From: Pseudobdellovibrio exovorus JSS
GTDB lineage: Bacteria; Bdellovibrionota; Bdellovibrionia; Bdellovibrionales; Bdellovibrionaceae
Assembly: GCF_000348725.1 (NCBI RefSeq)
Contig: NC_020813.1
Coordinates: 2,401,563-2,465,562 of the forward strand
Direction: 5' to 3'
Length of the DNA stretch: 64,000 nucleotides
The notes beneath the pieces are model-generated. The model was not told the origin of the DNA. It saw nothing but the letters and a program-made list of their open reading frames with translations, and searched no databases. Below, one piece after another: positions 1-64,000 of the stretch (the stretch's first letter is position 1; the number at the start of each line of letters is the position of its first letter). The position numbers were made by a program, and so were the translations under genes.

Positions 1-1964
1 ATTTTAATTACATGGTGATCCAAAAAGCCCATTTCTGTACTTCCTGAATTGAGCCAATGGTTTTCCTCGATATAGTGAACTATATCTTCTAAGTAGCCTT
101 GATATTCAGATGGTAAAACTTTAACTGTTTGATACTCAGGATGTCTTAAATACGCAAAATCAATATCTAACGGAAAAATTCGACGAGCATGACGTTGTCT
201 GAGGTTAACTTCCATAACTTTTTTAAGAAGATCTTTAAATGAAGTTATGCTCAAAGCGTTGAACGTACACATAATATAAACTTTCATCTGCGGCACACTT
301 TGAAGAAGCTTTTCTAAATTCTGCCAAAAGTATTCATTCTTTAATCCGTGACGTATATATTCAGCACGTGGACCAAAAGCATCAATACTCGTAAAGACTT
401 CGACTGTTTTTACTGATTTTTTTTCATATACCTCACGACATAAATCAATAAACTTGTCGACTAGTACAGGAGGAGCACCCAAATTTGTATTAATAGAAAG
501 ACTCATGTTTGGGATAGGCTCTTCTACTAAGCTTTCTAAAACCTTGAATGTACTTGGCGAAAGTAATGGCTCGCCACCCGTAATGCGCAAAGTATGAATA
601 TCGTCTTTTAAGTGTGGCCACCATTTCCAAAAAGTTTGAACATACTTATTATCTTCTTCTTTTATAATTTCCTTAGTGCTGGCCCCTGACATTGTTTGAT
701 AGTTTCCAAACTTATTCAGTTCTTCAGCCCATGTCGAAGAATAATCAGCAGAACAATAGCTGCACTTGAACTGGCACTTATTACTAAAACTGATCTCAAT
801 ATATCGAGGGTTAATTTTTTCTGAATATGGATTCTTAACGATAGTTTCAAACTGATTTAATGAATATGGTGCCGCCGACTTAATAATTCTATCGCTAACT
901 TCATTACTTTTTAAGTCCTCAATATTCCAACAATAATCGCACTCAGAAGGACGCTTGCCCTGTATCATCATTTTGCGTTGCTTGATTTTATAATCTGTAT
1001 TGTGCAAAGAAGAGAAGTTCTCATCTAATTTTTGTGTCGGTATCTTATGCACTGGAGGATGGTGACAAGAATGGGTAGTTCCACTTTCTAGATGAAGAGT
1101 TGTTGTCGTCCATTTAGCCAAGCAAAAGGTCGGACTAACTTTGTTCAACTGATTTTTTGTCGCCACCAAAGTTTTTTCAGTTATCTGAGGGTCAAATTGA
1201 GCACAGTAATCCCAAAAATCTTTCAAGAATGGAAAACTATATAAAAAGCTTTTCCCGTCTTCTTGTTCTTTTTTTAAAAGTGCCAGACAAGTATTAATAT
1301 TGAGTTTACGTTTTTCTGGCAAGCTGATGCCATTTAAAGACTGGTGATGAATGGCCTCCACATGATCAACATCTGAACTCTGGTAGCCAGTTAAGTGAGC
1401 GCGCTCTGAAGAAAGCCTTTGTGACAAAAAATCTTTTAAAATTTGCAGTTGTCCCAGAACCTCTTCCGTTCCTTCTTTTAGAAGCATCCACGGAGCCTGC
1501 GTTTTCTCAACAAAGTTAATGCAAATAGGTAACACCCTATTATGGTCACTAAAGCCCGAGCGTTTAAAACGCCCATTCAAATCTAAAATTTTTTCTAAGT
1601 TAAATGAAAAATTATAAATCGAAATTAAATCCAGTTCGTAATCCAAATTCCATGTTAATTGCTCATGTCCTTCTAGAAAGACAGAAAGGACCTGCCAAAA
1701 CCTTTCTTCATTCCCACCAATAGCAAAAAAATCTAAATACGCCTGTGAAGGAGGGATCTTGGTTTTAATTTGTATTTGAGGCTTATTTCTTAAAAGCTTG
1801 ACCAGTTGCGAGGCTGATTTTAAATCCGAGTTTAAGAGCACCCCTAATGGCAAGTTTATAAGATACTCTTGCGAATCCCGAGATTCGAAGTCGCTCGCTA
1901 GCTTTTTCTCTATTTCAGAAAAAGATAATAAATTTTCTTGGATATCTATTATCGCCTGTTTCAA
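1..1964 (-). CDS. Radical SAM protein, twitch-domain type (3' end cut by window)
   Basis: A single open frame runs from a TTG at 1964 to the window edge, about 654 codons, with the C-terminus missing. Residues about 397-404 form CxxxCxxC (C-QFK-C-SY-C), the [4Fe-4S] ligand set of radical SAM enzymes. Further cysteine clusters lie upstream, in SCHHPP and in SECDYCW, as in proteins annotated 'twitch domain-containing radical SAM'. ITGGEP follows, the usual glycine-rich SAM-binding stretch. An in-frame TAA lies 11 codons upstream and no ATG or GTG lies between, so TTG behind AGAGAAAG is the best start. Substrate unknown. The family call is firm; the function is not. Confidence 0.85.
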   Translation of the reverse strand, partial: MKQAIIDIQENLLSFSEIEKKLASDFESRDSQEYLINLPLGVLLNSDLKSASQLVKLLRNKPQIQIKTKIPPSQAYLDFFAIGGNEERFWQVLSVFLEGHEQLTWNLDYELDLISIYNFSFNLEKILDLNGRFKRSGFSDHNRVLPICINFVEKTQAPWMLLKEGTEEVLGQLQILKDFLSQRLSSERAHLTGYQSSDVDHVEAIHHQSLNGISLPEKRKLNINTCLALLKKEQEDGKSFLYSFPFLKDFWDYCAQFDPQITEKTLVATKNQLNKVSPTFCLAKWTTTTLHLESGTTHSCHHPPVHKIPTQKLDENFSSLHNTDYKIKQRKMMIQGKRPSECDYCWNIEDLKSNEVSDRIIKSAAPYSLNQFETIVKNPYSEKINPRYIEISFSNKCQFKCSYCSADYSSTWAEELNKFGNYQTMSGASTKEIIKEEDNKYVQTFWKWWPHLKDDIHTLRITGGEPLLSPSTFKVLESLVEEPIPNMSLSINTNLGAPPVLVDKFIDLCREVYEKKSVKTVEVFTSIDAFGPRAEYIRHGLKNEYFWQNLEKLLQSVPQMKVYIMCTFNALSITSFKDLLKKVMEVNLRQRHARRIFPLDIDFAYLRHPEYQTVKVLPSEYQGYLEDIVHYIEENHWLNSGSTEMGFLDHHVIK

Positions 1965-2089
1965 ATTCTTTCTCTGTATGAATGTAATGAACTCTTAGAT
2001 TCTCATCTTAACACAGTTAACTTTTGAATCTATTTTTTTGTCACCACCATCTCATTGCGCTACGCACAAACTTATCCTATGATTTACTC

Positions 2090-2866
2090 ATGAAAATTGC
2101 TCTGGCTATCCCTTGTTACAACTGTGAACCTCAAATCTTACGAGTTATCTCAGAGCTGCAAGAGGTTATCAAAACAGAGGCTCAAATTGAAACTGTGTTC
2201 CTCATCGACAACATCAGTCAGGATAACACTCCGCAAGTGGCTTTGGACTTCATCAAAAAAAATGAACTCTTGGGCTTTAAAGTATTTCAAAACTCCACGA
2301 ACATCGGCCTTGGGGGGACTCATAAAGTGGCGTTCACTCTTGCTAAAAGCGCAGGAGCAACCCATCTTCTGATCTTACACGGAGACCACCAAGCCACGGC
2401 CTATGATATTCCTCAACTGATTGCTCTATCTAAAAAACATAATGGCATCACGGTCTTGGGGTCACGCTTTTCAGATACATCTTTGCTTTCGGGCTACAGC
2501 CTGACACGAACATACGGAAACATCGCTTTAAATATGCTCTATAGTCTTTTTACTTTCAGAAAAATTTCAGATTTAGGTTCGGGACTTAATCTGTTTCGCC
2601 TAAGTGATTTTGATAGTCATTTAGCAGATGGATCCTATCAGAATTTTGACAATGGCTTTACGTTCAATATGGACCTACTGCTTCATCTTGTACGCACCAA
2701 CACTTCATTTTTGTATTCACCTATTCGTTGGTCCACGACAGATCAAATCTCTAATGCCAAAGCACTGCAAGTGGGATTTAAAACTTTAGTAAAACTTTTC
2801 AAATGGCGTGTGGGTTATAACAATAGGAATAATTCTCACAAAGAAACTCGCGAGCTAACGACTTAA
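2090..2866 (+). CDS. Glycosyltransferase family 2 protein
   Basis: A 258-residue GT-A type glycosyltransferase that would transfer a sugar from a nucleotide or lipid donor. The N-terminus MKIALAIPCYNCE is the typical GT2 opening beta-strand. LIDNISQDNT is the usual second motif, and HGDHQ stands at the DxD-like metal/nucleotide position. GSRF and the GSGLNLFR segment resemble dolichyl-phosphate-mannose synthase-like members. No membrane segment is seen. The frame is open further upstream from 2024, but those 22 residues do not resemble the family, so ATG 2090 is preferred. It is a lone gene, so the acceptor cannot be guessed. Confidence 0.8.
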   Translation: MKIALAIPCYNCEPQILRVISELQEVIKTEAQIETVFLIDNISQDNTPQVALDFIKKNELLGFKVFQNSTNIGLGGTHKVAFTLAKSAGATHLLILHGDHQATAYDIPQLIALSKKHNGITVLGSRFSDTSLLSGYSLTRTYGNIALNMLYSLFTFRKISDLGSGLNLFRLSDFDSHLADGSYQNFDNGFTFNMDLLLHLVRTNTSFLYSPIRWSTTDQISNAKALQVGFKTLVKLFKWRVGYNNRNNSHKETRELTT

Positions 2867-2870
2867 TTTA

Positions 2871-3539
2871 TTATGGCTTTGCTTGTTCTGGCTTAATTTG
2901 GTCTTCACTTACTTGCGAAGATGATTCTGGAAACTTTTCTTGTACTGTATAGCGCAGACCTAACATCACGGCATAGTGATCGGCTTTTTCACCAGGCTTC
3001 GGTGTGACCGAGTAAGAATAGCGTGTATCTAAAACTGCTCCCCAAAGTCCTTGGTTCCACAGTTCAAATTGCACCGCCAAGTCTACCCCATACTCAACCG
3101 TATCATGGGCCGAAGTTTTGACTTCAGACCCCACAGGAGCATTAGTGTAAAGCACAACAGGGTCTCCGGATGAATAGGCGGAAAAGAAACTCAACGAAGC
3201 AGATAAGTACTCTTTAAACCACCAACGATATCCCATCGTCACATGGTACAGACCATTTTTTTCAACAGTCTCAATGCCATTTTGTTCTGAGTAATAGTAT
3301 TTATTCAGATAGTGAATGCCCACTTCTAAGCTTCCACGTTCATTCACATCACCTAGAACCACTAACCCCCATCCCGTTAGGATTGGAGAAGTCGTTCCAG
3401 ACGCTGTGGTTTCAAAATTGCTCTTGTGAAAATAGGGCCCCAAATACGTAGAAATATTCCCCTCTGACGGAGTGTAGGCCCAAAGGGAATTTGAATAGCC
3501 TAATAAAAAAAAACAAATTAACATTTTGATGTTGAGCAT
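2871..3539 (-). CDS. Putative outer-membrane or periplasmic beta-barrel-like protein
   Basis: From ATG 3539 the product is 222 residues. It opens with a signal peptide (MLNIKMLICFFLLGYSNSLWA), followed by alternating aromatic/polar strands (for example GLYHVTMGYRWWF and YAVMLGLRYTV) typical of small outer-membrane barrels. The C-terminal tail is polar. No enzyme motif is visible. It ends four bases from the glycosyltransferase and is transcribed towards it. The upstream neighbour, also an exported barrel-like protein, is divergent. Function unknown. Confidence 0.6.
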   Translation of the reverse strand: MLNIKMLICFFLLGYSNSLWAYTPSEGNISTYLGPYFHKSNFETTASGTTSPILTGWGLVVLGDVNERGSLEVGIHYLNKYYYSEQNGIETVEKNGLYHVTMGYRWWFKEYLSASLSFFSAYSSGDPVVLYTNAPVGSEVKTSAHDTVEYGVDLAVQFELWNQGLWGAVLDTRYSYSVTPKPGEKADHYAVMLGLRYTVQEKFPESSSQVSEDQIKPEQAKP

Positions 3540-3614
3540 TTTAATATGGGCCACAAGGGAAGCATACGGGTGAGACTTTATAAAATTCAATCAAAATTTT
3601 ATGGCCTTACTTGC

Positions 3615-4580
3615 TTGCGTCAGTTTTTCGCCATTCTGTTTCTAGCTATGAGTTTATTAACTTCACAGAGCTTTGCCCAAAATGAAACTGGGCCCTTAGA
3701 ACAGACTGAAGAGGAACCTGAAGAAACTGCGGCACAGGCCTTTGAACGACTTTTCATAGATAGCAATGTTGTGATTTCAAACTGGTTTGACAGCGTCGCC
3801 GAGGGAATTGACCTTTTCTTCGTTAATAAAAAAATCACAGATGAGCCGAGCAAGATCAACGCTCGCTTGATCAATGGCAGTTACATTAAAGAGGGTGAAG
3901 GCTACATCAATAGAACGGCTTTAAGTGTCAGTCCTCGCTTTCATAATCTGGAAAAATACTGGAATCTGAAGTTTTCGACTTACGATGAATTAGAAGATGG
4001 ACGTGGTGTGCGTCGTGGTTTCCTTCGTCAAACCCCGCGCGAACAAAACTATGGTGCGACTGTTGGACTTTTCCGTCGCTTAGGAGCTGTTCGTGTGGCC
4101 TTTCAACCGCGTATTGAGCTACAAGACCCATTACAAGTTTCACATTCTTTGGGTTTTGAAAGCGTCTGGGACTTTCAAACATTTAAAGCAAATCCCAAGC
4201 TCGAGTTCTATGCTAGCGCCTCGAAAGGCCCTGGCACATTTCACTCGATGAACTTCAATTTTTATTTAAGTGATATCTATTCCCTAACATGGATTAACGA
4301 AGGTGATTACGAAGCCAACGCCCACAAATATTCGGTCACGACAGGTTTAACCTTAGGGCAACAACTGAGCGAAACCACGTCTATGAGCTACAGCTTATTA
4401 ACCTATGCTGATAATCGTGATAATTATCACCTGAACGGATACAACTTATCCCTTTCATGGTATCAGCTCATTTATAATAAAATTTTAGATTACCAGATAA
4501 TTCCCCACTTGGATTTCAGACAGGATGACGAATTCCGAGGACGTGCTGGTTTAACTTTTCAATTCACAGTCTATTTTTAA
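3615..4580 (+). CDS. Exported protein with beta-barrel-like C-terminus
   Basis: A 321-residue exported protein. A TTG at 3615 gives a clean signal peptide (LRQFFAILFLAMSLLTSQSFAQ). The frame is also open from ATG 3546, but that start would lie 6 bases from the divergent gene's ATG and add an atypical basic segment. An acidic Glu-rich stretch follows the signal peptide. The remainder alternates strand-like segments and ends in FQFTVYF, an aromatic C-terminus typical of outer-membrane barrels. No known family recognised; the start is uncertain. Confidence 0.6.
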   Translation: MRQFFAILFLAMSLLTSQSFAQNETGPLEQTEEEPEETAAQAFERLFIDSNVVISNWFDSVAEGIDLFFVNKKITDEPSKINARLINGSYIKEGEGYINRTALSVSPRFHNLEKYWNLKFSTYDELEDGRGVRRGFLRQTPREQNYGATVGLFRRLGAVRVAFQPRIELQDPLQVSHSLGFESVWDFQTFKANPKLEFYASASKGPGTFHSMNFNFYLSDIYSLTWINEGDYEANAHKYSVTTGLTLGQQLSETTSMSYSLLTYADNRDNYHLNGYNLSLSWYQLIYNKILDYQIIPHLDFRQDDEFRGRAGLTFQFTVYF

Positions 4581-4649
4581 GTCTTCGCCCTATTCACCCT
4601 AATAATTTTCGTCTGAGCACCACTGAGAAAAATGGCTCAGACGAATGGC

Positions 4650-5258
4650 TCACTTGAGCCATGTGATACGGCCTTCAGTTTGTCTCGGAGCTTTAGGGGG
4701 CTCGTGATCAGGGTAGCCCAAGACGACTCCACACAAAAGTTCTAGCTCGCCTTTTTTGTATTCTTCAAGCTGATCTACACCTAAGAACTTATCCACTTCA
4801 TCTTTAATCTCGAGCGGAGCTCCCATCGTGCAGCAACCCAAGCCTTCAATCTGGCACGCCAAATTCAAGTTTTCCACGGCCATATAAACACTGCCAATGC
4901 TCGTGTGATAGCGTTCGTCTGTTGAGTTATGGGAATAAGCAAAAATCAAAACAGGCGCATCGCCTAATGTGAAAAAAAATCTTTCTGTGAAATCATACAA
5001 AGATGGCTTTAATCTTTTTTGCAAAACATCTTTAATACCCAGCCATGACTTTTGCGAATATTGCAAATATTCGTCTCGTTTAGTCCCTTGAACAACAAAG
5101 AACCTCCAATTTTGACGATTCTTTCCAGAAGGTGCTTGCATAGCCGCTGCTAAAATTCTTTCCAGAACTTCATGGGGCACCTCTTGTTTTTTAAATTTAC
5201 GAATGGACTTACGAGAAGCTATTAAATTGTAAAAATCATCTCTGTTTATTTGACCCAT
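4650..5258 (-). CDS. Nitroreductase family protein
   Basis: A 202-residue FMN-dependent oxidoreductase of the nitroreductase fold. SRKSIRKFKKQEV and the following APSGKNRQNW are the FMN-binding signatures. Near the C-terminus, GCCTMGAP and the GVVLGYPD segment match the family. The start is taken at ATG 5258 (MGQINRDDF). The longer frame upstream encodes an unrelated hydrophobic stretch that overlaps the divergent gene. Substrate unknown: it could reduce quinones, flavins or nitro compounds. Confidence 0.8.
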   Translation of the reverse strand: MGQINRDDFYNLIASRKSIRKFKKQEVPHEVLERILAAAMQAPSGKNRQNWRFFVVQGTKRDEYLQYSQKSWLGIKDVLQKRLKPSLYDFTERFFFTLGDAPVLIFAYSHNSTDERYHTSIGSVYMAVENLNLACQIEGLGCCTMGAPLEIKDEVDKFLGVDQLEEYKKGELELLCGVVLGYPDHEPPKAPRQTEGRITWLK

Positions 5259-5286
5259 GCCCCCTATTATAACAATATAGAGAAGC

Positions 5287-5775
5287 ATGAATACAGCAGA
5301 TAATACCTCTTCATCTAAAAAAAATATCATCATTGGTATTTTACTTTTAGTCGCTTTGACTGCTGCCATTCTGTCATCTTTACCTACAGTACAAACTCGT
5401 CTGCAGTCATTATTTGCAACTGACGAACGTCAACTGTTAGCCAAAATCGAAGCTTTTTATGGGCCTGAACAAACTCAATTTTTGATTTTGAAAGTAAAGA
5501 ATTCCCACGGAATTTCTGTTGAAATCTACCAAGAGCAATCCGAAGCAGGACAGCAGATTTTTCGTCAAAAATTCGATCTTTTACATGACTCTGATGTGCA
5601 TATCACCATTGATAAAAATGCGACCAATCTGGCTTTGTCAGATGTAGACCAAGATGGACACATGGATATCTTGGCGCCCTCTGTTGATCGTAACGGGAAC
5701 CTAAGACTGAATACCTTCCGTTACAACAGTGATCTTCATATCTTCGAACCGATGACGGAAGATCACTCTTACTAA
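5287..5775 (+). CDS. Membrane-anchored protein with an FG-GAP-like Asp motif
   Basis: A 162-residue protein with one N-terminal transmembrane anchor (NIIIGILLLVALTAAILSS) and an extracytoplasmic domain. Near residues 118-127 it has DVDQDGHMDI, a DxDxDG calcium-binding loop as found in FG-GAP/VCBS repeats, here as a single copy. Divergent from the nitroreductase with 28 bases between starts. Function unknown. Confidence 0.6.
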   Translation: MNTADNTSSSKKNIIIGILLLVALTAAILSSLPTVQTRLQSLFATDERQLLAKIEAFYGPEQTQFLILKVKNSHGISVEIYQEQSEAGQQIFRQKFDLLHDSDVHITIDKNATNLALSDVDQDGHMDILAPSVDRNGNLRLNTFRYNSDLHIFEPMTEDHSY

Positions 5776-5794
5776 CTTCTGTTACCACTCACGA

Positions 5795-6892
5795 CTACTT
5801 ATTGATTTTATTATTCAATTGGTGCGGCTGCTGATTTAAATCCCGCCATGAGCGGTTTTCCCGAGCTTTTGGATTCAATTGAAAATCACGTACGGCTTGA
5901 TTGTGCTGCTGCAAGGTCTCAGAAAACACATGAGTTCCATCATTCTTACTAACAAAGAAAATATAATTCGTCTTCGCTGGTCTTAATGTTGCTAAAAGCG
6001 CATCTTTTCCCGGATTTGCAATAGGAGTTGGAGGCAAGCCCGCATTGGTGTAACTGTTATACGGCGTTGGAGTTAACAAATCATTACGTGTGATATTGTT
6101 TGGCATCTTTCCTTGCTTCATGGCCATGCCATACAGAACGGTAGGGTCTGTTTGTAATCGCATTTTTTTGTGAATGCGATTGTGAAACACCGAAGAGACA
6201 AGTGGTCGTTCAAAAGCGGCACCTGTTTCTTTTTCTACGATACTGGCGAAAGTCACAATTTGGTTTCGTGTCCACCCTGAGTTTTTAGCCACAGGTTCAA
6301 TTTCTAACTGCCAAACCTGTAGAAATCGACGCACCATCTGAGTTAACAAAGCACGTGTACTTTCAAACTTAGTGATCTGATAGGTCTCTGGATAAAGATA
6401 GCCTTCCAAACTAGGAAGCTCTTCGCCAAGTAAAGATCTAATGAACTCTTTATCATAGACCAATTTAAAAAATTCTTCGCGAGTCCCAATTTCATTTTTT
6501 TCAAAAATCTGAACAAGATCAAAAACATTTAAACCTTCGGCGAAGGTGATCTTACGAGCCACACTGCGACCAGAAATCAGAACCGAAATAATTTGATCAG
6601 GAGTCATAGACTGAGTTAAAGCGTACTCACCCACCTTAAGCTGTCCCCCCAAACCTTTGAATTTTACATAGTACTGAAAAAGGCGTGCACTCCGAATAAG
6701 CTGTTGCTCTTCCAACGCTGCCGAAATGCGCGGAAGTGTATCACCCGGCTCAATATCAAATAAAACTTCAGCAGTTCCCTTACCCGCTGGAGTCATCACG
6801 GTTTGATAAGCAAAAAAGCCAACGGCCGCTACAAGAGCGACCGCGATGCATACACTGCTGATAAAACTCAATTTTAGAACCTTGTTAGTCAA
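5795..6892 (-). CDS. mltG: Endolytic murein transglycosylase MltG
   Basis: A 365-residue YceG/MltG family protein that cuts nascent glycan strands at the inner membrane. An N-terminal membrane anchor (about residues 9-29) is followed by a LysM-like region with GDTLPRISAAL. The catalytic domain contains ASIVEKETG, whose Glu is the expected catalytic residue, then SSVFHNRI and LQTDPTVLYG, all hallmark MltG segments. Its start overlaps the 3' end of the aldehyde dehydrogenase gene by 8 bases, so it is co-transcribed as the last gene of the amino-acid catabolic operon. That pairing is unusual. Confidence 0.92.
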   Translation of the reverse strand: MTNKVLKLSFISSVCIAVALVAAVGFFAYQTVMTPAGKGTAEVLFDIEPGDTLPRISAALEEQQLIRSARLFQYYVKFKGLGGQLKVGEYALTQSMTPDQIISVLISGRSVARKITFAEGLNVFDLVQIFEKNEIGTREEFFKLVYDKEFIRSLLGEELPSLEGYLYPETYQITKFESTRALLTQMVRRFLQVWQLEIEPVAKNSGWTRNQIVTFASIVEKETGAAFERPLVSSVFHNRIHKKMRLQTDPTVLYGMAMKQGKMPNNITRNDLLTPTPYNSYTNAGLPPTPIANPGKDALLATLRPAKTNYIFFVSKNDGTHVFSETLQQHNQAVRDFQLNPKARENRSWRDLNQQPHQLNNKINK

Positions 6893-8390
6893 GGCTAACC
6901 CCAGGTAAAAGCTTTGTCTTATCCAATGAAGTCGGATCTTCTAAGCTGGCCACAGGAACTGTGCAATACTGAATTGCAAAGTGAGCCGAAGGGCGATCAT
7001 TACCTGATTTACCCATTCCACCAAATGGCAGTCTTGAGCTGGCTCCATTCGTTGTGCGGTTCCAATTAAGTAAACCCACGCGCGCTTGTAATAATGCCGA
7101 TTCATAAAGTTCTTTATTTTTACTGAACAGAGCCATGACTAGGCCATATCCTGTTGAGTTGACAATTTCCATTGTCTTATCAAAATCGCTTGAACGATAA
7201 ATAGCGACATTCGGGCCAAAAATTTCTGTTTTTTGATAGACAGATTTTGGATCGAAGTTTTTAACTAAATGAATACTCGGAGTCACATAGTGACCTTTGT
7301 GTTCTAACTCAAGAGCCTTACCACGCATTAAGCTTTCACAATTTTCGCGATTCGCCATCTCTTGAAAACGAATATACTTTTCGACAGCGGCTCCGTTAAT
7401 CAATGGTCCCATAAATGGGTTCTTTGACCAGTGACCAATCGTCAATTTCTTAGAAGCCTGATAAAAACGCTCAGTAAACTCATCCGCAATTTTATCATGT
7501 AAGATAACTCGCGATGTACCTGAACATCTTTGACCTGTCGACATGTAGGCACCAACAAGCGTTTCATAAACAGCTTTATCTAAATCCGCATCTTCCCAAA
7601 CCACTGTCGCATTTTTTCCGCCCATTTCCAGCGCGGTGATTTTCCAGTAGTGATTCAAAGTTTCCTGTTTGATTTTTAATCCCACCTCATACGAACCCGT
7701 AAACAATACGCCATCCACAAGTTCATGGGCCACAAGGCGACGTCCTGTTTCGCCTTCACCATGGATTAAATTAAATACGCCTGCTGGGAACTCTGCTTTT
7801 TCAATCATCTGTGCATACAATTGTCCTACAGCCGGAGTCTGTTCAGATGGTTTAAAAACAACTGTATTTCCCGCAAGTAATGCGGGAACGATATGGCCAT
7901 TAGGCAAATGCGCCGGAAAGTTAAAAGGTCCAATAACAGCCATCACCCCACGTGAGCGATAGCGAATCACCCCATCCACTTGTGGTAAAGCATTGGTGAT
8001 ACGCTCTTCAGCGATCAGCTTCACAGACTCTTTCACCGTGATATCAATTTTAGCAGACAGCGCTTTAGCTTCGCTTGTCGCATCCCAAAGTGACTTACCT
8101 GTATCACGTGCGATCAATTCAGCCATTTCAGCTTCGCGCGCGATAAAGACATCTTTCAGTTTTAAAAGATAATTCTTTCTTTCGTCTAAAGACAATTTCG
8201 CCCATGGCATGTAAGCCTCTTTTGCCGCTTTACACGCTCTATCCACATGATCTAACTGATAATCTATCGTTAAAACATGATCTTTTAAGTCCGCGGGACT
8301 AATATCTTTGAACTGTCCGTCTGATTTTTCATTTTTAATAAACTTGCCTGCAATGAAATCTCCGGCAAATGTTATATTTTTTAAACTCAT
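6885..8390 (-). CDS. astD: N-succinylglutamate 5-semialdehyde dehydrogenase-like (AstD)
   Basis: A 501-residue NAD(P)-dependent aldehyde dehydrogenase. The catalytic Glu lies in LEMGGKN and the nucleophilic Cys in GQRCSGTSRV. VIGPFNFPAHLPNGHIVPALLAG is close to the AstD signature. In the arginine succinyltransferase pathway it oxidises succinylglutamate semialdehyde to succinylglutamate. It overlaps astA by four bases and mltG by eight. Placement beside astA and a class III aminotransferase supports AstD over a generic ALDH. Confidence 0.85.
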   Translation of the reverse strand: MSLKNITFAGDFIAGKFIKNEKSDGQFKDISPADLKDHVLTIDYQLDHVDRACKAAKEAYMPWAKLSLDERKNYLLKLKDVFIAREAEMAELIARDTGKSLWDATSEAKALSAKIDITVKESVKLIAEERITNALPQVDGVIRYRSRGVMAVIGPFNFPAHLPNGHIVPALLAGNTVVFKPSEQTPAVGQLYAQMIEKAEFPAGVFNLIHGEGETGRRLVAHELVDGVLFTGSYEVGLKIKQETLNHYWKITALEMGGKNATVVWEDADLDKAVYETLVGAYMSTGQRCSGTSRVILHDKIADEFTERFYQASKKLTIGHWSKNPFMGPLINGAAVEKYIRFQEMANRENCESLMRGKALELEHKGHYVTPSIHLVKNFDPKSVYQKTEIFGPNVAIYRSSDFDKTMEIVNSTGYGLVMALFSKNKELYESALLQARVGLLNWNRTTNGASSRLPFGGMGKSGNDRPSAHFAIQYCTVPVASLEDPTSLDKTKLLPGVSLD

Positions 8391-9430
8391 GATGACCTTC
8401 TTCCACCTTCGCCAGTAGTTCCCAGTGGGCTGACAAAAACTTGTTGATCTGATTCCACTTGTAACAGCTCACGTGCACGTGCTGGCAAAGCCACAATGCC
8501 ATCACGAATCTCGTAACTGCTCATCACACAGCGGAAACTGTCAGAACCGACACCAATTAAACCTTGGCTCTTAAATGTCGCCTCTTTCAATTCCCCTACT
8601 GTGACTTTCTTTCCTGTTTTAATAGGTAAGATTTCAGACGTTTTAGCTCCGTAATGAGGGCCTCCATCAAAAGGGTCCACTTCATCCAGATATTCAAAAC
8701 CGATACTCTCAAGTAAATGTTGAGCTGGCTTGGTCGCCTCACCAACACGTCCCAATACCAAACGCGCTTTAGAATCCAGTAGGCTCAGATAAATATCTTC
8801 CTCTGGGAAAAGAGCTTCGATAAATTCTTTATTTGTTTGCGAAAGCATATCCGCTTCTTGATAAGGTAATCCTGTGAAGCGACGACCTAAGGCTTCCCAA
8901 AACTCACTGCGCCCTTCTTCTGTCAGTGGCGGAGTCAGTTCACACAGCACTCGCTCTTCAAAACGCTCAGGGTTTAATCCCATGTAGACAAAACGACTTA
9001 ATGAAATTTGTTTTCCTAAACGCTCAGGGCGACGACGATAGGTCTTATCTACCAAGAGTCCACCAATTTCTGTCGGCCCATCAGAATCCGTTTGAAAACG
9101 TAAGACCTGATGAATAAATCCCAAGCCTAAATCCTGAGAAAAATGGTCGCGCTTGAGGATTTTAAAGTAGCAATGCGGAACTTCTTCATTACCGTGTTTC
9201 GCGATAATCAAGGAGCTTCCCACCACTAAGTTCTCTTCTGTATCTTCCACAACAAAAACATATTCCGACTTATCTTTTGGCAATTCGCCAGCAAATGAAG
9301 CCTCACTGCGGGCAATTTTTTCAGCTAAAATCTTGCGGTTGCCCGGCAGGTTCAGCAAATTAAATTGCTTCGCCAAATCGGTCAGTTGCTGAAGATCATC
9401 ACTTCTTACAGACCTGATTAAAAAACTCAT
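8387..9430 (-). CDS. astA: Arginine/ornithine N-succinyltransferase (AstA family)
   Basis: A 347-residue AstA/AruFG-type acyltransferase that transfers succinyl from succinyl-CoA to the alpha-amino group of arginine or ornithine. The N-terminus MSFLIRSVRSDDLQQLTDLA, the GGLLVDKTYR segment, and GSDSFRC with the following SSYEIRDG agree with the family. ATG 9430 overlaps the upstream stop as ATGA and has AAAGG ahead; a TTG two codons earlier is possible. No AstB lies in the operon, so ornithine may be the real substrate (inference). Confidence 0.88.
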   Translation of the reverse strand: MSFLIRSVRSDDLQQLTDLAKQFNLLNLPGNRKILAEKIARSEASFAGELPKDKSEYVFVVEDTEENLVVGSSLIIAKHGNEEVPHCYFKILKRDHFSQDLGLGFIHQVLRFQTDSDGPTEIGGLLVDKTYRRRPERLGKQISLSRFVYMGLNPERFEERVLCELTPPLTEEGRSEFWEALGRRFTGLPYQEADMLSQTNKEFIEALFPEEDIYLSLLDSKARLVLGRVGEATKPAQHLLESIGFEYLDEVDPFDGGPHYGAKTSEILPIKTGKKVTVGELKEATFKSQGLIGVGSDSFRCVMSSYEIRDGIVALPARARELLQVESDQQVFVSPLGTTGEGGRRSS

Positions 9431-10776
9431 AAACAAAACCTTTCGATCATTTGCTCGTAAAAGGCGGTCGCCTTTTCGAGGTCCTCTATCTTAACATGTT
9501 CTTCGGGAGTATGCACATTGCCTTCTCGTACCCCCGCACCAAAGCAAATACATTCGATATCAAGCCGAGTAAACAAACTCGCCTCATTGGTCGAAGCCAA
9601 GCTCACACAACGGGGTTCCAAACCCATTTTCTCTAGAATACTCTGCGCTGATTTAATAAGAACTGAGCTATCATTCGTGCGATAAGGACGCTTATAATCG
9701 GTTATACGGAATTGGGCTCCGCACTCTTCACATACCTGTTGAATCTTCTTCATCCACAGTTCGTATTGCTCTTGTGTGACATTCGGCAAGATGCGGCACG
9801 ATCCCCCTAAAAGAATACTATCCGTCTGTGTTCTGATAATTCCGGCACTCCACGTCGAATGGGACGGCTCAAACTCTTCATCCACCAGAAGGCGCATATC
9901 GACATCGACCTCTTGAATAACTTTATAAATTTTGTTCAATTTTTGCAGCGTCGGATTTTTAATATGGGAAACCATTTCAAGTTCCACCATAGCCTGACTT
10001 GGAATCATGTTGAAACGTGTGCCACCATCGACTTCGATGAGCACCATGTTCTCGGGCATCTTTTGTAAGAAGTCTAACATCTTCTGAATAGCATTATCAC
10101 CTAGATGCGGAGTTGAAGAATGTGCTGACCTTCCAGAAAAAACTTTTGTCTGTGTTGTTGTCGATTCTGCTAATTCACGCGATTGTTTGTAGGCCACTTC
10201 TTCTTCGCTAATGGGAATACGCACTTCCACTACGGCGAAGCCTTTAGCCGCATTAATAATTTTTAAATCGCTCGTTTCACCAATTAAAGCATACTTGGCG
10301 TTGATTTTATTTTTGCGTACTAACTTTAAAGCCCCTTGCATTCCTGTTTCTTCGCCGAAAGTGCCGACAAGAACTGGTTTTAAGGCATTGAAAGGTTTGT
10401 CTTTCATTTTTGCTAGAGCATTCAATTTACAAATAAAATCCAGCTTTACTTCAGCAGCACCTAACCCATAAATTTTTCCATCCTCAATGACGGCATCATA
10501 GGGATTAAAATCATTTTTTTTCCAAAGAGCAAAATTTCCTGGATCGACTGTATCCAAATGCGTTTGCAGCAGGAATTCTCGATCCCCCACTTTGTGATCG
10601 GGAGTCCGCACAATGATATTCGCCTGCGTAATGCCGTTTTGCACTTCATGCATCACTTCCGCTTGCAGGCCAGCTTGCTCTGCTAATTGCGCCAAGTAAT
10701 CTACCAATTCGACAGTTGAACTGGTCGGACAACTGTCGATGGAGATCAGCTTGCGACAAACTTCGACAAGACTCAA
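9427..10776 (-). CDS. M20 family metallo-hydrolase (ArgE/DapE-like)
   Basis: A 449-residue zinc amidohydrolase of the ArgE/DapE/carboxypeptidase G2 family. The metal and catalytic residues are visible: QTHLDTVDPG, a GAAEVKLD segment, and GTFGEETGMQGA with the catalytic Glu pair. RSAHSSTPHLG is the dimerisation-domain His segment. The start is a TTG at 10776, three bases after the aminotransferase stop. In this operon it could remove the succinyl group from succinylglutamate in place of AstE (inference). Alternatives are deacetylation of another acyl amino acid or peptidase activity. Confidence 0.8.
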   Translation of the reverse strand: MSLVEVCRKLISIDSCPTSSTVELVDYLAQLAEQAGLQAEVMHEVQNGITQANIIVRTPDHKVGDREFLLQTHLDTVDPGNFALWKKNDFNPYDAVIEDGKIYGLGAAEVKLDFICKLNALAKMKDKPFNALKPVLVGTFGEETGMQGALKLVRKNKINAKYALIGETSDLKIINAAKGFAVVEVRIPISEEEVAYKQSRELAESTTTQTKVFSGRSAHSSTPHLGDNAIQKMLDFLQKMPENMVLIEVDGGTRFNMIPSQAMVELEMVSHIKNPTLQKLNKIYKVIQEVDVDMRLLVDEEFEPSHSTWSAGIIRTQTDSILLGGSCRILPNVTQEQYELWMKKIQQVCEECGAQFRITDYKRPYRTNDSSVLIKSAQSILEKMGLEPRCVSLASTNEASLFTRLDIECICFGAGVREGNVHTPEEHVKIEDLEKATAFYEQMIERFCL

Positions 10777-10777
10777 A

Positions 10778-12199
10778 CTAGAGCCCTTCTAAAATTGTCT
10801 TTTCTACAATTTGTAATGCTAAATCAATTTCTGAATCTTGGATAATCGCTGGCACTAAGAAGCGAATACGCACAGGGTCTTTTCCGCAACTGAATGCAAT
10901 CAAGCCATTAGCAAAAAGTTTTTTGACTAGCGCTTCAACCTGTTCTTTTTTTCCATCGAACGGAGTGAACGCAATCATCAATCCCATGCCACCTGCATCT
11001 CGTGTTAAATCTTTGCATGTGGTTTCATTTAGCTTATTTAATCCGTCGATAAAACGTTGGTGAATTTGTTGAATGCGACCATTTGGTCCCAAATAGCCTT
11101 CCTCTAACATATTCAGAATTTCCAATCCGGCTGCCATTGATGACGTCCCGCCCGAGAATGTCCCTGCGATTAAACCTGGTTTTGGGTTGTACTCTTCCGT
11201 GTAAAGAGTGGCTCCCAACTGCACTGTCTTCGCAATAGTGACGATATCCATGTACTGTCCTAAATCCATCGTTTCAAAAGCAAAGAATTCACCCGTACGA
11301 GCAAATGTTTGCACTTCGTCTGCCCACACGGCGATCTTGTTTTGTTTACAGAACTCTAACATCGGGATGTAAAACTCACGTGGAGTTGGCACAAAGCCAC
11401 CTTCGCCCAGCATCGGTTCAAATACAAAACACGACACATCTTTTTCATGTTGAGCGTACTGTTCTTTCATCGCGCGCAAAGCTTTTTCAATACTTTGTGG
11501 ATCACGCTTATCGTAATTTGGAATTCTTAAAACTTCATTGTACTCAGGCAAGCCCTGCTTGTAAGCCGCATTGTCTGTCACTTCGGCCATCATCGTTGAA
11601 CGTCCGGCAAAAGCATTTTTCATAGCAAATACAAATCGCGCTGGAGAATTTTTTTGGCGAGCCATCTTCAAAGCATTTTCATTCGCCATTGTTCCACATG
11701 TTGAAAACCATGCGTGCTTCAAGTTACTACGGCGGCCAGCAATGCGTACTAATTTTTCTGTTAAATGTAAGTACTCATTATTTGGCTGTAAGTTTCCTTG
11801 CATAATAATATCAGACAAAGCTCCACGCACAGAAGCCTGCATCACTCGTGGATGACTGTGCCCCATTAAGTGAATTCCGATACCATTGATCAAATCCAAC
11901 TTGATACTGCCATCTTCAAGTTCAACAAAAGGACCACGTCCTGCACCTGTGCCGATATAGTTATGGTACAGAGGACGACCACGTAATTTAGCGATCTCTT
12001 CTGCTTTCTTTTGCGCTTGTACTTTTAAAGATTCATTAGGACCACGAACCGTATCAATGGAATTATTATGTGCACTCACTTCATCCACTAAATCACGCAC
12101 AAGACTTTCAACTGCGGGATCACGATCAATACGTCTTCCAACTAAAGTTTCATCCGAAGCTGCGACATGATTAAGAGTATTTTTGAAAAGAGATAACAT
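10778..12199 (-). CDS. Class III PLP-dependent aminotransferase (AstC-like or lysine 6-aminotransferase-like)
   Basis: A 473-residue fold-type I aminotransferase. GIGIHLMGHSHP, CGTMANENALKMAR and WADEVQTFARTGEF are family signatures. The PLP lysine is probably in TIAKTVQLG, a sequence nearer to L-lysine 6-aminotransferases (KKTQ-type) than to ArgD/AstC. By context it would transaminate N2-succinylornithine to the semialdehyde used by AstD. ATG 12199 follows GGAAAGG. First gene of the five-gene operon. Confidence 0.8.
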   Translation of the reverse strand: MLSLFKNTLNHVAASDETLVGRRIDRDPAVESLVRDLVDEVSAHNNSIDTVRGPNESLKVQAQKKAEEIAKLRGRPLYHNYIGTGAGRGPFVELEDGSIKLDLINGIGIHLMGHSHPRVMQASVRGALSDIIMQGNLQPNNEYLHLTEKLVRIAGRRSNLKHAWFSTCGTMANENALKMARQKNSPARFVFAMKNAFAGRSTMMAEVTDNAAYKQGLPEYNEVLRIPNYDKRDPQSIEKALRAMKEQYAQHEKDVSCFVFEPMLGEGGFVPTPREFYIPMLEFCKQNKIAVWADEVQTFARTGEFFAFETMDLGQYMDIVTIAKTVQLGATLYTEEYNPKPGLIAGTFSGGTSSMAAGLEILNMLEEGYLGPNGRIQQIHQRFIDGLNKLNETTCKDLTRDAGGMGLMIAFTPFDGKKEQVEALVKKLFANGLIAFSCGKDPVRIRFLVPAIIQDSEIDLALQIVEKTILEGL

Positions 12200-12339
12200 G
12201 ATTTACCTTTCCTATTTACGCCAGCATTTACCTAGCGTTGTTTAGCCCAATAATTTCTAAATTGGTTTGAATCAGAACATCTTACATCGGTGCAGTAGCA
12301 CGTGACAACGAACCCCGCTTCTTTGTAGACTTTGGCATT

Positions 12340-13224
12340 ATGCCGCAAGAAAACGACACCGACGTCACTACCGCCGAAACTTTACCTTCTGAAGTCTTGT
12401 CTTCTACTGACGTAGCTGTATCCGCTGTACCGGATAGTGAACCCACAAGTGACACTCAGATTCAGAATAGTCACACTTTACCACCAGCGACATTCGAACA
12501 GGCTTTAGCCTTTCAGCAACAAAAAGACTGGGGTAAATCTCTTGAAGCTTACCAACAGTTACTCGACCAAAGTCGAACTCAGGATCGCTCTACTTTGAGC
12601 GATACACAGGCTTCGGTGATTTATCACAATATGTCGGCTATTGCGTTTGAACAGAATGATCTGCTGAAAGCCTATGTTTGGTCGAAAAAAGCTGTCACAC
12701 TCAATCCATCGAACTCTTTGGCCAAAACAGCTTTCGAACACTATGCCACTCAGTTTCAAGTGCCCCACATCGCAAAGAACGCCTCAGGTTTTGAAAACTT
12801 CAAAAAAACCGCAGGCTTAGTTCCTGTTGATCTTTGGTTTGTTCTGAGCTCACTGTTTGTTTTATTAAGCTTTTTTCTGTTTTTCAAAAAGCAGTTGGCC
12901 GACAGACGAAGTGTGCTGGAAGGGCTTTACACTCGTGCAGCTAAGTGGCCAATTATCATGTCCATCGCCGCTGCTGTTATTTTTAGCAGTATCACATGGC
13001 TCACCTATGCAGACAGTAAAATTCCACGGGCTATTGTGATGACAGATTCAGCACCCGTGCAAACTGCAGCCGGAGACAACAAGCCCGTCATTTTCGCAGC
13101 TCCCGCCGGCTTTGAAGTTGAGGTTTTACAAAAGCAAGACGGCTATTATCAGGTGCGAAGCGCCGGAGCCTTTTCAGGTTGGATGCGCCAATCTGATTTA
13201 GAGCTGCTGAGCCTCATATTTTAA
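12340..13224 (+). CDS. TPR and SH3-like domain membrane protein
   Basis: A 294-residue protein. A Thr/Ser/Pro-rich N-terminus is followed by a TPR segment at about residues 50-135, two transmembrane helices (about 166-184 and 207-228), and a C-terminal bacterial SH3-like domain (VEVLQKQDGYYQVRSAGAFSGWM). The layout resembles BatE-type proteins, but the other Bat genes are absent here. No ribosome-binding site is obvious ahead of ATG 12340. Divergent from the aminotransferase operon. Confidence 0.7.
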   Translation: MPQENDTDVTTAETLPSEVLSSTDVAVSAVPDSEPTSDTQIQNSHTLPPATFEQALAFQQQKDWGKSLEAYQQLLDQSRTQDRSTLSDTQASVIYHNMSAIAFEQNDLLKAYVWSKKAVTLNPSNSLAKTAFEHYATQFQVPHIAKNASGFENFKKTAGLVPVDLWFVLSSLFVLLSFFLFFKKQLADRRSVLEGLYTRAAKWPIIMSIAAAVIFSSITWLTYADSKIPRAIVMTDSAPVQTAAGDNKPVIFAAPAGFEVEVLQKQDGYYQVRSAGAFSGWMRQSDLELLSLIF

Positions 13225-13376
13225 GTTTATATTTTAGGTTTATATATTTTAGCTTATTTTATAAGCGTGTTTTTTCAGCACAAAAATAATGTCGATTTTA
13301 CAGCGCGGACTCGATTCACTTTGACATCACTGGACCCTTCGGGTTTTATCAGTTTAAGCACTAGGACTCATTTAAA

Positions 13377-14120
13377 ATGACAAGTAAGATCTTGAAATTA
13401 TTATTTATTTCTATTTTTTCATTCAGTGTATTTTCATGCACTAGTGCCGATAAAACTGCGTCCACAGCAGAAGAAGCTTTTGCCATCGCACAAGAGTTCG
13501 ACAAGAAAGATCGCTACACAGTTGCGATTCAACGCTACAACGATGTTAAAAATAAATTTCCTTACAGTTCCTACGCCACAGCAGCAGAGCTGGCTATTGC
13601 CGATGTTCACTTCCGCAGTGAAGCTTATCCAGAGGCACAAGTCTCTTATCAAAACTTTCGAGAGTTACATCCGCGACACGCACGTATTGATTACGTGATT
13701 TTTCAAATCGGCATGAGTTACTACCAGCAACTTCCCGATACGTTTGATCGCGATATCGCATTGGCCAATGATGCTGTTTACAGCTTCAACGAATTGATTC
13801 GCCGTTTTCCAAATTCAGAATATTTCCCGCAAGCGCAAGAGTATCGTCGTAAAGCCTTCACTATGCTGAATGAAAAAGAACTCTATATTGCCGATTTTTA
13901 TTTTAAACAAAAAGTCTACTCATCAGCTTTGCTGCGCTATGAAAGTTCTTACAGAAAGTTCCCTGGTTTTGGATTAGAACCTCGCTCTTTATTGGGAGCC
14001 ACGAAAAGCGCACAGAAATTGGAAGATCGCCAAAAGCAGTCTCAGTACTACGGACTTTTAATTTCAAAATTCCCAGAGTCGGATGAAGCCAAAGAAGCTA
14101 AGCGCGAGGGACTGGAGTAA
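13377..14120 (+). CDS. bamD: Outer-membrane assembly lipoprotein BamD-like
   Basis: A 247-residue lipoprotein. The signal peptide ends in the lipobox VFSC, with Cys at residue 21. About five TPR-like helical pairs follow (AEEAFAIAQEFDKKDRYTVAI, YAEAQVSYQNFRELHPRH-like segments), as in BamD/ComL. BamD acts with BamA in folding outer-membrane proteins. The stop shares a base with the next gene's start (TAATG), so the two are translationally coupled. A generic TPR lipoprotein is the alternative. Confidence 0.75.
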   Translation: MTSKILKLLFISIFSFSVFSCTSADKTASTAEEAFAIAQEFDKKDRYTVAIQRYNDVKNKFPYSSYATAAELAIADVHFRSEAYPEAQVSYQNFRELHPRHARIDYVIFQIGMSYYQQLPDTFDRDIALANDAVYSFNELIRRFPNSEYFPQAQEYRRKAFTMLNEKELYIADFYFKQKVYSSALLRYESSYRKFPGFGLEPRSLLGATKSAQKLEDRQKQSQYYGLLISKFPESDEAKEAKREGLE

Positions 14121-14839
14121 TGAAGTCTTTTTCGCAGCAGCTTATTGACGAAGCTCGTTCCGCTTTTATTGAAGGTGATTACGCCACAGCAGAACCACTT
14201 TTGAATCAACCTACGCTGTTGCACTCTAGAAACCCTGAAGTTCTGCAGATGTTAGCCACGATCTATTACGATCAAGGTAAATTCAATCGCGCCATCACGA
14301 CGTTTAAAAAAGCTCTTGAAATCGACCCTGGTTACACAGATGCCGCTGTTGGGCTTTCGATTATTTTAAATGATATTGGACGCTACGAAGATGCTAGAAA
14401 AATCTTCGAAGAAGCTAAAGCTTTAGTCGATAGCAAGAAGCAGCAAAAAGATCCCAATACCAATGAAAAGTTCGCGCAGAAGCACGCCGAGCTAGGCGAT
14501 ATGTACTTACAGTTTAAACGCTTCGAAGAAAGTGCTGAACAATATTTAAAAGCCAGCTCATTATCCTCTAGAAAAGCAGATTACGTTTTGCGCCTTGCCG
14601 AGTGCTATGTGCAAGCCGGACAAAAAGATAAAGCAATCAAGGAACTTAAAACTTTACTACAGACAGACCCGCAACTTGTGGCTCCTCGACTGAAGCTTGG
14701 TTTAGTTCTTTATAATTCCCATCATATTGCCGAAGCCGTCGATCAGTGGGAGAATATTTTGCGCTACGATGCGAAGAACCAAGAGGCTTTGCGCTATTTA
14801 AAAATGGCCCAAGCTGCTGGTGTAACAACTCACCTATAA
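14120..14839 (+). CDS. TPR-repeat protein
   Basis: A 239-residue soluble protein made of about five tetratricopeptide repeats, for example NPEVLQMLATIYYDQGKFNRA and ADYVLRLAECYVQAGQKDKA. No signal peptide or other domain, so it is probably a cytoplasmic scaffold. It overlaps the BamD-like gene by one base and lies 22 bases before hpt. Confidence 0.75.
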   Translation: MKSFSQQLIDEARSAFIEGDYATAEPLLNQPTLLHSRNPEVLQMLATIYYDQGKFNRAITTFKKALEIDPGYTDAAVGLSIILNDIGRYEDARKIFEEAKALVDSKKQQKDPNTNEKFAQKHAELGDMYLQFKRFEESAEQYLKASSLSSRKADYVLRLAECYVQAGQKDKAIKELKTLLQTDPQLVAPRLKLGLVLYNSHHIAEAVDQWENILRYDAKNQEALRYLKMAQAAGVTTHL

Positions 14840-14861
14840 GAAAGATATAAAGAGAGATTTT

Positions 14862-15380
14862 ATGGCTCAAATCAAAGACGAAATGACATCATTTTTATCT
14901 AAAGAAGATATCGCTAAATTAGTGAGTAAATTAGCTTCGCAAATTGAAAGCGACTACGAAGGTAAAGAGATTATCTTTATCTGTCCTTTACGCGGTTCTA
15001 TTCACTTCGCGGCAGACCTTATGCGCAAAGTGGAGTTAATGCAGCAAGTGGATTTCGTCTACGTTCAATCTACTGAAAAAGGCGGAGCTATTCGTATGAC
15101 GAAAGACATCAGCCTGAATATCACAGGTAAAGATGTCATCATCATTGAAGAGGTAATCGATACAGCTCGCACGTTGAGTTTCTTAAAAAGCCGCCTGTTA
15201 GCTTCTCATCCGGCTTCACTTAGAATTGTAACTTTATTGGATAAACCAGCTCGCCGTGAATTACCAATCCGCGCCGATTACATCGGTAAAACAATCGAAG
15301 ATCGCTACGTTGTAGGATATGGAATGGACTCTGAAGAGCTAGGCCGTAACTACTCTGATATTTACGTTCTAAGAAACTAA
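14862..15380 (+). CDS. hpt: Hypoxanthine phosphoribosyltransferase
   Basis: A 172-residue type I phosphoribosyltransferase of purine salvage (hypoxanthine/guanine plus PRPP to IMP/GMP). CPLRGSIHFAADL is the pyrophosphate loop. VIIIEEVIDTARTL occupies the PRPP-binding site, with an Ala where most members have Gly (DTGxT). DKPARRELPIRADYIGKTIED forms the base-binding part. An AGAGAG sequence precedes ATG 14862. Confidence 0.9.
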   Translation: MAQIKDEMTSFLSKEDIAKLVSKLASQIESDYEGKEIIFICPLRGSIHFAADLMRKVELMQQVDFVYVQSTEKGGAIRMTKDISLNITGKDVIIIEEVIDTARTLSFLKSRLLASHPASLRIVTLLDKPARRELPIRADYIGKTIEDRYVVGYGMDSEELGRNYSDIYVLRN

Positions 15381-15537
15381 TTTATATTCTTGAGTCTTAG
15401 CCCATTACTGCGTTCACAACGAACAACGTAATAACGCCGACTACATATATAAATATCAATTGCTTCGGAAGCATGAAGACCCCTCTTTTGCTGCGAATAA
15501 TGCTTATATTAAGCTCTCTCAGATTACGCTAGACCAC

Positions 15538-15560
15538 AGGGCAGCTCAAATTGCCCTTTT
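15538..15560 (+). terminator. Putative intrinsic terminator between hpt and flp
   Basis: AGGGCA and TGCCCT form a 6-bp stem around an 8-base loop, followed directly by a T run. It lies in the 324-base gap between hpt and the pilin. The rest of that gap holds the promoter listed next and no convincing gene. Confidence 0.5.
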
Positions 15561-15649
15561 AAAACACGTCCAAAGTCGAGCTTTTCTGCACACCAGACAT
15601 GTTTCAATCCATGTATCAAACAAAGACACAATTAAAAAATATCGACATA

Positions 15650-15676
15650 TTAAGTTTTCCCAAAAACAGACGATAA
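15650..15676 (+). promoter_or_regulatory. Sigma28 (FliA)-like promoter of flp
   Basis: TTAAGTTT, 11 bases, then GACGATAA. Each half differs by one base from the flagellar sigma factor consensus TAAAGTTT-N11-GCCGATAA, and the spacing is exact. The site ends 28 bases before the pilin ATG. Match seen in sequence; use by FliA is inference. Confidence 0.6.
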
Positions 15677-15704
15677 GTAGGTATCACAGTAAAAGGGGTG
15701 GAAT

Positions 15705-15908
15705 ATGAAGTTATTATCTAATCTAAGAAATCGCTTAAGAAAAAATTTAGTTAACAACAAGCGTGGTCAAGGTGCTACTGAGTACATCTTATTATTAGTG
15801 GTTGTTGTTGGTCTTGTAATGGTTTTCGGACCAAAAATTAAGTCTATGGTGGGTGACAAAATGGAGTCATTATCACAAGACGTTCAAGGCGTAACAACGG
15901 ATATCTAA
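15705..15908 (+). CDS. flp: Flp-type pilin
   Basis: A 67-residue Flp/Fap major pilin. A basic leader (MKLLSNLRNRLRKNLVNNKRG) is followed by QGATEYILLLVVVVGLVMV, the class Flp processing site with Glu at +5 and Tyr at +6, and a single hydrophobic helix. A purine-rich GGGGTGG precedes ATG 15705. It heads the Tad cluster. No prepilin peptidase gene (tadV/cpaA) is in this window, so processing must be encoded elsewhere. Confidence 0.92.
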   Translation: MKLLSNLRNRLRKNLVNNKRGQGATEYILLLVVVVGLVMVFGPKIKSMVGDKMESLSQDVQGVTTDI

Positions 15909-15945
15909 GCAGGTATCTAATACGTCGCTTTAATCGGAGTAAAAT

Positions 15946-16155
15946 ATGACTCTGGAATACGTGCTCCTACTGGTTATCGGGGGAGCTCTTTTCATGACAA
16001 CCCTCATGTCAGCGCCTAAAAAAGCGTTTGATCAGGGAGGCATGCGCCTTGCGGCCAGAGTCGAAACTCAGATTGCGACAGGGACAGGATTTAAACCCTA
16101 TCCAGTTGGACGTGACGATGAAGAAAAACGAGTACCATGGGTACAAGAACGATAG
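15946..16155 (+). CDS. Small pilin-like protein without a leader
   Basis: A 69-residue protein that begins directly with MTLEYVLLLVIGGALFMTTLM, a sequence like the mature N-terminus of an Flp pilin (TLEY versus ATEY), followed by an amphipathic tail. An in-frame TAA stands two codons before ATG 15946, so no longer leader peptide is possible. CGGAG precedes the start. It may be a minor pilin or an assembly factor that skips prepilin peptidase. Confidence 0.7.
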   Translation: MTLEYVLLLVIGGALFMTTLMSAPKKAFDQGGMRLAARVETQIATGTGFKPYPVGRDDEEKRVPWVQER

Positions 16156-16438
16156 TCATGAAGTTTTAAGTAACAATAGAGGCCAATTTCTAATTGAGTC
16201 TATGTTGTTATTAGTCGTGCTATTGGGCGTCTTCATGTTCATCACTAACTACGTCCGTAGTGAAAAATTAATTTCTAAGTTATTGGAAAATCCTATCACG
16301 AATATTTCAGCTATGACGGCCTATGGGACTTGGCGTTCCGATGGCTGCACAGGAAAAAATGGAAATAATCTGACTATTGGTAAATGTCACCCGAACTCTA
16401 TTCACCGCTCTTTGAGCTCGGCACCGAAAGAGCAGTAG
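16118..16438 (+). CDS. TadE-like pseudopilin, small
   Basis: A 106-residue protein from ATG 16118. NNRGQFLIESMLLLVVLLGVFMFI is a TadE-type N-terminus: a basic segment, a GQFLIES processing-like site and a hydrophobic helix. The short C-terminal part contains two Cys (GCTGKNG and GKCH) that could form a disulfide. It overlaps the previous gene by 38 bases in another frame. The frame is open further upstream but carries no family sequence. Confidence 0.65.
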   Translation: MKKNEYHGYKNDSHEVLSNNRGQFLIESMLLLVVLLGVFMFITNYVRSEKLISKLLENPITNISAMTAYGTWRSDGCTGKNGNNLTIGKCHPNSIHRSLSSAPKEQ

Positions 16439-16444
16439 GCGCCT

Positions 16445-17122
16445 ATGAAAAGAAACCCTCGCAGACACAATGGCAACTCTGGTTTTATTATCGCAGACTT
16501 CCTATTTGCGTTTGTCATGGTTATTGGAACTGGTATTTTCATATTCGCATTAACTTTTTCTTTGGCGACAATTGAAGTCGCACAATACATTGTCTGGTCT
16601 ACAGCTCGTAATTACTCTGCAGCCAATCTCAATGAACCCGCAGCACAACAACAGGCGCGCCAAAAATTTGAAAACTTAACAGCGGCGTTTCCCCTTTTAA
16701 CAGGGAACGGAGCTGATTCCCCTTGGTTTCAATTATCTTCAGACTCTTTAGTCATCGGAGACCTCGCCAAACTGGATACAAAACTGATGGAAGATCTTTC
16801 GGATGAAGATCGATTTAACCTGTCACGACAACCTTGGACTGGTGCTAGCGCGCGCATCAACTTACGTCTTTTTGCTTCGCTGAAAGTTCCTTTCTTGGGC
16901 CCAGTAGCTGAAGATAAATCTCTTTTCGAATTTCCTGTACGTGCCTTTATTATTCGCCATCCACGTCGTGATGACTGCCAAAGATTTTTTTATCAGCAAC
17001 GCTTTGATCTTGGTATTAAGCAACTTGAAAACGGCAATCTAGAAGGCTTTTCAGGGACACCCTCTACACTCAGTACTATTAGCAATGTCTCTAATGGCTT
17101 AGGAGAGGACAACGGATGTTAA
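16445..17122 (+). CDS. TadE/TadG-like pilus assembly protein
   Basis: A 225-residue protein. A basic leader is followed by NSGFIIADFLFAFVMVIGTGIFIFALTF, a single membrane helix of pseudopilin type, then an extracytoplasmic domain of about 180 residues. Two Cys lie in the domain (RDDCQRF and the last residue). It overlaps the next gene by 7 bases. Assigned to the minor pseudopilin group by position and topology; sequence similarity alone would be weak. Confidence 0.6.
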   Translation: MKRNPRRHNGNSGFIIADFLFAFVMVIGTGIFIFALTFSLATIEVAQYIVWSTARNYSAANLNEPAAQQQARQKFENLTAAFPLLTGNGADSPWFQLSSDSLVIGDLAKLDTKLMEDLSDEDRFNLSRQPWTGASARINLRLFASLKVPFLGPVAEDKSLFEFPVRAFIIRHPRRDDCQRFFYQQRFDLGIKQLENGNLEGFSGTPSTLSTISNVSNGLGEDNGC

Positions 17123-17724
17123 AAAAATCCTCTTCTGTTTTTACTAGATATTCCATCGTGGACTCAAAGCGCAAACGCCGCTTTAAGAATTCAGAAAAAG
17201 GTATGGCCACTGTTGAAAGTATCCCCATGCTTTTCTTGCTGGTGGTGATATTAAGTTTTTCTTTAGGTTTTTTCGGATCTATTCATTCAGGGATTCTAAA
17301 TTCCATCGGAGCCTATAATTACGCTTTAGAAACATTCCGTTTTAAATCCGACTTAATGTATCTGCGTCCAGGCGCTGATCCAAAAGAGAACAACTACAAA
17401 CTTTCAAACAACCGCGTACATGGAATCTTGGCAGAGGGTGAAGAGGCCGGACAACAAGCTTCAGAGGATTGGCTAGCCACTCAGCGTTCAATTGCTTACA
17501 CCTTTAGTCCAGAAAGGGAAGAAGAGGAAATTCGAGAAAGAACTCGAACTTTAGCCTCAGAGGCAAATCGTAAATATGGCGAAAGAGGCGCTCCGAATAA
17601 TATCTGGACCGTGATTTCCACATACGTACCTAAGTCCAATTCTGACATACGAACGCCTAGAATTTGGATCAAGACTGTTTATGGGATCTGCGTAAATGCC
17701 GATTGTGGAGAAGACCCTAATTAG
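17116..17724 (+). CDS. TadE/TadF-like minor pseudopilin
   Basis: A 202-residue protein with a basic N-terminus and EKGMATVESIPMLFLLVVILSFSLGFFG, the TadE-like site and helix. A charged extracytoplasmic domain follows (EREEEEIRERTRTLA). TadE, TadF and TadG-type pseudopilins are needed for Flp pilus formation in other species. Third of three pseudopilin-like genes in a row. Confidence 0.6.
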   Translation: MLKKSSSVFTRYSIVDSKRKRRFKNSEKGMATVESIPMLFLLVVILSFSLGFFGSIHSGILNSIGAYNYALETFRFKSDLMYLRPGADPKENNYKLSNNRVHGILAEGEEAGQQASEDWLATQRSIAYTFSPEREEEEIRERTRTLASEANRKYGERGAPNNIWTVISTYVPKSNSDIRTPRIWIKTVYGICVNADCGEDPN

Positions 17725-17750
17725 TACTATCTAATATGGAGAGGTAAGAC

Positions 17751-18596
17751 ATGGGACCAAATGAATCAAGAAATTTATGGATCTCGATCGGAGCTGGTGT
17801 TTTTGCCACGTTCTTACTTTATTCGTACTCACAAGAAAAACGAAACGAGATTGAAAAAGCAGCCGGAGACACGATCCGTGTTGTGGTCGCACGTGAAGAT
17901 ATCCGTCACATGGATACGATCTACGATAACGTTTTAGAAATTAAAGAAAAGCTCAGAAAAGATGTCGAGCCCGATGCCTATGAAAACATTCAAGGTGTCG
18001 TTGGTGGTATTGCGGCGATCCCTATAAAAAAAGGTCAAACTCTGACGAAGAATCAGATTCTTGAGTTAGGCCCTGAAACAGGTATGGCACCGCAGGTATC
18101 CCCAGGAAAACGTGCCGTTACAATCCCCGTCAGTGATGATCGTGCCAATGCACGTTTAATTCGCCCAGGTGATCGCGTAGATATTTTGGCGATCATTGAC
18201 TCTGGCCGTGGTGTTAATCAAAAACGTGAAGTGACTGTACTCATGCAAGACGTAGTGATCTTGGCGACAGGGATCAACGTGAATAATAATATCCCACGTA
18301 CAATCGAAAGAGATCCTTCAGGTCGTGGTTTAGTTCAAACGACGCTTACTGGTGATACTCGCTATAATACAATTACAATCGAGGCCCGCATCGAAGAGGC
18401 GCAAGATTTGGTGTATTTAGCCGCTACGAACTCTAGTAGCTTGTATTTCCTTCTTAGAAATCCTTACGATCGTAAAGTGGCACCACGAGTTCCAGCCTCT
18501 TCCGCAGAGGACATTCAAAGACGTATTCTTCCAACTGGACCTTCATCTCAGTCACCTACGAACTTAGCACCAAATAATGGTCTTCTAGGCCGATAG
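17751..18596 (+). CDS. cpaB: Flp pilus assembly protein CpaB (RcpC)
   Basis: A 281-residue periplasmic protein with an N-terminal anchor, an SAF domain at about residues 40-110 (VVVAREDIRHMDTIYDN, then IKKGQTLTKNQI), and the CpaB core (GKRAVTIPVSDDRANARLI, RPGDRVDILAI). Family members are thought to link the secretin to the peptidoglycan. A GGAGAGG site precedes ATG 17751. 19 bases upstream of the secretin gene. Confidence 0.92.
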   Translation: MGPNESRNLWISIGAGVFATFLLYSYSQEKRNEIEKAAGDTIRVVVAREDIRHMDTIYDNVLEIKEKLRKDVEPDAYENIQGVVGGIAAIPIKKGQTLTKNQILELGPETGMAPQVSPGKRAVTIPVSDDRANARLIRPGDRVDILAIIDSGRGVNQKREVTVLMQDVVILATGINVNNNIPRTIERDPSGRGLVQTTLTGDTRYNTITIEARIEEAQDLVYLAATNSSSLYFLLRNPYDRKVAPRVPASSAEDIQRRILPTGPSSQSPTNLAPNNGLLGR

Positions 18597-18615
18597 GCCT
18601 TACACTAAAAGGCAG

Positions 18616-20256
18616 ATGAAGTTTGTCAATTTATCTGCCTTGGCGGTAGTACTTTTCAATTTAGGTTTTGGTCTTAGCACAGCGGCACAAGCGCAAACCG
18701 GAGCTCCTATGGTTCCGGGTAATGTTCCTAACTCGAGTGTGGGAACACCAGGAACAAATTTACCCACTCAACGCCCTTTAACTTCTACTGCTGGTGGCAC
18801 TGTCAATACGGCAGAGCTTCCAACAGATGAAAGACCCAACAGCAAAAGAATCCGCCGCCAGTTAAATCTTGTTGTCGGTGTTACCCATGATGAAGAGTTT
18901 CGTATTCCAGACCGCGAGATCAGCGCTAAGGGTCGTATCAATTTTTTCGATGGTGGCAATGGCATCAAACGTATCGAAGGCACGGATTTCTTTCGTTTCT
19001 TCCCTACGAATGTAGGCAATGGAATCGTGTCTTTACACGATAAGAAAACAGGTCAGCTTCTGGTCGAAATCCATTTTGATATTCGTGACGACGCCGCAGA
19101 AAAAACTCTGCGTGAAGTGCAGGCCATGCTAGCTGACATTGAAGGTATCGAGTTTAAAATCGTAAATGGAATTGTTCACCTTGATGGCTATGTCCTTGTC
19201 CCACGTGATCTTATGCGCATCGGACAGGTGATCAGCACATGGGGCCCTGATCGCGTCAAATCACTGGTGACATTAAGCCCGATTGCCCGAAAAAAAATTG
19301 TGGAATTCATCGCCAATGACGTGAATAACCCTGAAGTCAAAATTTCAGCGGTCGGAGACTATATCAAACTTGAAGGCCAAGTGAATAACGAAGCCGAAAG
19401 ACAACGTATCCGTCAAATCGTGCAGCTTTATATTCCCGATATGGTCATCGAAACATCGCCAAATGCTGGCTTTGTGCAAATCCGAGGTCGTAAGAATGAG
19501 GGCCGCTGGGAAGATCTTGTTGTGGATTTGATCACAGTTAAGACTCAGGAAGAAAAAGTTGAGCCTCCACCGAAGATGATTCAAATCGTAACTCACTTCG
19601 TGAAGTTTAATGACAACTATCTAAAATCATTTAATTTTTCTTTTTCTCCGGTATTAAGTGCTGTGGCAGGGACAGAGAATCGTCAACCCACATCAACTAT
19701 CGGTGAAACAGCTCAGTTGATCAGTAACTTACTTCCTAAGCTGAACTGGGCGAAGGTCCACGGCTACGCAAAAGTTCTGGATACAGCCTATGTTTTAACT
19801 CAGGACAATGTGCCCGGAAAAATTTCACGTACCGTACAGAGTAGCGCGCTCATAGCCGGCGAAAATGGCTCGCTTCAACAGTCTCCGGCCCCGCCCGCCC
19901 GCGTGGATTTACAGGTCGTTCCCTCAGTAAGATCTGAACGTTCGGGTTTGATCACACTAAAAGACTTAACCGTTAATGTGACGACGCCATCTAAAAGTGA
20001 AGCCACAACGACTAGTATTCAAACGACTATCTCGGTGCGGGATCGCCAAAGTGCTGCTTTCGGGGGAATCTTAAAAAAGGACTCTGAAACAAATTATGGA
20101 ACTCCAGCAAATCCTGATGCTGTCATCACTTTAGAGGCGTCTAAAAGCTACACACGCAATAATTCTCAGTTTGTTGTCTTCGTCACCCCTATCATCAAAT
20201 CCTCAGCCAGCGCGGGTGTTGAGCAAGTTAAAAAGAAATTCCGAGTGCGTGATTAG
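18616..20256 (+). CDS. cpaC: Tad secretin CpaC (RcpA)
   Basis: A 546-residue outer-membrane secretin with a signal peptide ending in AAQAQ. The N-terminal pilus-assembly domain (about 95-165) is followed by BON-like segments (GIVHLDGYVL; EGQVNNEAERQRIRQI) and a C-terminal secretin domain (VPSVRSERSGLITLKDLTVNV; SAAFGGILKKD; FVVFVTPIIK). It forms the pore through which Flp pili leave the cell. A pair of hairpins follows the stop. Confidence 0.9.
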   Translation: MKFVNLSALAVVLFNLGFGLSTAAQAQTGAPMVPGNVPNSSVGTPGTNLPTQRPLTSTAGGTVNTAELPTDERPNSKRIRRQLNLVVGVTHDEEFRIPDREISAKGRINFFDGGNGIKRIEGTDFFRFFPTNVGNGIVSLHDKKTGQLLVEIHFDIRDDAAEKTLREVQAMLADIEGIEFKIVNGIVHLDGYVLVPRDLMRIGQVISTWGPDRVKSLVTLSPIARKKIVEFIANDVNNPEVKISAVGDYIKLEGQVNNEAERQRIRQIVQLYIPDMVIETSPNAGFVQIRGRKNEGRWEDLVVDLITVKTQEEKVEPPPKMIQIVTHFVKFNDNYLKSFNFSFSPVLSAVAGTENRQPTSTIGETAQLISNLLPKLNWAKVHGYAKVLDTAYVLTQDNVPGKISRTVQSSALIAGENGSLQQSPAPPARVDLQVVPSVRSERSGLITLKDLTVNVTTPSKSEATTTSIQTTISVRDRQSAAFGGILKKDSETNYGTPANPDAVITLEASKSYTRNNSQFVVFVTPIIKSSASAGVEQVKKKFRVRD

Positions 20257-20263
20257 CGCTCCA

Positions 20264-20309
20264 GACAAAGGTCTCCGGACCTTTGTCGTTACACTTTTCT
20301 GTAAAGTGT
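20264..20309 (+). terminator. Tandem hairpins between cpaC and cpaE-cpaF
   Basis: GACAAAGGTC pairs perfectly with GACCTTTGTC (20264-20287), followed by a second perfect stem, ACACTTT with AAAGTGT (20291-20309). Neither has a long T run, so they may attenuate transcription or stabilise RNA ends rather than terminate fully. Confidence 0.5.
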
Positions 20310-20373
20310 TTGGACATTTCTGTCGAAAAGAAGTTGTGAGAATATAAAGAAAATCAGGCACACGGAGGTCGTT

Positions 20374-22593
20374 TTGGCTTTAAATCCCCAATGTCATCTT
20401 ATCGCAGTTCTTGGCGGTAAAGGCGGAGTCGGCAAATCAGTATTTGCTGCCAACCTCGCTGCAGCTATCGCTATGGAGCTTCGCGTGCCGACATTGTTGG
20501 TGGATTGCGACTCTAAGAGTGTGGGCGATCAAAATATTATCACGGGTTTGAAACCAGTTAAAACTCTACGTGAATTAGCGAACTCAACACAGTCATTGAA
20601 CTCGACACCGCTTCAGCAGATTGTGACTCCGCACCCAGGTGGATTTTCTTACCTCGGCGCCGTACGCGGACCAGAAGAAATTCTTTCTGTGTCTTCGGAT
20701 AACTTATCAAAACTTTTCGAATTCCTTTCACGCTCTTTCAAATTTATTGTTGTGGATTTAGGAAATGATATCGGCCCCATGCAAAATACTGTTTTGCAAG
20801 ATGCAACAGCCATCACCATTGTATCAACGCCAGAAATTCTAGTGGTGCAACAGACACAAAGAATGATTAACGAGCTGCTGACTCAGGCTCTTCCGAAAGA
20901 GATGTTTCAGCTTATTCTGAACAAGTTTAACAATTCAGGATTAGCTCCACAGGTGATCGGGCAACATTTAGGCTTAGCTCCTTTAAGTTTAATCCCGTCC
21001 GATGAAGCCTCTACAGCCGCATCATTAACAAATTCAAAACCTTTTGTTCTGACAAATCCTAAGTCACCGCTTTCTGCTGCGTACTTTGATATTGTTAGAA
21101 AACTCACAGGTGGCGTTTTACAACGTCTTAAAAATGTTCAAAGGCCAAAACCAGTGGCTCCACCTGTTGCAGCTAATACTGCTGGAGCAGCAGATGCACC
21201 GATTGCCAACCCTAATGGCTACGATGCGAAGACACTTTTAAAATTACGTATACACTCTGAATTGATTCGCACAGTGGACTTGAAAAAAATTCTAGCTGAA
21301 GTTGGCGACAACGAAAGTAAAGAAAAAGAACTCCGTGCAAAAACTCAACGCGATATCGGTTTAATTGTCGATCGCGAGGCTCCGGACCTGCCGCGTGATG
21401 AAAGACAGCGTCTGGTTAAAGATGTCCTTGAAGAGGCCCTTGGATTGGGACCACTTGAGGATATGTTGGCTGACCCGTCTATTTCCGAAATCATGGTCAA
21501 TGGTGCTAATCGTATCTTTATTGAAAAGGGTGGTAAGGTTCAGCTCAGTGGAATTAAATTCACATCGAACGATCACTTACGCCGTATTATCGAGCGAATC
21601 GTGACACCACTTGGACGTCAAATTAACAATGCGACACCTTATGTGGATGCCCGCTTAAAAGATGGAAGTCGTGTGAATGCCGTCATCGAACCGCTGTCTC
21701 TTGATGGGCCGGCATTGACCATTCGTAAATTTAAAAAAGGTGGGATCTCGGCAGAAAAATATATCGAGTTCGGAAGTGCCACCAAAAATATGTTGGATTT
21801 CTTACGTATATCGGTTGAGTACGGCTATAACGTCGTCATCAGTGGCGGTACCGGTTCCGGTAAAACATCCCTACTGAATATGATCTCGCAATTTATCCCT
21901 GCTCACGAACGTGTGATCACTGTGGAAGATGCCGCCGAATTACAATTAATGCAAGAGCACGTGGTGCGCCTAGAAACACGTCCACCTTCAATGGAAGGAT
22001 CAAATGCAGTAACGATTCGCGATCTTATTCGCAATGCCTTACGTATGCGTCCAGATCGTATCGTTGTCGGGGAAACCCGTGATGGTGCGGCCTTAGATAT
22101 GTTACAGGCTATGAATACGGGTCACGATGGCTCTATGACGACGACCCATGCGAATTCTCCGCGTGAGTGTTTGGCTCGTTTAGAAACTCTCGTGATGATG
22201 TCAGGACTTGAATTACCTGTACGCGCAATTCGCGAACAGATTGCTGGCGCTGTTGATCTGATCGTTCAGATTGTACGTCTTTCCGATGGTAGTCGTAAGA
22301 TTATCAGCATCACTGAGGTTGTCGGTATGCAAGGTGATGTGATCACTCTAGCCGAAATTTTTAAATTTAAAGAAACAGGCTATGACAAGAACAGACGCGT
22401 TTTAGGACAATTTCAGTCTACGGGTACTGTTCCTACATTTGTACAAGAGATTAAAGATAAAGGTGGCCACATTCCAATGGAGATTTTCTCGAATGAAGCT
22501 CCGAAGACAACTCCACCTAAACCGACAGGCCCTGCGACTCAAACTACCACAAAACCTGCAACACCGAACACTGTGGTAAAAAAAGTAGGTTAA
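20374..22593 (+). CDS. CpaE-CpaF fusion: MinD-like ATPase fused to TadA-type secretion ATPase
   Basis: A 739-residue protein. Residues about 8-250 are a ParA/MinD-like domain with the deviant Walker A GGKGGVGKSVFAAN and VVDLGNDIGP, matching CpaE/TadZ. A Pro/Ala linker at about 255-285 leads into a complete CpaF/TadA ATPase: RIFIEKGGKVQ, Walker A ISGGTGSGKTSLLN, the Asp box VEDAAELQL, Walker B RIVVGETRDGAALDMLQAMNTGHDGS, and TTTHANSPRE. The C-terminus is Pro/Thr-rich. These are normally two proteins. Start is TTG 20374 behind GGAGG with 6-base spacing. It would both localise and power Flp pilus assembly. Confidence 0.9.
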   Translation: MALNPQCHLIAVLGGKGGVGKSVFAANLAAAIAMELRVPTLLVDCDSKSVGDQNIITGLKPVKTLRELANSTQSLNSTPLQQIVTPHPGGFSYLGAVRGPEEILSVSSDNLSKLFEFLSRSFKFIVVDLGNDIGPMQNTVLQDATAITIVSTPEILVVQQTQRMINELLTQALPKEMFQLILNKFNNSGLAPQVIGQHLGLAPLSLIPSDEASTAASLTNSKPFVLTNPKSPLSAAYFDIVRKLTGGVLQRLKNVQRPKPVAPPVAANTAGAADAPIANPNGYDAKTLLKLRIHSELIRTVDLKKILAEVGDNESKEKELRAKTQRDIGLIVDREAPDLPRDERQRLVKDVLEEALGLGPLEDMLADPSISEIMVNGANRIFIEKGGKVQLSGIKFTSNDHLRRIIERIVTPLGRQINNATPYVDARLKDGSRVNAVIEPLSLDGPALTIRKFKKGGISAEKYIEFGSATKNMLDFLRISVEYGYNVVISGGTGSGKTSLLNMISQFIPAHERVITVEDAAELQLMQEHVVRLETRPPSMEGSNAVTIRDLIRNALRMRPDRIVVGETRDGAALDMLQAMNTGHDGSMTTTHANSPRECLARLETLVMMSGLELPVRAIREQIAGAVDLIVQIVRLSDGSRKIISITEVVGMQGDVITLAEIFKFKETGYDKNRRVLGQFQSTGTVPTFVQEIKDKGGHIPMEIFSNEAPKTTPPKPTGPATQTTTKPATPNTVVKKVG

Positions 22594-22604
22594 AGAGGTA
22601 GACT

Positions 22605-23507
22605 ATGGATTTAACAAACATACCCTTCCTTAAATCAATTCTTCAGCACAACTGGCTGGTGATGATATTGGTTGGCGTTTCCGTTTTCTTCAGTATCTAC
22701 TTCTGGGCAGATAAAATTTTTACTAAGCTGACCAATGCTGGGCTCAGCAAAAAATCTGATGTTTTACAGTACATGAAGTTGATGGGCATGGAAGTTAACG
22801 AAGCCAAAGTTAACCGCATGCTTTTACTTTCTAGTTTCGGCGTGGGCTTTTTATTTTTTGTTATCAGTTGGCCCAATGTTTCGGTGGGACTTTTCTTAGG
22901 TGCTTCCGCTGGTATTGCAGGCTTTCAATTGCCACCAATTATTTTTAAGGCTCTTTACGAACGCCGCTGCTCAGTTTTTGTAGATCAGATGGTGGATGCC
23001 CTAACAATCATGGGTAATGGTATTAAAGCTGGTTCAAATCCACAGCAGTCGATGCAACGAGTGATTGAGATCATGGGGAACCCTGTCAGCGCAGAGTTTT
23101 CACAAGTGATCACGCAAACGCAATTCGGTCAAAGCTTCGAAGAGGCTTTAAATGACTTAGCCGCGCGTATTCCTAAGGCCGACGTCCAGATGTTCGTCGT
23201 GGCTGTTAATATCTTAAAAGAAACTGGTGGTAACTTATCTGAAACTTTTACCACTATCGTCACCACCATTCGTGAACGCCAGAAGCTCGAGAAAAAAATA
23301 TCAGCCATGACCGCACAAGGGATCATGCAGGGGATTATCGTCTCTTGTATTCCCTTTGTTTTGATGGCTGTATTTTACTTCTTAGACCCGACCCACCTAG
23401 AACCGATGTTCGGTACGACTTTGGGCTTATTGTTGCTGGTCGGTATGCTAGGTTTGCAAATAATCGGTGGAGTGATGATTAAAAAGATTGTTACTATTAA
23501 AGTGTAA
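22605..23507 (+). CDS. tadB: Tad inner-membrane platform protein TadB
   Basis: A 300-residue type II secretion F-domain protein with N-terminal membrane helices, a cytoplasmic T2SSF core (VDQMVDALTIMGNGIKAGSNPQQSMQRV, then GGNLSETFTTIVTTIRERQKLEKKI), and two C-terminal helices. It forms the inner-membrane platform contacted by the ATPase. The usual partner TadC does not follow. AAAGAGG precedes ATG 22605. Confidence 0.88.
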   Translation: MDLTNIPFLKSILQHNWLVMILVGVSVFFSIYFWADKIFTKLTNAGLSKKSDVLQYMKLMGMEVNEAKVNRMLLLSSFGVGFLFFVISWPNVSVGLFLGASAGIAGFQLPPIIFKALYERRCSVFVDQMVDALTIMGNGIKAGSNPQQSMQRVIEIMGNPVSAEFSQVITQTQFGQSFEEALNDLAARIPKADVQMFVVAVNILKETGGNLSETFTTIVTTIRERQKLEKKISAMTAQGIMQGIIVSCIPFVLMAVFYFLDPTHLEPMFGTTLGLLLLVGMLGLQIIGGVMIKKIVTIKV

Positions 23508-23524
23508 TCATGGAGATCCTGAAT

Positions 23525-25195
23525 ATGAAGTACAGTGCTGCTCTTGTTTTGTCTTTGTTGTTGTCATACGCACCCGCTCACGCGTTGGTGGATATGAACA
23601 GCGCCAGCTACTCTAACGTTTGGACGGACTTACAAGTTCCAGGCAATGGCTACGATCTAAAAGTTATGCGCGCCTATAAAAGCAGAACTTTATTTAATGG
23701 TATGTTCGGGTTCGGCTGGTGTTCTACTTTTGAAACTAAGTTAGAAGTTATTTCTGAAGGAAATATTAAAATTTCTGAGTGTGGTGATGGTTTAGAAATC
23801 GTTTTCTCTCCGCGCGAAATCACGCGTAAAGATGTCGACACAACAATTGCGCAGATTATCGCACGCATGAAGGTCGATCCTAAGCTTAAGATTTTATCTC
23901 AAGACTACTGGAAAAAGCTTTCTGATGAACTCGTTGAAAACTCAGACAAGCGTTCATCTTTAGCAGCTCAGTATAAAGTTTTAGTTCCAGTTAAAGAAGG
24001 AACTCGATTCTTAGCCAACGGACGTGAAGTGGAAAATGTTGTGTTTAACAAAACGCACTATACTCGTAACTTATCTGATGGCAGTTACCAACGCTTCGAC
24101 TTACAAGGTCGCATGACTCATAACTACGATAAAAATGGAAATTTCTTACGCTTCACTTACGATCAAGACTTATTGACTCAGCTTGAAGATAATAATGCGC
24201 GTAAGCTCAGCTTCCGATACTTTCCCAACAAAAAAGTTCGCCAAATCACAGGCCCTAATGGTTTGACCTCTGAATACAAATACGATTCAAAAGAAAATTT
24301 AGTTTGGAATAAGAATGCGTGGGCCAAAACAGATAAAGATGTTTACACCTACGAATACAATGAGTTCCACAACTTAACAAAAGCCACATGGCCAGATAGA
24401 ACTTCTATCACGATCCGCTACGATAACATCAAAGACTGGGTTGTAGGTTTTACTGATCGTGATAAGTGTGTCGAAAACTACAAGTATGAGTTCTCTCCGA
24501 CAAATGCAAAATTTCACTATTGGTCAAGCGTAGTTAAAACCTGTGGTAAAGATGTTGTTGCACGAAATCGCTACGAGTTTTGGCACAAACAATTACCAAG
24601 TGGCCAAGTGGTGTTGTCGCGTGTGTTAACCAACACGAATGGCAGCACAACGGATATCACTTACCATGACATCCATGGCAAAGCGACTTCGATCAAAAAG
24701 AATAACGACAAAGTTATCTTTGACTACTTCCCAGATGGCCTCATCAAAACACGTGAATCTGCTATTTCAAAAGTTGAATTCACTCACGATGCTGCGACTA
24801 AAAAAGTTGCGAGCGTAAAGACGACAGTTTTCGATAAGGGCAAAGCGGTATCCGTGATTCAAACTGTTTTCCGCTACGACAATAAAGGTAACTTGATTTA
24901 TGCAGAAAATACGGATGGTCAAAAAATCAATATGACCTATGACTTTAAAGGTCGTATTGCCACTATCACAGATCATGCGAAAAAAGTTGTCCGAATTGAC
25001 TATGAAGAACGCTTTGGTAAACCATCTGTAGTGACACGACCGGGGTTGGGAACAATCCATGTCAGCTATAAACCCAACGGCGAAATTGCAAAGGTTGACA
25101 GCGCTGAAGGACCTTCAGTAGCGTCACAGGTAGCAAGCACATTCAGTAACTTACTGGAAGTCATCGCTCCGGCAACTAAAGACTTATATTTGTAA
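23525..25195 (+). CDS. YD/RHS-repeat-like secreted protein, candidate Bd0109 (hit locus) homologue
   Basis: A 556-residue exported protein. The signal peptide is followed by a DUF6531-like opening (GYDLKVMRAYKSRTLFNGMFGFGWCS) and repeated YD-type strands: RFTYDQDLL, FRYFPNKKV, YKYDSKENL, FRYDNKGNLIYA, MTYDFKGRI. ATG 23525 has GGAG eight bases ahead; an ATG at 23510 is also in frame. From memory, Bd0109 of B. bacteriovorus is a cell-wall-associated protein beside tad genes that binds Bd0108. Position after tadB matches, but homology was inferred without alignment. Confidence 0.75.
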   Translation: MKYSAALVLSLLLSYAPAHALVDMNSASYSNVWTDLQVPGNGYDLKVMRAYKSRTLFNGMFGFGWCSTFETKLEVISEGNIKISECGDGLEIVFSPREITRKDVDTTIAQIIARMKVDPKLKILSQDYWKKLSDELVENSDKRSSLAAQYKVLVPVKEGTRFLANGREVENVVFNKTHYTRNLSDGSYQRFDLQGRMTHNYDKNGNFLRFTYDQDLLTQLEDNNARKLSFRYFPNKKVRQITGPNGLTSEYKYDSKENLVWNKNAWAKTDKDVYTYEYNEFHNLTKATWPDRTSITIRYDNIKDWVVGFTDRDKCVENYKYEFSPTNAKFHYWSSVVKTCGKDVVARNRYEFWHKQLPSGQVVLSRVLTNTNGSTTDITYHDIHGKATSIKKNNDKVIFDYFPDGLIKTRESAISKVEFTHDAATKKVASVKTTVFDKGKAVSVIQTVFRYDNKGNLIYAENTDGQKINMTYDFKGRIATITDHAKKVVRIDYEERFGKPSVVTRPGLGTIHVSYKPNGEIAKVDSAEGPSVASQVASTFSNLLEVIAPATKDLYL

Positions 25196-25205
25196 GGATG
25201 CATTT

Positions 25206-25580
25206 ATGCTAAAAAGTTTTATCTCAGCTTTCTCGATTTTGTTCTTAGCCATCACCAGCAGTGGTGTTAGCGAAGTTAATGCCCAAGTGAACGATGACTT
25301 AATGCCGATCGTTCAGCACACCAATACAAGCCGTCTTCCGGCCAATACAGACGATATTGGTGAAGATCCCAACATGCGCATGCACAGAACCATCTTGCCT
25401 TCTGTAACAGAAGCCAGTTTAAATGAAGGCCAGCACATTTTTATCTCTAAAAATCCAAGCCGTCCTTTTTTAAGAGGCCGTCTAACAACTCCAGATGTTC
25501 CAACGGCTGTGGTTGCTCCCAAAGCTCCAGTTCGTAAAAGTACTCCTTCATCTGACGATAGCTCTGGTACAGGAAACTAG
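25206..25580 (+). CDS. Small secreted protein, candidate Bd0108 (hit locus) counterpart
   Basis: A 124-residue protein with a signal peptide (MLKSFISAFSILFLAITSSGVSEVNAQ) and a polar, Pro/Ser-rich, probably disordered remainder ending SSDDSSGTGN. It starts 10 bases after the YD-repeat-like gene, as the last gene of the tad run. In B. bacteriovorus the equivalent position holds bd0108, whose mutations allow prey-independent growth. The link rests on position, size and export signal only. Confidence 0.6.
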   Translation: MLKSFISAFSILFLAITSSGVSEVNAQVNDDLMPIVQHTNTSRLPANTDDIGEDPNMRMHRTILPSVTEASLNEGQHIFISKNPSRPFLRGRLTTPDVPTAVVAPKAPVRKSTPSSDDSSGTGN

Positions 25581-25608
25581 TTACCAGCCTACTTCTTACC
25601 TCATTTTA

Positions 25609-25631
25609 GGCGTATCAGTCTGATACGCCTG
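25609..25631. repeat. 23-bp palindrome after the tad/hit-like genes
   Basis: AGGCGTATCAG and CTGATACGCCT are perfect inverted arms around a single T. No T run follows on either side, so it is a weak terminator candidate or a protein-binding site. Confidence 0.5.
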
Positions 25632-25797
25632 CAAGTTTCCCTTCTAAGTGTCTAAAATATTGTCTATCCCGCGACTAGCTCACTTTTATAACCTACTGAA
25701 ATTACTATATTTTTATACTTCACCTTCTAGAGCCTTCTTGGCATCGTCTTCGCAATAGTCTTTAAGTGTACGCTTTTTATTAAGAAGGAGATTACTT

Positions 25798-26001
25798 ATG
25801 AAAAAGATCGCTATTATGTTTTTTGCTAGCTTTTTGTTTGTTGGTGCAGCCGCATTCGCCGCAGGTCCAGAAGCATGCCCTCTATTACGTAACAGCAGTC
25901 GCACCCTTCACCCAGATGACAGCCGCGTTCTTCCAGACAGTGCCTCAGTACGCGCAGCACCAGCTTCTGTTAGATCAGGTAATGTTGGTACGGGTAAATA
26001 G
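25798..26001 (+). CDS. Small secreted protein, unknown function
   Basis: A 67-residue protein with a strong AAGGAG site ahead of ATG 25798. A clear signal peptide (MKKIAIMFFASFLFVGAAAFA) leaves about 45 mature residues with one Cys and many Ser/Arg (SVRAAPASVRSGNVGTGK). Nothing recognised. Lying just beyond the hit-like gene, it is a second candidate for a Bd0108-like role. Confidence 0.65.
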   Translation: MKKIAIMFFASFLFVGAAAFAAGPEACPLLRNSSRTLHPDDSRVLPDSASVRAAPASVRSGNVGTGK

Positions 26002-26029
26002 TTTTACGCTTCTAATTTAAGAATTTAAA

Positions 26030-26383
26030 TTATTCTTCTTCAGATAACAGCTCGTCGCCGTCTTCGGCCTCGGGCTGTTTTGTTTTTTCCTGAGCACTTG
26101 CGCTTTCGCGTTTTGGTTGTAATGAAAAGAACCCATCACCATTAACTTGAGTGACAGCGGGTTTACCCCATTCTTGATAGGTTGATTTTCCTAACATCAC
26201 GACATCTTTAATGAGTTGCACACCACCATGGGCCACTTTATTCACAAACTCGGCTGTGCGCGAATTCATCAACGAAGCTTCAATGCGATTTTCGATGGTC
26301 ACATTACCTGTTTTCAACTGAGTCAACATCAGCACAGCAGCAGAGAAAATAAAACATCTTATTACAAATTTTAACTCATCCAT
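26030..26383 (-). CDS. Hypothetical membrane-anchored protein
   Basis: A 117-residue protein with a short N-terminal hydrophobic segment (FVIRCFIFSAAVLMLTQL), a helical middle part and an acidic tail (AEDGDELLSEEE). Its start overlaps the receiver gene by 8 bases, so the two form one transcript. It may be the output or membrane partner of that receiver. No family recognised. Confidence 0.6.
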   Translation of the reverse strand: MDELKFVIRCFIFSAAVLMLTQLKTGNVTIENRIEASLMNSRTAEFVNKVAHGGVQLIKDVVMLGKSTYQEWGKPAVTQVNGDGFFSLQPKRESASAQEKTKQPEAEDGDELLSEEE

Positions 26384-26765
26384 TTTGGACTCCGGCGTAG
26401 TGCTGGCAGATTTCCTCTACAGCACCAAGTAATTGCGAGCGAGTAAATGGCTTTGTTAAATACGCATGGGCCCCCAAAGCCTTTGCCTGAACACGAAGAG
26501 ACTCGTCATCTAACGATGAGATCACGATGACTTGTGTTCTTGGTGAAACGCCATGGAGGGATTTCAAAACATCAAGGCCGCTTTTTAAAGGCAGAACAAG
26601 TTCTAGCAAAACCATGTCTGGCTGAATCTCTGAAATCAATCGTAGAGCTTCCACACCATCACGTGCTTCTGCCACGATCTCGACACCATTTACTCCATGC
26701 AAATTAAGACGATAAATTTGTCGGATAAAGGCGGCTTCTTCAACAACCAAACATTTAATACTCAT
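26376..26765 (-). CDS. Stand-alone receiver-like protein lacking the phospho-acceptor Asp
   Basis: A 129-residue CheY-fold receiver. The fold signatures are present (VEALRLISEIQPDMVLLE, VIVISSLDDE, LTKPF with the conserved Lys). The acidic pocket is EE at residues 9-10 and the phospho-acceptor Asp is replaced by Glu55 (codon GAA) in LLELVLP. Such Glu can mimic the phosphorylated state, so the protein may be permanently active or may use another signal. First gene of a two-gene operon. Confidence 0.8.
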   Translation of the reverse strand: MSIKCLVVEEAAFIRQIYRLNLHGVNGVEIVAEARDGVEALRLISEIQPDMVLLELVLPLKSGLDVLKSLHGVSPRTQVIVISSLDDESLRVQAKALGAHAYLTKPFTRSQLLGAVEEICQHYAGVQNG

Positions 26766-26898
26766 GCCCTTATTTTAGCGGTTATTTTCAGACACAGAAA
26801 TGTTTTTCCGCAAGCTAGCCTTTGATCTGGACGATGTTAGTCCAGCAGCCTCTGTCGACTTTATTGCGCGGCACCGCGAAACAGTAGAAAATATAACT

Positions 26899-28560
26899 AT
26901 GAATAACACCTCGGTATTTTTTCGATTAGTGGCCGTCGGTTTACTTTCCCTGCTTTCAGGGGTTTTTGTGAATTCCACGGCATTAGCTCAAGGCTCTGAT
27001 GAAATTAAAAATAAGACTCCTTTTCCAGTCCGCTACACCAGCGAAGCCGACCAAAAGATTCTAATCAAAACTCTGGTGCTGGCTCCGGTCTATGACAACG
27101 TCAATGGTGTCTACGCAAAGCCCATCGAAAAACTTTTAACGGATATGCTGAAAAGCGATAAAGTTTGGGGTTATGCCAAGTTCCCTGCTAGCCAGAAAAA
27201 TATCTTTATTGAACAGTTCGATTCTGAACCTGATCGCGTCTTAAATGTACTGAACCAAGCTCAGGCACAGGGGATGCTAACGGCCTTTATCACGAAAGGA
27301 CCGAAAGGGTTAACAGCTCGCTTGAAGTTGTTTACACAGGATCAAGGTTTTTTACTGCTGGAAGAGTCCTTCCAAGATCAAGAGACCTTTGAAGTCTCTG
27401 TACTTCGTGAAAAATTCGCTGAGATGTACCGCGACATCAAAAACAGACTTCCCTATCAAGGTTATGTCTTAAGCCGACGCGGGCTAGATGTGACATTGAA
27501 TGTCGGACAAATCAATGGCGTACAGGTGGGACAAGAGCTGGCTTTAGCTCAGATTATTAAAATCAACCGTCACCCGAAACTAAAATTCATGGTCGGTGTA
27601 GAAAAAGAAATTATCGCCCGTGTGCAAATCACAAAAGTGGATTCGTTCTTGAGCTTCGCACAGATTATTTTTGAAAAAGAAACAGGTGTGGTTGAAGCTG
27701 GCAGCAAGATTTTACCAACTGATTTTGTCTCTTACCCTTTACCGCAGATTAATCGTGATGGCGACGTTATCGGCGATATCCCCTCACATAGAACTCAGCC
27801 CGTAAATCCGGAAGTGACTCCTCCGGTGGAGGCCGCAAAACAAACTTCAAGTACCGCAACTAATAACAGCACAGAACAACAGAAACTGGGTGTGATTACA
27901 GCTCAAGGGGTTTTTTCACAATTGAAAGAGTCAGTGGTGCCTGTAACTGGAAATAGCTTTGAACTTTCAAAGGGATGGACTCCGGGAATTTATTTAGGAG
28001 CACAGCTCTACTATTCAGAAAACCTATTTATTGATTTCAACACACAGTACTTAAATTTCACGACCGAAAATCCTTTGCCCGGATCTTTCGGTAGTAAAAT
28101 TGGCTATAGCTACTTCCGCATAACAGGTGCTTTCGGCTACGACTTTATCTTAGATAATGGACCTATATTAACTGCCGCCGTAGGATTTAGTTCGATTCAA
28201 ACCAAAGTTTCGCAAAGCGCCCCAAGAGCGTTAACCGACACAAATATTGATGCCGCGGCTTTGCAGTTACGGGCCGCTATTCCCGTTAATGAGTTCACAT
28301 TGGGTGCTAAGATGGATTTCAATTTTGCGAAGAAGGTGTCTCAGTCTCCGGTAACATCGGGTGATACTAGCAGTACTATCACCAGCATTGGAGTTTTCGG
28401 AACCTATCCCATCATGCCGGATTTACGTGGGCGAGTGGATCTTTACATGAACAAAATCAACACTGAATTTAGTGGCGGGACTGTGACCAACACGAATCCA
28501 GCTCGCAGCGGAACAATTGAGCTGACAAATCTTCAGGCGGGAATTGAATATACGTTTTAG
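26899..28560 (+). CDS. Exported protein with C-terminal outer-membrane beta-barrel
   Basis: A 553-residue protein. A signal peptide (about residues 1-31, ending ALAQ) precedes an N-terminal alpha/beta domain of about 270 residues, a Pro/Thr/Asn-rich linker (about 290-330), and a barrel domain of about 200 residues with alternating strands ending in LQAGIEYTF, an aromatic C-terminal residue used in barrel insertion. ATG 26899 is chosen because the open frame upstream lacks a signal sequence. Unknown function; possibly a surface sensor or adhesin. Confidence 0.7.
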   Translation: MNNTSVFFRLVAVGLLSLLSGVFVNSTALAQGSDEIKNKTPFPVRYTSEADQKILIKTLVLAPVYDNVNGVYAKPIEKLLTDMLKSDKVWGYAKFPASQKNIFIEQFDSEPDRVLNVLNQAQAQGMLTAFITKGPKGLTARLKLFTQDQGFLLLEESFQDQETFEVSVLREKFAEMYRDIKNRLPYQGYVLSRRGLDVTLNVGQINGVQVGQELALAQIIKINRHPKLKFMVGVEKEIIARVQITKVDSFLSFAQIIFEKETGVVEAGSKILPTDFVSYPLPQINRDGDVIGDIPSHRTQPVNPEVTPPVEAAKQTSSTATNNSTEQQKLGVITAQGVFSQLKESVVPVTGNSFELSKGWTPGIYLGAQLYYSENLFIDFNTQYLNFTTENPLPGSFGSKIGYSYFRITGAFGYDFILDNGPILTAAVGFSSIQTKVSQSAPRALTDTNIDAAALQLRAAIPVNEFTLGAKMDFNFAKKVSQSPVTSGDTSSTITSIGVFGTYPIMPDLRGRVDLYMNKINTEFSGGTVTNTNPARSGTIELTNLQAGIEYTF

Positions 28561-28741
28561 GCTTTTTTGATGAGATTGTGCTTTCTGCCCGATCTTCTGT
28601 GTCGGTCAGATGCAGCATTCGCTGTCCGTTTTTTTCAATTCGGCATCCGGATTTAACACAGCAGACCAATACCCAACTTTCGGCAGAAGAACAGCCTTCA
28701 TACTTTATAGTAGATATATTGGCTGTATGTTGAACCAAAAG

Positions 28742-28777
28742 AAAAGGGCCGATCTTTTCAGATCAGCCCTTTTTTTA
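28742..28777. terminator. Bidirectional terminator between barrel gene and groEL
   Basis: AAAGGGCCGATC pairs with GATCAGCCCTTT (one G-T pair) around a 6-base loop, with a T run after it and an A run before it. It lies between two convergent genes and can serve both. Confidence 0.75.
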
Positions 28778-28823
28778 TTAACTTTTATTGTTAATGATTC
28801 GGTCGATGAATAGGCAAAGCCTA

Positions 28824-30482
<1,659 letters not shown>

Positions 30483-30556
30483 TTAAGAATTAAATTTATA
30501 AAAGTTCAAGCGCAGTCCAGTGTCGCGCGATGCGCTCACCTCCTGCGCGGGGCGCC

Positions 30557-30859
30557 TTATTGAATGATTCCTAAGATGTCTTCTTCTCTCATCATCAAGA
30601 ACTCTTCACCAGATAATTTGATTTCTGTTCCTGCGTATTTAGAGAATAAAACTTTGTCTCCGGCTTTAACTTCAAGAGGCAATACTTTACCATCTTCAGT
30701 TACACGGCCGTTACCAGCAGCTACGATTTCACCACGTTGTGGTTTTTCTTTAGCGCTGTCTGGGATAAATAATCCGCCAGCGGTTTTTTCTTCTTCCGCC
30801 ATTCTGCGAACTAAAATTCTGTCGTGTAATGGGCGTACACCCAACTCTGTTTTTGCCAT
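30557..30859 (-). CDS. groES: Co-chaperonin GroES (Hsp10)
   Basis: A 100-residue co-chaperonin. [12 protein letters not shown] opens the fold, [20 protein letters not shown] is the mobile loop that binds GroEL, and [19 protein letters not shown] lies near the end. ATG 30859 has GGAGGT eight bases ahead; an in-frame ATG five codons upstream is less likely. Confidence 0.97.
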
Positions 30860-30926
30860 AAAAATGACCTCCATGAAATTCGGGATAGTCTTCGATCCCG
30901 GTTAGTTAATTTAATTTGCTTAACCA

Positions 30927-30954
30927 ATATGGAGTGCCTCAAAAAACTGTCAAG
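30927..30954 (-). promoter_or_regulatory. Sigma32-like heat-shock promoter of groES-groEL
   Basis: On the minus strand, CTTGACA, 13 bases, then CTCCATAT. This is close to the sigma32 consensus CTTGAAA-N13-CCCCATNT, about 70 bases before the groES start. TTGACA could also act as a sigma70 -35 element. No CIRCE inverted repeat is visible. Confidence 0.6.
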
Positions 30955-30996
30955 GTCGAGAGGTATTTAATATTTATATGCACAAATAAGTGGCGC

Positions 30997-31020
30997 AAAA
31001 ATAGGGGGCAAAAACCCCTG
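30997..31020 (-). terminator. Intrinsic terminator after the PhyH pair
   Basis: Read on the minus strand: GGGG, TTTTTG loop, CCCC, then CTATTTTT. It lies about 130 bases after the stop of the downstream PhyH gene and just before the groES promoter. Confidence 0.6.
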
Positions 31021-31099
31021 CCAAAGTGAGAGCTATAATGACGCCCGAGAAAGGCGCAAACCCGTCTTAAAGGCCTCTATATTGACTTTGGCGGGGGTT
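31013..31099. other. Long inverted repeat closing an 87-base segment, possible structured RNA
   Basis: AACCCCTGCCAAAG (31013-31026) can pair with CTTTGGCGGGGGTT (31086-31099), 13 of 14 as Watson-Crick and one as G-T. The segment in between contains smaller complementary stretches such as GCC/GGC. It lies between the groES promoter and the PhyH stop and contains no convincing gene. No RNA family was recognised with confidence. Confidence 0.4.
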
Positions 31100-31151
31100 A
31101 CCTGAAAAAGCTAACTGGGTGACGAACAAGAAGACCTCTGTACTGATTCAA

Positions 31152-31928
31152 CTACAGGTTGCAACTGCCACTGAGATCGCGGCCCCGCATCAGATACAAA
31201 TCCTGCTGAATGCCGTGCTTCTGAAGAACCTGCTCACGATTGGCCTTCAGACTTGTCGGGAAGTACTTGAAATTCAGCAAAATGCGATCTTGGGAGCTTC
31301 GGTTGGGTTCGCTGCCATGAAGAGTGTGAATATCATGCAAACTGAACTGTCCTTGATGTAACGGAACAGGGACTCTTTGGGAGAGGATCTCATCATTGAC
31401 TAAACTATCGGCAAGTCCCTTGTCCGATACGAACATTTTTTTCTGACCATACTCGACACGATAATCGCGCATTTCAGGATTCAAATGAGATGCTGGGATA
31501 TACTCGACACAACCCTGCTCGGGTTGGTCTTCCGTTAAAGCCACTAAGATACTGACCAGACGAATCTCGTTATCAAACATATTGTAGGCTTTCAGATATT
31601 CAGAATCACGATGCCAATCCACATCAGCTTCTGTCTGCGCTTTTTTATAGAATAATGTCGTCGAAAATAATCCGATATCAGGGCCAATGATCTGCTCGAC
31701 AATATCTAAGATTTCTTTGCGACGAGCCCACTCGAGTAAAATCGGATCGTACTGATGGACTCCTGTTAATGAAATAAATTTTGGATTTACTTTTTGATGT
31801 ACCGCAATCACTCGCTGTTTTAAGGCTTCCGTTTCATCGTTAGAAAACAATAAACGTGGCACAGCTAGAAATCCATTTTGCGTGTAGTTTTCCAGCTCAG
31901 CCGCCGTTAACCTACTAGCAGAACTCAT
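31152..31928 (-). CDS. Phytanoyl-CoA dioxygenase (PhyH) family protein, copy 2
   Basis: A 258-residue Fe(II)/2-oxoglutarate oxygenase. VDWHRDSEYL carries the HxD iron ligands, DIHTLHGSEPNRS the distal His, and SQDRILLNFKYFP an Arg of the 2-oxoglutarate site. It starts one base after the preceding paralogue's stop. The frame is open upstream inside that gene, but the family sequence begins at MSSASRLTAAEL. Substrate unknown. Confidence 0.8.
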   Translation of the reverse strand: MSSASRLTAAELENYTQNGFLAVPRLLFSNDETEALKQRVIAVHQKVNPKFISLTGVHQYDPILLEWARRKEILDIVEQIIGPDIGLFSTTLFYKKAQTEADVDWHRDSEYLKAYNMFDNEIRLVSILVALTEDQPEQGCVEYIPASHLNPEMRDYRVEYGQKKMFVSDKGLADSLVNDEILSQRVPVPLHQGQFSLHDIHTLHGSEPNRSSQDRILLNFKYFPTSLKANREQVLQKHGIQQDLYLMRGRDLSGSCNL

Positions 31929-31929
31929 A

Positions 31930-32760
31930 CTACACCTTTGCTTTTCTGTGAGTGAATTCAGTATCACCACCCACACAGGAATAAGCACAGGTATTTCCCA
32001 AATCAGTCCCGCGCACAAGATAACCATTCTGTGCAGAATTGAAATACTGCTGCACTCCATTCGTATCGACTCTTAAATGCGTTGGAAAAAATTTGAAATT
32101 TAATAAAATTCTTTCCTCTGAACTGCTATTCGGTTCACTGCCATGCATGGTATGGATGTCATGGATCGAGCAGTAGCCCTGCGGAATTTCCATATCAATC
32201 ACTTCAGCCGCCAAGTCCACCTCGGAATCCGCGACTCCTGAATAACCCCACTGGTCCCCAAAAAGACAGTTCTGATAAGGATCATCTTTATAGGTACGCG
32301 ATTTTTTAAGATGACTGCCAGCAATGTAGCGCACACAACCATTTGCTTTTGTGCTGGGAGTGATCGCAATCAACATCGAGGCCAAATCTACTTGATCAAA
32401 AAGTTTAAGTTGCTGATAAGAATGGGCATCCGTATGCCATTGCACATATTGATGTGTATTAGGTCGCTTAATAAAGAGGTTCACCGAAATTAATCCGATA
32501 TTCGGGCCGATCAAGCTTTCAATTATGTTTAAAAGCGAATCCTCTTTGGCAAAATTAATGAAAGCTGGATCTGTCACATGCAAAGACGACAAAGTACCCG
32601 ACTCATCGGGCTTCAAATTTTTATCAATGGTCTGATACACCAACTGAGCCAGTTCTTGAAAACGAGCCTTTTCCAAAACAGGTCGACTCGAACAGATCAC
32701 ACCTTTTTGACGAAACAAAGACACCTCTGCCTCGGTCAAAGGAAGCAAATGGGTACCCAT
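31930..32760 (-). CDS. Phytanoyl-CoA dioxygenase (PhyH) family protein, copy 1
   Basis: A 276-residue Fe(II)/2-oxoglutarate oxygenase. VQWHTDAHSY holds the HxD motif, DIHTMHGSEPNSS the second His, and SEERILLNFKFFPTHLR the co-substrate Arg. It is similar along its length to the next gene, so the pair is a tandem duplication. ATG 32760 sits six bases after GAGGTG; a GTG three codons earlier is possible. PhyH-like enzymes hydroxylate lipids, amino acids or secondary metabolites; which applies here is unknown. Confidence 0.8.
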   Translation of the reverse strand: MGTHLLPLTEAEVSLFRQKGVICSSRPVLEKARFQELAQLVYQTIDKNLKPDESGTLSSLHVTDPAFINFAKEDSLLNIIESLIGPNIGLISVNLFIKRPNTHQYVQWHTDAHSYQQLKLFDQVDLASMLIAITPSTKANGCVRYIAGSHLKKSRTYKDDPYQNCLFGDQWGYSGVADSEVDLAAEVIDMEIPQGYCSIHDIHTMHGSEPNSSSEERILLNFKFFPTHLRVDTNGVQQYFNSAQNGYLVRGTDLGNTCAYSCVGGDTEFTHRKAKV

Positions 32761-32769
32761 CAAACTCAC

Positions 32770-33110
32770 CTCTATTTAAAATCTATTTTCAGTGAAAAGT
32801 ACAAAAATGCGTAGAAAAAAATGGGCTCGGTTCATTATGAAGCACATGCTAAAAAGCACATTTCGCAAGCCCAGAAAAGGTCGATGAAACGACGAGCCCA
32901 GACCTTTGGACCTCAGAATAGGTTAGCTTATTTTTTAAACAGAATGTCAGCTCTTAGGTCCTGTTTGGGCAAAAAATGCCTAGATTCTAGTCGCGATTTT
33001 CTCGACTAGCCCAATGTTTAATCAACATAGGAGTCTTTATGTTCTGTAATAGATCCAACGTTAAATACAAAAACCAATACAAAACAAACCAAGTTCAGAG
33101 GGGGACAAGG
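32770..33110. other. Intergenic region upstream of the trypsin gene, with inverted repeats
   Basis: No convincing gene. Two inverted repeats are visible: TGGGCTCG (32822) with CGAGCCCA about 75 bases on, and CTAGTCG with CGACTAG around a 9-base loop near 32986-33008. They may shape the 5' leader of the protease transcript. Confidence 0.4.
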
Positions 33111-33884
33111 ATGTCACAAAAACTATTGGCCATCATTATGACGGCAACATTATCAATCGCAGCTCACGCTGATTTTAACCAACAAGTAGTAGGCGGAGTT
33201 GTAGCGGAAAGAGGGGAATTTCCGTTCCAAGTTTCATTACAACGTACAAATGGTTCACATTTTTGCGGTGGTTCTTTAATTAAGCCTAACTGGGTATTAA
33301 CTGCAGCTCACTGTGTGGGTAACAGCAACATGCAAGTTGTAGCTGGTTTACACGATCAAAAAGATCGCACTGGTACTGAGACTTTTTCTGTAAAAAGAAT
33401 TATTCCTCATCCAAAATATAACCGCAGCACTTTAGCTTACGACTTCGCGTTGATCGAGCTAAATGGTGAATCAACTTTCAGAACTGCTGATTTGAATCAC
33501 AGCGAAATCGAAATTCCTGAAATCGGTCAAGATCCAATCAACGTGATCACAAGCGGCTGGGGCACAACAAAAGAAGGTGCTTACACATTGCCTGATCTAT
33601 TACAAAAAGTTGAAGTTCCACTTGTATCAGCGAAAGAGTGTAATGCGTCCGCTTCCTATAACGGCCGTATCACTGACAGCATGATCTGTGCAGGTCTTCC
33701 ACAAGGTGGTAAAGACGCTTGCCAAGGTGACTCTGGTGGACCACTTTTCACAAAAAGCGCTAGCGGTGATTTCTCATTAGTTGGTGTTGTGAGCTGGGGT
33801 GCTGGTTGCGCTCGTCCAAATAAATTCGGTGTTTACTCAAAAGTAAACGCAGTAATCGACTGGATTGCGACAGAAACTCAATAG
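33111..33884 (+). CDS. Secreted trypsin-like serine protease (S1 family)
   Basis: A 257-residue chymotrypsin-fold protease. A signal peptide (about 1-19, ending AHA) is followed by a short propeptide and VVGGVVAERGEFPFQVSL at the mature N-terminus. The triad is seen in TAAHC (His), YDFALIEL (Asp) and GDSGGP (Ser). CQGD six residues before the Ser gives the S1 Asp, predicting cleavage after Lys/Arg. ATG 33111 follows GGGGACAAGG. In a predator it may digest prey proteins (inference). Confidence 0.93.
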   Translation: MSQKLLAIIMTATLSIAAHADFNQQVVGGVVAERGEFPFQVSLQRTNGSHFCGGSLIKPNWVLTAAHCVGNSNMQVVAGLHDQKDRTGTETFSVKRIIPHPKYNRSTLAYDFALIELNGESTFRTADLNHSEIEIPEIGQDPINVITSGWGTTKEGAYTLPDLLQKVEVPLVSAKECNASASYNGRITDSMICAGLPQGGKDACQGDSGGPLFTKSASGDFSLVGVVSWGAGCARPNKFGVYSKVNAVIDWIATETQ

Positions 33885-33913
33885 TCAAAATTGATCATTT
33901 AATTTGAATAAAT

Positions 33914-33941
33914 AAAAAACCCGAGGTGACTCGGGTTTTTT
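33914..33941 (+). terminator. Rho-independent terminator of the trypsin gene
   Basis: AAAAACCCGAG, GTGA loop, CTCGGGTTTTTT: a strong perfect stem with a T run, 30 bases after the stop codon. Confidence 0.9.
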
Positions 33942-34001
33942 ATTTTATAGATTTTCAGATATGTAACATGTTTTTCAGAAGCTTCAAAAGCCGTCTTACT
34001 G

Positions 34002-34700
34002 TTACGGCAAATCAAATAACAAGAATTCACTTCCCGCTTGCCACTTTAAATGAAGGCGCGAAAGCACACTGGTACTAGCTGCGTCACCAGCCGCTAAACT
34101 GACGTCATTGATTTTCACCACACCTTTGATCACTTGTAACCAGTAAGCGCGTGTCTCGTCGGTGTTCAGAATTCGTTCACCTGCGGTAGGTGATTTAAGG
34201 GCATATAAATCCACGTCTTGATGAATACTCACCGAGCTATCACGTCCTGTATTTGAAGCCACAAGAACCAGTTCCCCATCGGCGAGCTTTGTTGAAAAAT
34301 CTTTTTGCTCGTAGCCAGCGGGATAACCAGCTTTGTCTGGTAAAAGCCAAATCTGCATCAAGTGCGTGGGTTTGTCCTTTAAGTGATTGTACTCCGAGTG
34401 GCGCACACCTGTACCTGCGCTCATACGTTGCACTTCGCCAGGTTTGATCGTTGCAGTATTGCCCATACTGTCTTTGTGCTCAAGCTCACCTTCGATGATG
34501 TAGGTGATAATCTCCATATTTTGATGGGCATGCGGAGGGAACCCGGCTCCACCAGCAATACGGTCTTCGTTAATTACACGTAGAACCGAAAAGCCCATAT
34601 GAGCTGGATCATGATAGTTGGCAAAAGAGAATGTGTGGCGCGCATCAAGCCAACCGTGATTGGCGTGACCGCGCTCTGAAGATCTGCGAATTTTGATCAT
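34002..34700 (-). CDS. Pirin family protein
   Basis: A 232-residue bicupin of the pirin/YhhW type. HGWLDARHTFSFANYHDP and FPPHAHQNMEIITYIIEGELEHKDS are the family's metal-binding N-terminal cupin (HxH and E). MSAGTGVRHSEYNH follows. The C-terminal cupin is shorter. Some members degrade quercetin; many have no known role. 34 bases upstream of a same-strand dps gene. Confidence 0.9.
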   Translation of the reverse strand: MIKIRRSSERGHANHGWLDARHTFSFANYHDPAHMGFSVLRVINEDRIAGGAGFPPHAHQNMEIITYIIEGELEHKDSMGNTATIKPGEVQRMSAGTGVRHSEYNHLKDKPTHLMQIWLLPDKAGYPAGYEQKDFSTKLADGELVLVASNTGRDSSVSIHQDVDLYALKSPTAGERILNTDETRAYWLQVIKGVVKINDVSLAAGDAASTSVLSRLHLKWQAGSEFLLFDLP

Positions 34701-34734
34701 AGTTTATTTTTAGAACGACTTAATTAGTTCAATA

Positions 34735-35205
34735 TTATTTCAACAAGCTTCTTAACATCCATGCTGTTTTTTCATGGATATCTAGGCGCTGAGTCAGAAC
34801 ATCCATCGTCGTTTGATCTTTTGCTTTTTCAGCATCGTCAAAAATTCCGCGGATAGTTTTAATAATTGTTTCGTGACCTTCAATCGCTTCTTCAATCATT
34901 TTGTTCGCTTTAGGAACACTTTTTGATTCTTTGATCGAAGTCAGTTTCACAAACTCAGAGTAAGAACCCGGAGCATAATGCCCTAAAGAACGAATTCTTT
35001 CGGCGATCACGTCCAAGGCGTTCCACATTTCTGTGTACTGTTCCATAAACATTAAGTGCAGTGTACGGAACATCGGACCCTCTACGTTCCAATGAAAATT
35101 ATGTGTTTTAAGATAAAGTGTATATGTATCCGCTAAAAGCGCCGACAATCCGCCAGCTACCGCTTTACGATTAACTTCTGATATTCCAATATCGATTTTT
35201 TTCAT
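34735..35205 (-). CDS. dps: Dps family ferritin-like DNA-protection protein
   Basis: A 156-residue four-helix-bundle protein that oxidises and stores iron and shields [28 protein letters not shown] and [11 protein letters not shown] hold the intersubunit ferroxidase ligands (His, His, Asp/Glu). ATG 35205 has GGAGG close ahead. Together with the pirin gene it looks like a stress-response pair. Confidence 0.93.
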
Positions 35206-35431
35206 GAGAACCTCCATGTGGTGGTGTTAGTGGCTCTATTATAAGCCATGAAATCCAAGGAAATCATCCTCTTATAGATTTTGTCCATAATGTCATAGGT
35301 CCTGTGATCACCCGCCAATTTAAGGCAAGTGTCTAGTTTTGATACACTCTGAACTCGATTTAAAGGCCACACTGTGTTTTTTATCGCAGCACAGTTCTTG
35401 CTTGGACCACTTGGTGGAATGGAGAACGTTC

Positions 35432-35869
35432 ATGAGAAAAGCCTTTTCAAAAAAACTACTTCTGGCCTTTTTGCTCAGTCCGATACTATTAGGCTCAATA
35501 CTATTAAGCCCTCTGACCTCCCATGCGGGGCACATGGTCAGTTGTGGTGGGTTTCTAGACAACCCCAACACCGAAAGACAGTTTCTTTTTGATTTCTATC
35601 AAGGGGCCACACGCGAGGCGCAGAGCATTTCGATTTCTGTAGGAAAACCTCACCAGTTTGTGGGAACTATCGTCCAAGTTCGACAGACAAAAGTATCCAC
35701 TGGCTTTTTGGCTCATAAAGAAATTCTGAGTGATGCTGAAGGCAAGTTCCGTCTCGAGTGGAGTGCTGGACTCAGAAGCACGGACAGTACTTGGAAACTC
35801 ACAGCTAAATTTCCCGAACTGGGACTGGTTATGGACCAGCAGAACATTGATTGCGTTGGTTATTACTAG
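35432..35869 (+). CDS. Small exported protein, unknown function
   Basis: A 145-residue protein with a signal peptide (MRKAFSKKLLLAFLLSPILL, then about 12 more residues to SHAG) and a beta-rich mature domain. Two Cys (SCGG near the mature N-terminus, DCVGY near the end) could form a disulfide. ATG 35432 is chosen for the signal peptide. It precedes the GspF-like gene by 12 bases. Confidence 0.6.
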   Translation: MRKAFSKKLLLAFLLSPILLGSILLSPLTSHAGHMVSCGGFLDNPNTERQFLFDFYQGATREAQSISISVGKPHQFVGTIVQVRQTKVSTGFLAHKEILSDAEGKFRLEWSAGLRSTDSTWKLTAKFPELGLVMDQQNIDCVGYY

Positions 35870-35881
35870 TACCCTTAACGG

Positions 35882-36859
35882 GTGACCCTGCGAGAACTCA
35901 GCCACTTCTATAATAATATCTCTTTAAGTCTGCACGCAGGTATTTCACTGATTTCATTCTTTGAAAACCTTCGTGCCACGACAAAGGACTCTAGTCAAAA
36001 AAGTAAAATCTCTTTGATTCTGACTCAACTGCGCAAGGGCACAACCTTGCACGAGTCTTTACAACTATCAGGATTTGTTCCCCTTTTCGATTTGCCTGTA
36101 CTTGAAGCCGCCGAAAGATCGGGAAGCATGGTCTCTATCACCAAACTTCTATCGGCGCGATATGACCTCAGTGCCACTACTGATAAAGATATTCGCAGTG
36201 GTTTATATCTTCCCTTTCTTCTGACATCGGCGGCGATCTTTCTGCCCGAGTTTCCCCGCGTGTTCTTAGGCGAACTGACAATGAAAGCCTACTTTATTAA
36301 AAACATGGCCATCGTTGCGGGATTAGCCACAGTCATTTATTTTATACGTGATCTGTTCATGCGCTCTTATTACGACTTCGCTTTAGCGCGTTTTAAACAC
36401 AATCTATTTAAAAAAATTCCTTTCTTAAATTCTTTGATAATGAATGTTGCAAAAGAAAATTTTTGTACATCATTGGAAATTATGCTGGAGTCTGGAATTC
36501 CCATCTTTGATGCCCTGAGATTAGCCGCGAATACCTCTGCTGATCCCGACATAGCTTCAGCTTCGCATCGTATGGTGGGTGAGCTGAAAGCCGGGAAAAC
36601 AATCCCTCAGGCATTTCTAACTGAAAGTATTTTCGGTGTAGATTTACAACGCGCCATCATCACCGGATGGGAAAGCGGAGAACTTCCTGCCACTTTACGC
36701 CAACAGGCCGAAATGCTACGTAAAGATATCGGCCGCTCGATAGCGGTGCTTTCTAAAACAGTGCCAATGATCCTTTATTGGATCAGTATGCTTTATGCCG
36801 CTGGCACCATTTTCAATTTGCATTTAGGAAATATGAAAACCCTTATGCAGATGCTCTGA
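35882..36859 (+). CDS. GspF/PilC-like type II secretion F-domain protein
   Basis: A 325-residue inner-membrane platform protein with two T2SSF domains, about residues 5-115 and 185-305, each with the paired-helix pattern (LHAGISLISFFENLR; LESGIPIFDALRLAA) and hydrophobic segments after each. Start is GTG 35882. No secretion ATPase, pilin or secretin lies beside it. It is isolated from the Tad cluster and, having two domains, resembles GspF/PilC rather than the missing TadC. Confidence 0.8.
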   Translation: MTLRELSHFYNNISLSLHAGISLISFFENLRATTKDSSQKSKISLILTQLRKGTTLHESLQLSGFVPLFDLPVLEAAERSGSMVSITKLLSARYDLSATTDKDIRSGLYLPFLLTSAAIFLPEFPRVFLGELTMKAYFIKNMAIVAGLATVIYFIRDLFMRSYYDFALARFKHNLFKKIPFLNSLIMNVAKENFCTSLEIMLESGIPIFDALRLAANTSADPDIASASHRMVGELKAGKTIPQAFLTESIFGVDLQRAIITGWESGELPATLRQQAEMLRKDIGRSIAVLSKTVPMILYWISMLYAAGTIFNLHLGNMKTLMQML

Positions 36860-36886
36860 CTTAGTTTTTTGGCTTAGTTTTCTGAC

Positions 36887-37414
36887 TTATTTTGTTGATG
36901 TGTCTTGCTTCTTGATTTTGTCCAAAAACTCGAGCTTATCTTCTTTCAAAATAATAAAAAGACCTTTGGATTGAGCTAGCAGTTTTTCACCATGCCACAA
37001 TTCCGCAGCGATAGTGACTTTACGATTTTCTTTTTGCAGGACACGAGCCTTCAAATCAATTTCGACTCCGCAAGGAACCAAATGTAGGAATTCTACCTCG
37101 ATTTTGCCAGCTAGAACTCCCATTCCATTGTGCCATCCGCAAGAGCCCATCATCTCGTCCAACACGGCTGCTTGGCAGCCTCCGTGCACATGACCTGGGG
37201 GACCAGCGGCTTTCTTGCCAAATAGAATTTTTCCATGCAGTTCGCCTGCATTCGGAGACTTTAATAAAACCATCTGGTGCACATCGGGATAAGCATCCAA
37301 TACATAGGAGCCTTCGGCATCACCCGGATAAGGTCTTTCCACCTTCAAGGCCGGATCATAATTCAATTTCTGATTCGCACTGCCTTTTATACTGTCCTTT
37401 ATATTTTGGCTCAT
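36887..37414 (-). CDS. PaaI-type hotdog thioesterase
   Basis: A 175-residue hotdog-fold protein. GPPGHVHGGCQAAVLDEMMG is the catalytic-helix signature, with the general base in HGG/DE, followed by VEFLHLVPCGVEIDL. Probably an acyl-CoA thioesterase. ATG 37414 follows the methyltransferase stop by seven bases; the open frame before it is the other gene's repeat region read out of frame. Confidence 0.82.
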   Translation of the reverse strand: MSQNIKDSIKGSANQKLNYDPALKVERPYPGDAEGSYVLDAYPDVHQMVLLKSPNAGELHGKILFGKKAAGPPGHVHGGCQAAVLDEMMGSCGWHNGMGVLAGKIEVEFLHLVPCGVEIDLKARVLQKENRKVTIAAELWHGEKLLAQSKGLFIILKEDKLEFLDKIKKQDTSTK

Positions 37415-37421
37415 AGATTTA

Positions 37422-38063
37422 TTAGACCCTGTTTTTGTTGCGGGATGAAGTCGCTGTGCGTGGTAGTATGCGTGGTGATATGCTTGGTGATGTGCGTATT
37501 GATGTGCGGTGAGTTTGAACTGCGCTATAGGCCTCTTTAACGGGAACGATGGCGCCAAACTCGGCAAAGACCTTTTGAAATCGTTTTAAATCTTTTCCCC
37601 AGTAAATCATACAGCACGACATCGGGGCCCCTTTGTTTTGTTCCGTTCCTGCGACTAGAAATTTTAATCGTGTATCCGCTAGAAAACATACAGCTGCTGC
37701 TTGGCCGAATACAAATTCTTTCCAATGGGCGGTGTTCGTGGCCACAGGAACTAAAGCCAAAACTTCGCTTTTGTTCTGCGCATGGGCTTCGTGACATCTT
37801 TGCAGCCAATCATAAATAGAAGACTTCGAAGATTTTTCGCGGCCATACGGAGGATTCACATAGATCTTTTTAAATTTCCAGCTTTCTTTAAGACCATCCT
37901 GTCGAGGCAATATATATTCCGTAGTAGCTTCGACAATAGAGTTCGCATTAGAACAGGGATCTAAATCCGGAGCTCCAGCGAAAAAATCGTGTATCGCCGT
38001 CACATACTTACGAGGCGTACACCACTGTTGGCTCTGAGAAATTATTTTTCGACCAGCGGTCAT
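37422..38063 (-). CDS. Phage-type DNA N6-adenine methyltransferase (Dam-like)
   Basis: A 213-residue protein of the phage DNA N-6-adenine-methyltransferase group. QQWCTPRKYVTAIHDFF opens the domain, APDLDPCSN binds S-adenosylmethionine, and YVNPPYGR is the catalytic NPPY motif. No restriction partner is adjacent. The last 30 or so residues (HRTSIRTSPSISPRIL-like) come from a 12-bp tandem repeat and are probably disordered. GGGGAAG precedes ATG 38063. Confidence 0.82.
   Translation of the reverse strand: MTAGRKIISQSQQWCTPRKYVTAIHDFFAGAPDLDPCSNANSIVEATTEYILPRQDGLKESWKFKKIYVNPPYGREKSSKSSIYDWLQRCHEAHAQNKSEVLALVPVATNTAHWKEFVFGQAAAVCFLADTRLKFLVAGTEQNKGAPMSCCMIYWGKDLKRFQKVFAEFGAIVPVKEAYSAVQTHRTSIRTSPSISPRILPRTATSSRNKNRV
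37457..37504. repeat. 12-bp tandem repeat, four units, in the methyltransferase gene
   Basis: Units TGCGTGGTAGTA, TGCGTGGTGATA, TGCTTGGTGATG and TGCGTATTGATG lie end to end, with a partial fifth (TGCGGTGAG). Read on the minus strand they encode degenerate four-residue repeats. Twelve bases keep the frame, so copy-number change would only lengthen or shorten the tail. Confidence 0.8.
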
Positions 38064-38099
38064 CGCAAATCTTCCCCTCTTGCAAAAGTCCTACAGACT

Positions 38100-38909
38100 T
38101 TATAGTAGCGGAGGCGATGCCGATCGTGCAACTGTCTGTTGCAAGGGATGAGTCTTCATTCTGTAAAAAAAATCCTGCACGCAGTAATTAAAAATATCGG
38201 GTTGCTCGATATTCGGCAGGTGTCCTGCGTGCGGGATTATACGGAACTCAGCCTGAGGCAGATTTTCGGCCAAGTGGCGATTGACTTCTACGGGAGTCAC
38301 TCGATCATCTTCACCAACCAATACCAATGTCGGCACATGGATTCGGTGTAACAGCGACGAGCTATCCCGACGCGAAGCCAAAGCTCCTAACGTCATGGTT
38401 ACATCTTCTGGGCGATTTTCTAGAATCATCTGTTTTAATTGCTCTTGAAGTTCTAGGTTTTTTAAAGATTCGACTCCAAGAACTTGTTTTGAAAAATCAA
38501 TGGCAAACTGGTCTAATCCATCCTTAGTGATTTTTTGTATCTGAGCATAGCGTTTATCTTTCGCTTCATTCGAGTCAGCATCAGCGCGCGTATCACACAA
38601 AATCAAAGAGGAAATGCGCTCAGAGTGATGAATAGCAAAGTGCAACGCTACGTAACCACCTAAAGACAATCCACAAATAGCTGCACGCGGAATTTCATTT
38701 TCATTCATGTAGTGTTTTAAATCATCGGCAAAGTGGGCCATCATCCATGGCCCCTGCTGACGTTTGGCCTGACCATGTCCTCGTAAATCCGGAGTGAACA
38801 CCTGATGAGTTTTTCCAAAAAAATCCACTTGGGGCTTCCACATTTCAGAACTGAAAGGAAAGGCATGTAAGAAAATAATAGCTTCTGTTGAAGGTCTCAC
38901 TGGACTCAT
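38100..38909 (-). CDS. Alpha/beta-fold hydrolase
   Basis: A 269-residue hydrolase. IIFLHAFPFSSEMW is the oxyanion-hole segment, CGLSLGGYVALHFA the nucleophile elbow (Ser in GLSLGG), LVGEDDRVTP the acid and IPHAGHLPNIEQP the catalytic His. Similar to 3-oxoadipate enol-lactonase-like and non-haem peroxidase-like hydrolases; the substrate cannot be told. Confidence 0.87.
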   Translation of the reverse strand: MSPVRPSTEAIIFLHAFPFSSEMWKPQVDFFGKTHQVFTPDLRGHGQAKRQQGPWMMAHFADDLKHYMNENEIPRAAICGLSLGGYVALHFAIHHSERISSLILCDTRADADSNEAKDKRYAQIQKITKDGLDQFAIDFSKQVLGVESLKNLELQEQLKQMILENRPEDVTMTLGALASRRDSSSLLHRIHVPTLVLVGEDDRVTPVEVNRHLAENLPQAEFRIIPHAGHLPNIEQPDIFNYCVQDFFYRMKTHPLQQTVARSASPPLL

Positions 38910-39289
38910 AAAACACCTCTGGCAACATTAATAAATATTTAAAATCACATCACACTCGTTATACACTCTGAGGTAATGCATATCTAACGCCAACATGAGA
39001 CGCCCCATAAAGTAGGAAGAGCGCTCAGTTCTTTTTTGTAAGACCATTTCCTCCCCAAAAGCCTTAAACTTAAGTTCATTTCCGGTGCGTGGTGAACGCT
39101 TAGAAAAAGCCCCTTTTTGTCAGGATTCGGTTAGGGTTTTGTTTAGACTCCCTTTAAATGCTCTGTCCAAGAACATAACGCTACTGCACTTTTTTCAAAA
39201 TCAGGTTTTTAGGTGCGAAAACTCGATTTTTTGAGTTATAAAAACGCCATTCAAATTAAGACTACAAACTCTTACCAAACGAGGTTTTT
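38910..39289. other. Intergenic region, 380 bases, no gene seen
   Basis: No open frame with family character on either strand. It probably holds divergent promoters for the hydrolase and the small secreted protein; no clear sigma-factor box could be fixed. Confidence 0.4.
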
Positions 39290-39676
39290 ATGAAGTTCCG
39301 TTCTGTAATTTTGGCTGCAACATTAATGTTATCTCAAGCTGCTTTAGCTAACTCGAACAACTGTGTAGCTGACTCTGTTAAAAGCTCTACAGGCGTTACT
39401 GTTTTAGGTACTTATAGCTCTTCAGACAGCCGTTCTGTTTTAAGAAACTTACAAACAAACCCTAATACAGCCGCTCGCCAATTCACAAATGTAGCTGGCC
39501 AATTATTAGCGGTTGATTACACTTTGAAATTAACAAACTCTGTTAGTGAAGATCCTCGTTGGCCAAATGATGGCTGCCGCGCGATTGCAACGAAATCAAC
39601 TTATTGCTCTGATGGAAAAAATGTAGCCTGTGCCGAGATCTGCATCGTACAAAAAAGCTGCATCGATCCAAGATAG
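39290..39676 (+). CDS. Small secreted Cys-containing protein
   Basis: A 128-residue protein with a clear signal peptide (MKFRSVILAATLMLSQAALA) and a mature domain with six Cys, four of them in the last 35 residues (YCSDGKNVACAEICIVQKSC), suggesting disulfides. CGAGG precedes ATG 39290. No family recognised. Confidence 0.7.
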   Translation: MKFRSVILAATLMLSQAALANSNNCVADSVKSSTGVTVLGTYSSSDSRSVLRNLQTNPNTAARQFTNVAGQLLAVDYTLKLTNSVSEDPRWPNDGCRAIATKSTYCSDGKNVACAEICIVQKSCIDPR

Positions 39677-39712
39677 TTTTTATTTATAATTATTCCTTTT
39701 CTTTTCTGACAA

Positions 39713-39734
39713 CAGCCCCCCAGATAGGGGGCTG
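39713..39734 (+). terminator. Terminator hairpin after the small secreted protein
   Basis: CAGCCCCC and GGGGGCTG form a perfect 8-bp stem around CAGATA, 37 bases after the stop. A T-rich but broken tail follows. Confidence 0.65.
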
Positions 39735-39824
39735 ACTCTGCTTCTGTTCTTTCTTAAATTGTAGGGCCTAAACTATAAACTCGGGGGCCTCATCAAATCC
39801 GTTCTATTTATCTCTTTATTTCTG

Positions 39825-40499
39825 ATGACAGTATTTCTAACGACAATTCCTTGCGCTCCAACTTGGGCGCAAGAGACTACTTCTGATACTTCAGAGCCAG
39901 CACAGCCAAAAAACCCTGTCGAATTACAACGGGAACAAGCGAAAAAATACGGAGTGAAAGATCCTAATAGCCATCTTTTTGGTTTTCATGGGACGCTGGC
40001 GATTCCCCATCCAACTAGTTTAGGTTTGGATTACCATCTGAACTCTTCTTTTTCATTTTCAGCCTCTATTGGAAGCTTTCGTAATCGTATCGAGCACACA
40101 GATATCGGCATCTTCAATACCGAGATCACAGCACGCTGGCACATTATGAATGGAGCTTTTTTCATTGGTTCCCATTTCGGAAAACAGAAAATGACTGGGG
40201 AAAGAACGCAGCAAATCCAAACAGAAACAGTGACAGCAAAAGCCGAATACGAAGGCACCTACTACACGCCTCACATCGGCTGGTTATTTGTGGATGGACC
40301 GGGTTTTACGATGGGAGCCGAATTCGGTTTTATGACTCCTGTAGGGTCCGATATCACCATTTCCTCGAATGCCAGTGCTGGAGTTCAAGCGACCGGAGAC
40401 TACGCCGAGCTTGTGCGCAGTACACGCCGCCTGATCAACGACACGATTGACCACGGATTCCCTCATATTGCCGTACTTCGTTTGGGTTGGGTGTTTTAA
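39825..40499 (+). CDS. Outer-membrane protein, small beta-barrel
   Basis: From ATG 39825 the product has 224 residues. The mature part (from about QETTSD) has barrel-like strands and ends in IAVLRLGWVF, a typical C-terminal aromatic. The signal peptide is incomplete from this ATG. The in-frame codons back to 39792 supply IKSVLFISLFL with a basic residue, but the only plausible initiator there is ATC, which follows GGGGG by four bases. The true start may therefore be a rare ATC at 39792. Confidence 0.65.
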   Translation: MTVFLTTIPCAPTWAQETTSDTSEPAQPKNPVELQREQAKKYGVKDPNSHLFGFHGTLAIPHPTSLGLDYHLNSSFSFSASIGSFRNRIEHTDIGIFNTEITARWHIMNGAFFIGSHFGKQKMTGERTQQIQTETVTAKAEYEGTYYTPHIGWLFVDGPGFTMGAEFGFMTPVGSDITISSNASAGVQATGDYAELVRSTRRLINDTIDHGFPHIAVLRLGWVF

Positions 40500-40561
40500 A
40501 CAACTGTCTGTAAAATACTCGTCATTGCTATATATTTTTCTGATGGTATATTCAGGCCATC

Positions 40562-42061
40562 ATGAGAAACCAGTTTTACATTGCATTTACAGTGATTCTA
40601 ATCGCGAACGTTCTTTTCTTTTTCTACTGGCCGATGGGACTTTTTAATCTTTTCTTAACTGTTCCTTTTTTCATGCTGGGCTTCCGTGATATTCGTCAAA
40701 GACGACACGCCATCAAAGCTAACTTTCCTGTGTTTGGACACTTCCGTTATCTGTTTGAGTCGATCCGTCCAGAAATCAACCAGTACTTCGTTGAATCTAA
40801 CACCGATGGAAAACCTTTTAGCCGTGAACAGCGCTCTGTCGTTTATCAACGGGCTAAAAAAGTTTTAGATACAGTCGCCTTCGGAACCCAACTGAATGTG
40901 TACGAAAAGGGCTACGAGTTTGTGAATCACTCGTTATATCCCACTCATGTGGATAGCAAAACATTGCGCACCACTATCGGCAGTGATCTTTGTAAACAGC
41001 CCTATTCCATTTCACTACTGAACATTTCTGCAATGAGTTTCGGCTCGCTTTCGCCGAACAGTATTCTGGCCTTGAATGGTGGCGCTAAAGATGGAAACTT
41101 CGCTCACAACACAGGTGAAGGCGGTATTTCACCTTATCACTTAGAACCTGGCGGAGACTTAATCTGGCAAATCGGGACTGGGTATTTTGGCTGCCGTGAT
41201 TTAGATGGCAATTTCGATCCTGAGCTTTTTAAGAAAAATGCTCAGCGCCCTCAGGTCAAAATGATCGAATTAAAACTTTCACAAGGAGCTAAGCCCGGTC
41301 ACGGGGGCATCTTATCCGGAAAGAAAGTGACAGAAGAAATTTCACAAATCCGAAATGTTCCTATTGGGAAAGATGTGATTTCACCACCGGCGCACAGAGC
41401 CTTTTCAAATGCTCAAGGTATGTTGGAGTTTATTCACACCCTCAGAACTTTGTCGGATGGAAAACCTGTCGGCATCAAATTATGCCTTGGTCATCGTGAA
41501 GAGTTTGAAACCTTGGTGAACACGATGAAAGAAACGCGTATCTACCCTGACTACATCGTTATTGATGGTGCAGAAGGTGGAACGGGTGCGGCTCCGTTAG
41601 AGTTCGCTAACTATCTAGGAACACCGGGGGCTGATGCCTTGGTGATTGCCGTGGACTGCCTGAAAAAAGCTGGCTTAAAAAATCAAATCAAAGTTTTGGC
41701 TACAGGTAAAATCACCACGGCCTTTGATATGATCAAGTTGTTATGCCTAGGAGCGGATGCAACCTATGCCGCACGTTCGATGATGCTGGCTCTGGGATGT
41801 ATTCAAGCCTTACGTTGCAACAACAACAAATGTCCTGCAGGTGTAGCGACACAGAACCCGCAGCTCTATAAAGGGCTGCATGCGCCATCGAAACGTAAAC
41901 GCGTGAAGAACTTCCACCATGAAACAATTGAAGCTCTCGCCCATGTTTTAGGTGCCATGGGAGTATCCGATCACACGCAACTGAATCGCAAGCACCTGTT
42001 CAAACGCATAGATGAGAATAGAATTCAAAGTTATGAAGAGATCTACAGCAGCTCGCTGTAA
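40562..42061 (+). CDS. FMN-binding glutamate synthase family protein
   Basis: A 499-residue protein with two N-terminal transmembrane segments (about 5-45), then a GltB-like FMN/TIM-barrel domain: LNISAMSFGSLSPNSILALN, GEGGISPYH, KLSQGAKPGHGG, IVIDGAEGGTGAAPLE and CNNNKCPAGVATQ (Cys residues of the 3Fe-4S type cluster). It lacks the glutaminase domain of true glutamate synthase. The electron donor and product are unknown. Confidence 0.88.
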   Translation: MRNQFYIAFTVILIANVLFFFYWPMGLFNLFLTVPFFMLGFRDIRQRRHAIKANFPVFGHFRYLFESIRPEINQYFVESNTDGKPFSREQRSVVYQRAKKVLDTVAFGTQLNVYEKGYEFVNHSLYPTHVDSKTLRTTIGSDLCKQPYSISLLNISAMSFGSLSPNSILALNGGAKDGNFAHNTGEGGISPYHLEPGGDLIWQIGTGYFGCRDLDGNFDPELFKKNAQRPQVKMIELKLSQGAKPGHGGILSGKKVTEEISQIRNVPIGKDVISPPAHRAFSNAQGMLEFIHTLRTLSDGKPVGIKLCLGHREEFETLVNTMKETRIYPDYIVIDGAEGGTGAAPLEFANYLGTPGADALVIAVDCLKKAGLKNQIKVLATGKITTAFDMIKLLCLGADATYAARSMMLALGCIQALRCNNNKCPAGVATQNPQLYKGLHAPSKRKRVKNFHHETIEALAHVLGAMGVSDHTQLNRKHLFKRIDENRIQSYEEIYSSSL

Positions 42062-42100
42062 ATTTACAAAAATAGTTAATTTTAATAGATAGTAAGAAAA

Positions 42101-42176
42101 TGGCTCAGGAGGAGGGACTCGAACCCCCGACCAAGCGGTTAACAGCCGCTTGCTCTACCGACTGAGCTACTCCTGA
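42101..42176 (-). tRNA. tRNA-Asn(GTT)
   Basis: A 76-base cloverleaf on the minus strand. The acceptor TCAGGAG pairs with CTCCTGA, the anticodon loop is CTGTTAA (anticodon GTT), the T loop is GGTTCGAGTCC, and CCA is encoded. Confidence 0.97.
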
Positions 42177-42258
42177 ACTCGTCGAAAAACGAACACTCAA
42201 ATTATCTAACTGATTGGTTTTCGTCAAGAAGCCGTTAAGGGGAATTTAAGATACAGAC

Positions 42259-42687
42259 CTATTTCTGAAGGAGCTCTTGCGTGAGTTTTGCTGATTTAAA
42301 GGGCATTCCGCCAGTGCGGTAGACCTCAAACTGGGAACTCCACTCTAAAACCGTGGTGTGACCTGCGGCTCCGCTGCTTTCGGCCAATGGGGCCCACTCC
42401 ACATGATCCACATCTAAATCCACAATGTCCTCGGTGCTGAGCTCGCAATACTGGCGACGCAAATCACTTAGAGATTTCTGTTTCAAGGCCTCAGGCACCT
42501 CTGTGGCGATCCATTTTACGTCCACCACATGATCGGCACACCAGTTGATACTGTTCGCATTACTCACACCAAAAAGAGCATTCAAGGTACGCGTCAGTGA
42601 GCCCGAGCTGGTGTAATTGTAAATCATCACCACTAAAATCAAACCCAACACCAACGTGGCCAATTTCATGATTAAACGTGTATTCAT
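42259..42687 (-). CDS. Hypothetical membrane-anchored protein
   Basis: A 142-residue protein with one N-terminal hydrophobic helix (LATLVLGLILVVMIYNYT) and a polar domain with two Cys (NWCADH, QYCELS). Two bases after the MFS gene, so probably co-transcribed with it. No family recognised. Confidence 0.6.
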   Translation of the reverse strand: MNTRLIMKLATLVLGLILVVMIYNYTSSGSLTRTLNALFGVSNANSINWCADHVVDVKWIATEVPEALKQKSLSDLRRQYCELSTEDIVDLDVDHVEWAPLAESSGAAGHTTVLEWSSQFEVYRTGGMPFKSAKLTQELLQK

Positions 42688-42689
42688 AG

Positions 42690-43952
42690 TTAGTGAGACT
42701 CACTTCTTCTGTAAACTTTGTGCATCAGATAAACTGATACGATCACCGTACCAGAAAGAATATAACCCAAAGTATCGAAGTGTTCAATTTTACCTGTAGC
42801 GCCTTCGACCACGATCAGACCCGCAATCACCGAAGCGATACCTCCGGAAATTTGTTGAAGTGAGGCATTCACCGCCATAAAGGCTCCGCGATTTTCAGGA
42901 GTTGGAATTCCCGAAATCATCGCCTGTGCCGGAATGATGCGCGAGAAAATCGCACTGAACATCAGAACATTCACGATCACCACTAACCACAACGGCGTGA
43001 TTCCTAAATTCGTGTAAATGATCACCATGATGATGGTTAAAATAGCGCCGAACCAGAATGTTTTCATTTTGCCGTACAAGTCACTGGCACGCCCCACGGC
43101 TGGGCCAATAAAAATTGTCGCAATGCCCGTGATCAAATAGACCATCGGAAGTTTTTCTAAAGAGATCCCCAAATTATGAACCGAAAATGCGCTTCCGAAT
43201 GGCATCAACATAAAGCCACCCAATGACATCAAAGCCGTCACCATAAACGCCATCAGATAATGCGTGTTTTTTACTGTGGTCCACAGATGATGAAAGGCAT
43301 TGTTATCTGTTTTGTATTTCAAGTGCTCATCCACCGGTTGAAGCTTCCACCAGATGATAGCAGCTGCTGCGATACTGATGACCACAATCGCCATGAACGG
43401 CATGTGCCATCCCCAAAGATTCGCCAGAAAAAGCCCTACAGGAATTCCTAGAATCTGACTGGCCGCAAATGCCGTTTGAATAAAGCCCATCACCCGTCCA
43501 CGCTGACTCATCGGAAATAAATCCGTGGTGATTGCCAAAACAATCGAGCCCATGACTCCACCAAACAAGCCGGTCACCATACGCGCTAGTAAAAGAAAAA
43601 TGTAATTCGGCGCAATTGCACAACAGAAAGTTCCAATGATAAAACCCACATAGAAAAACAAAAGAATCTTTTTACGATCATAGCGATCCGCAAACCCCGC
43701 CGCTAACAATCCAGAAATACCCGCACTGAACGCATAGGCCGAAACCACCATTCCAAATTGCGCCGTCGTCATATTCAGCGCTGGCATCATGATCGCACCC
43801 AAAGGGGACATGATCATAAAATCCAAAACAATCGTGAATTGCAAAAAGGCCAATAGAGCCACAACGAATTTTTGGTAGGCGGTGAAAGACATTTTAATGG
43901 GTTGTTGTTCTGAGTTTGATGTCGCTTCGGTCAGAGTCGAAATTTCATCCAT
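42690..43952 (-). CDS. MFS transporter
   Basis: A 420-residue major facilitator with 12 predicted helices. DRYDRKKILLF is the loop 2-3 motif A, and the helix 5 region IPVGLFLANLWGWHMPF is typical of drug:H+ antiporter-like members (AraJ/Bcr type). ATG 43952 (MDEIST) is preferred over the first ATG eight codons earlier. Likely an efflux pump; substrate unknown. Confidence 0.88.
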   Translation of the reverse strand: MDEISTLTEATSNSEQQPIKMSFTAYQKFVVALLAFLQFTIVLDFMIMSPLGAIMMPALNMTTAQFGMVVSAYAFSAGISGLLAAGFADRYDRKKILLFFYVGFIIGTFCCAIAPNYIFLLLARMVTGLFGGVMGSIVLAITTDLFPMSQRGRVMGFIQTAFAASQILGIPVGLFLANLWGWHMPFMAIVVISIAAAAIIWWKLQPVDEHLKYKTDNNAFHHLWTTVKNTHYLMAFMVTALMSLGGFMLMPFGSAFSVHNLGISLEKLPMVYLITGIATIFIGPAVGRASDLYGKMKTFWFGAILTIIMVIIYTNLGITPLWLVVIVNVLMFSAIFSRIIPAQAMISGIPTPENRGAFMAVNASLQQISGGIASVIAGLIVVEGATGKIEHFDTLGYILSGTVIVSVYLMHKVYRRSESH

Positions 43953-43976
43953 ATAGCGCCTTTGTAGATTTCGCAT

Positions 43977-44255
43977 GTGCGCGAATCCGAAAAAAATTAT
44001 TCTACACCTTTTAAAAATGAATTCACCAATCTAAAGTTTGTGTAAAATAGTAGCAGTTTTAAGTGATGTGAGCTTGTTGTGGTTTTGTGGTCTATTTTTT
44101 CAGCTATGCAGCTCTTGTTATAAACATAAGAGTCTTTCCTGAATGAAATCGTCCGAACTTGTAGTTTGTTAACTGATGGAATAGCGATTTCAGCTCTTTA
44201 AGCGGCTTAATACTTTTTTAGACAGTTTGTAAATTATTGATTTTATTAGAAAAAA
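43977..44255. other. Intergenic region between MFS gene and tRNA-Arg
   Basis: AT-rich, no gene or clear hairpin seen. Confidence 0.4.
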
Positions 44256-44332
44256 TGGTGCAACCGCCAGGAGTCGAACCTGGGACCCCAACATTCGTAG
44301 TGTTGTATTCTATCCAGCTGAACTACGGTTGC
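44256..44332 (-). tRNA. tRNA-Arg(ACG)
   Basis: A 77-base cloverleaf on the minus strand. The acceptor GCAACCG pairs with CGGTTGC, the anticodon stem-loop is CAACA-CTACGAA-TGTTG (anticodon ACG, read as ICG), the T arm is CAGGTTCGACTCCTG, and CCA is encoded. Confidence 0.97.
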
Positions 44333-44493
44333 ACTGTGGTTTTTTAAACGTGAAGGTTATTTGTACAGAAAATGAGGTCCAAAATCAAGAGCTGTGTTAT
44401 GCCAAGTCTTGATTTGGTAAAAACGCTATGGCACTTTAGGTGTTCGCCTGCTAAAACAGGTGTGATTCAGCTTATTTAGATCATTTTTCGTGC

Positions 44494-44586
44494 GGAGAGG
44501 TGGGTGAGTGGCTGAAACCAAGCGTTTGCTAAACGCTCGTAGTTCCAAAAGAGCTACCGCGGGTTCAAATCCCGCTCTCTCCGCCA
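44494..44586 (+). tRNA. tRNA-Ser(GCT), integration target
   Basis: A 93-base class II tRNA with a long variable arm. The acceptor is GGAGAGG with TCTCTCC, the anticodon loop TTGCTAA (GCT), the T arm GCGGGTTCAAATCCCGC, and CCA is encoded. Its last 10 bases recur at 50467 and 59816, marking it as the insertion site of the islands to the right. The gene stays intact. Confidence 0.97.
44577..44586 (+). repeat. Attachment site copy 1 (attL, inside tRNA-Ser)
   Basis: CTCTCCGCCA, the 3' end of tRNA-Ser. It matches the two downstream copies over 10 bases. Confidence 0.75.
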
Positions 44587-44607
44587 TTTTTTTAAGAAAT
44601 ATAGGCT

Positions 44608-44783
44608 ATTACAAGAAAATTTATAAGTCCCTGCTCCTTGGTCGGCCCCATTACAAAAATTTAGTGTTTTCGGGGGTTTAGTTACAAAAATTTCCCCACC
44701 TCATTTTTAACGGTTGGAAATTTTAATTTTTTGTAACAACCCACAGGTCACCCACTGGGTGACGGCCTATTACAAAAATTTTT
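44608..44783. repeat. Arm-type integrase-site repeats at the left end of element A
   Basis: ATTACAAAAATTT at 44650, GTTACAAAAATTT at 44681, its inverse AATTTTTTGTAAC at 44725, ATTACAAAAATTTTT at 44769 and a weaker copy at 44608. A matching inverted TTTTTGTAATGG lies at 50403 near the other end. A perfect palindrome GTCACCCACTGGGTGAC lies between the copies (44747-44763) and its half GTCACCCA recurs near 50390. This is the pattern expected of lambda-type arm sites. Confidence 0.6.
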
Positions 44784-44802
44784 TCCGCTTGGATTTTAGG
44801 AA

Positions 44803-44832
44803 TAAAAAAACCGCTTTTTTTTGCGGTTTTTT
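44803..44832. terminator. Bidirectional terminator at the left end of element A
   Basis: AACCGC and GCGGTT flank a T-rich loop, with A and T runs on either side. It would end minus-strand transcripts from the small basic protein and integrase genes. Confidence 0.75.
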
Positions 44833-44880
44833 AGTTATTGAATTGTGATTAGTGCTTATCTGCTTTGGGGTGGAAATTTT

Positions 44881-45162
44881 TTACCTATTTTTGATTTCGT
44901 TAAACCGTTTTTCTAATCTGTTCTTGAACCCCTTAATCATTTGCTTAGTGGTCTGCTCAACCGCCTTTATCCATAATTTTTTATCTGGCATTTTGGGATT
45001 GTCCTGTAACAATGCCCCCATACAAATTTCTAAATAAGCCACTTCACTCTCACTAAGTTCGTGAGATTTTCTAAGTTTTTTTGCTACGATTTTTTTTATT
45101 CTCTTATTTGCCCGTAGTTCTTTTTCTACTTCTATTTCTTTTTTCGTTTTTTTCTTTGCCAT
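44881..45162 (-). CDS. Small basic protein next to integrase
   Basis: A 93-residue highly charged protein (MAKKKTKKEIEVEKELRANK), probably helical with no membrane segment. It lies 12 bases after the integrase gene, in the same direction. A recombination directionality factor or nucleoid-type DNA binder would fit (inference). No family recognised. Confidence 0.6.
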   Translation of the reverse strand: MAKKKTKKEIEVEKELRANKRIKKIVAKKLRKSHELSESEVAYLEICMGALLQDNPKMPDKKLWIKAVEQTTKQMIKGFKNRLEKRFNEIKNR

Positions 45163-45174
45163 ATCATTTCCTAT

Positions 45175-46422
45175 CTATCCGCTTTTTTGTTTTTTCGTGT
45201 AGGGCTTTAAGTTGTAAGAAACCCCCGCCGTGTCCTTGCTTTTAAGGTGGGCTATGTAGTGTTTAAGACTTTTGTAGTCCTTATGGCCTGTAAGGGTCTG
45301 GACTACTAAATAAGAAACTGGAATAGGGGCCGTTAATAAATTCATTACATAGGAACTTCTTAATGAGTGGAATATGGGCCAAGCCTCCTCACCCTTATGA
45401 TTTTTTTCGGGGATATATCCCACTTCTTTTAAAACCGATTGTAAGGCTCTGGCCGCTTTACCACCTTGCCATTCACTATCACGGGGAAATACAAATTCTT
45501 TTTCTGGGCTTCTCAACTTGTGGGCTAAAACATATTTCCTAATTGCGGTTATATCTATCTGCCTCTCTTTGCCCGTTTTGGTCGTAGTGATTGTTTCGTT
45601 TCTCCAATTAAAAGTAGATTTAACCACTATGTAACTGTTCTTTGGCTCCTCTAAATGAACATTCTCCCACTTTAATGAGTAGAGTTCCCCGCTCCTCATT
45701 CCCGTGTAGTAGGCGATATAAAAAACGGCGGCCCATTTTGAAAGTGGCTCCATATTCGGGCCGTGTAGTAGGTCTATGACCTTATTCATATCTTCGGGCC
45801 GTATCCACCTCACTTGATAAGGCTGGTCGTCCCTATCCTGTGGTAAATAAATTCCGTGGGCGGGGTTAAGGTAAATACTGGCGGCGGGGCCTAAAATATA
45901 TTTAAAGGCCGTCCGTATGTGTCTCATATAGTGCTTCTTCATTCCGTAGGAAAGAATACTAAACTCACGGCTTCTAATCATTGTCTCAATGTGGTGAATA
46001 GATATTTGAGAAAGAAATAATTTTTCCCAATGTCTTGTATATTTGTAGGCCGCCTTGGCCGTCTCTAATGAACCTTGTCCTAATGGCTTGTAACTGTTTT
46101 TACTGTCCTCAATTTTTTGTTCTATGTGCTTTATGTATCTACCGTAGGCGGCTTCCCATTTTAATTGGCCGTCTCTGTGCTTCATATCCTCTTGTTCTAA
46201 TTCGTAGGTAAATTTTTTTCTTAACTGTCGGGCTTCTTGAATGAGTTTTACCTGTCTCTTTTTTTTTGTTCTAACTTTTCCGTTAATCCGTTTTTGAACT
46301 ACAACCATAAAACGGTTACTATTGACCATTCTGTAAATACATTCCTCAACTTTCCTAACTTTGTCGTGAGGGCTTAAGTATTTTTCTTTTTTCTCTGTTT
46401 TTTTGTTTTGATTTTCGTCCAT
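45175..46422 (-). CDS. Tyrosine recombinase (integrase) of element A
   Basis: A 415-residue integrase with a basic N-terminus (arm-binding), a SAM-like core-binding domain (about 85-190), and the catalytic domain: YYTGMRSGELYSLKW (first Arg), FHSLRSSYV (HxxR), TLTGHKD (His) and LKHYIAHL (nucleophilic Tyr). It integrates and excises the element at tRNA-Ser. No anonymous-family doubt; the exact subfamily was not resolved. Confidence 0.92.
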   Translation of the reverse strand: MDENQNKKTEKKEKYLSPHDKVRKVEECIYRMVNSNRFMVVVQKRINGKVRTKKKRQVKLIQEARQLRKKFTYELEQEDMKHRDGQLKWEAAYGRYIKHIEQKIEDSKNSYKPLGQGSLETAKAAYKYTRHWEKLFLSQISIHHIETMIRSREFSILSYGMKKHYMRHIRTAFKYILGPAASIYLNPAHGIYLPQDRDDQPYQVRWIRPEDMNKVIDLLHGPNMEPLSKWAAVFYIAYYTGMRSGELYSLKWENVHLEEPKNSYIVVKSTFNWRNETITTTKTGKERQIDITAIRKYVLAHKLRSPEKEFVFPRDSEWQGGKAARALQSVLKEVGYIPEKNHKGEEAWPIFHSLRSSYVMNLLTAPIPVSYLVVQTLTGHKDYKSLKHYIAHLKSKDTAGVSYNLKPYTKKQKSG

Positions 46423-46468
46423 AAGTTTTTCCCTCTCTCTTTTCGGTAAATTTTTGAAAAGATTGAAT

Positions 46469-47029
46469 TTAAGCCGCTACGGGCGAGCGGTTCCCCGTGC
46501 GGGATTTTTTAAACTCCGTGAGTAATTGCCCGTAGTAGTCGGGGTTTAATTTTCTAAGCGGCTTAGGGGTGTGATAAACCCAAAGGGTCTCCATTTTGTC
46601 GGGCCAAAGTCTTGACGAGTTTTCTAAAAGGTAGGAACGAGTAAAGGCCATTTCTAAATAGAGCCGTAGAGCCATAGCCTTAAATTCTTTAGGGCTTAAG
46701 TCTTGTGTCTCTACCGAGTAGAAAAATCCGTTAAACTCACGGGGAAAAAGTTTTTCTCTCACCGCTAAAAGGCGGTCAATGTCTGGCCCCGTTACGGTGT
46801 CGGGGAATATCTCACTTAACTCTAAACCGAGCCGTGGGGTGTAACCCGTTCTAATGGCCTCAATGAGTTCGGGGCTGTCTGTTTTAGGGGTGTAAATGAT
46901 TTTAGGCCCCCGTATGCGGCCAATAACGGCCCCTAATACCGCCCATAGAAACCAAGCGAGGACTAACCCCATTAAGATAGGGCCAAGGAAAATGGGGGAA
47001 ATAAAGATTAGCATTAGTGGATTGTTCAT
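46469..47029 (-). CDS. Membrane-anchored protein of element A, unknown function
   Basis: A 186-residue protein with a hydrophobic N-terminus (about residues 5-37, one or two helices) followed by a soluble domain rich in Leu, Glu and Arg. Its ATG touches operator copy 1, so the element's regulator probably controls it. No family recognised. Confidence 0.65.
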   Translation of the reverse strand: MNNPLMLIFISPIFLGPILMGLVLAWFLWAVLGAVIGRIRGPKIIYTPKTDSPELIEAIRTGYTPRLGLELSEIFPDTVTGPDIDRLLAVREKLFPREFNGFFYSVETQDLSPKEFKAMALRLYLEMAFTRSYLLENSSRLWPDKMETLWVYHTPKPLRKLNPDYYGQLLTEFKKSRTGNRSPVAA

Positions 47030-47030
47030 A

Positions 47031-47046
47031 TAGTAAAATAATACTA
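47031..47046. promoter_or_regulatory. Operator-like palindrome, copy 1
   Basis: TAGTA-AAATAA-TACTA, extended to 7-bp perfect arms (TATAGTA/TACTATA). Read on the minus strand its 16 bases are identical to copy 4. Lies directly before the minus-strand membrane protein gene. Confidence 0.65.
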
Positions 47047-47085
47047 TAAAATAATGCTGTAAGTCAATTTATTTTTATAGTAGTG

Positions 47086-47101
47086 TAGTATTGTTTTACT
47101 A
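47086..47101. promoter_or_regulatory. Operator-like palindrome, copy 2
   Basis: TAGTA-TTGTTT-TACTA, 15 bases before the HTH gene start. Suggests autoregulation. Confidence 0.65.
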
Positions 47102-47116
47102 TGAGAGGATAAGCCT

Positions 47117-47365
47117 ATGGCCCAAAATGAAACGATAGATATTAAGGCCCTGTATAAAAAGAAACGGCGAAAACTCCCACGGTTGAGAGTTGGCGAGGCG
47201 ATTGAGGAAAGTGGCTTAACCTATATGGAAATAGCCGAGCGGCTTGGATTAAATCACTACCAAAACATTACTAAGTTAAAGGGTGCTGAAAATATCTCAT
47301 TTAAAAAACTCTGTGCCTTGGCCCTTGCCCTTGAATGTAAGGTTAAAGACCTCTACGAGGAATAG
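47117..47365 (+). CDS. XRE-type helix-turn-helix regulator of element A
   Basis: An 82-residue DNA-binding protein with a basic N-terminus (KKKRRKLPRLR) and a Cro/C1-type fold: LTYMEIAERLGLNHYQNITKLKGAENISFKKLCALALALECKVKDLYEE. Operator copies 1 and 2 lie in the divergent region before it, which makes it the likely binding protein for all four. GAGAGGA precedes the start. Confidence 0.8.
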   Translation: MAQNETIDIKALYKKKRRKLPRLRVGEAIEESGLTYMEIAERLGLNHYQNITKLKGAENISFKKLCALALALECKVKDLYEE

Positions 47366-47580
47366 CGGCGAAAGTCGTCCATTAGGCTTTTAGCGAGTTT
47401 ATAGAGCATAATTATTTCCCCTAATTTTAATTCATATTCTCCCTTAAAAATCTTGTAACGGTTCTTACTGACTTTTATGAGAGCGATTGAATTAGGATAA
47501 GATAAAGACCTAACCCGATAGACTATAAAATAGTCTTCTTTAAATTGTTCTTCTGGCCATATTAGATTGAGTGGCTCCAT
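47353..47580 (-). CDS. Hypothetical protein of element A
   Basis: A 75-residue protein with Tyr/Lys-rich strands (YFIVYRVRSLSYPNSIALIKV). Its 3' end overlaps the HTH gene by 13 bases in convergent orientation. No family recognised. Confidence 0.5.
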   Translation of the reverse strand: MEPLNLIWPEEQFKEDYFIVYRVRSLSYPNSIALIKVSKNRYKIFKGEYELKLGEIIMLYKLAKSLMDDFRRYSS

Positions 47581-47732
47581 TTGTTTTTCTCCTCATAAAA
47601 ACTAAATGGAACCACTCCGTTAAACTTTGACGAGTGCCGCCGCTTATTAGGAAATTAGATAAAATTTCCTAATAATAATTATTTTAAAGAGAAAATAATC
47701 AATTTTTGATTATCCCCATTTTTTGACGGTGA

Positions 47733-48077
47733 TTATGTTTTATCAGTATCAAGGGGCTTAAAGTTAAACCCTAACCGTGCTTGTATCACTTCCCAATTAT
47801 ACTCCGTGGGTTCTGTGAGCCTTAACCATTGCTTAGAGCCTTTATCCAAGGGGTCAAGTTGTATAAGTCTTAGTTCATTGAGTTGCTTTAATCCCGCTTG
47901 AACTGAGTTGTAAGATAGGCCCGTAGAAAATCCTAAATCCCTACGAGAAAACTGTAAGACTTTTTTAGCCTGTAAGTGGGGATTAGTCTCAACCCTGTAA
48001 CGGAAAAGTAAAAGTAACCTAAGCCCTGAATTAGAAACTACCTGAGAATTTAAAAACCACCCGTAAAATTTAAACAT
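47733..48077 (-). CDS. Winged-helix-like protein of element A
   Basis: A 114-residue protein with a probable winged helix-turn-helix: FSRRDLGFSTGLSYNSVQAGLKQLNELRLIQLDPLDKGSKQWLRLTEP. No dimerisation or ligand domain. Probably a small regulator or a copy-control protein. Divergent from the initiator-like gene, with 164 bases between them. Confidence 0.65.
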   Translation of the reverse strand: MFKFYGWFLNSQVVSNSGLRLLLLFRYRVETNPHLQAKKVLQFSRRDLGFSTGLSYNSVQAGLKQLNELRLIQLDPLDKGSKQWLRLTEPTEYNWEVIQARLGFNFKPLDTDKT

Positions 48078-48241
48078 AACTGAGGCCCCCTTTTGTCATC
48101 AGTTCTATAAATAGAAAATAGCCCCCTTTCTTTTTTCTTCTTTCTCTTTCCTTTTGTTCCCCTACCTATTGGAAACACCCACGGGCTTAGGTGTTCTCAA
48201 TGGTTTTAAGGTTTCCCATTTAGATAGAAAAGGGGGAACCA

Positions 48242-49030
48242 ATGAAACCTAAACAAGTGCCATATATTTTTATTCCGTATCCCGCTTTTCTGGCCGAGTG
48301 TGACGAACTCACTCCACAAGAAAAGGCGGTTTTATTATTTTTAATGTCCTCAACTTATAGAAACTGGAACCCGTCTTATAGAGAATTGGCCGCTAAACTC
48401 TCATTAGGAAACTCAACGATTAAGCGGGCGATTACTAAACTCCAATTATTAGGATTTATAACGGCCTCTGTGTCTATCCACGGGGAAACCTATAAGAATA
48501 AAGTAAATCAATACCGAGTTAATTTAAAAAATCCAGCCGAGTGGTGTCCTACTCTGGACTTAAAGACGAGTATAGAGCGGTGTTATGAGTTAAACGGTTC
48601 CCCCGTGCCTGTGTTTTCCTATGTGTATTTGGATAATAAAACATTGGCCGAGGATTTTGAGCGGGCCTTATCAACGGGGGAAATTAGGCGAACCCGTGCG
48701 GTTCCTGTGAGTATGGTGGATAAAATCTTATCCTCAACTTTACCAATAGAGTTAAGGCTTGAATTTGAGGAAAAGAAATTTAGGGCGGTCAATATCTGGC
48801 GGGCCTGTCGTGATTTTATTGAATGGCTTGAAATAAAAAAAGACTACATAAGCGGCGAGCAAGTAGAGCGGTTAAAAGATATTTTTATAAGTGAAAATCT
48901 GGACGGTGAGCGGCGAACGGTTCTACGGGAAACCCTACTTAATAAAACCGCCGCCGAGTTTTTAGCCGTGGTGGAAACTGAAAGGGAAAAATCACAAGCC
49001 GAACGGGATAAAAAATTATCCCCGTCCTAA
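48242..49030 (+). CDS. Winged-helix protein, replication-initiator-like
   Basis: A 262-residue protein. The N-terminal 90 residues are a helix-turn-helix as in plasmid Rep/DnaD-like initiators: LTPQEKAVLLFLMSSTYRNWNPSYRELAAKLSLGNSTIKRAITKLQLLGFI. The rest is helical and charged. GGGGGAA precedes ATG 48242. A role in element replication or regulation is inferred from fold and context only. Confidence 0.65.
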   Translation: MKPKQVPYIFIPYPAFLAECDELTPQEKAVLLFLMSSTYRNWNPSYRELAAKLSLGNSTIKRAITKLQLLGFITASVSIHGETYKNKVNQYRVNLKNPAEWCPTLDLKTSIERCYELNGSPVPVFSYVYLDNKTLAEDFERALSTGEIRRTRAVPVSMVDKILSSTLPIELRLEFEEKKFRAVNIWRACRDFIEWLEIKKDYISGEQVERLKDIFISENLDGERRTVLRETLLNKTAAEFLAVVETEREKSQAERDKKLSPS

Positions 49031-49045
49031 TTCTATTTAAGGAAT

Positions 49046-49213
49046 ATGGGAAAGGTGGGCCGTCCTAAAAAGAAAATTACTTATTTTATTGAGGTGATTT
49101 TTTATTTTTTCTTTGTTTCCTTCTTTGTCCTCTTCCTACTCCCTACCCCGCTCACCTTTACGGTGGCGGGGGCTTTTTGGCTAATAGGTGAGGTGGCGAG
49201 TGCTTTTAAATAA
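49046..49213 (+). CDS. Small membrane protein (55 aa)
   Basis: ATG 49046, with AAGGA just ahead, opens a 55-residue frame: a basic start (MGKVGRPKKKITYF), then two hydrophobic stretches (about 15-37 and 40-52). It starts 15 bases after the initiator-like gene and ends one base before the next GTG. Its position and topology suggest a real small gene. Confidence 0.5.
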   Translation: MGKVGRPKKKITYFIEVIFYFFFVSFFVLFLLPTPLTFTVAGAFWLIGEVASAFK

Positions 49214-49214
49214 T

Positions 49215-49481
49215 GTGCGGCCTGATAAGAATGACCCCTTATATTTTTTCTACCGCTTTGCGGTGCGGTCGTGGCTGTTATTTTTGTCCGTGATTTTTTC
49301 CGTTCCCGTTTTTCCCTTATTTGGAAAGTCTTTAACGGGGAACCAATTTTTAGCAATGTGCGGGGCATTTATCCTAATTGTCGTCGTGGATTTTTTGAGT
49401 GTGTGGATAAAGGCTTATCCCATATACAAGGAACAAGAGAGGATAGATTGGGAAACTTTTGGCCGTAGAAATACCCGCTAA
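49215..49481 (+). CDS. Small membrane protein (88 aa)
   Basis: From GTG 49215 the frame encodes 88 residues with two transmembrane segments (about 21-38 and 48-66) and a charged C-terminus (ERIDWETFGRRNTR). An earlier GTG at 49188 would overlap the previous small gene. No family recognised. Confidence 0.5.
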   Translation: MRPDKNDPLYFFYRFAVRSWLLFLSVIFSVPVFPLFGKSLTGNQFLAMCGAFILIVVVDFLSVWIKAYPIYKEQERIDWETFGRRNTR

Positions 49482-49508
49482 TTATTTGATTGTAGTCCGT
49501 TCCTATTG

Positions 49509-49524
49509 TAGTATAATTTTACTA
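49509..49524. promoter_or_regulatory. Operator-like palindrome, copy 3
   Basis: TAGTA-TAATTT-TACTA, overlapping the ATG of the truncated frame and upstream of the CPBP protease gene. Confidence 0.65.
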
Positions 49525-49589
49525 TGAATAAAATACTTATCATACAAGGTCACCCCAACACTGAAAGTTATAACCATGGTCGTCATTAG
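49524..49589 (+). pseudogene. Remnant of an NAD(P)H-quinone-oxidoreductase-like gene start
   Basis: ATG 49524 opens MNKILIIQGHPNTESYNHGRH and stops. The first 17 residues match the opening of flavodoxin-fold NAD(P)H dehydrogenases (KILIIQGHP). The rest is gone, replaced by the CPBP gene, whose start lies inside the remnant. It looks like a deletion or recombination junction that left the promoter and operator. It might instead act as a leader ORF. Confidence 0.55.
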
Positions 49590-50331
49590 TATTTTAATTT
49601 TAGGTATTTGGTCGGTAGAGTTTTTGGTGTTTCGCTTTGTAGTGAGTAAATCTTTATTTGCCGCTCAGTTAGCCCGTCTTTTGGCCGGTTTTATTATATT
49701 TAATTTTTGTTATTACTTTGGTTTTATACATAGTGATTTCTTGAATTTTGGGGATCTTTCGGCCATGGCTTCCCCTGTTTATTGGCTTGGAATTGGCGAA
49801 ACGGAAACTTGGAAAACTGTATCCGTTGGCTTTTTATTTTCCATAAGCCTTGTAACTTTTCTTTCCTTATACATTCCAAATAAGAAACTATTGAAAAGAC
49901 CAAAATGGTCTTTTCAATGGTTTTTTATCATTCTGTTTCTTGCTCTAATTAATGCTGCTATTGAGGAAATTCTTTATAGGCTTATTCCGCTAAGTGTCGG
50001 GAACTTGTCCCCCGCAACTCTCGCCCTGTGTTCTGGGATTGCCTTTGGATTGCCGCATTATTTTGGCCACCCAAGTAAGTGGCTTGGCATTATTCTGGCT
50101 GGTTTTCTTGGTTGGTTTTTGGCTAAGAGTGTCCTTGAAACTCAGGGTATTTTCTTAGCCTTTTTGTTCCATTGGGTTCAGGATATTTTAATTATTGGTA
50201 TTTTATCAATGTCTAAAAAAACCTCCATTTACCGAGATATTACCGAGGATAAAAAAGTTTTCATTAAAGGTATATTGCCCACAACCATAACCCTGATTGT
50301 CCTTTCGGCTTTTACTTATTTCGCAATATAG
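49576..50331 (+). CDS. CPBP family intramembrane metalloprotease
   Basis: A 251-residue membrane protein with about eight helices. AAIEEILYRLIPL holds the EExxxR motif, AFGLPHYFGHP the FxxxH-type His, and FHWVQD the last motif of the Abi/CAAX-protease (CPBP) family. Such proteins cleave peptides in the membrane and often serve in bacteriocin or phage immunity or in signal processing. Operator copies flank it on both sides. Confidence 0.82.
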   Translation: MVVISILILGIWSVEFLVFRFVVSKSLFAAQLARLLAGFIIFNFCYYFGFIHSDFLNFGDLSAMASPVYWLGIGETETWKTVSVGFLFSISLVTFLSLYIPNKKLLKRPKWSFQWFFIILFLALINAAIEEILYRLIPLSVGNLSPATLALCSGIAFGLPHYFGHPSKWLGIILAGFLGWFLAKSVLETQGIFLAFLFHWVQDILIIGILSMSKKTSIYRDITEDKKVFIKGILPTTITLIVLSAFTYFAI

Positions 50332-50344
50332 TATTATTTTACTA
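50329..50344. promoter_or_regulatory. Operator-like palindrome, copy 4
   Basis: TAGTA-TTATTT-TACTA, beginning in the stop codon of the CPBP gene. Identical over 16 bases to copy 1 read on the other strand. Confidence 0.6.
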
Positions 50345-50465
50345 TTGAGGGCTAAAAATTTTTGGAATGGGTTTAAAATTTCACCCACCCGTCACCCAAC
50401 TATTTTTGTAATGGCTTAAATATATGATATAATTAAGGAAAATCATTTTTAATGATTATTAAAAT

Positions 50466-50483
50466 CCTCTCCGCCAAATTCGT
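50466..50483 (+). repeat. Attachment site copy 2 (A/B junction)
   Basis: CCTCTCCGCCAAATTCGT, identical to copy 3 over 18 bases and to the tRNA-Ser end over the 10 bases CTCTCCGCCA. Confidence 0.8.
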
Positions 50484-50581
50484 ACCTTGAAAAATCACAA
50501 AAACTTTAAGTTCAACATCGACACAGTAAAGTAAAGAAATCATAGGGATTTCTTAGACTTAATTAACAAAGAGAGCGTCTA

Positions 50582-50656
50582 GTTCGCTTTCGCTATATCA
50601 GTCAAAATAAGCCGAAATAAGGGGTGTTGTAGTCATTTTGTAATCGGCGTTGTAAT
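50582..50656 (+). repeat. Arm-type repeats at the left end of element B
   Basis: GTTCGCTTTCG at 50582, then heptamers TTGTAGT at 50627, TTGTAAT at 50638 and TTGTAAT at 50650. The 11 and 12 base steps are the same as in the three heptamers right of att copy 3. Confidence 0.6.
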
Positions 50657-50939
50657 CGCCGAAAATCCGATTACAGAGGACTCTTACAAAGCTTATTCAG
50701 ACGCTTTAAAAGCTGCGCTCTTCAACGTTTAACCTTCATCTGCCCAAAGACATTTATTAACAGAATCGAATGCGCGTATGGCTTTATTGTGGGGACTACT
50801 CCCCGTCAGTAATCCAAACCGAAATACGACTTCTCGGAATTTCAGGACTTTTCTGAACGAGAACTCGTATTTCCGCTCGATATATCGGAACTGGTCTCAA
50901 CACTGACCGAGGCTCAGTTCAGAATTTTGATGGGTGAAA

Positions 50940-51242
50940 ATGTCTAACAACTTAAAGATCAATACTGTCTTAAAACGCCTTATGCACGAACACGGCGAAA
51001 CTCTGATTTCTTTATCAAAAGCGACTGGAGTGCCGAAATCGACTATCTCCGAATGGTTAAGCAATAGAACTCCCAACCCCGTTCAAGCCGTAAAAGTGGC
51101 TAATGAGCTTGGTGTTAGTCTACATTTCTTATTATTCGGCGAAGACGATGCACAAGAGGCGTTTCAAAAGATTATGAAAGAAGACTTCTTTAAGGGGACG
51201 TTTGAAATTTCCATCAAAAAAGTAAAGGTCAGCACCAAATAA
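50940..51242 (+). CDS. XRE family helix-turn-helix regulator
   Basis: A 100-residue Cro/C1-type protein: ISLSKATGVPKSTISEWLSNRTPNPVQAVKVANELGVSLHFLLFGE is the HTH. The C-terminal 35 residues are unrelated to it. ATG 50940 is preferred to a GTG two codons earlier. Ten bases before a lipoprotein gene. Candidate master repressor of element B. Confidence 0.8.
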   Translation: MSNNLKINTVLKRLMHEHGETLISLSKATGVPKSTISEWLSNRTPNPVQAVKVANELGVSLHFLLFGEDDAQEAFQKIMKEDFFKGTFEISIKKVKVSTK

Positions 51243-51251
51243 GGAGAGAAC

Positions 51252-51659
51252 ATGAAAAAACTATTTTATTGCGTAATCACTATTTTAACCATTTCAAGTT
51301 GTGCGAATATCGACAAAGCCATGACTGGGTCGAACACAATGCCTACGCAGACAGAAAGAACCACCATTGTTTCACAATTTCCAGAACTGAGTGCAGAACA
51401 AAAACAACAGTTTATAAATGGGGAAGCTTGGGTCGGAATGAGCCAAGAGCAGTTAAAGGCTATGTGGAACAATGAACCTATCAAATCACAAAAGAAGTTA
51501 ACGGCTGCGGGCAATTCTGAAATACAGCTTTATCAACTACGAGTTGGAGATTGGAAAACTGGGATTAAATCGAAGTTTTATAAAATGACTTTTACTAATG
51601 GGAAAATTTCTGAATTACAAGAAGTGGATGGGGATTTGGAAAGCATGGATAATCGTTAA
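51252..51659 (+). CDS. Small lipoprotein of element B
   Basis: A 135-residue lipoprotein with lipobox ISSC at about residue 17. The domain WVGMSQEQLKAMWNNEP resembles SmpA/OmlA-like small outer-membrane lipoproteins. AGGAGAG precedes ATG 51252. Possibly alters the host surface, as lysogenic-conversion lipoproteins do (inference). Confidence 0.65.
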   Translation: MKKLFYCVITILTISSCANIDKAMTGSNTMPTQTERTTIVSQFPELSAEQKQQFINGEAWVGMSQEQLKAMWNNEPIKSQKKLTAAGNSEIQLYQLRVGDWKTGIKSKFYKMTFTNGKISELQEVDGDLESMDNR

Positions 51660-51729
51660 TTAAGATAATTTCGCTTAAATGAAATCCCATTACTCCAACC
51701 TCTAAACATAAGGCATTGAAGGCTAATAA

Positions 51730-51960
51730 TTACTTGGCAGATGCCTTAGGTTTAGTCGATTTTCTCTTTGAATCTAATATCTGAATTCTTGAAATAAAAC
51801 CCTCTGCAGCTCCAAGCTCTAGTTGTTTCCTTATCATGTCATAAGTATCAATCTCCTTCTGAGTAGGATTTCTAGCCATAAACTCAGATCGAGAAATTAA
51901 TTTATCTAGCATCTTTTTCGCTCGCGCTTGTCCCGTTCGAGTGATTTTAACGTTTTTCAT
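51730..51960 (-). CDS. Small basic protein
   Basis: A 76-residue protein (MKNVKITRTGQARAKKMLDKL), very basic, with a Lys/Ser tail. ATG 51960 has AGAGGTGG directly ahead, better than the longer frame. No family recognised; DNA or RNA binding is possible. Confidence 0.5.
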   Translation of the reverse strand: MKNVKITRTGQARAKKMLDKLISRSEFMARNPTQKEIDTYDMIRKQLELGAAEGFISRIQILDSKRKSTKPKASAK

Positions 51961-52115
51961 GCCACCTCTTTTTTTGGTCTTACTTTGTAAGCCGACCATT
52001 TAAAATGGCCTCATTGAAATTTAATGACACCACCGTTATCCATCAGCTCACCCATTATAATTTTCTCTTTAAGCTTTCATATTTAGACAAGTAGCTATCC
52101 TAAAAAAATATATTC

Positions 52116-52547
52116 TTAGGTCAATAAATTATAGTTTGCCAAATATTCTTGAAGAGTTTGAAACCAAGGAACTACTTCTGTTCCACTTTCTTTGTGACGC
52201 TCCCATGAGGCATCAAAAACATCTCCACTCCTATTTCCTATTACACCTATTAGCGGCTTACCTTTATTCTTAAGCTCTTTATTAAGAGCAACAATTACAG
52301 GAAAGATCACTTTCAAGCTAAGTGTATCCCATCTGATAAGACTCGTTACATCCAAAACAACCACTTCCCCAGCCTTAGATTCTTCTTTTATTTTGTCAAA
52401 ATCAGTTTGAAATAATTCAAAATCTTTTGTTTCAGTAACGTAACCAACTTTACCTGTAAATTTATATATATAGCCAATTCTAATTCCACGAGAGTTGATT
52501 AAATTTGCTCGCTCAAAAGGCTTTTGTGTTTTTATTGTATTATCCAT
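52116..52547 (-). CDS. STAS-like protein (anti-sigma-factor antagonist type)
   Basis: A 143-residue protein. AGEVVVLDVTSLIRWDTLSLKVIFPVIVALNKELKNKGKPLIGVIGN follows the STAS pattern, with DTLS at the loop where partner-switch STAS proteins carry a phosphorylated Ser/Thr. ATG 52547 follows AAAGGTGAT. It is the third gene of a phosphatase-kinase-STAS set with 10 and 12 base gaps. By analogy with SpoIIAA/RsbV it would be bound or released according to phosphorylation. Confidence 0.65.
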   Translation of the reverse strand: MDNTIKTQKPFERANLINSRGIRIGYIYKFTGKVGYVTETKDFELFQTDFDKIKEESKAGEVVVLDVTSLIRWDTLSLKVIFPVIVALNKELKNKGKPLIGVIGNRSGDVFDASWERHKESGTEVVPWFQTLQEYLANYNLLT

Positions 52548-52559
52548 AAGTATCACCTT

Positions 52560-52967
52560 TTATATTTTAATCTGAAGTTTAATAGTAACTAATCCATCTT
52601 CTATTGTTTTGCTGCGCAAGTATTCTTGAAACTGATCGACTGATCGCCCTACGACATTCTCAAGTCCTTTTTCAATCGGATCGTAATACTGCCCCCCATC
52701 ATATTGTATTCTAAATTTAAAATTACTACCACTATCATTAAACTTTGACTGCACTGCTATTTCATTCCAAGAATCATTGTGCTGCATAATGTTTACGACT
52801 TCTTCAATTATTTTTCTACACAGTTTTTGAACTAAATTATCATCTCCAGCCCTTAAACAAACCTCTTCTAGTTGTTCATCCAACTCTCTTATTTTTTGAG
52901 GATTATGTAGCTTTCCAAATGTTGCACGCGCTACTTCTTTCCTTTTGATAACCCATTCTTTAGACAT
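52560..52967 (-). CDS. GHKL ATPase-like protein (anti-sigma kinase type)
   Basis: A 135-residue protein. CRKIIEEVVNIMQHND corresponds to the N box of HATPase_c_2 (E..N..H), and IQYDGGQYYDP to the G1 box (DxGxG-like, degenerate). The strands VTIKLQIKI close the fold. The size equals RsbW/SpoIIAB. The degenerate ATP lid leaves kinase activity uncertain. It sits between the phosphatase and STAS genes. Confidence 0.6.
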   Translation of the reverse strand: MSKEWVIKRKEVARATFGKLHNPQKIRELDEQLEEVCLRAGDDNLVQKLCRKIIEEVVNIMQHNDSWNEIAVQSKFNDSGSNFKFRIQYDGGQYYDPIEKGLENVVGRSVDQFQEYLRSKTIEDGLVTIKLQIKI

Positions 52968-52977
52968 ACTTCATTCC

Positions 52978-53871
52978 TTAAATTAGTGAAACTAGCGCGA
53001 AAGAAAAGTCATCTTCAATTCTTTTGTGCGCCAATTGCTCTTCTATGGTTTTTAAAATTTTTGAACCAATACCCTCAACATCACCTTTTTGAATTTTGCA
53101 AAAAGTTTCAATCAAAATTTCCAATGGCACTCTTGAAATTTGTTTGTACAATTCTTCAAACCCATCAGAGAAAAAAAACATTACGTCTTCCTTCTTCATG
53201 CAAATTGACTTAGAAGTAAAACTCTCTTTATTCGCAGCTTGTCCTATCGGTGGTATCGGCTTATTGCCTGATTGAACTTTAATTACACTCGTTTTTTTGC
53301 CATCATAACAAAGCGGCGTTGGCATACCAGCATTTATAAAATCCAGCCGATCTGATCCTTTAGTTAAAGAAACTATGTTTCCGCTTGGCTCACCTCTCCA
53401 CAGCTCTACTGAGCTTCTAATAGTTTTGTTAACAGCCATATAAACTGCTTCTGGAGACAAACCAATATGAGGAATAGAGTTGATAACTGTATCAAAGCTT
53501 ACCTCTAAATAATTAGCATCTTTAATTGCAAAATTATCTGAACCTACAGCATCACAGTGCAATAGCCACACCTTATCTTGGCTTGCTTTTGTGTTAACTC
53601 TTACTTTGTCTCCACTAGATTTTTCAGGATACGAAAAATAAGAAATCCTCCAATTGCTTTCACTCGCAATTGCTAATGAAAACTTATGAGACTCTATTGG
53701 CAACCTTAAGAGTCTTTGAATTTTAACAAAAAGATGAGGCGGGACTTCAAAGTTACCCTTCTCCAGCCGAGAAACATGAGCTTGAGAAATGCCCAGTCTT
53801 TTAGCTATGTCCATTTGGGACATATTACTCTCTAATCTGAATTTACGTATCGCCTTGCCTATTTGACTCAT
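52978..53871 (-). CDS. XRE helix-turn-helix fused to a PP2C/SpoIIE-like phosphatase
   Basis: A 297-residue fusion. Residues about 1-65 are a Cro/C1 HTH (MSQMDIAKRLGISQAHVSRLEKG). Residues about 85-297 follow the SpoIIE PP2C pattern: LLHCDAVGSD (first metal Asp), DFINAGMPTPLCYD, MFFFSDGFEE and IEDDFSFALVSL (last metal Asp pair). This combines DNA binding and phosphatase in one chain. First gene of the three-gene set, with a palindrome array just upstream. Confidence 0.75.
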   Translation of the reverse strand: MSQIGKAIRKFRLESNMSQMDIAKRLGISQAHVSRLEKGNFEVPPHLFVKIQRLLRLPIESHKFSLAIASESNWRISYFSYPEKSSGDKVRVNTKASQDKVWLLHCDAVGSDNFAIKDANYLEVSFDTVINSIPHIGLSPEAVYMAVNKTIRSSVELWRGEPSGNIVSLTKGSDRLDFINAGMPTPLCYDGKKTSVIKVQSGNKPIPPIGQAANKESFTSKSICMKKEDVMFFFSDGFEELYKQISRVPLEILIETFCKIQKGDVEGIGSKILKTIEEQLAHKRIEDDFSFALVSLI

Positions 53872-53884
53872 AGATACTGTCCCC

Positions 53885-54139
53885 TATACATATTATATGT
53901 ATAATACCATATATTTTTATATATTTATACGTATATTTTTGTAAGTACAAGTATTTACTTAAGTTAAATAGTTTATTTATAAATGTTATGTATATACATA
54001 TAATATATAACTTATTTATGTATACATTATCTTTAACGCTCTTCTTTACCTATGTACGTACACAAGATAAGAGAGCAATTAGAATATAATACATCAAATA
54101 TGTATCATTTCGAAAAACAATTGTAATTTATACGTATAA
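53885..54139. repeat. Array of six perfect TA-rich palindromes
   Basis: TATACATA-TTA-TATGTATA (53885-53903), TATACGTATA (53926), TATGTATATACATA (53987), ATGTATACAT (54018), TGTACGTACA (54053) and TTATACGTATAA (54128). All are self-complementary with related cores. They lie in an 800-base AT-rich stretch without genes. Either an operator array for the HTH-phosphatase or a replication origin for the P4-type helicase. Confidence 0.6.
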
Positions 54140-54668
54140 TTAATTAATCAACAGTAATATCAAATACTTATGATCATAAACACTTAATATTGTTTTTATA
54201 CATTTGTAAATAATACAATAAATTTATATGGCTGGATTAAAGGCCGCTTCAAGAGTTAGTCCCTACCAACCCTTATTTTAAATAAAATTAAATTATCTTA
54301 ACCAAAAAGACCCTCAGTTTTTTAAATAAAGGGGAGAATGCCTTTTTAATAGCTTCATCAAGCAACCCGTAAGCTCTTCTGCTCATTCTTTTTGAGATTA
54401 ACTAAATCAGAACAACTCGCAATCTAGGATATTTTTTATACTTCAAAAACAACTGACTCAATAGATTCCAGCGCGGGCTCTACAAAAGAAAGCTTTGTTG
54501 AGCTACCATATCAAACGATGACTCTCTACCAATGAAAAGTGTAGGAAAACTCTATGCTTCTTAAAAAGAAAAGACACGAAGGATTTGGACTCTGAACTAA
54601 GTTCTACCACACGAATCTTCTCCTTATTTAGTATACAAAGTAGCAACATATATAAGATATTACGCTTC
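54140..54668. other. AT-rich intergenic region before the nuclease gene
   Basis: No convincing gene. The open frame before 54669 and a minus-strand frame across it show no family sequence. Confidence 0.4.
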
Positions 54669-55733
54669 ATGAAACAGCCAGAAACTATGTCATCAGAACT
54701 CATTAAAAGAGTTGAAAAAATGATTAGGGCCAAAAAAGAGACCAAAAGTGATTTTGTTGAAAACTTTGGCCACATCAATCCTCCAATGGCAATTAGATCA
54801 GAAAACAATGATGTGATATTTGCTTTAGATGGCAAAGTATATCTTCGCACAAACGGCAGCAGCTATAATTTTGCAAATATAATACATGATAATGCATTGA
54901 TAGCTTTAGGAATAGATTTCTTTAAACAAGGACTCACAAAACCGTTCGAGAAGTTACATCCAATTATTCAGTGGTTTAGCTCTGTTCATAGTTTTGACGA
55001 TAATATTATTAAACCTATACACCTTGGACACAGAGACGCATGGTACCGCTTGGCGTACGATCTGTACACAATCAGAGATAATGCTACATTAAAAGAACAG
55101 CTTAAAAAACGACTTATTAACCCTTTAACTTTTCAGGGCGCAAGGCATGAACTAAGGGTAGCTGCCATTTGCGTTGCCGCTGGATTTAATTTGGATTTTC
55201 AAGATGAATCTGATGGAAACTCTACACATCCAGAATTTATAGCTGCAGACAAGTTTTCATCTAACAAAATTGCTGTTGAAGCTAAAAGCCGCCATAGAAA
55301 CGGTATTCTTGGATTTACAGAAGGAAAAATAGAAGAGCATGGTAATAGCGTCAAAGCCAAGTCGCTTGTCACTAAAGCTTATAAAAAGGCTTCAGAAATT
55401 CCATATTACATTTTTGTGGATGTGAATCTCCCGCCTTACAAAGACGAGCAACAGTTTAAGACTTGGATTAAAGAGCTGGAGGACTCTATGATAGATTTAG
55501 CAGCAGCGGGGTATACTAACCCATGTCCTGCGAATGCTATATTTTTTTGTAATGATCCTTCTCACCATGTTACAGATAGGGCGTTAAACAGTGACACCAA
55601 CGCTCTTTGGATTAAGCACTTCATTGCAGAGTTACCAAAAACACCTCATCCTTCAGAGAAAGTTGTAGAACGTATAATGAAAGCTTTTACTCAAAGAGTT
55701 AGATTGCCCGAAGAAATAGACTTTAAATTTTAA
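54669..55733 (+). CDS. Putative PD-(D/E)xK nuclease-like protein
   Basis: About 354 residues from ATG 54669. FQGARHELRVAAICVAAGFNLDFQDE, then PEFIAADKFSSNKIAVEAKSRHR, gives the pattern Glu ... Glu/Asp ... E-A-K of restriction-type nucleases. The N-terminal 150 residues are helical and unrelated to known families. No methyltransferase partner. A phage-defence effector is plausible (inference). The start is uncertain, since several ATGs lie close together. Confidence 0.6.
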   Translation: MKQPETMSSELIKRVEKMIRAKKETKSDFVENFGHINPPMAIRSENNDVIFALDGKVYLRTNGSSYNFANIIHDNALIALGIDFFKQGLTKPFEKLHPIIQWFSSVHSFDDNIIKPIHLGHRDAWYRLAYDLYTIRDNATLKEQLKKRLINPLTFQGARHELRVAAICVAAGFNLDFQDESDGNSTHPEFIAADKFSSNKIAVEAKSRHRNGILGFTEGKIEEHGNSVKAKSLVTKAYKKASEIPYYIFVDVNLPPYKDEQQFKTWIKELEDSMIDLAAAGYTNPCPANAIFFCNDPSHHVTDRALNSDTNALWIKHFIAELPKTPHPSEKVVERIMKAFTQRVRLPEEIDFKF

Positions 55734-55839
55734 CTTACACATCTAACCAGCCTTCATTCTGACTTAACCTTTTTAACCCTATACTTTATTGGGCTCATTT
55801 CGAATTAATTTTAGGTATTTTGAATACAAATTGCTGGGG

Positions 55840-56826
55840 TTACTTCTTAGACTTCCTTTTAAGAATTTCTACGATTTTCGCATCTTCGGGTCCAAGTTGC
55901 TGAGGCTCTGGCTCAGGGAAACTATTATCTTTGGAGACATCAAACTCCTCATGTTTAGATACAAAATATGTTTTATTCTGTTTTTTGCCCAAATCCCTCG
56001 ACAAAAGATAATCTAGCAAATCAGTTTTTTTCGCTTTTGATAATTCACTACATACTTTTTTTTCGAACTGAGTAGTCTGGTCAACAAATTGTTTTGGAGT
56101 AACTTTCAGTTCAATTCCAAATCTATTTAAATCCGCTGCTATACTCCTAGTAATCACACCTGTGCTTTTACTGGTATAATATGACAGTATTAACAATGAT
56201 CTCTGAGCATATGCCCTACGAGTTCTATTCAGTTCAATATGACGCTCAATTTTTTGAATATTGCTTTTAATGTTACTCTTCATATTGTTTAAAAGCTTTA
56301 AAATTTCGATTGGAGGATTTTTCATGCAGCTGTAGACTTTCTCTATCGCATCAACACAAGACTTCTCTATTCTTTCTACATCTACCTTATTAAAACTAGG
56401 ATATGCATCTCCCCCTAGAGACTTCCCTCTAGATGTTGTACCCAGCCCAGAAACATACCCATAGACAAAGTAATCAATAATATTAACAACACAATCTAAT
56501 AAATCTAATGTTGAGTGTTCATCTGGGTTAAACAGACTACTTATTTTTTGTGTGGCTTTATAACTGTAGATTATTGGAAAGACTTCTTTAAGTACAGAGG
56601 TCCAAATTTCATCAGCATTCGCTTTTGAAAGAGATACGACACTCCCCTCTTCTACTTTTATATTAAATGGATAGCAATCATGCTCTAGTGGGTTATGAGA
56701 ACGAAACCCATATTCCGTCAGAAGCTCTTTCATAGGCTTAGTAAGCTCTGATTCTGTATTTATTTGTGAAAGTTCTTTGCACAAATCTCTAAATATCTTT
56801 TCGCTTTTGTCTTTGTCAGTATCCAT
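55840..56826 (-). CDS. Protein of unknown function on element B
   Basis: About 328 residues, mostly helical and charged, with no signal peptide or membrane segment and an acidic Pro/Gln stretch near the end (FPEPEPQQLGPED). RNSNK-like catalytic signatures are not seen. It converges on the nuclease gene and diverges from the helicase gene, the usual place for accessory cargo. Abortive-infection type function is possible but unproven. A TTG nine codons earlier is an alternative start. Confidence 0.55.
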   Translation of the reverse strand: MDTDKDKSEKIFRDLCKELSQINTESELTKPMKELLTEYGFRSHNPLEHDCYPFNIKVEEGSVVSLSKANADEIWTSVLKEVFPIIYSYKATQKISSLFNPDEHSTLDLLDCVVNIIDYFVYGYVSGLGTTSRGKSLGGDAYPSFNKVDVERIEKSCVDAIEKVYSCMKNPPIEILKLLNNMKSNIKSNIQKIERHIELNRTRRAYAQRSLLILSYYTSKSTGVITRSIAADLNRFGIELKVTPKQFVDQTTQFEKKVCSELSKAKKTDLLDYLLSRDLGKKQNKTYFVSKHEEFDVSKDNSFPEPEPQQLGPEDAKIVEILKRKSKK

Positions 56827-56923
56827 GCCCAGAGAGTTATCTCGAAATAACAAAGAAAGAGAGTAGATATGATGAAATCACTTAAGATAATGGCATTTTA
56901 CGAAAAAATTTCAGGAGTAACAA

Positions 56924-58297
56924 ATGAGCAATAAATCAAAACCCGCCAGATTTGTAGTCGACAGCTTTTTAAGTAGCGAATTTTTCAATAAAACAGCTCA
57001 AGCCCCTGAGCTAATATATAACAGTGGACGTTTTTATCAGTGGAAAAATGGCTGTTATTACGAAACAACAGAGGAAAATATCAAAACAGCCTTTACGCAT
57101 TGGGCTTATAAGCAAAAGAACTTTGATAATACAAAGAGAAATGCAGACGAGGCTCTTCACCATATTAAAACCAAATGCCAAGTTCCAAATCTTACAAAAA
57201 ATACTTTTTTAAATAAGACCAGCGGTTATTATCTGGCTTTTCAAAATGGTATTGTTGATATGGACCAAGCTATTAACTCATTTTTTGAAGCTGATGTACT
57301 TCCTCACACCCCTATATTTTTTAACGTAGCCCAAATTCCTTACTCCTATGTAGAAAAATCAGAGTGTCCAATTTGGCATAAAATTATCACTCAGATACTG
57401 CCAAATCCAATAGACAGACAACTACTTCAAGAGTGGATTGGGTATCATTTTATACCCGGTCTTTCATTTTCCAAAATGATGTTTTTTGAAGGTCATGGAG
57501 CAAATGGCAAAAGTGTCGTGTTGTTAGTTTTACGTTTACTGCTCGGGGCAGAAAATGTTTCATCTATACCTCTTAGCGCCTTTGAACCTGATAAGACTTT
57601 TAAATTAGCATCTACGGATGGAAAACTCGCCAACATTTGTGAAGAAGGTGGGCAAGTAAATAGAAGAGTAGAGGAAGCTCTGAAACAATATGTAAATGGC
57701 GGCACATTTACAGTCGAAAGAAAGTTCAAAGATCCTTTTCAAATGAATCCATCAGCCAAGATAACTGTAGCAACTAATGACTTTCCGCAATTTAACGAAA
57801 AGACTGACGGCATCTGGAGACGGATTTTGTATATCAAATTTGGAGTAACCATTAACCCCAAAGATCAAAAAAGAGAATATCTAGAGCAAGATTTTTGGCT
57901 TAAATCTGGTGAACTTGAAGGAATTTTAAACTGGGCCTTAGAAGGCGCCAGCAGACTTACATCAAACAACTCTTTTACATCTTCAGAACGTAAAAAAGAA
58001 GAACTGTTACGCCTAAAAATGAATTCAAACTCAATCCGCTTATGGATTGCTGACAGATTTGAGTCTATTCCTAACTTTACTCAGCCCACAGAAATTATTT
58101 TGAAAACTCTAAAGATGGATATAGAAAGTGGCCTTGTCCCAAGAGTAAAGTATCCTGACCTGTTTCAAGAAATTGAATCCCAGTTCAAAAATGCCAAACG
58201 TCCGTCAAATGCTATTATGTATCAAGGCAAACGAACGCGCGTAATTATTGGAGTGAAATTCAATCCGACACACTCAACACAGGAAAATACTAATTAA
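56924..58297 (+). CDS. P4-family DNA helicase (D5-type, primase C-terminal part)
   Basis: A 457-residue SF3-like helicase of phages and plasmids. A D5_N domain at about 20-150 is followed by the ATPase: GHGANGKSVVLLVLR (Walker A, about 190-197), LANICEEGG (Walker B), VTVATNDFPQF-like sensor 1 and IWRRILYIKF (Arg finger). No toprim or AEP primase domain is present, so priming must come from the host. AGGAG precedes ATG 56924. Confidence 0.88.
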   Translation: MSNKSKPARFVVDSFLSSEFFNKTAQAPELIYNSGRFYQWKNGCYYETTEENIKTAFTHWAYKQKNFDNTKRNADEALHHIKTKCQVPNLTKNTFLNKTSGYYLAFQNGIVDMDQAINSFFEADVLPHTPIFFNVAQIPYSYVEKSECPIWHKIITQILPNPIDRQLLQEWIGYHFIPGLSFSKMMFFEGHGANGKSVVLLVLRLLLGAENVSSIPLSAFEPDKTFKLASTDGKLANICEEGGQVNRRVEEALKQYVNGGTFTVERKFKDPFQMNPSAKITVATNDFPQFNEKTDGIWRRILYIKFGVTINPKDQKREYLEQDFWLKSGELEGILNWALEGASRLTSNNSFTSSERKKEELLRLKMNSNSIRLWIADRFESIPNFTQPTEIILKTLKMDIESGLVPRVKYPDLFQEIESQFKNAKRPSNAIMYQGKRTRVIIGVKFNPTHSTQENTN

Positions 58298-58397
58298 ACT
58301 TACTAATTGGTGATCTATAAAAGATTAAGTCGAAATCGACTGTGTCGACAGTGCAACACCATTTAGTAAGCTTTATTTCATTTAGGGGAACTTTTTT

Positions 58398-58646
58398 ATG
58401 GCAAAAGGGCTTTTTATTGCAAAACCATCTGACCCAGTGTTATCAGAGAACCCAAGTTCTTTGACAGATGAATGGTTAGATAGTTATGAAGCAGCTCAAT
58501 TTTTAAAGGTATCTGTGGCTATGTTGCGAAACATGGCCAGTAATGGCCAAATTCCATTTTACAAACTTGGCCGACGAAACAGATACAAACGAACCGAATT
58601 GAACGCTCTCTTATTGAAAAATAAAAGAGGGCTACATGAGCATTAA
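58398..58646 (+). CDS. Excisionase-like MerR/AlpA-type DNA-binding protein
   Basis: An 82-residue protein with LDSYEAAQFLKVSVAMLRNMASNGQIPFYKLGRRNRYKRTEL, the winged HTH of the excisionase (HTH_17) family. It overlaps the integrase start by 11 bases, so they are made together. The AAGTCGAAATCGACTGTG region just upstream carries small palindromes that may be binding sites. Confidence 0.85.
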   Translation: MAKGLFIAKPSDPVLSENPSSLTDEWLDSYEAAQFLKVSVAMLRNMASNGQIPFYKLGRRNRYKRTELNALLLKNKRGLHEH

Positions 58647-59733
58647 ATTTGATGAGACCACAAAGACCTATTCTGTTTCCTATGCGAAAAGGCATCCGAT
58701 CACACGGCAGCCGTTACAGCTTAAACGAACTCGCATAAAGACAAAGATTGAAGCTCAGCGCGTTTATACAGAGTTAGTGATCAAAGTTAACGAGAAGATC
58801 AAACAGAAGATAATGCCCACTTGGGCAAAGCATCTGGAAAACTACTTAGTCCGACTGAAGACATCCGACTTAATGAACACCACGATTCACTCCCGAGAAA
58901 AGGTCTTAAGGTGTCATACACTTGAACTTTGGGGCAATAGTTTCGTAGACGAAATCACAACGGACGATGTGCTACGCCTAGTCCGTGAAGGTTTAGGTAA
59001 AAGCGCTGAATCTCATAAAAAGTATATCTTGAACTGCATACGTTCAGTTTTTCAGAGTGCATACGATCAAGGGTTGATTCTTAGGAATCCCACCCCACAA
59101 CTTAAGTTCAAAGTGAACGACAAGATTAAGTCTGTCCTCAGTGAAGAGCAAATCGTTGTGCTACTTAGAAAAGCCCAAGAAGTAAAGTGGGATTGGTACC
59201 CGCATTATGCAATGGCCCTATTTACGGGTATGCGAAACGGCGAACTCTATGCGCTCACTTGGGACAAGGTGAATCTTGAGCTACGACAAATCAAAGTGGA
59301 CTGCTCTTGGAATAACAAAAATGGCTTTAAATCGACAAAGTCAGGTGACGACCGCATAGTAGAAATACCTTTGCCACTTATGCCCCTACTTCAAGAGCTA
59401 AAGCTGCAATCAGCGGATAGTCTTTTTGTGCTTCCCCGTCTGCAAAAGTGGGACAAAGGGGAACAAGCCCGAGAACTACGAATGTTTTTAGTATCTATTG
59501 GCTTACCACGGATTAGGTTTCACGATCTAAGAGCAAGCTGGGCCACTATGCTGCTAGCAAAAGGTGTTCCCCCAAGTCAGGTTATGGCAATGGGGGGCTG
59601 GAAGGACATGGACACCATGATGATCTATATGCGTAAAGCAGGAATCGACATCAAGGGGGCCACTAAGGTTTTAGATGGACTCGAAACACATGGTGTAGAA
59701 ATGGGCAAATTGGTTGAATTTAAAGCTAATTAA
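58636..59733 (+). CDS. Tyrosine recombinase (integrase) of element B
   Basis: A 365-residue integrase with an Arm-DNA-binding N-terminus, a core-binding domain (about 55-150), and the catalytic domain: LFTGMRNGELYALTW (Arg), RFHDLRASWATMLLAKG (HxxR), GGWKDMDTMMIYMRKAG (Trp in place of the second His; nucleophilic Tyr). Its stop lies about 80 bases before att copy 3. Little similarity is apparent to the element A integrase beyond the motifs. Confidence 0.92.
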   Translation: MSIKFDETTKTYSVSYAKRHPITRQPLQLKRTRIKTKIEAQRVYTELVIKVNEKIKQKIMPTWAKHLENYLVRLKTSDLMNTTIHSREKVLRCHTLELWGNSFVDEITTDDVLRLVREGLGKSAESHKKYILNCIRSVFQSAYDQGLILRNPTPQLKFKVNDKIKSVLSEEQIVVLLRKAQEVKWDWYPHYAMALFTGMRNGELYALTWDKVNLELRQIKVDCSWNNKNGFKSTKSGDDRIVEIPLPLMPLLQELKLQSADSLFVLPRLQKWDKGEQARELRMFLVSIGLPRIRFHDLRASWATMLLAKGVPPSQVMAMGGWKDMDTMMIYMRKAGIDIKGATKVLDGLETHGVEMGKLVEFKAN

Positions 59734-59814
59734 ATGGCATTTAAGGTCCATGTAAGAGGCGGTAAGCGGCTAAATTGTAAATTACTGAAATCACGGTGAT
59801 TTTTTAATCGACAC

Positions 59815-59832
59815 CCTCTCCGCCAAATTCGT
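59815..59832 (+). repeat. Attachment site copy 3 (B/C junction)
   Basis: CCTCTCCGCCAAATTCGT, identical over 18 bases to copy 2, including the tRNA-Ser end CTCTCCGCCA. Confidence 0.8.
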
Positions 59833-59906
59833 TCGTATTCAGGGTCAGAAAAATCAAAAACTAAAAACAAATAATAATAACAGGTTAGGCTTGATGAGCT
59901 GAGCAG

Positions 59907-59979
59907 GTTCGCTTTCGATATCCCGCAATTTCCTGCAAAATAACGGTAGTTGTAGTGGATTTGTAGTTGGTCATGTAGT
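59907..59979 (+). repeat. Arm-type repeats at the left end of island C
   Basis: GTTCGCTTTCG at 59907, then TTGTAGT at 59950, TTGTAGT at 59961 and ATGTAGT at 59973: the same order and the same 11 and 12 base steps as at 50582-50656. Confidence 0.6.
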
Positions 59980-59993
59980 TTGCGCTTCTATTA

Positions 59994-61112
59994 TTAATGC
60001 TGGAGTAAAATAAGCTCTTTCTGTCTATCATAGATACTTCCAAGACGATTTAGAAAAGCCTTACATCTTGTATTTGAAATATCTGTGAGAATACCTATCA
60101 ACCGAAGGTTTTCCTTACCCACTTCACTCAAAGATGAATAAAATAATTCCAAATCTTTAACACTGTTAAGCCTCATAAAAGTAAACAGCTTACCCAATAT
60201 ACCGACAACAACATCAGAAACTTGAATACCCACTTCGTCTTTAGAATCCTTGAATGAAAAACTATCTTTAACTTCTTTATGAATAAGTGGAGAATTTTTA
60301 ATCTTTTCTATAAGAACTGGTTCAACATCAAAACAATGATATGATTTTTCAAACCGAATTATTCTATTTATATAAAATGCTGCGAACCCATCAATTAGAC
60401 TTTTACCTTTTTGACCTTGAATAAACTCCATTTTTTCCTGTTTTTTAGCCATCTGAATTACACCTTTAAGCATCATATGATTAAAGTGTTCCTCAGTCGA
60501 CTCACCTTCATAATCGTGATTTTCGACTAATTCTAAAATTTTCTCAACGAACTTGGGCAACACCTCCGGAGGAATATCCGGATAGTTAAATTTACCTAGC
60601 AAATAAATCGTATAATCAAAATGAGTTACCAATACAGCATTTAGCTCAGCCTTTAACATAAAATGATCTGGAAAAAGATCTCGATTTTCAACTAAAACCG
60701 AATCAATTATATCTGTTATAGACCAATAAATTGGGTCTGTATCAGAATAATGAATATAGACTTTATGTTCATAAAGCCACTTTAAAAATCCGTTTAATTT
60801 TTTTGAAGAAATTGCTTCTTCAAAATTACCTTTTGCGATATTTTTAGTTTTAATCTCTTCAATGTTTTTATGTAACTTTAGTCTTTGTCTTAGTTCGAGT
60901 ATATCGAATGGTTTACTTTTTTCGTCACAAACAATCCCACCCAATACGAAATTCGATACTGTCGGCACATTTAAAGTATTATCGTCTGTAACGTATAACT
61001 TTCTTGTATTATTTGTTTCGTCATAAAAAAATATATACTCATCATCTAAGTTATTCAGTCCATGCATTTCAGCATCTATGTGAAGCATTCTTTTCAAATT
61101 GGCTTTATTCAT
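59994..61112 (-). CDS. DUF3800-like protein in the Septu-like operon
   Basis: A 372-residue protein. YIFFYDETNNTRKLY gives the D-E motif of DUF3800, and DEVGIQVSDVVVGILGKLF its late Asp motif. The family has a predicted RNase H-like fold. It lies downstream of ptuB on the same strand. A nuclease or auxiliary role in defence is inferred from fold and position. Confidence 0.7.
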   Translation of the reverse strand: MNKANLKRMLHIDAEMHGLNNLDDEYIFFYDETNNTRKLYVTDDNTLNVPTVSNFVLGGIVCDEKSKPFDILELRQRLKLHKNIEEIKTKNIAKGNFEEAISSKKLNGFLKWLYEHKVYIHYSDTDPIYWSITDIIDSVLVENRDLFPDHFMLKAELNAVLVTHFDYTIYLLGKFNYPDIPPEVLPKFVEKILELVENHDYEGESTEEHFNHMMLKGVIQMAKKQEKMEFIQGQKGKSLIDGFAAFYINRIIRFEKSYHCFDVEPVLIEKIKNSPLIHKEVKDSFSFKDSKDEVGIQVSDVVVGILGKLFTFMRLNSVKDLELFYSSLSEVGKENLRLIGILTDISNTRCKAFLNRLGSIYDRQKELILLQH

Positions 61113-61143
61113 GCAAACTTTTTACCTACCATTTAGGGGCGGT

Positions 61144-61284
61144 TTAATATATCTCACAACATTGAGTGTCGTAGCGTATGTCAATATAAACTTCTAACAA
61201 CTTACCAGAAATTGAATCGTCTGTTAGCTTCAGCACTATATATTTTTTATATTCTTCTTCAAAGCAACTCAGCGATAATTTCAT
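61144..61284 (-). CDS. Possible small ORF between ptuB-like and DUF3800 genes
   Basis: From ATG 61284 it would encode 46 residues (MKLSLSCFEEEYKKYIVLKL); an ATG at 61350 would give 68. It overlaps the end of the HNH gene by 26 bases in another frame and fills the gap before the DUF3800 gene. No family recognised. It may be a small subunit or chance. Confidence 0.35.
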   Translation of the reverse strand: MKLSLSCFEEEYKKYIVLKLTDDSISGKLLEVYIDIRYDTQCCEIY

Positions 61285-61903
61285 CAATTCCTGCCAGCGC
61301 TTCTTCTGGAGACTTCGCAGATAATTTATATATTTTTTCTTCCATTCCACCTGCAGAGTTTTTGAATTCAGCAGTAATTTTATTAGCCATCAACCCGAAT
61401 CTGCGCAAATTGCATATTTCTATTAATTTTATCCCTTTGCTACTTTGATTTACTTCAATCGGATAAAAATCTAAAAAAAAACTCACATGCTCATCAAAAT
61501 TATCATAGTGAGGGTGAGGAATGAGAAATCTTACGGATCGGTGCGGGTATCTTGATAAAGATTTTTCGGTCCTTTCATTGTGGTACACATACTTAGCACT
61601 TTTGGCTGAGTTACAATCTCGGCACGAAAGTGCTAAGTTTTTTAAAGCAAAACAGAATTTTTCATTGTTGTCGCGAGCAATAACATGCTCTATGTGCGTA
61701 AGCCGGGTCTCTTTAGACAACTCCTGCTTACAATAAACACAGAGATTCTCTTGCTCTACATACAAATGGCTTTTTAAGTTTTTTTTTAAATCTTGGAAGG
61801 TATGGGTATCCCAGGAATCTTTTTTTTTCGATTCAGGCAATTTCAATAATTCTTTTTCAGAATTGCTTAGTGTATATAAATTTTCAATTCTGTTTTTGCC
61901 CAT
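61259..61903 (-). CDS. ptuB: HNH endonuclease, PtuB-like (Septu)
   Basis: A 214-residue HNH nuclease of the TIGR02646/retron-HNH type. ENLCVYCKQEL and LSCRDCNSAK supply the two zinc Cys pairs, and THIEHVIAR with the following Asn-Asn the HNH active site. The start overlaps the ATPase gene by 20 bases. In Septu systems PtuB is the DNA-cutting partner of PtuA. Confidence 0.8.
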   Translation of the reverse strand: MGKNRIENLYTLSNSEKELLKLPESKKKDSWDTHTFQDLKKNLKSHLYVEQENLCVYCKQELSKETRLTHIEHVIARDNNEKFCFALKNLALSCRDCNSAKSAKYVYHNERTEKSLSRYPHRSVRFLIPHPHYDNFDEHVSFFLDFYPIEVNQSSKGIKLIEICNLRRFGLMANKITAEFKNSAGGMEEKIYKLSAKSPEEALAGIDEIIAELL

Positions 61904-63416
61904 CTATAGCCTTCGATATTTTTTGAACTAGTAAATATATCGGATCACTCGTATTAAGTTTTTTAGTCAGATCCAAAAGCTCATCAATGTTACTTCTATC
62001 GCTGGAAGTCCATATTCCTTTATGATCTTTTAACGATTGAAAAATCTTTCCAACTTTATCGTTTAAATAATAGTTTCTAGATGTTGCCATATTGAATGTA
62101 TTTAATATAATTTCTTCAACCGAAAGTCCGTATGTCTCACCTTTATATTGTCTAACTAAAATTTTACCATTCTTTTTTTCCATTCTAAGAATATTGGCCT
62201 CATCTGATTTTACATCCGAAATAATAAACGGCGAATGTGTCACGACTAAATAATGTAGGCCTCTAAATTTAGATAAGATCTGATCCAAATTGTCCACGAG
62301 CCTAGTTTGCCACTCTGGATGCAAGCTTATTTCTGGCTCATCAATTAAAACTAATGCGTCGTCCTCTACCACTCCAAGTAAAGCCATAAATGTTGCCAGC
62401 TGTTGAAGCTCACCACTGCTTGCTTCACGATAATTTACGGCCTTTCCATTTTTATATAAAATAAGATCCTGTAACCTAATTATCCCTAACTCTTGCAAAA
62501 CTTTAAATTCTTCCATTTCATTATTTAAAGTTTTTCCATTTAACTCAAGATGTCCACCAAGCAAGTCAAACTTCAGCTCACTTCGCCAGTTAATACCTCT
62601 ATCTCGGAACGAGCATTCTATCATTTCAAATAAAGTTTTCGAAATTTTATCTTTTAAAACTTCATCATTGAAATAACCTAACCGCACTAATTCAGAAGTT
62701 CTATAAGAACTTCTTCCATTTATCGCATCCTCTACTATCTGTCGCGCCGTTTTCTTACTTATCTTTTCATCGAAACCTTGCTTATATTTAGTTAATTTAT
62801 GTATTACATATCTTATATCTATATGTGATTGAAAATCTAACGTCTCAAGGAGTCTTTTAATGTTTCTTCTGTAAAAAGTATCGTTCGACCTACTAATAAA
62901 GACTTCAAAAGCATTACGTATATGCATCCCATAAACCAACTGCCCTCGCCGTGAACGTGTTCCAAAGTATTGGTAATATTCGTCGAAGTGGTTCTCAAAA
63001 AATCTTATACGGTCATACTTTAAAGGAAATCTCTCAGAGACGGTATTTGTCGAAACAATAATTTTTGATGGCAACTCTATATTTTCAATCATCACAGGTT
63101 TGTCATTTTTTTTAATTGCAATTATTTCATCTCTACAATCGATCACATATCTATTATTATTAACAGAATAAGATAATTCAAAATCACACCGGTATTTTTG
63201 TTTTGATACTTTATCTAGTACGGCGTTACGCATTTTATCTAGGTTGATAAAAATGTCAGTTAACAAATACAAAAGGGTGGATTTTCCAGAACCGTTTGTT
63301 CCGATAATTATAGTCTTATAATTAATGTACCCAGAATCTCTGTTATCTAAAAAGTCAATAGTGCAGTCACCCAAAATTTCATGTTTTTGAATGACAATTT
63401 TCTCTAACACAAACAT
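61884..63416 (-). CDS. ptuA: AAA ATPase, PtuA-like (Septu)
   Basis: A 510-residue ABC-type/OLD-like ATPase. Walker A is GTNGSGKST (39-47). A central helical insert of about 230 residues is followed by the signature EASSGELQQLATF, Walker B ALVLIDEPEISLHPEWQ, and the H-loop LVVTHSPFIISD. The gene pair with an HNH nuclease is the Septu architecture; retron-associated PtuAB is the alternative, but no reverse transcriptase lies here. Confidence 0.82.
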   Translation of the reverse strand: MFVLEKIVIQKHEILGDCTIDFLDNRDSGYINYKTIIIGTNGSGKSTLLYLLTDIFINLDKMRNAVLDKVSKQKYRCDFELSYSVNNNRYVIDCRDEIIAIKKNDKPVMIENIELPSKIIVSTNTVSERFPLKYDRIRFFENHFDEYYQYFGTRSRRGQLVYGMHIRNAFEVFISRSNDTFYRRNIKRLLETLDFQSHIDIRYVIHKLTKYKQGFDEKISKKTARQIVEDAINGRSSYRTSELVRLGYFNDEVLKDKISKTLFEMIECSFRDRGINWRSELKFDLLGGHLELNGKTLNNEMEEFKVLQELGIIRLQDLILYKNGKAVNYREASSGELQQLATFMALLGVVEDDALVLIDEPEISLHPEWQTRLVDNLDQILSKFRGLHYLVVTHSPFIISDVKSDEANILRMEKKNGKILVRQYKGETYGLSVEEIILNTFNMATSRNYYLNDKVGKIFQSLKDHKGIWTSSDRSNIDELLDLTKKLNTSDPIYLLVQKISKAIDGQKQN

Positions 63417-63920
63417 AAATATTTCTCTTTCAAATATAATTCTATTTATATAGTGTTGTTTAAACGAAGAAATTTTAATTAGTATTTCATAGTCTAGACT
63501 AAAAGCTGGCTCAAAAAAATCTGTATCTCAAAATAGAAGTCAAAACTACAACACCGATGATGCTGTCTAAGACTGACTTGTGTCGCCTTCTACGAAGAGT
63601 AGTGAACATTTGCACTTAAAAGAAGACGCTGAAGAAAGTCAGCAGGGATATTTCTCCGATGTCTCTTTTTCCTGTAACCCGTAGCAGGAAAAGTAAGAAA
63701 CTAAATACTAAGGCTGATCGAATTGCAATTTCCTCTATAGGGATTTATGGCCACCAAATATCCAGCGCAATTCTGATACTGCAAATCTAGATACCATCTA
63801 TATTCAAACACATACTGCACCAGCCGTACTTCTTTACACAACTGAGGTAAAGCTCTATGCCGTACCATTTGCTCCACTTCATCTTCTTGCCCTCGGCGCT
63901 TAATTCCTGCAAAATTCATC
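63417..63920. other. Right flank of island C, about 500 bases, largely non-coding
   Basis: Contains the inverted arm-like motif at 63545-63555 and probably the ptuA promoter near 63420-63480. A 72-codon minus-strand frame (63701-63919) has no recognisable features and is not annotated as a gene. Confidence 0.4.
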
Positions 63921-64000
63921 TATGACCAAAATGCGCGCCGCCCTCATCTCGAAATACGGAAAAAACGAAAAACTTAAATTCACCAATGTTGATATCCCCA
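63921..64000 (+). CDS. NADP-dependent MDR oxidoreductase, 5' fragment
   Basis: ATG 63921 opens MTKMRAALISKYGKNEKLKF and continues to the window end. The sequence resembles the start of zinc-independent quinone oxidoreductase-like alcohol dehydrogenases (medium-chain family). Only 26 codons are visible. Taken as the return to core chromosome. Confidence 0.6.

Follow-up and report, generated by a model that had tools for sequence, protein, structure and literature searches.

A candidate partner-switching-type module with an HTH-fused phosphatase on a small tRNA-Ser-associated element of Pseudobdellovibrio exovorus

Described partner-switching systems and the trio

Described partner-switching systems include RsbU-RsbW-RsbV and SpoIIE-SpoIIAB-SpoIIAA of Bacillus. 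The readout is usually a sigma factor or an enzyme that is bound by the kinase or the STAS protein. The SiaABCD system of Pseudomonas aeruginosa combines a PP2C phosphatase and a kinase with a STAS-fold partner that has a Thr site, its output being a diguanylate cyclase, not a sigma factor (PMC7647112). RbaY-RbaW-RbaV of Rhodobacter capsulatus is a partner-switching system without an identified sigma factor that affects the gene transfer agent (PMC3999984). In Rv1364c of M. tuberculosis (PDB 3ke6) the architecture is fused, with the RsbU and RsbW domains on a single polypeptide.

The window analysed here is a 64,000-nt stretch of the genome of P. exovorus JSS (NC_020813.1, positions 2,401,563 to 2,465,562), and coordinates are those of the window. 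It contains a trio of minus-strand genes (52116-53871) separated by intergenic gaps of 10 and 12 bp, as follows.

52978..53871, minus strand: XRE HTH fused to a SpoIIE/PP2C-type Ser/Thr phosphatase (XRE-PP2C), 297 aa; PF07228 and HTH_3
52560..52967, minus strand: GHKL protein of RsbW/SpoIIAB fold, 135 aa; model compared with UsfX/SpoIIAB/RsbW, and N-box alignment
52116..52547, minus strand: STAS protein, 143 aa; ATG at 52547, with an alternative GTG start at 52556

Like the Bacillus systems, the trio comprises a SpoIIE-type PP2C phosphatase, a GHKL protein with the RsbW/SpoIIAB fold and a STAS protein with an Asp-Ser/Thr site. It differs from them in having an HTH on the phosphatase and conserved operator-like sites at its own promoter, in the lack of a linked sigma factor here, in a GHKL protein without the G2 glycines, and in that the phosphatase gene comes first. 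SiaABCD shares with the trio the combination of PP2C, kinase and STAS-fold partner, but has no DNA-binding member, and no fusion of SiaA to an HTH is known. RbaY-RbaW-RbaV resembles the trio in having no identified sigma factor and in its tie to a phage-like element. By contrast, its phosphatase carries a REC domain rather than an HTH, the phosphatase gene lies apart from rbaVW, and these are chromosomal host genes. The RsbW domain of Rv1364c matches the model of the GHKL protein and its fused architecture is a further likeness to the trio, but no HTH is included in the description of the structure entry. No account of an HTH-SpoIIE partner switch was found in the open-access literature searched; this is limited evidence, and such systems may exist elsewhere.

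Judged from the sequences, the trio appears to depart from known partner switching by the fusion of an HTH to the phosphatase, with conserved operator-like sites, and by a degenerate GHKL protein. We consider it somewhat probable that the trio is a self-contained module of the partner-switching type whose phosphatase doubles as a DNA-binding regulator, carried as cargo by a 9.4-kb element associated with tRNA-Ser.

The three proteins and their relatives

A preliminary description of this DNA had proposed three tightly spaced genes encoding an XRE HTH fused to a SpoIIE/PP2C-like phosphatase, a GHKL kinase-like protein and a STAS-like protein. The spacing is as described, and the fusion is borne out by Pfam, in which HTH_3 is matched at residues 8-60 (E 1e-9) and SpoIIE (PF07228) at residues 120-294 (E 1.9e-13), both over the cut-off. 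On alignment of the phosphatases of the four loci where the trio was found, the Asp residues at the PP2C metal positions (D88, D107, D236 and D288) are invariant.

The GHKL and STAS proteins of the window gave, taken alone, no significant match in Pfam, NCBIfam or PHROGs; here it is structure models, each built from an alignment of four sequences, that agree with the proposed assignments. The AlphaFold model of the GHKL protein is of moderate confidence (mean pLDDT 64). Its best 11 structural entries are all partner-switching proteins, with Z scores of 9.1-11.0, while histidine kinases and others score 6.9 or less. The entries include UsfX (Z 11.0; two UsfX entries are among the 11), the RsbW domain of Rv1364c (9.8), RsbW (9.7), SpoIIAB (9.6) and SiaB (9.1). 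Comparison with PDB sequence profiles gave a weak match to VraS (E 0.44) alongside GFP noise.

E55 and N59 of the N-box are invariant in the GHKL proteins of the four loci, and are aligned to the N-box Glu and Asn of SpoIIAB in a whole-profile comparison that is itself weak (E 0.24). The SpoIIAB sequence used was checked against its relatives in the PDB. By motif count none of the four GHKL proteins has the GxG of the G2 motif, so that ATP use by the GHKL protein appears doubtful and the kinase step in the trio uncertain. Since the protein lacks this motif we do not claim it as an RsbW-type kinase. The preliminary description had seen here the complete RsbU-RsbW-RsbV logic; a trio of partner-switching type led by an HTH-phosphatase stands, but in the lack of the G2 glycine motif completeness goes too far.

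The model of the STAS protein has a pLDDT of 80. Its best matches have Z scores of 11-12, and comprise RsfB (12.2), other anti-sigma antagonists, SpoIIAA (about 11), and also STAS domains of transporters. A profile comparison with SpoIIAA gave E 5e-4, with D73-T74 aligned to the Asp-Ser site; against PDB sequence profiles SpoIIAA was matched weakly (E 0.16). The candidate phosphoacceptor Thr lies within the sequence RWDTLSL. An Asp-Ser/Thr pair is present in all four STAS proteins; those of the window and L042 have D-T, those of L041 and L043 D-S. There is a precedent for Thr as phosphoacceptor in T68 of SiaC (PMC7647112).

The full trio was found in identical order and orientation in four genomes, including that of P. 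exovorus, out of 369 searched in the phylum Bdellovibrionota. The three other loci are these.

G022 (L002/L037, public contig L042): trio relative of the same family
G275 (L038/L041): trio relative found with a two-row profile
G219 (L039/L043): trio relative found with a two-row profile

Their phosphatases are 24-31% identical to XRE-PP2C of the window. The genes flanking the trio differ among the loci, and the trio alone is common to them. Because the gene order and orientation are repeated in three divergent genomes, the association is more than chance, and co-occurrence of the homologues, which the preliminary description had set as a test, was found in that phosphatase, GHKL and STAS genes are together in all four loci. 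In phage records, plasmids and viral contigs the search for trio relatives gave matches at the level of the HTH or none. A wider scan of genome contigs gave near-full-length matches only at the three loci already found; as it used a single HTH pattern, it barely covers the distribution outside Bdellovibrionota. We note that the surroundings of the trio in L041 (4141-12711) include genes for HipA and for an ADP-ribosyltransferase-like protein, together with, by reading, an AbiE-like pair.

Operator-like palindromes and the output of the trio

The region 5' of the trio is AT-rich and contains 14 palindromes with arms of at least 6, compared with 3.2 in shuffled sequences. Six sites in this region conform to the pattern TRTAYRTAYA, forming a cluster that begins 23 bp from the trio and spans 245 bp.

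53894, 53926, 53989, 53993, 54053 and 54129 (span 53894..54138), no strand: operator-like cluster TRTAYRTAYA, at -32 to -267 from the ATG

The region chosen in the preliminary description stops at 54139, where the cluster (53894-54138) has its last palindrome end. The window has seven occurrences of TRTAYRTAYA where 0.56 are expected. The 2.66-Mb genome has 17, six of which lie in 53894-54138; the reversed pattern, used as a control, has 18 occurrences genome-wide. There is no second cluster of the pattern anywhere in the genome, so that control by XRE-PP2C looks, from the distribution of sites, to be local.

All of the relatives have the same pattern upstream of the operon, no more than 105 bp from its start: once in L041, four times in L042 and twice in L043. 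These site counts were matched in 2.8% of shuffles for L041, in none for L042 and in 0.06% for L043 (n = 5000). Note that the pattern was settled by eye with the upstream regions of the relatives in view, and therefore the figures from shuffling serve as a guide rather than as a blind test; the sites of the window alone yield the same pattern. In addition a 14-mer, ATATGTATATACAT, is identical 5' of the operons of the window, L042 and L043. None of 2000 shuffles gave such a word, the longest common word being 11. A promoter scan was at chance level.

Given palindromes 5' of all four operons and the common 14-mer, the HTH-phosphatase probably binds its own promoter. The palindromes could belong to another AT-binding protein. 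As regards the HTH, the proposal of a DNA-binding domain on the phosphatase itself is confirmed, with support at the level of sequence for binding at its own promoter.

We regard an autoregulated, sigma-independent form of partner switching as the best reading of these data, in which we infer both the coupling of phosphorylation to DNA binding and the output. XRE-PP2C would bind the TRTAYRTAYA sites and repress, or tune, its own operon. Its PP2C domain would remove phosphate from the STAS protein at the conserved Ser/Thr, and the GHKL protein would phosphorylate the STAS protein, bind it, or both. The state of the STAS and GHKL proteins would act back on the HTH-phosphatase, such that a signal could alter operator occupancy without a dedicated sigma factor. 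More specifically, we suggest tentatively that the STAS/GHKL pair toggles the HTH-phosphatase repressor on and off the palindrome array, with the phosphatase's own DNA binding as the sigma-independent output. If true, phospho-signalling and transcriptional repression would be joined in a single protein; here, in place of the usual readout, it is the phosphatase that carries a DNA-binding domain.

The main rival is a classical anti-sigma switch, in which the GHKL protein would hold an unlinked sigma factor of the host, the STAS protein would free it, and the HTH would serve only in autoregulation. The folds of the GHKL and STAS proteins are indeed closest to anti-sigma/antagonist pairs, and L041 has a sigma-70-family gene (1537-2247; PF04542, E 2e-9) that diverges from the trio, the gap between them holding one TRTAYRTAYA site. 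Against this, no sigma-factor domain was found among the scanned ORFs of the element, except for scores resembling sigma region 4 that come from the HTH itself; the ORF lists of L042 and L043 have no sigma gene adjoining the trio; and conservation of the trio does not extend to any sigma gene. We consider this explanation rather unlikely. The preliminary description had stated that no sigma factor gene was nearby, and that holds for the scanned ORFs of the element but is not general, given the divergent gene in L041. That gene is followed by one that reads like a membrane protein.

The conserved operator pattern provides an immediate handle on the system. The promoter, sites and three proteins are contained in about 2 kb, and could be rebuilt in E. 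coli.

The host element and the trio as probable cargo

The element that bears the trio is 9.4 kb in length and is flanked by exact 18-bp repeats. Its other features are as follows.

50466..50483, plus strand: left direct repeat CCTCTCCGCCAAATTCGT (att candidate), exact 18-bp repeat
50934..51242, plus strand: separate small XRE/CI-like regulator of the backbone; Phage_CI_repr 1.1e-7
54669..55733, plus strand: divergent 354-aa gene beside the operator-like cluster; no Pfam, PHROG or PADLOC match
56924..58297, plus strand: D5_N/DUF5906 primase-helicase; DUF5906 2.7e-17, phrog_864 DNA primase 6e-65
58636..59733, plus strand: tyrosine integrase; PF00589 3.2e-19, 61-67% identical in L089, L090 and L092
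59815..59832, plus strand: right direct repeat CCTCTCCGCCAAATTCGT (att candidate), exact 18-bp repeat

The first 16 bases of the repeat occur only twice in the genome. The repeats contain CTCTCCGCCA, which is the 3' end of tRNA-Ser (44577-44586), and these are the only three places where it occurs in the window. The integrase, primase, att-like repeats and small size agree with the earlier view that the trio lies on an integrative element; the satellite-like nature proposed in the preliminary description would further imply dependence on a helper.

Four related elements (L089-L092) have primases 33-50% identical to that of the window, and a small XRE is present in three of them (76% identical in L089, 34% in L091 and 32% in L090). 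None of the four carries the trio. In L090, which is of the same genus, the element lies by tRNA-Ser(GCT) between exact 34-bp repeats that contain CTCTCCGCCA, and tRNA-Arg(ACG) precedes tRNA-Ser both there and in the window. Overall L089-L092 make up one family of Bdellovibrionales elements that lie next to tRNA genes, with integrase and primase in common and variable cargo; by reading, L089 and L090 also hold an Xre-RES-like pair. Since there are related elements without the trio, most of which have a separate small XRE, the trio is best seen as cargo, and this is more likely than that it substitutes for a CI-like switch. This points to signalling modules as part of the cargo that small integrative elements bring into predatory bacteria.

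The preliminary description had instead suggested that the trio could couple a stress or phage signal to transcription of the element, in place of a CI-type switch. On this reading the trio would be the main lysis/lysogeny-like switch of the element, and the signal would be coupled to excision. The trio does share its element with an integrase, a primase and direct repeats, and its XRE HTH is accompanied by an operator cluster. Yet the element and three of its relatives carry another small XRE; no TRTAYRTAYA lies near the integrase or primase; and by reading the trio of L043 is surrounded by queA/tgt/secDF-like genes with no obvious element. Together with the absence of the trio from the related elements, this makes such a role very improbable. 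Replacement of CI by the trio was judged unlikely in view of the conserved separate small XRE.

A further alternative is that the trio and the divergent 354-aa gene form a unit for defence or conflict, in which a toxic or nuclease effector would be under the trio's control. The trio sits between the XRE/lipoprotein genes of the backbone and the primase, a stretch whose equivalent in L091 encodes, by reading, an AAA ATPase and an S8-like protease, and PtuAB and PDC-S51 genes adjoin the element. But the 354-aa gene is absent from the other three trios and has no defence match, and its ATG is about 530 bp from the nearest TRTAYRTAYA site, whereas the cluster begins close to the trio. We therefore think a defence unit improbable. 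As an obligate partner of the trio the 354-aa gene is unlikely, since it is unlinked to the other trios. The protein has no relative in the 369 genomes of the phylum searched; partial matches were found on rhizobial plasmids, some of them annotated as SEC-C.

Two neighbouring regions may be noted. To the right of the element (59994-63416) are a PDC-S51 candidate defence protein (5e-100) and Septu-like PtuB and PtuA (6e-65 and 1e-89). Beside tRNA-Ser there is a second, tandem island (44587-50476), which encodes a tyrosine integrase of its own (45175-46422) and likewise ends in CTCTCCGCCA.
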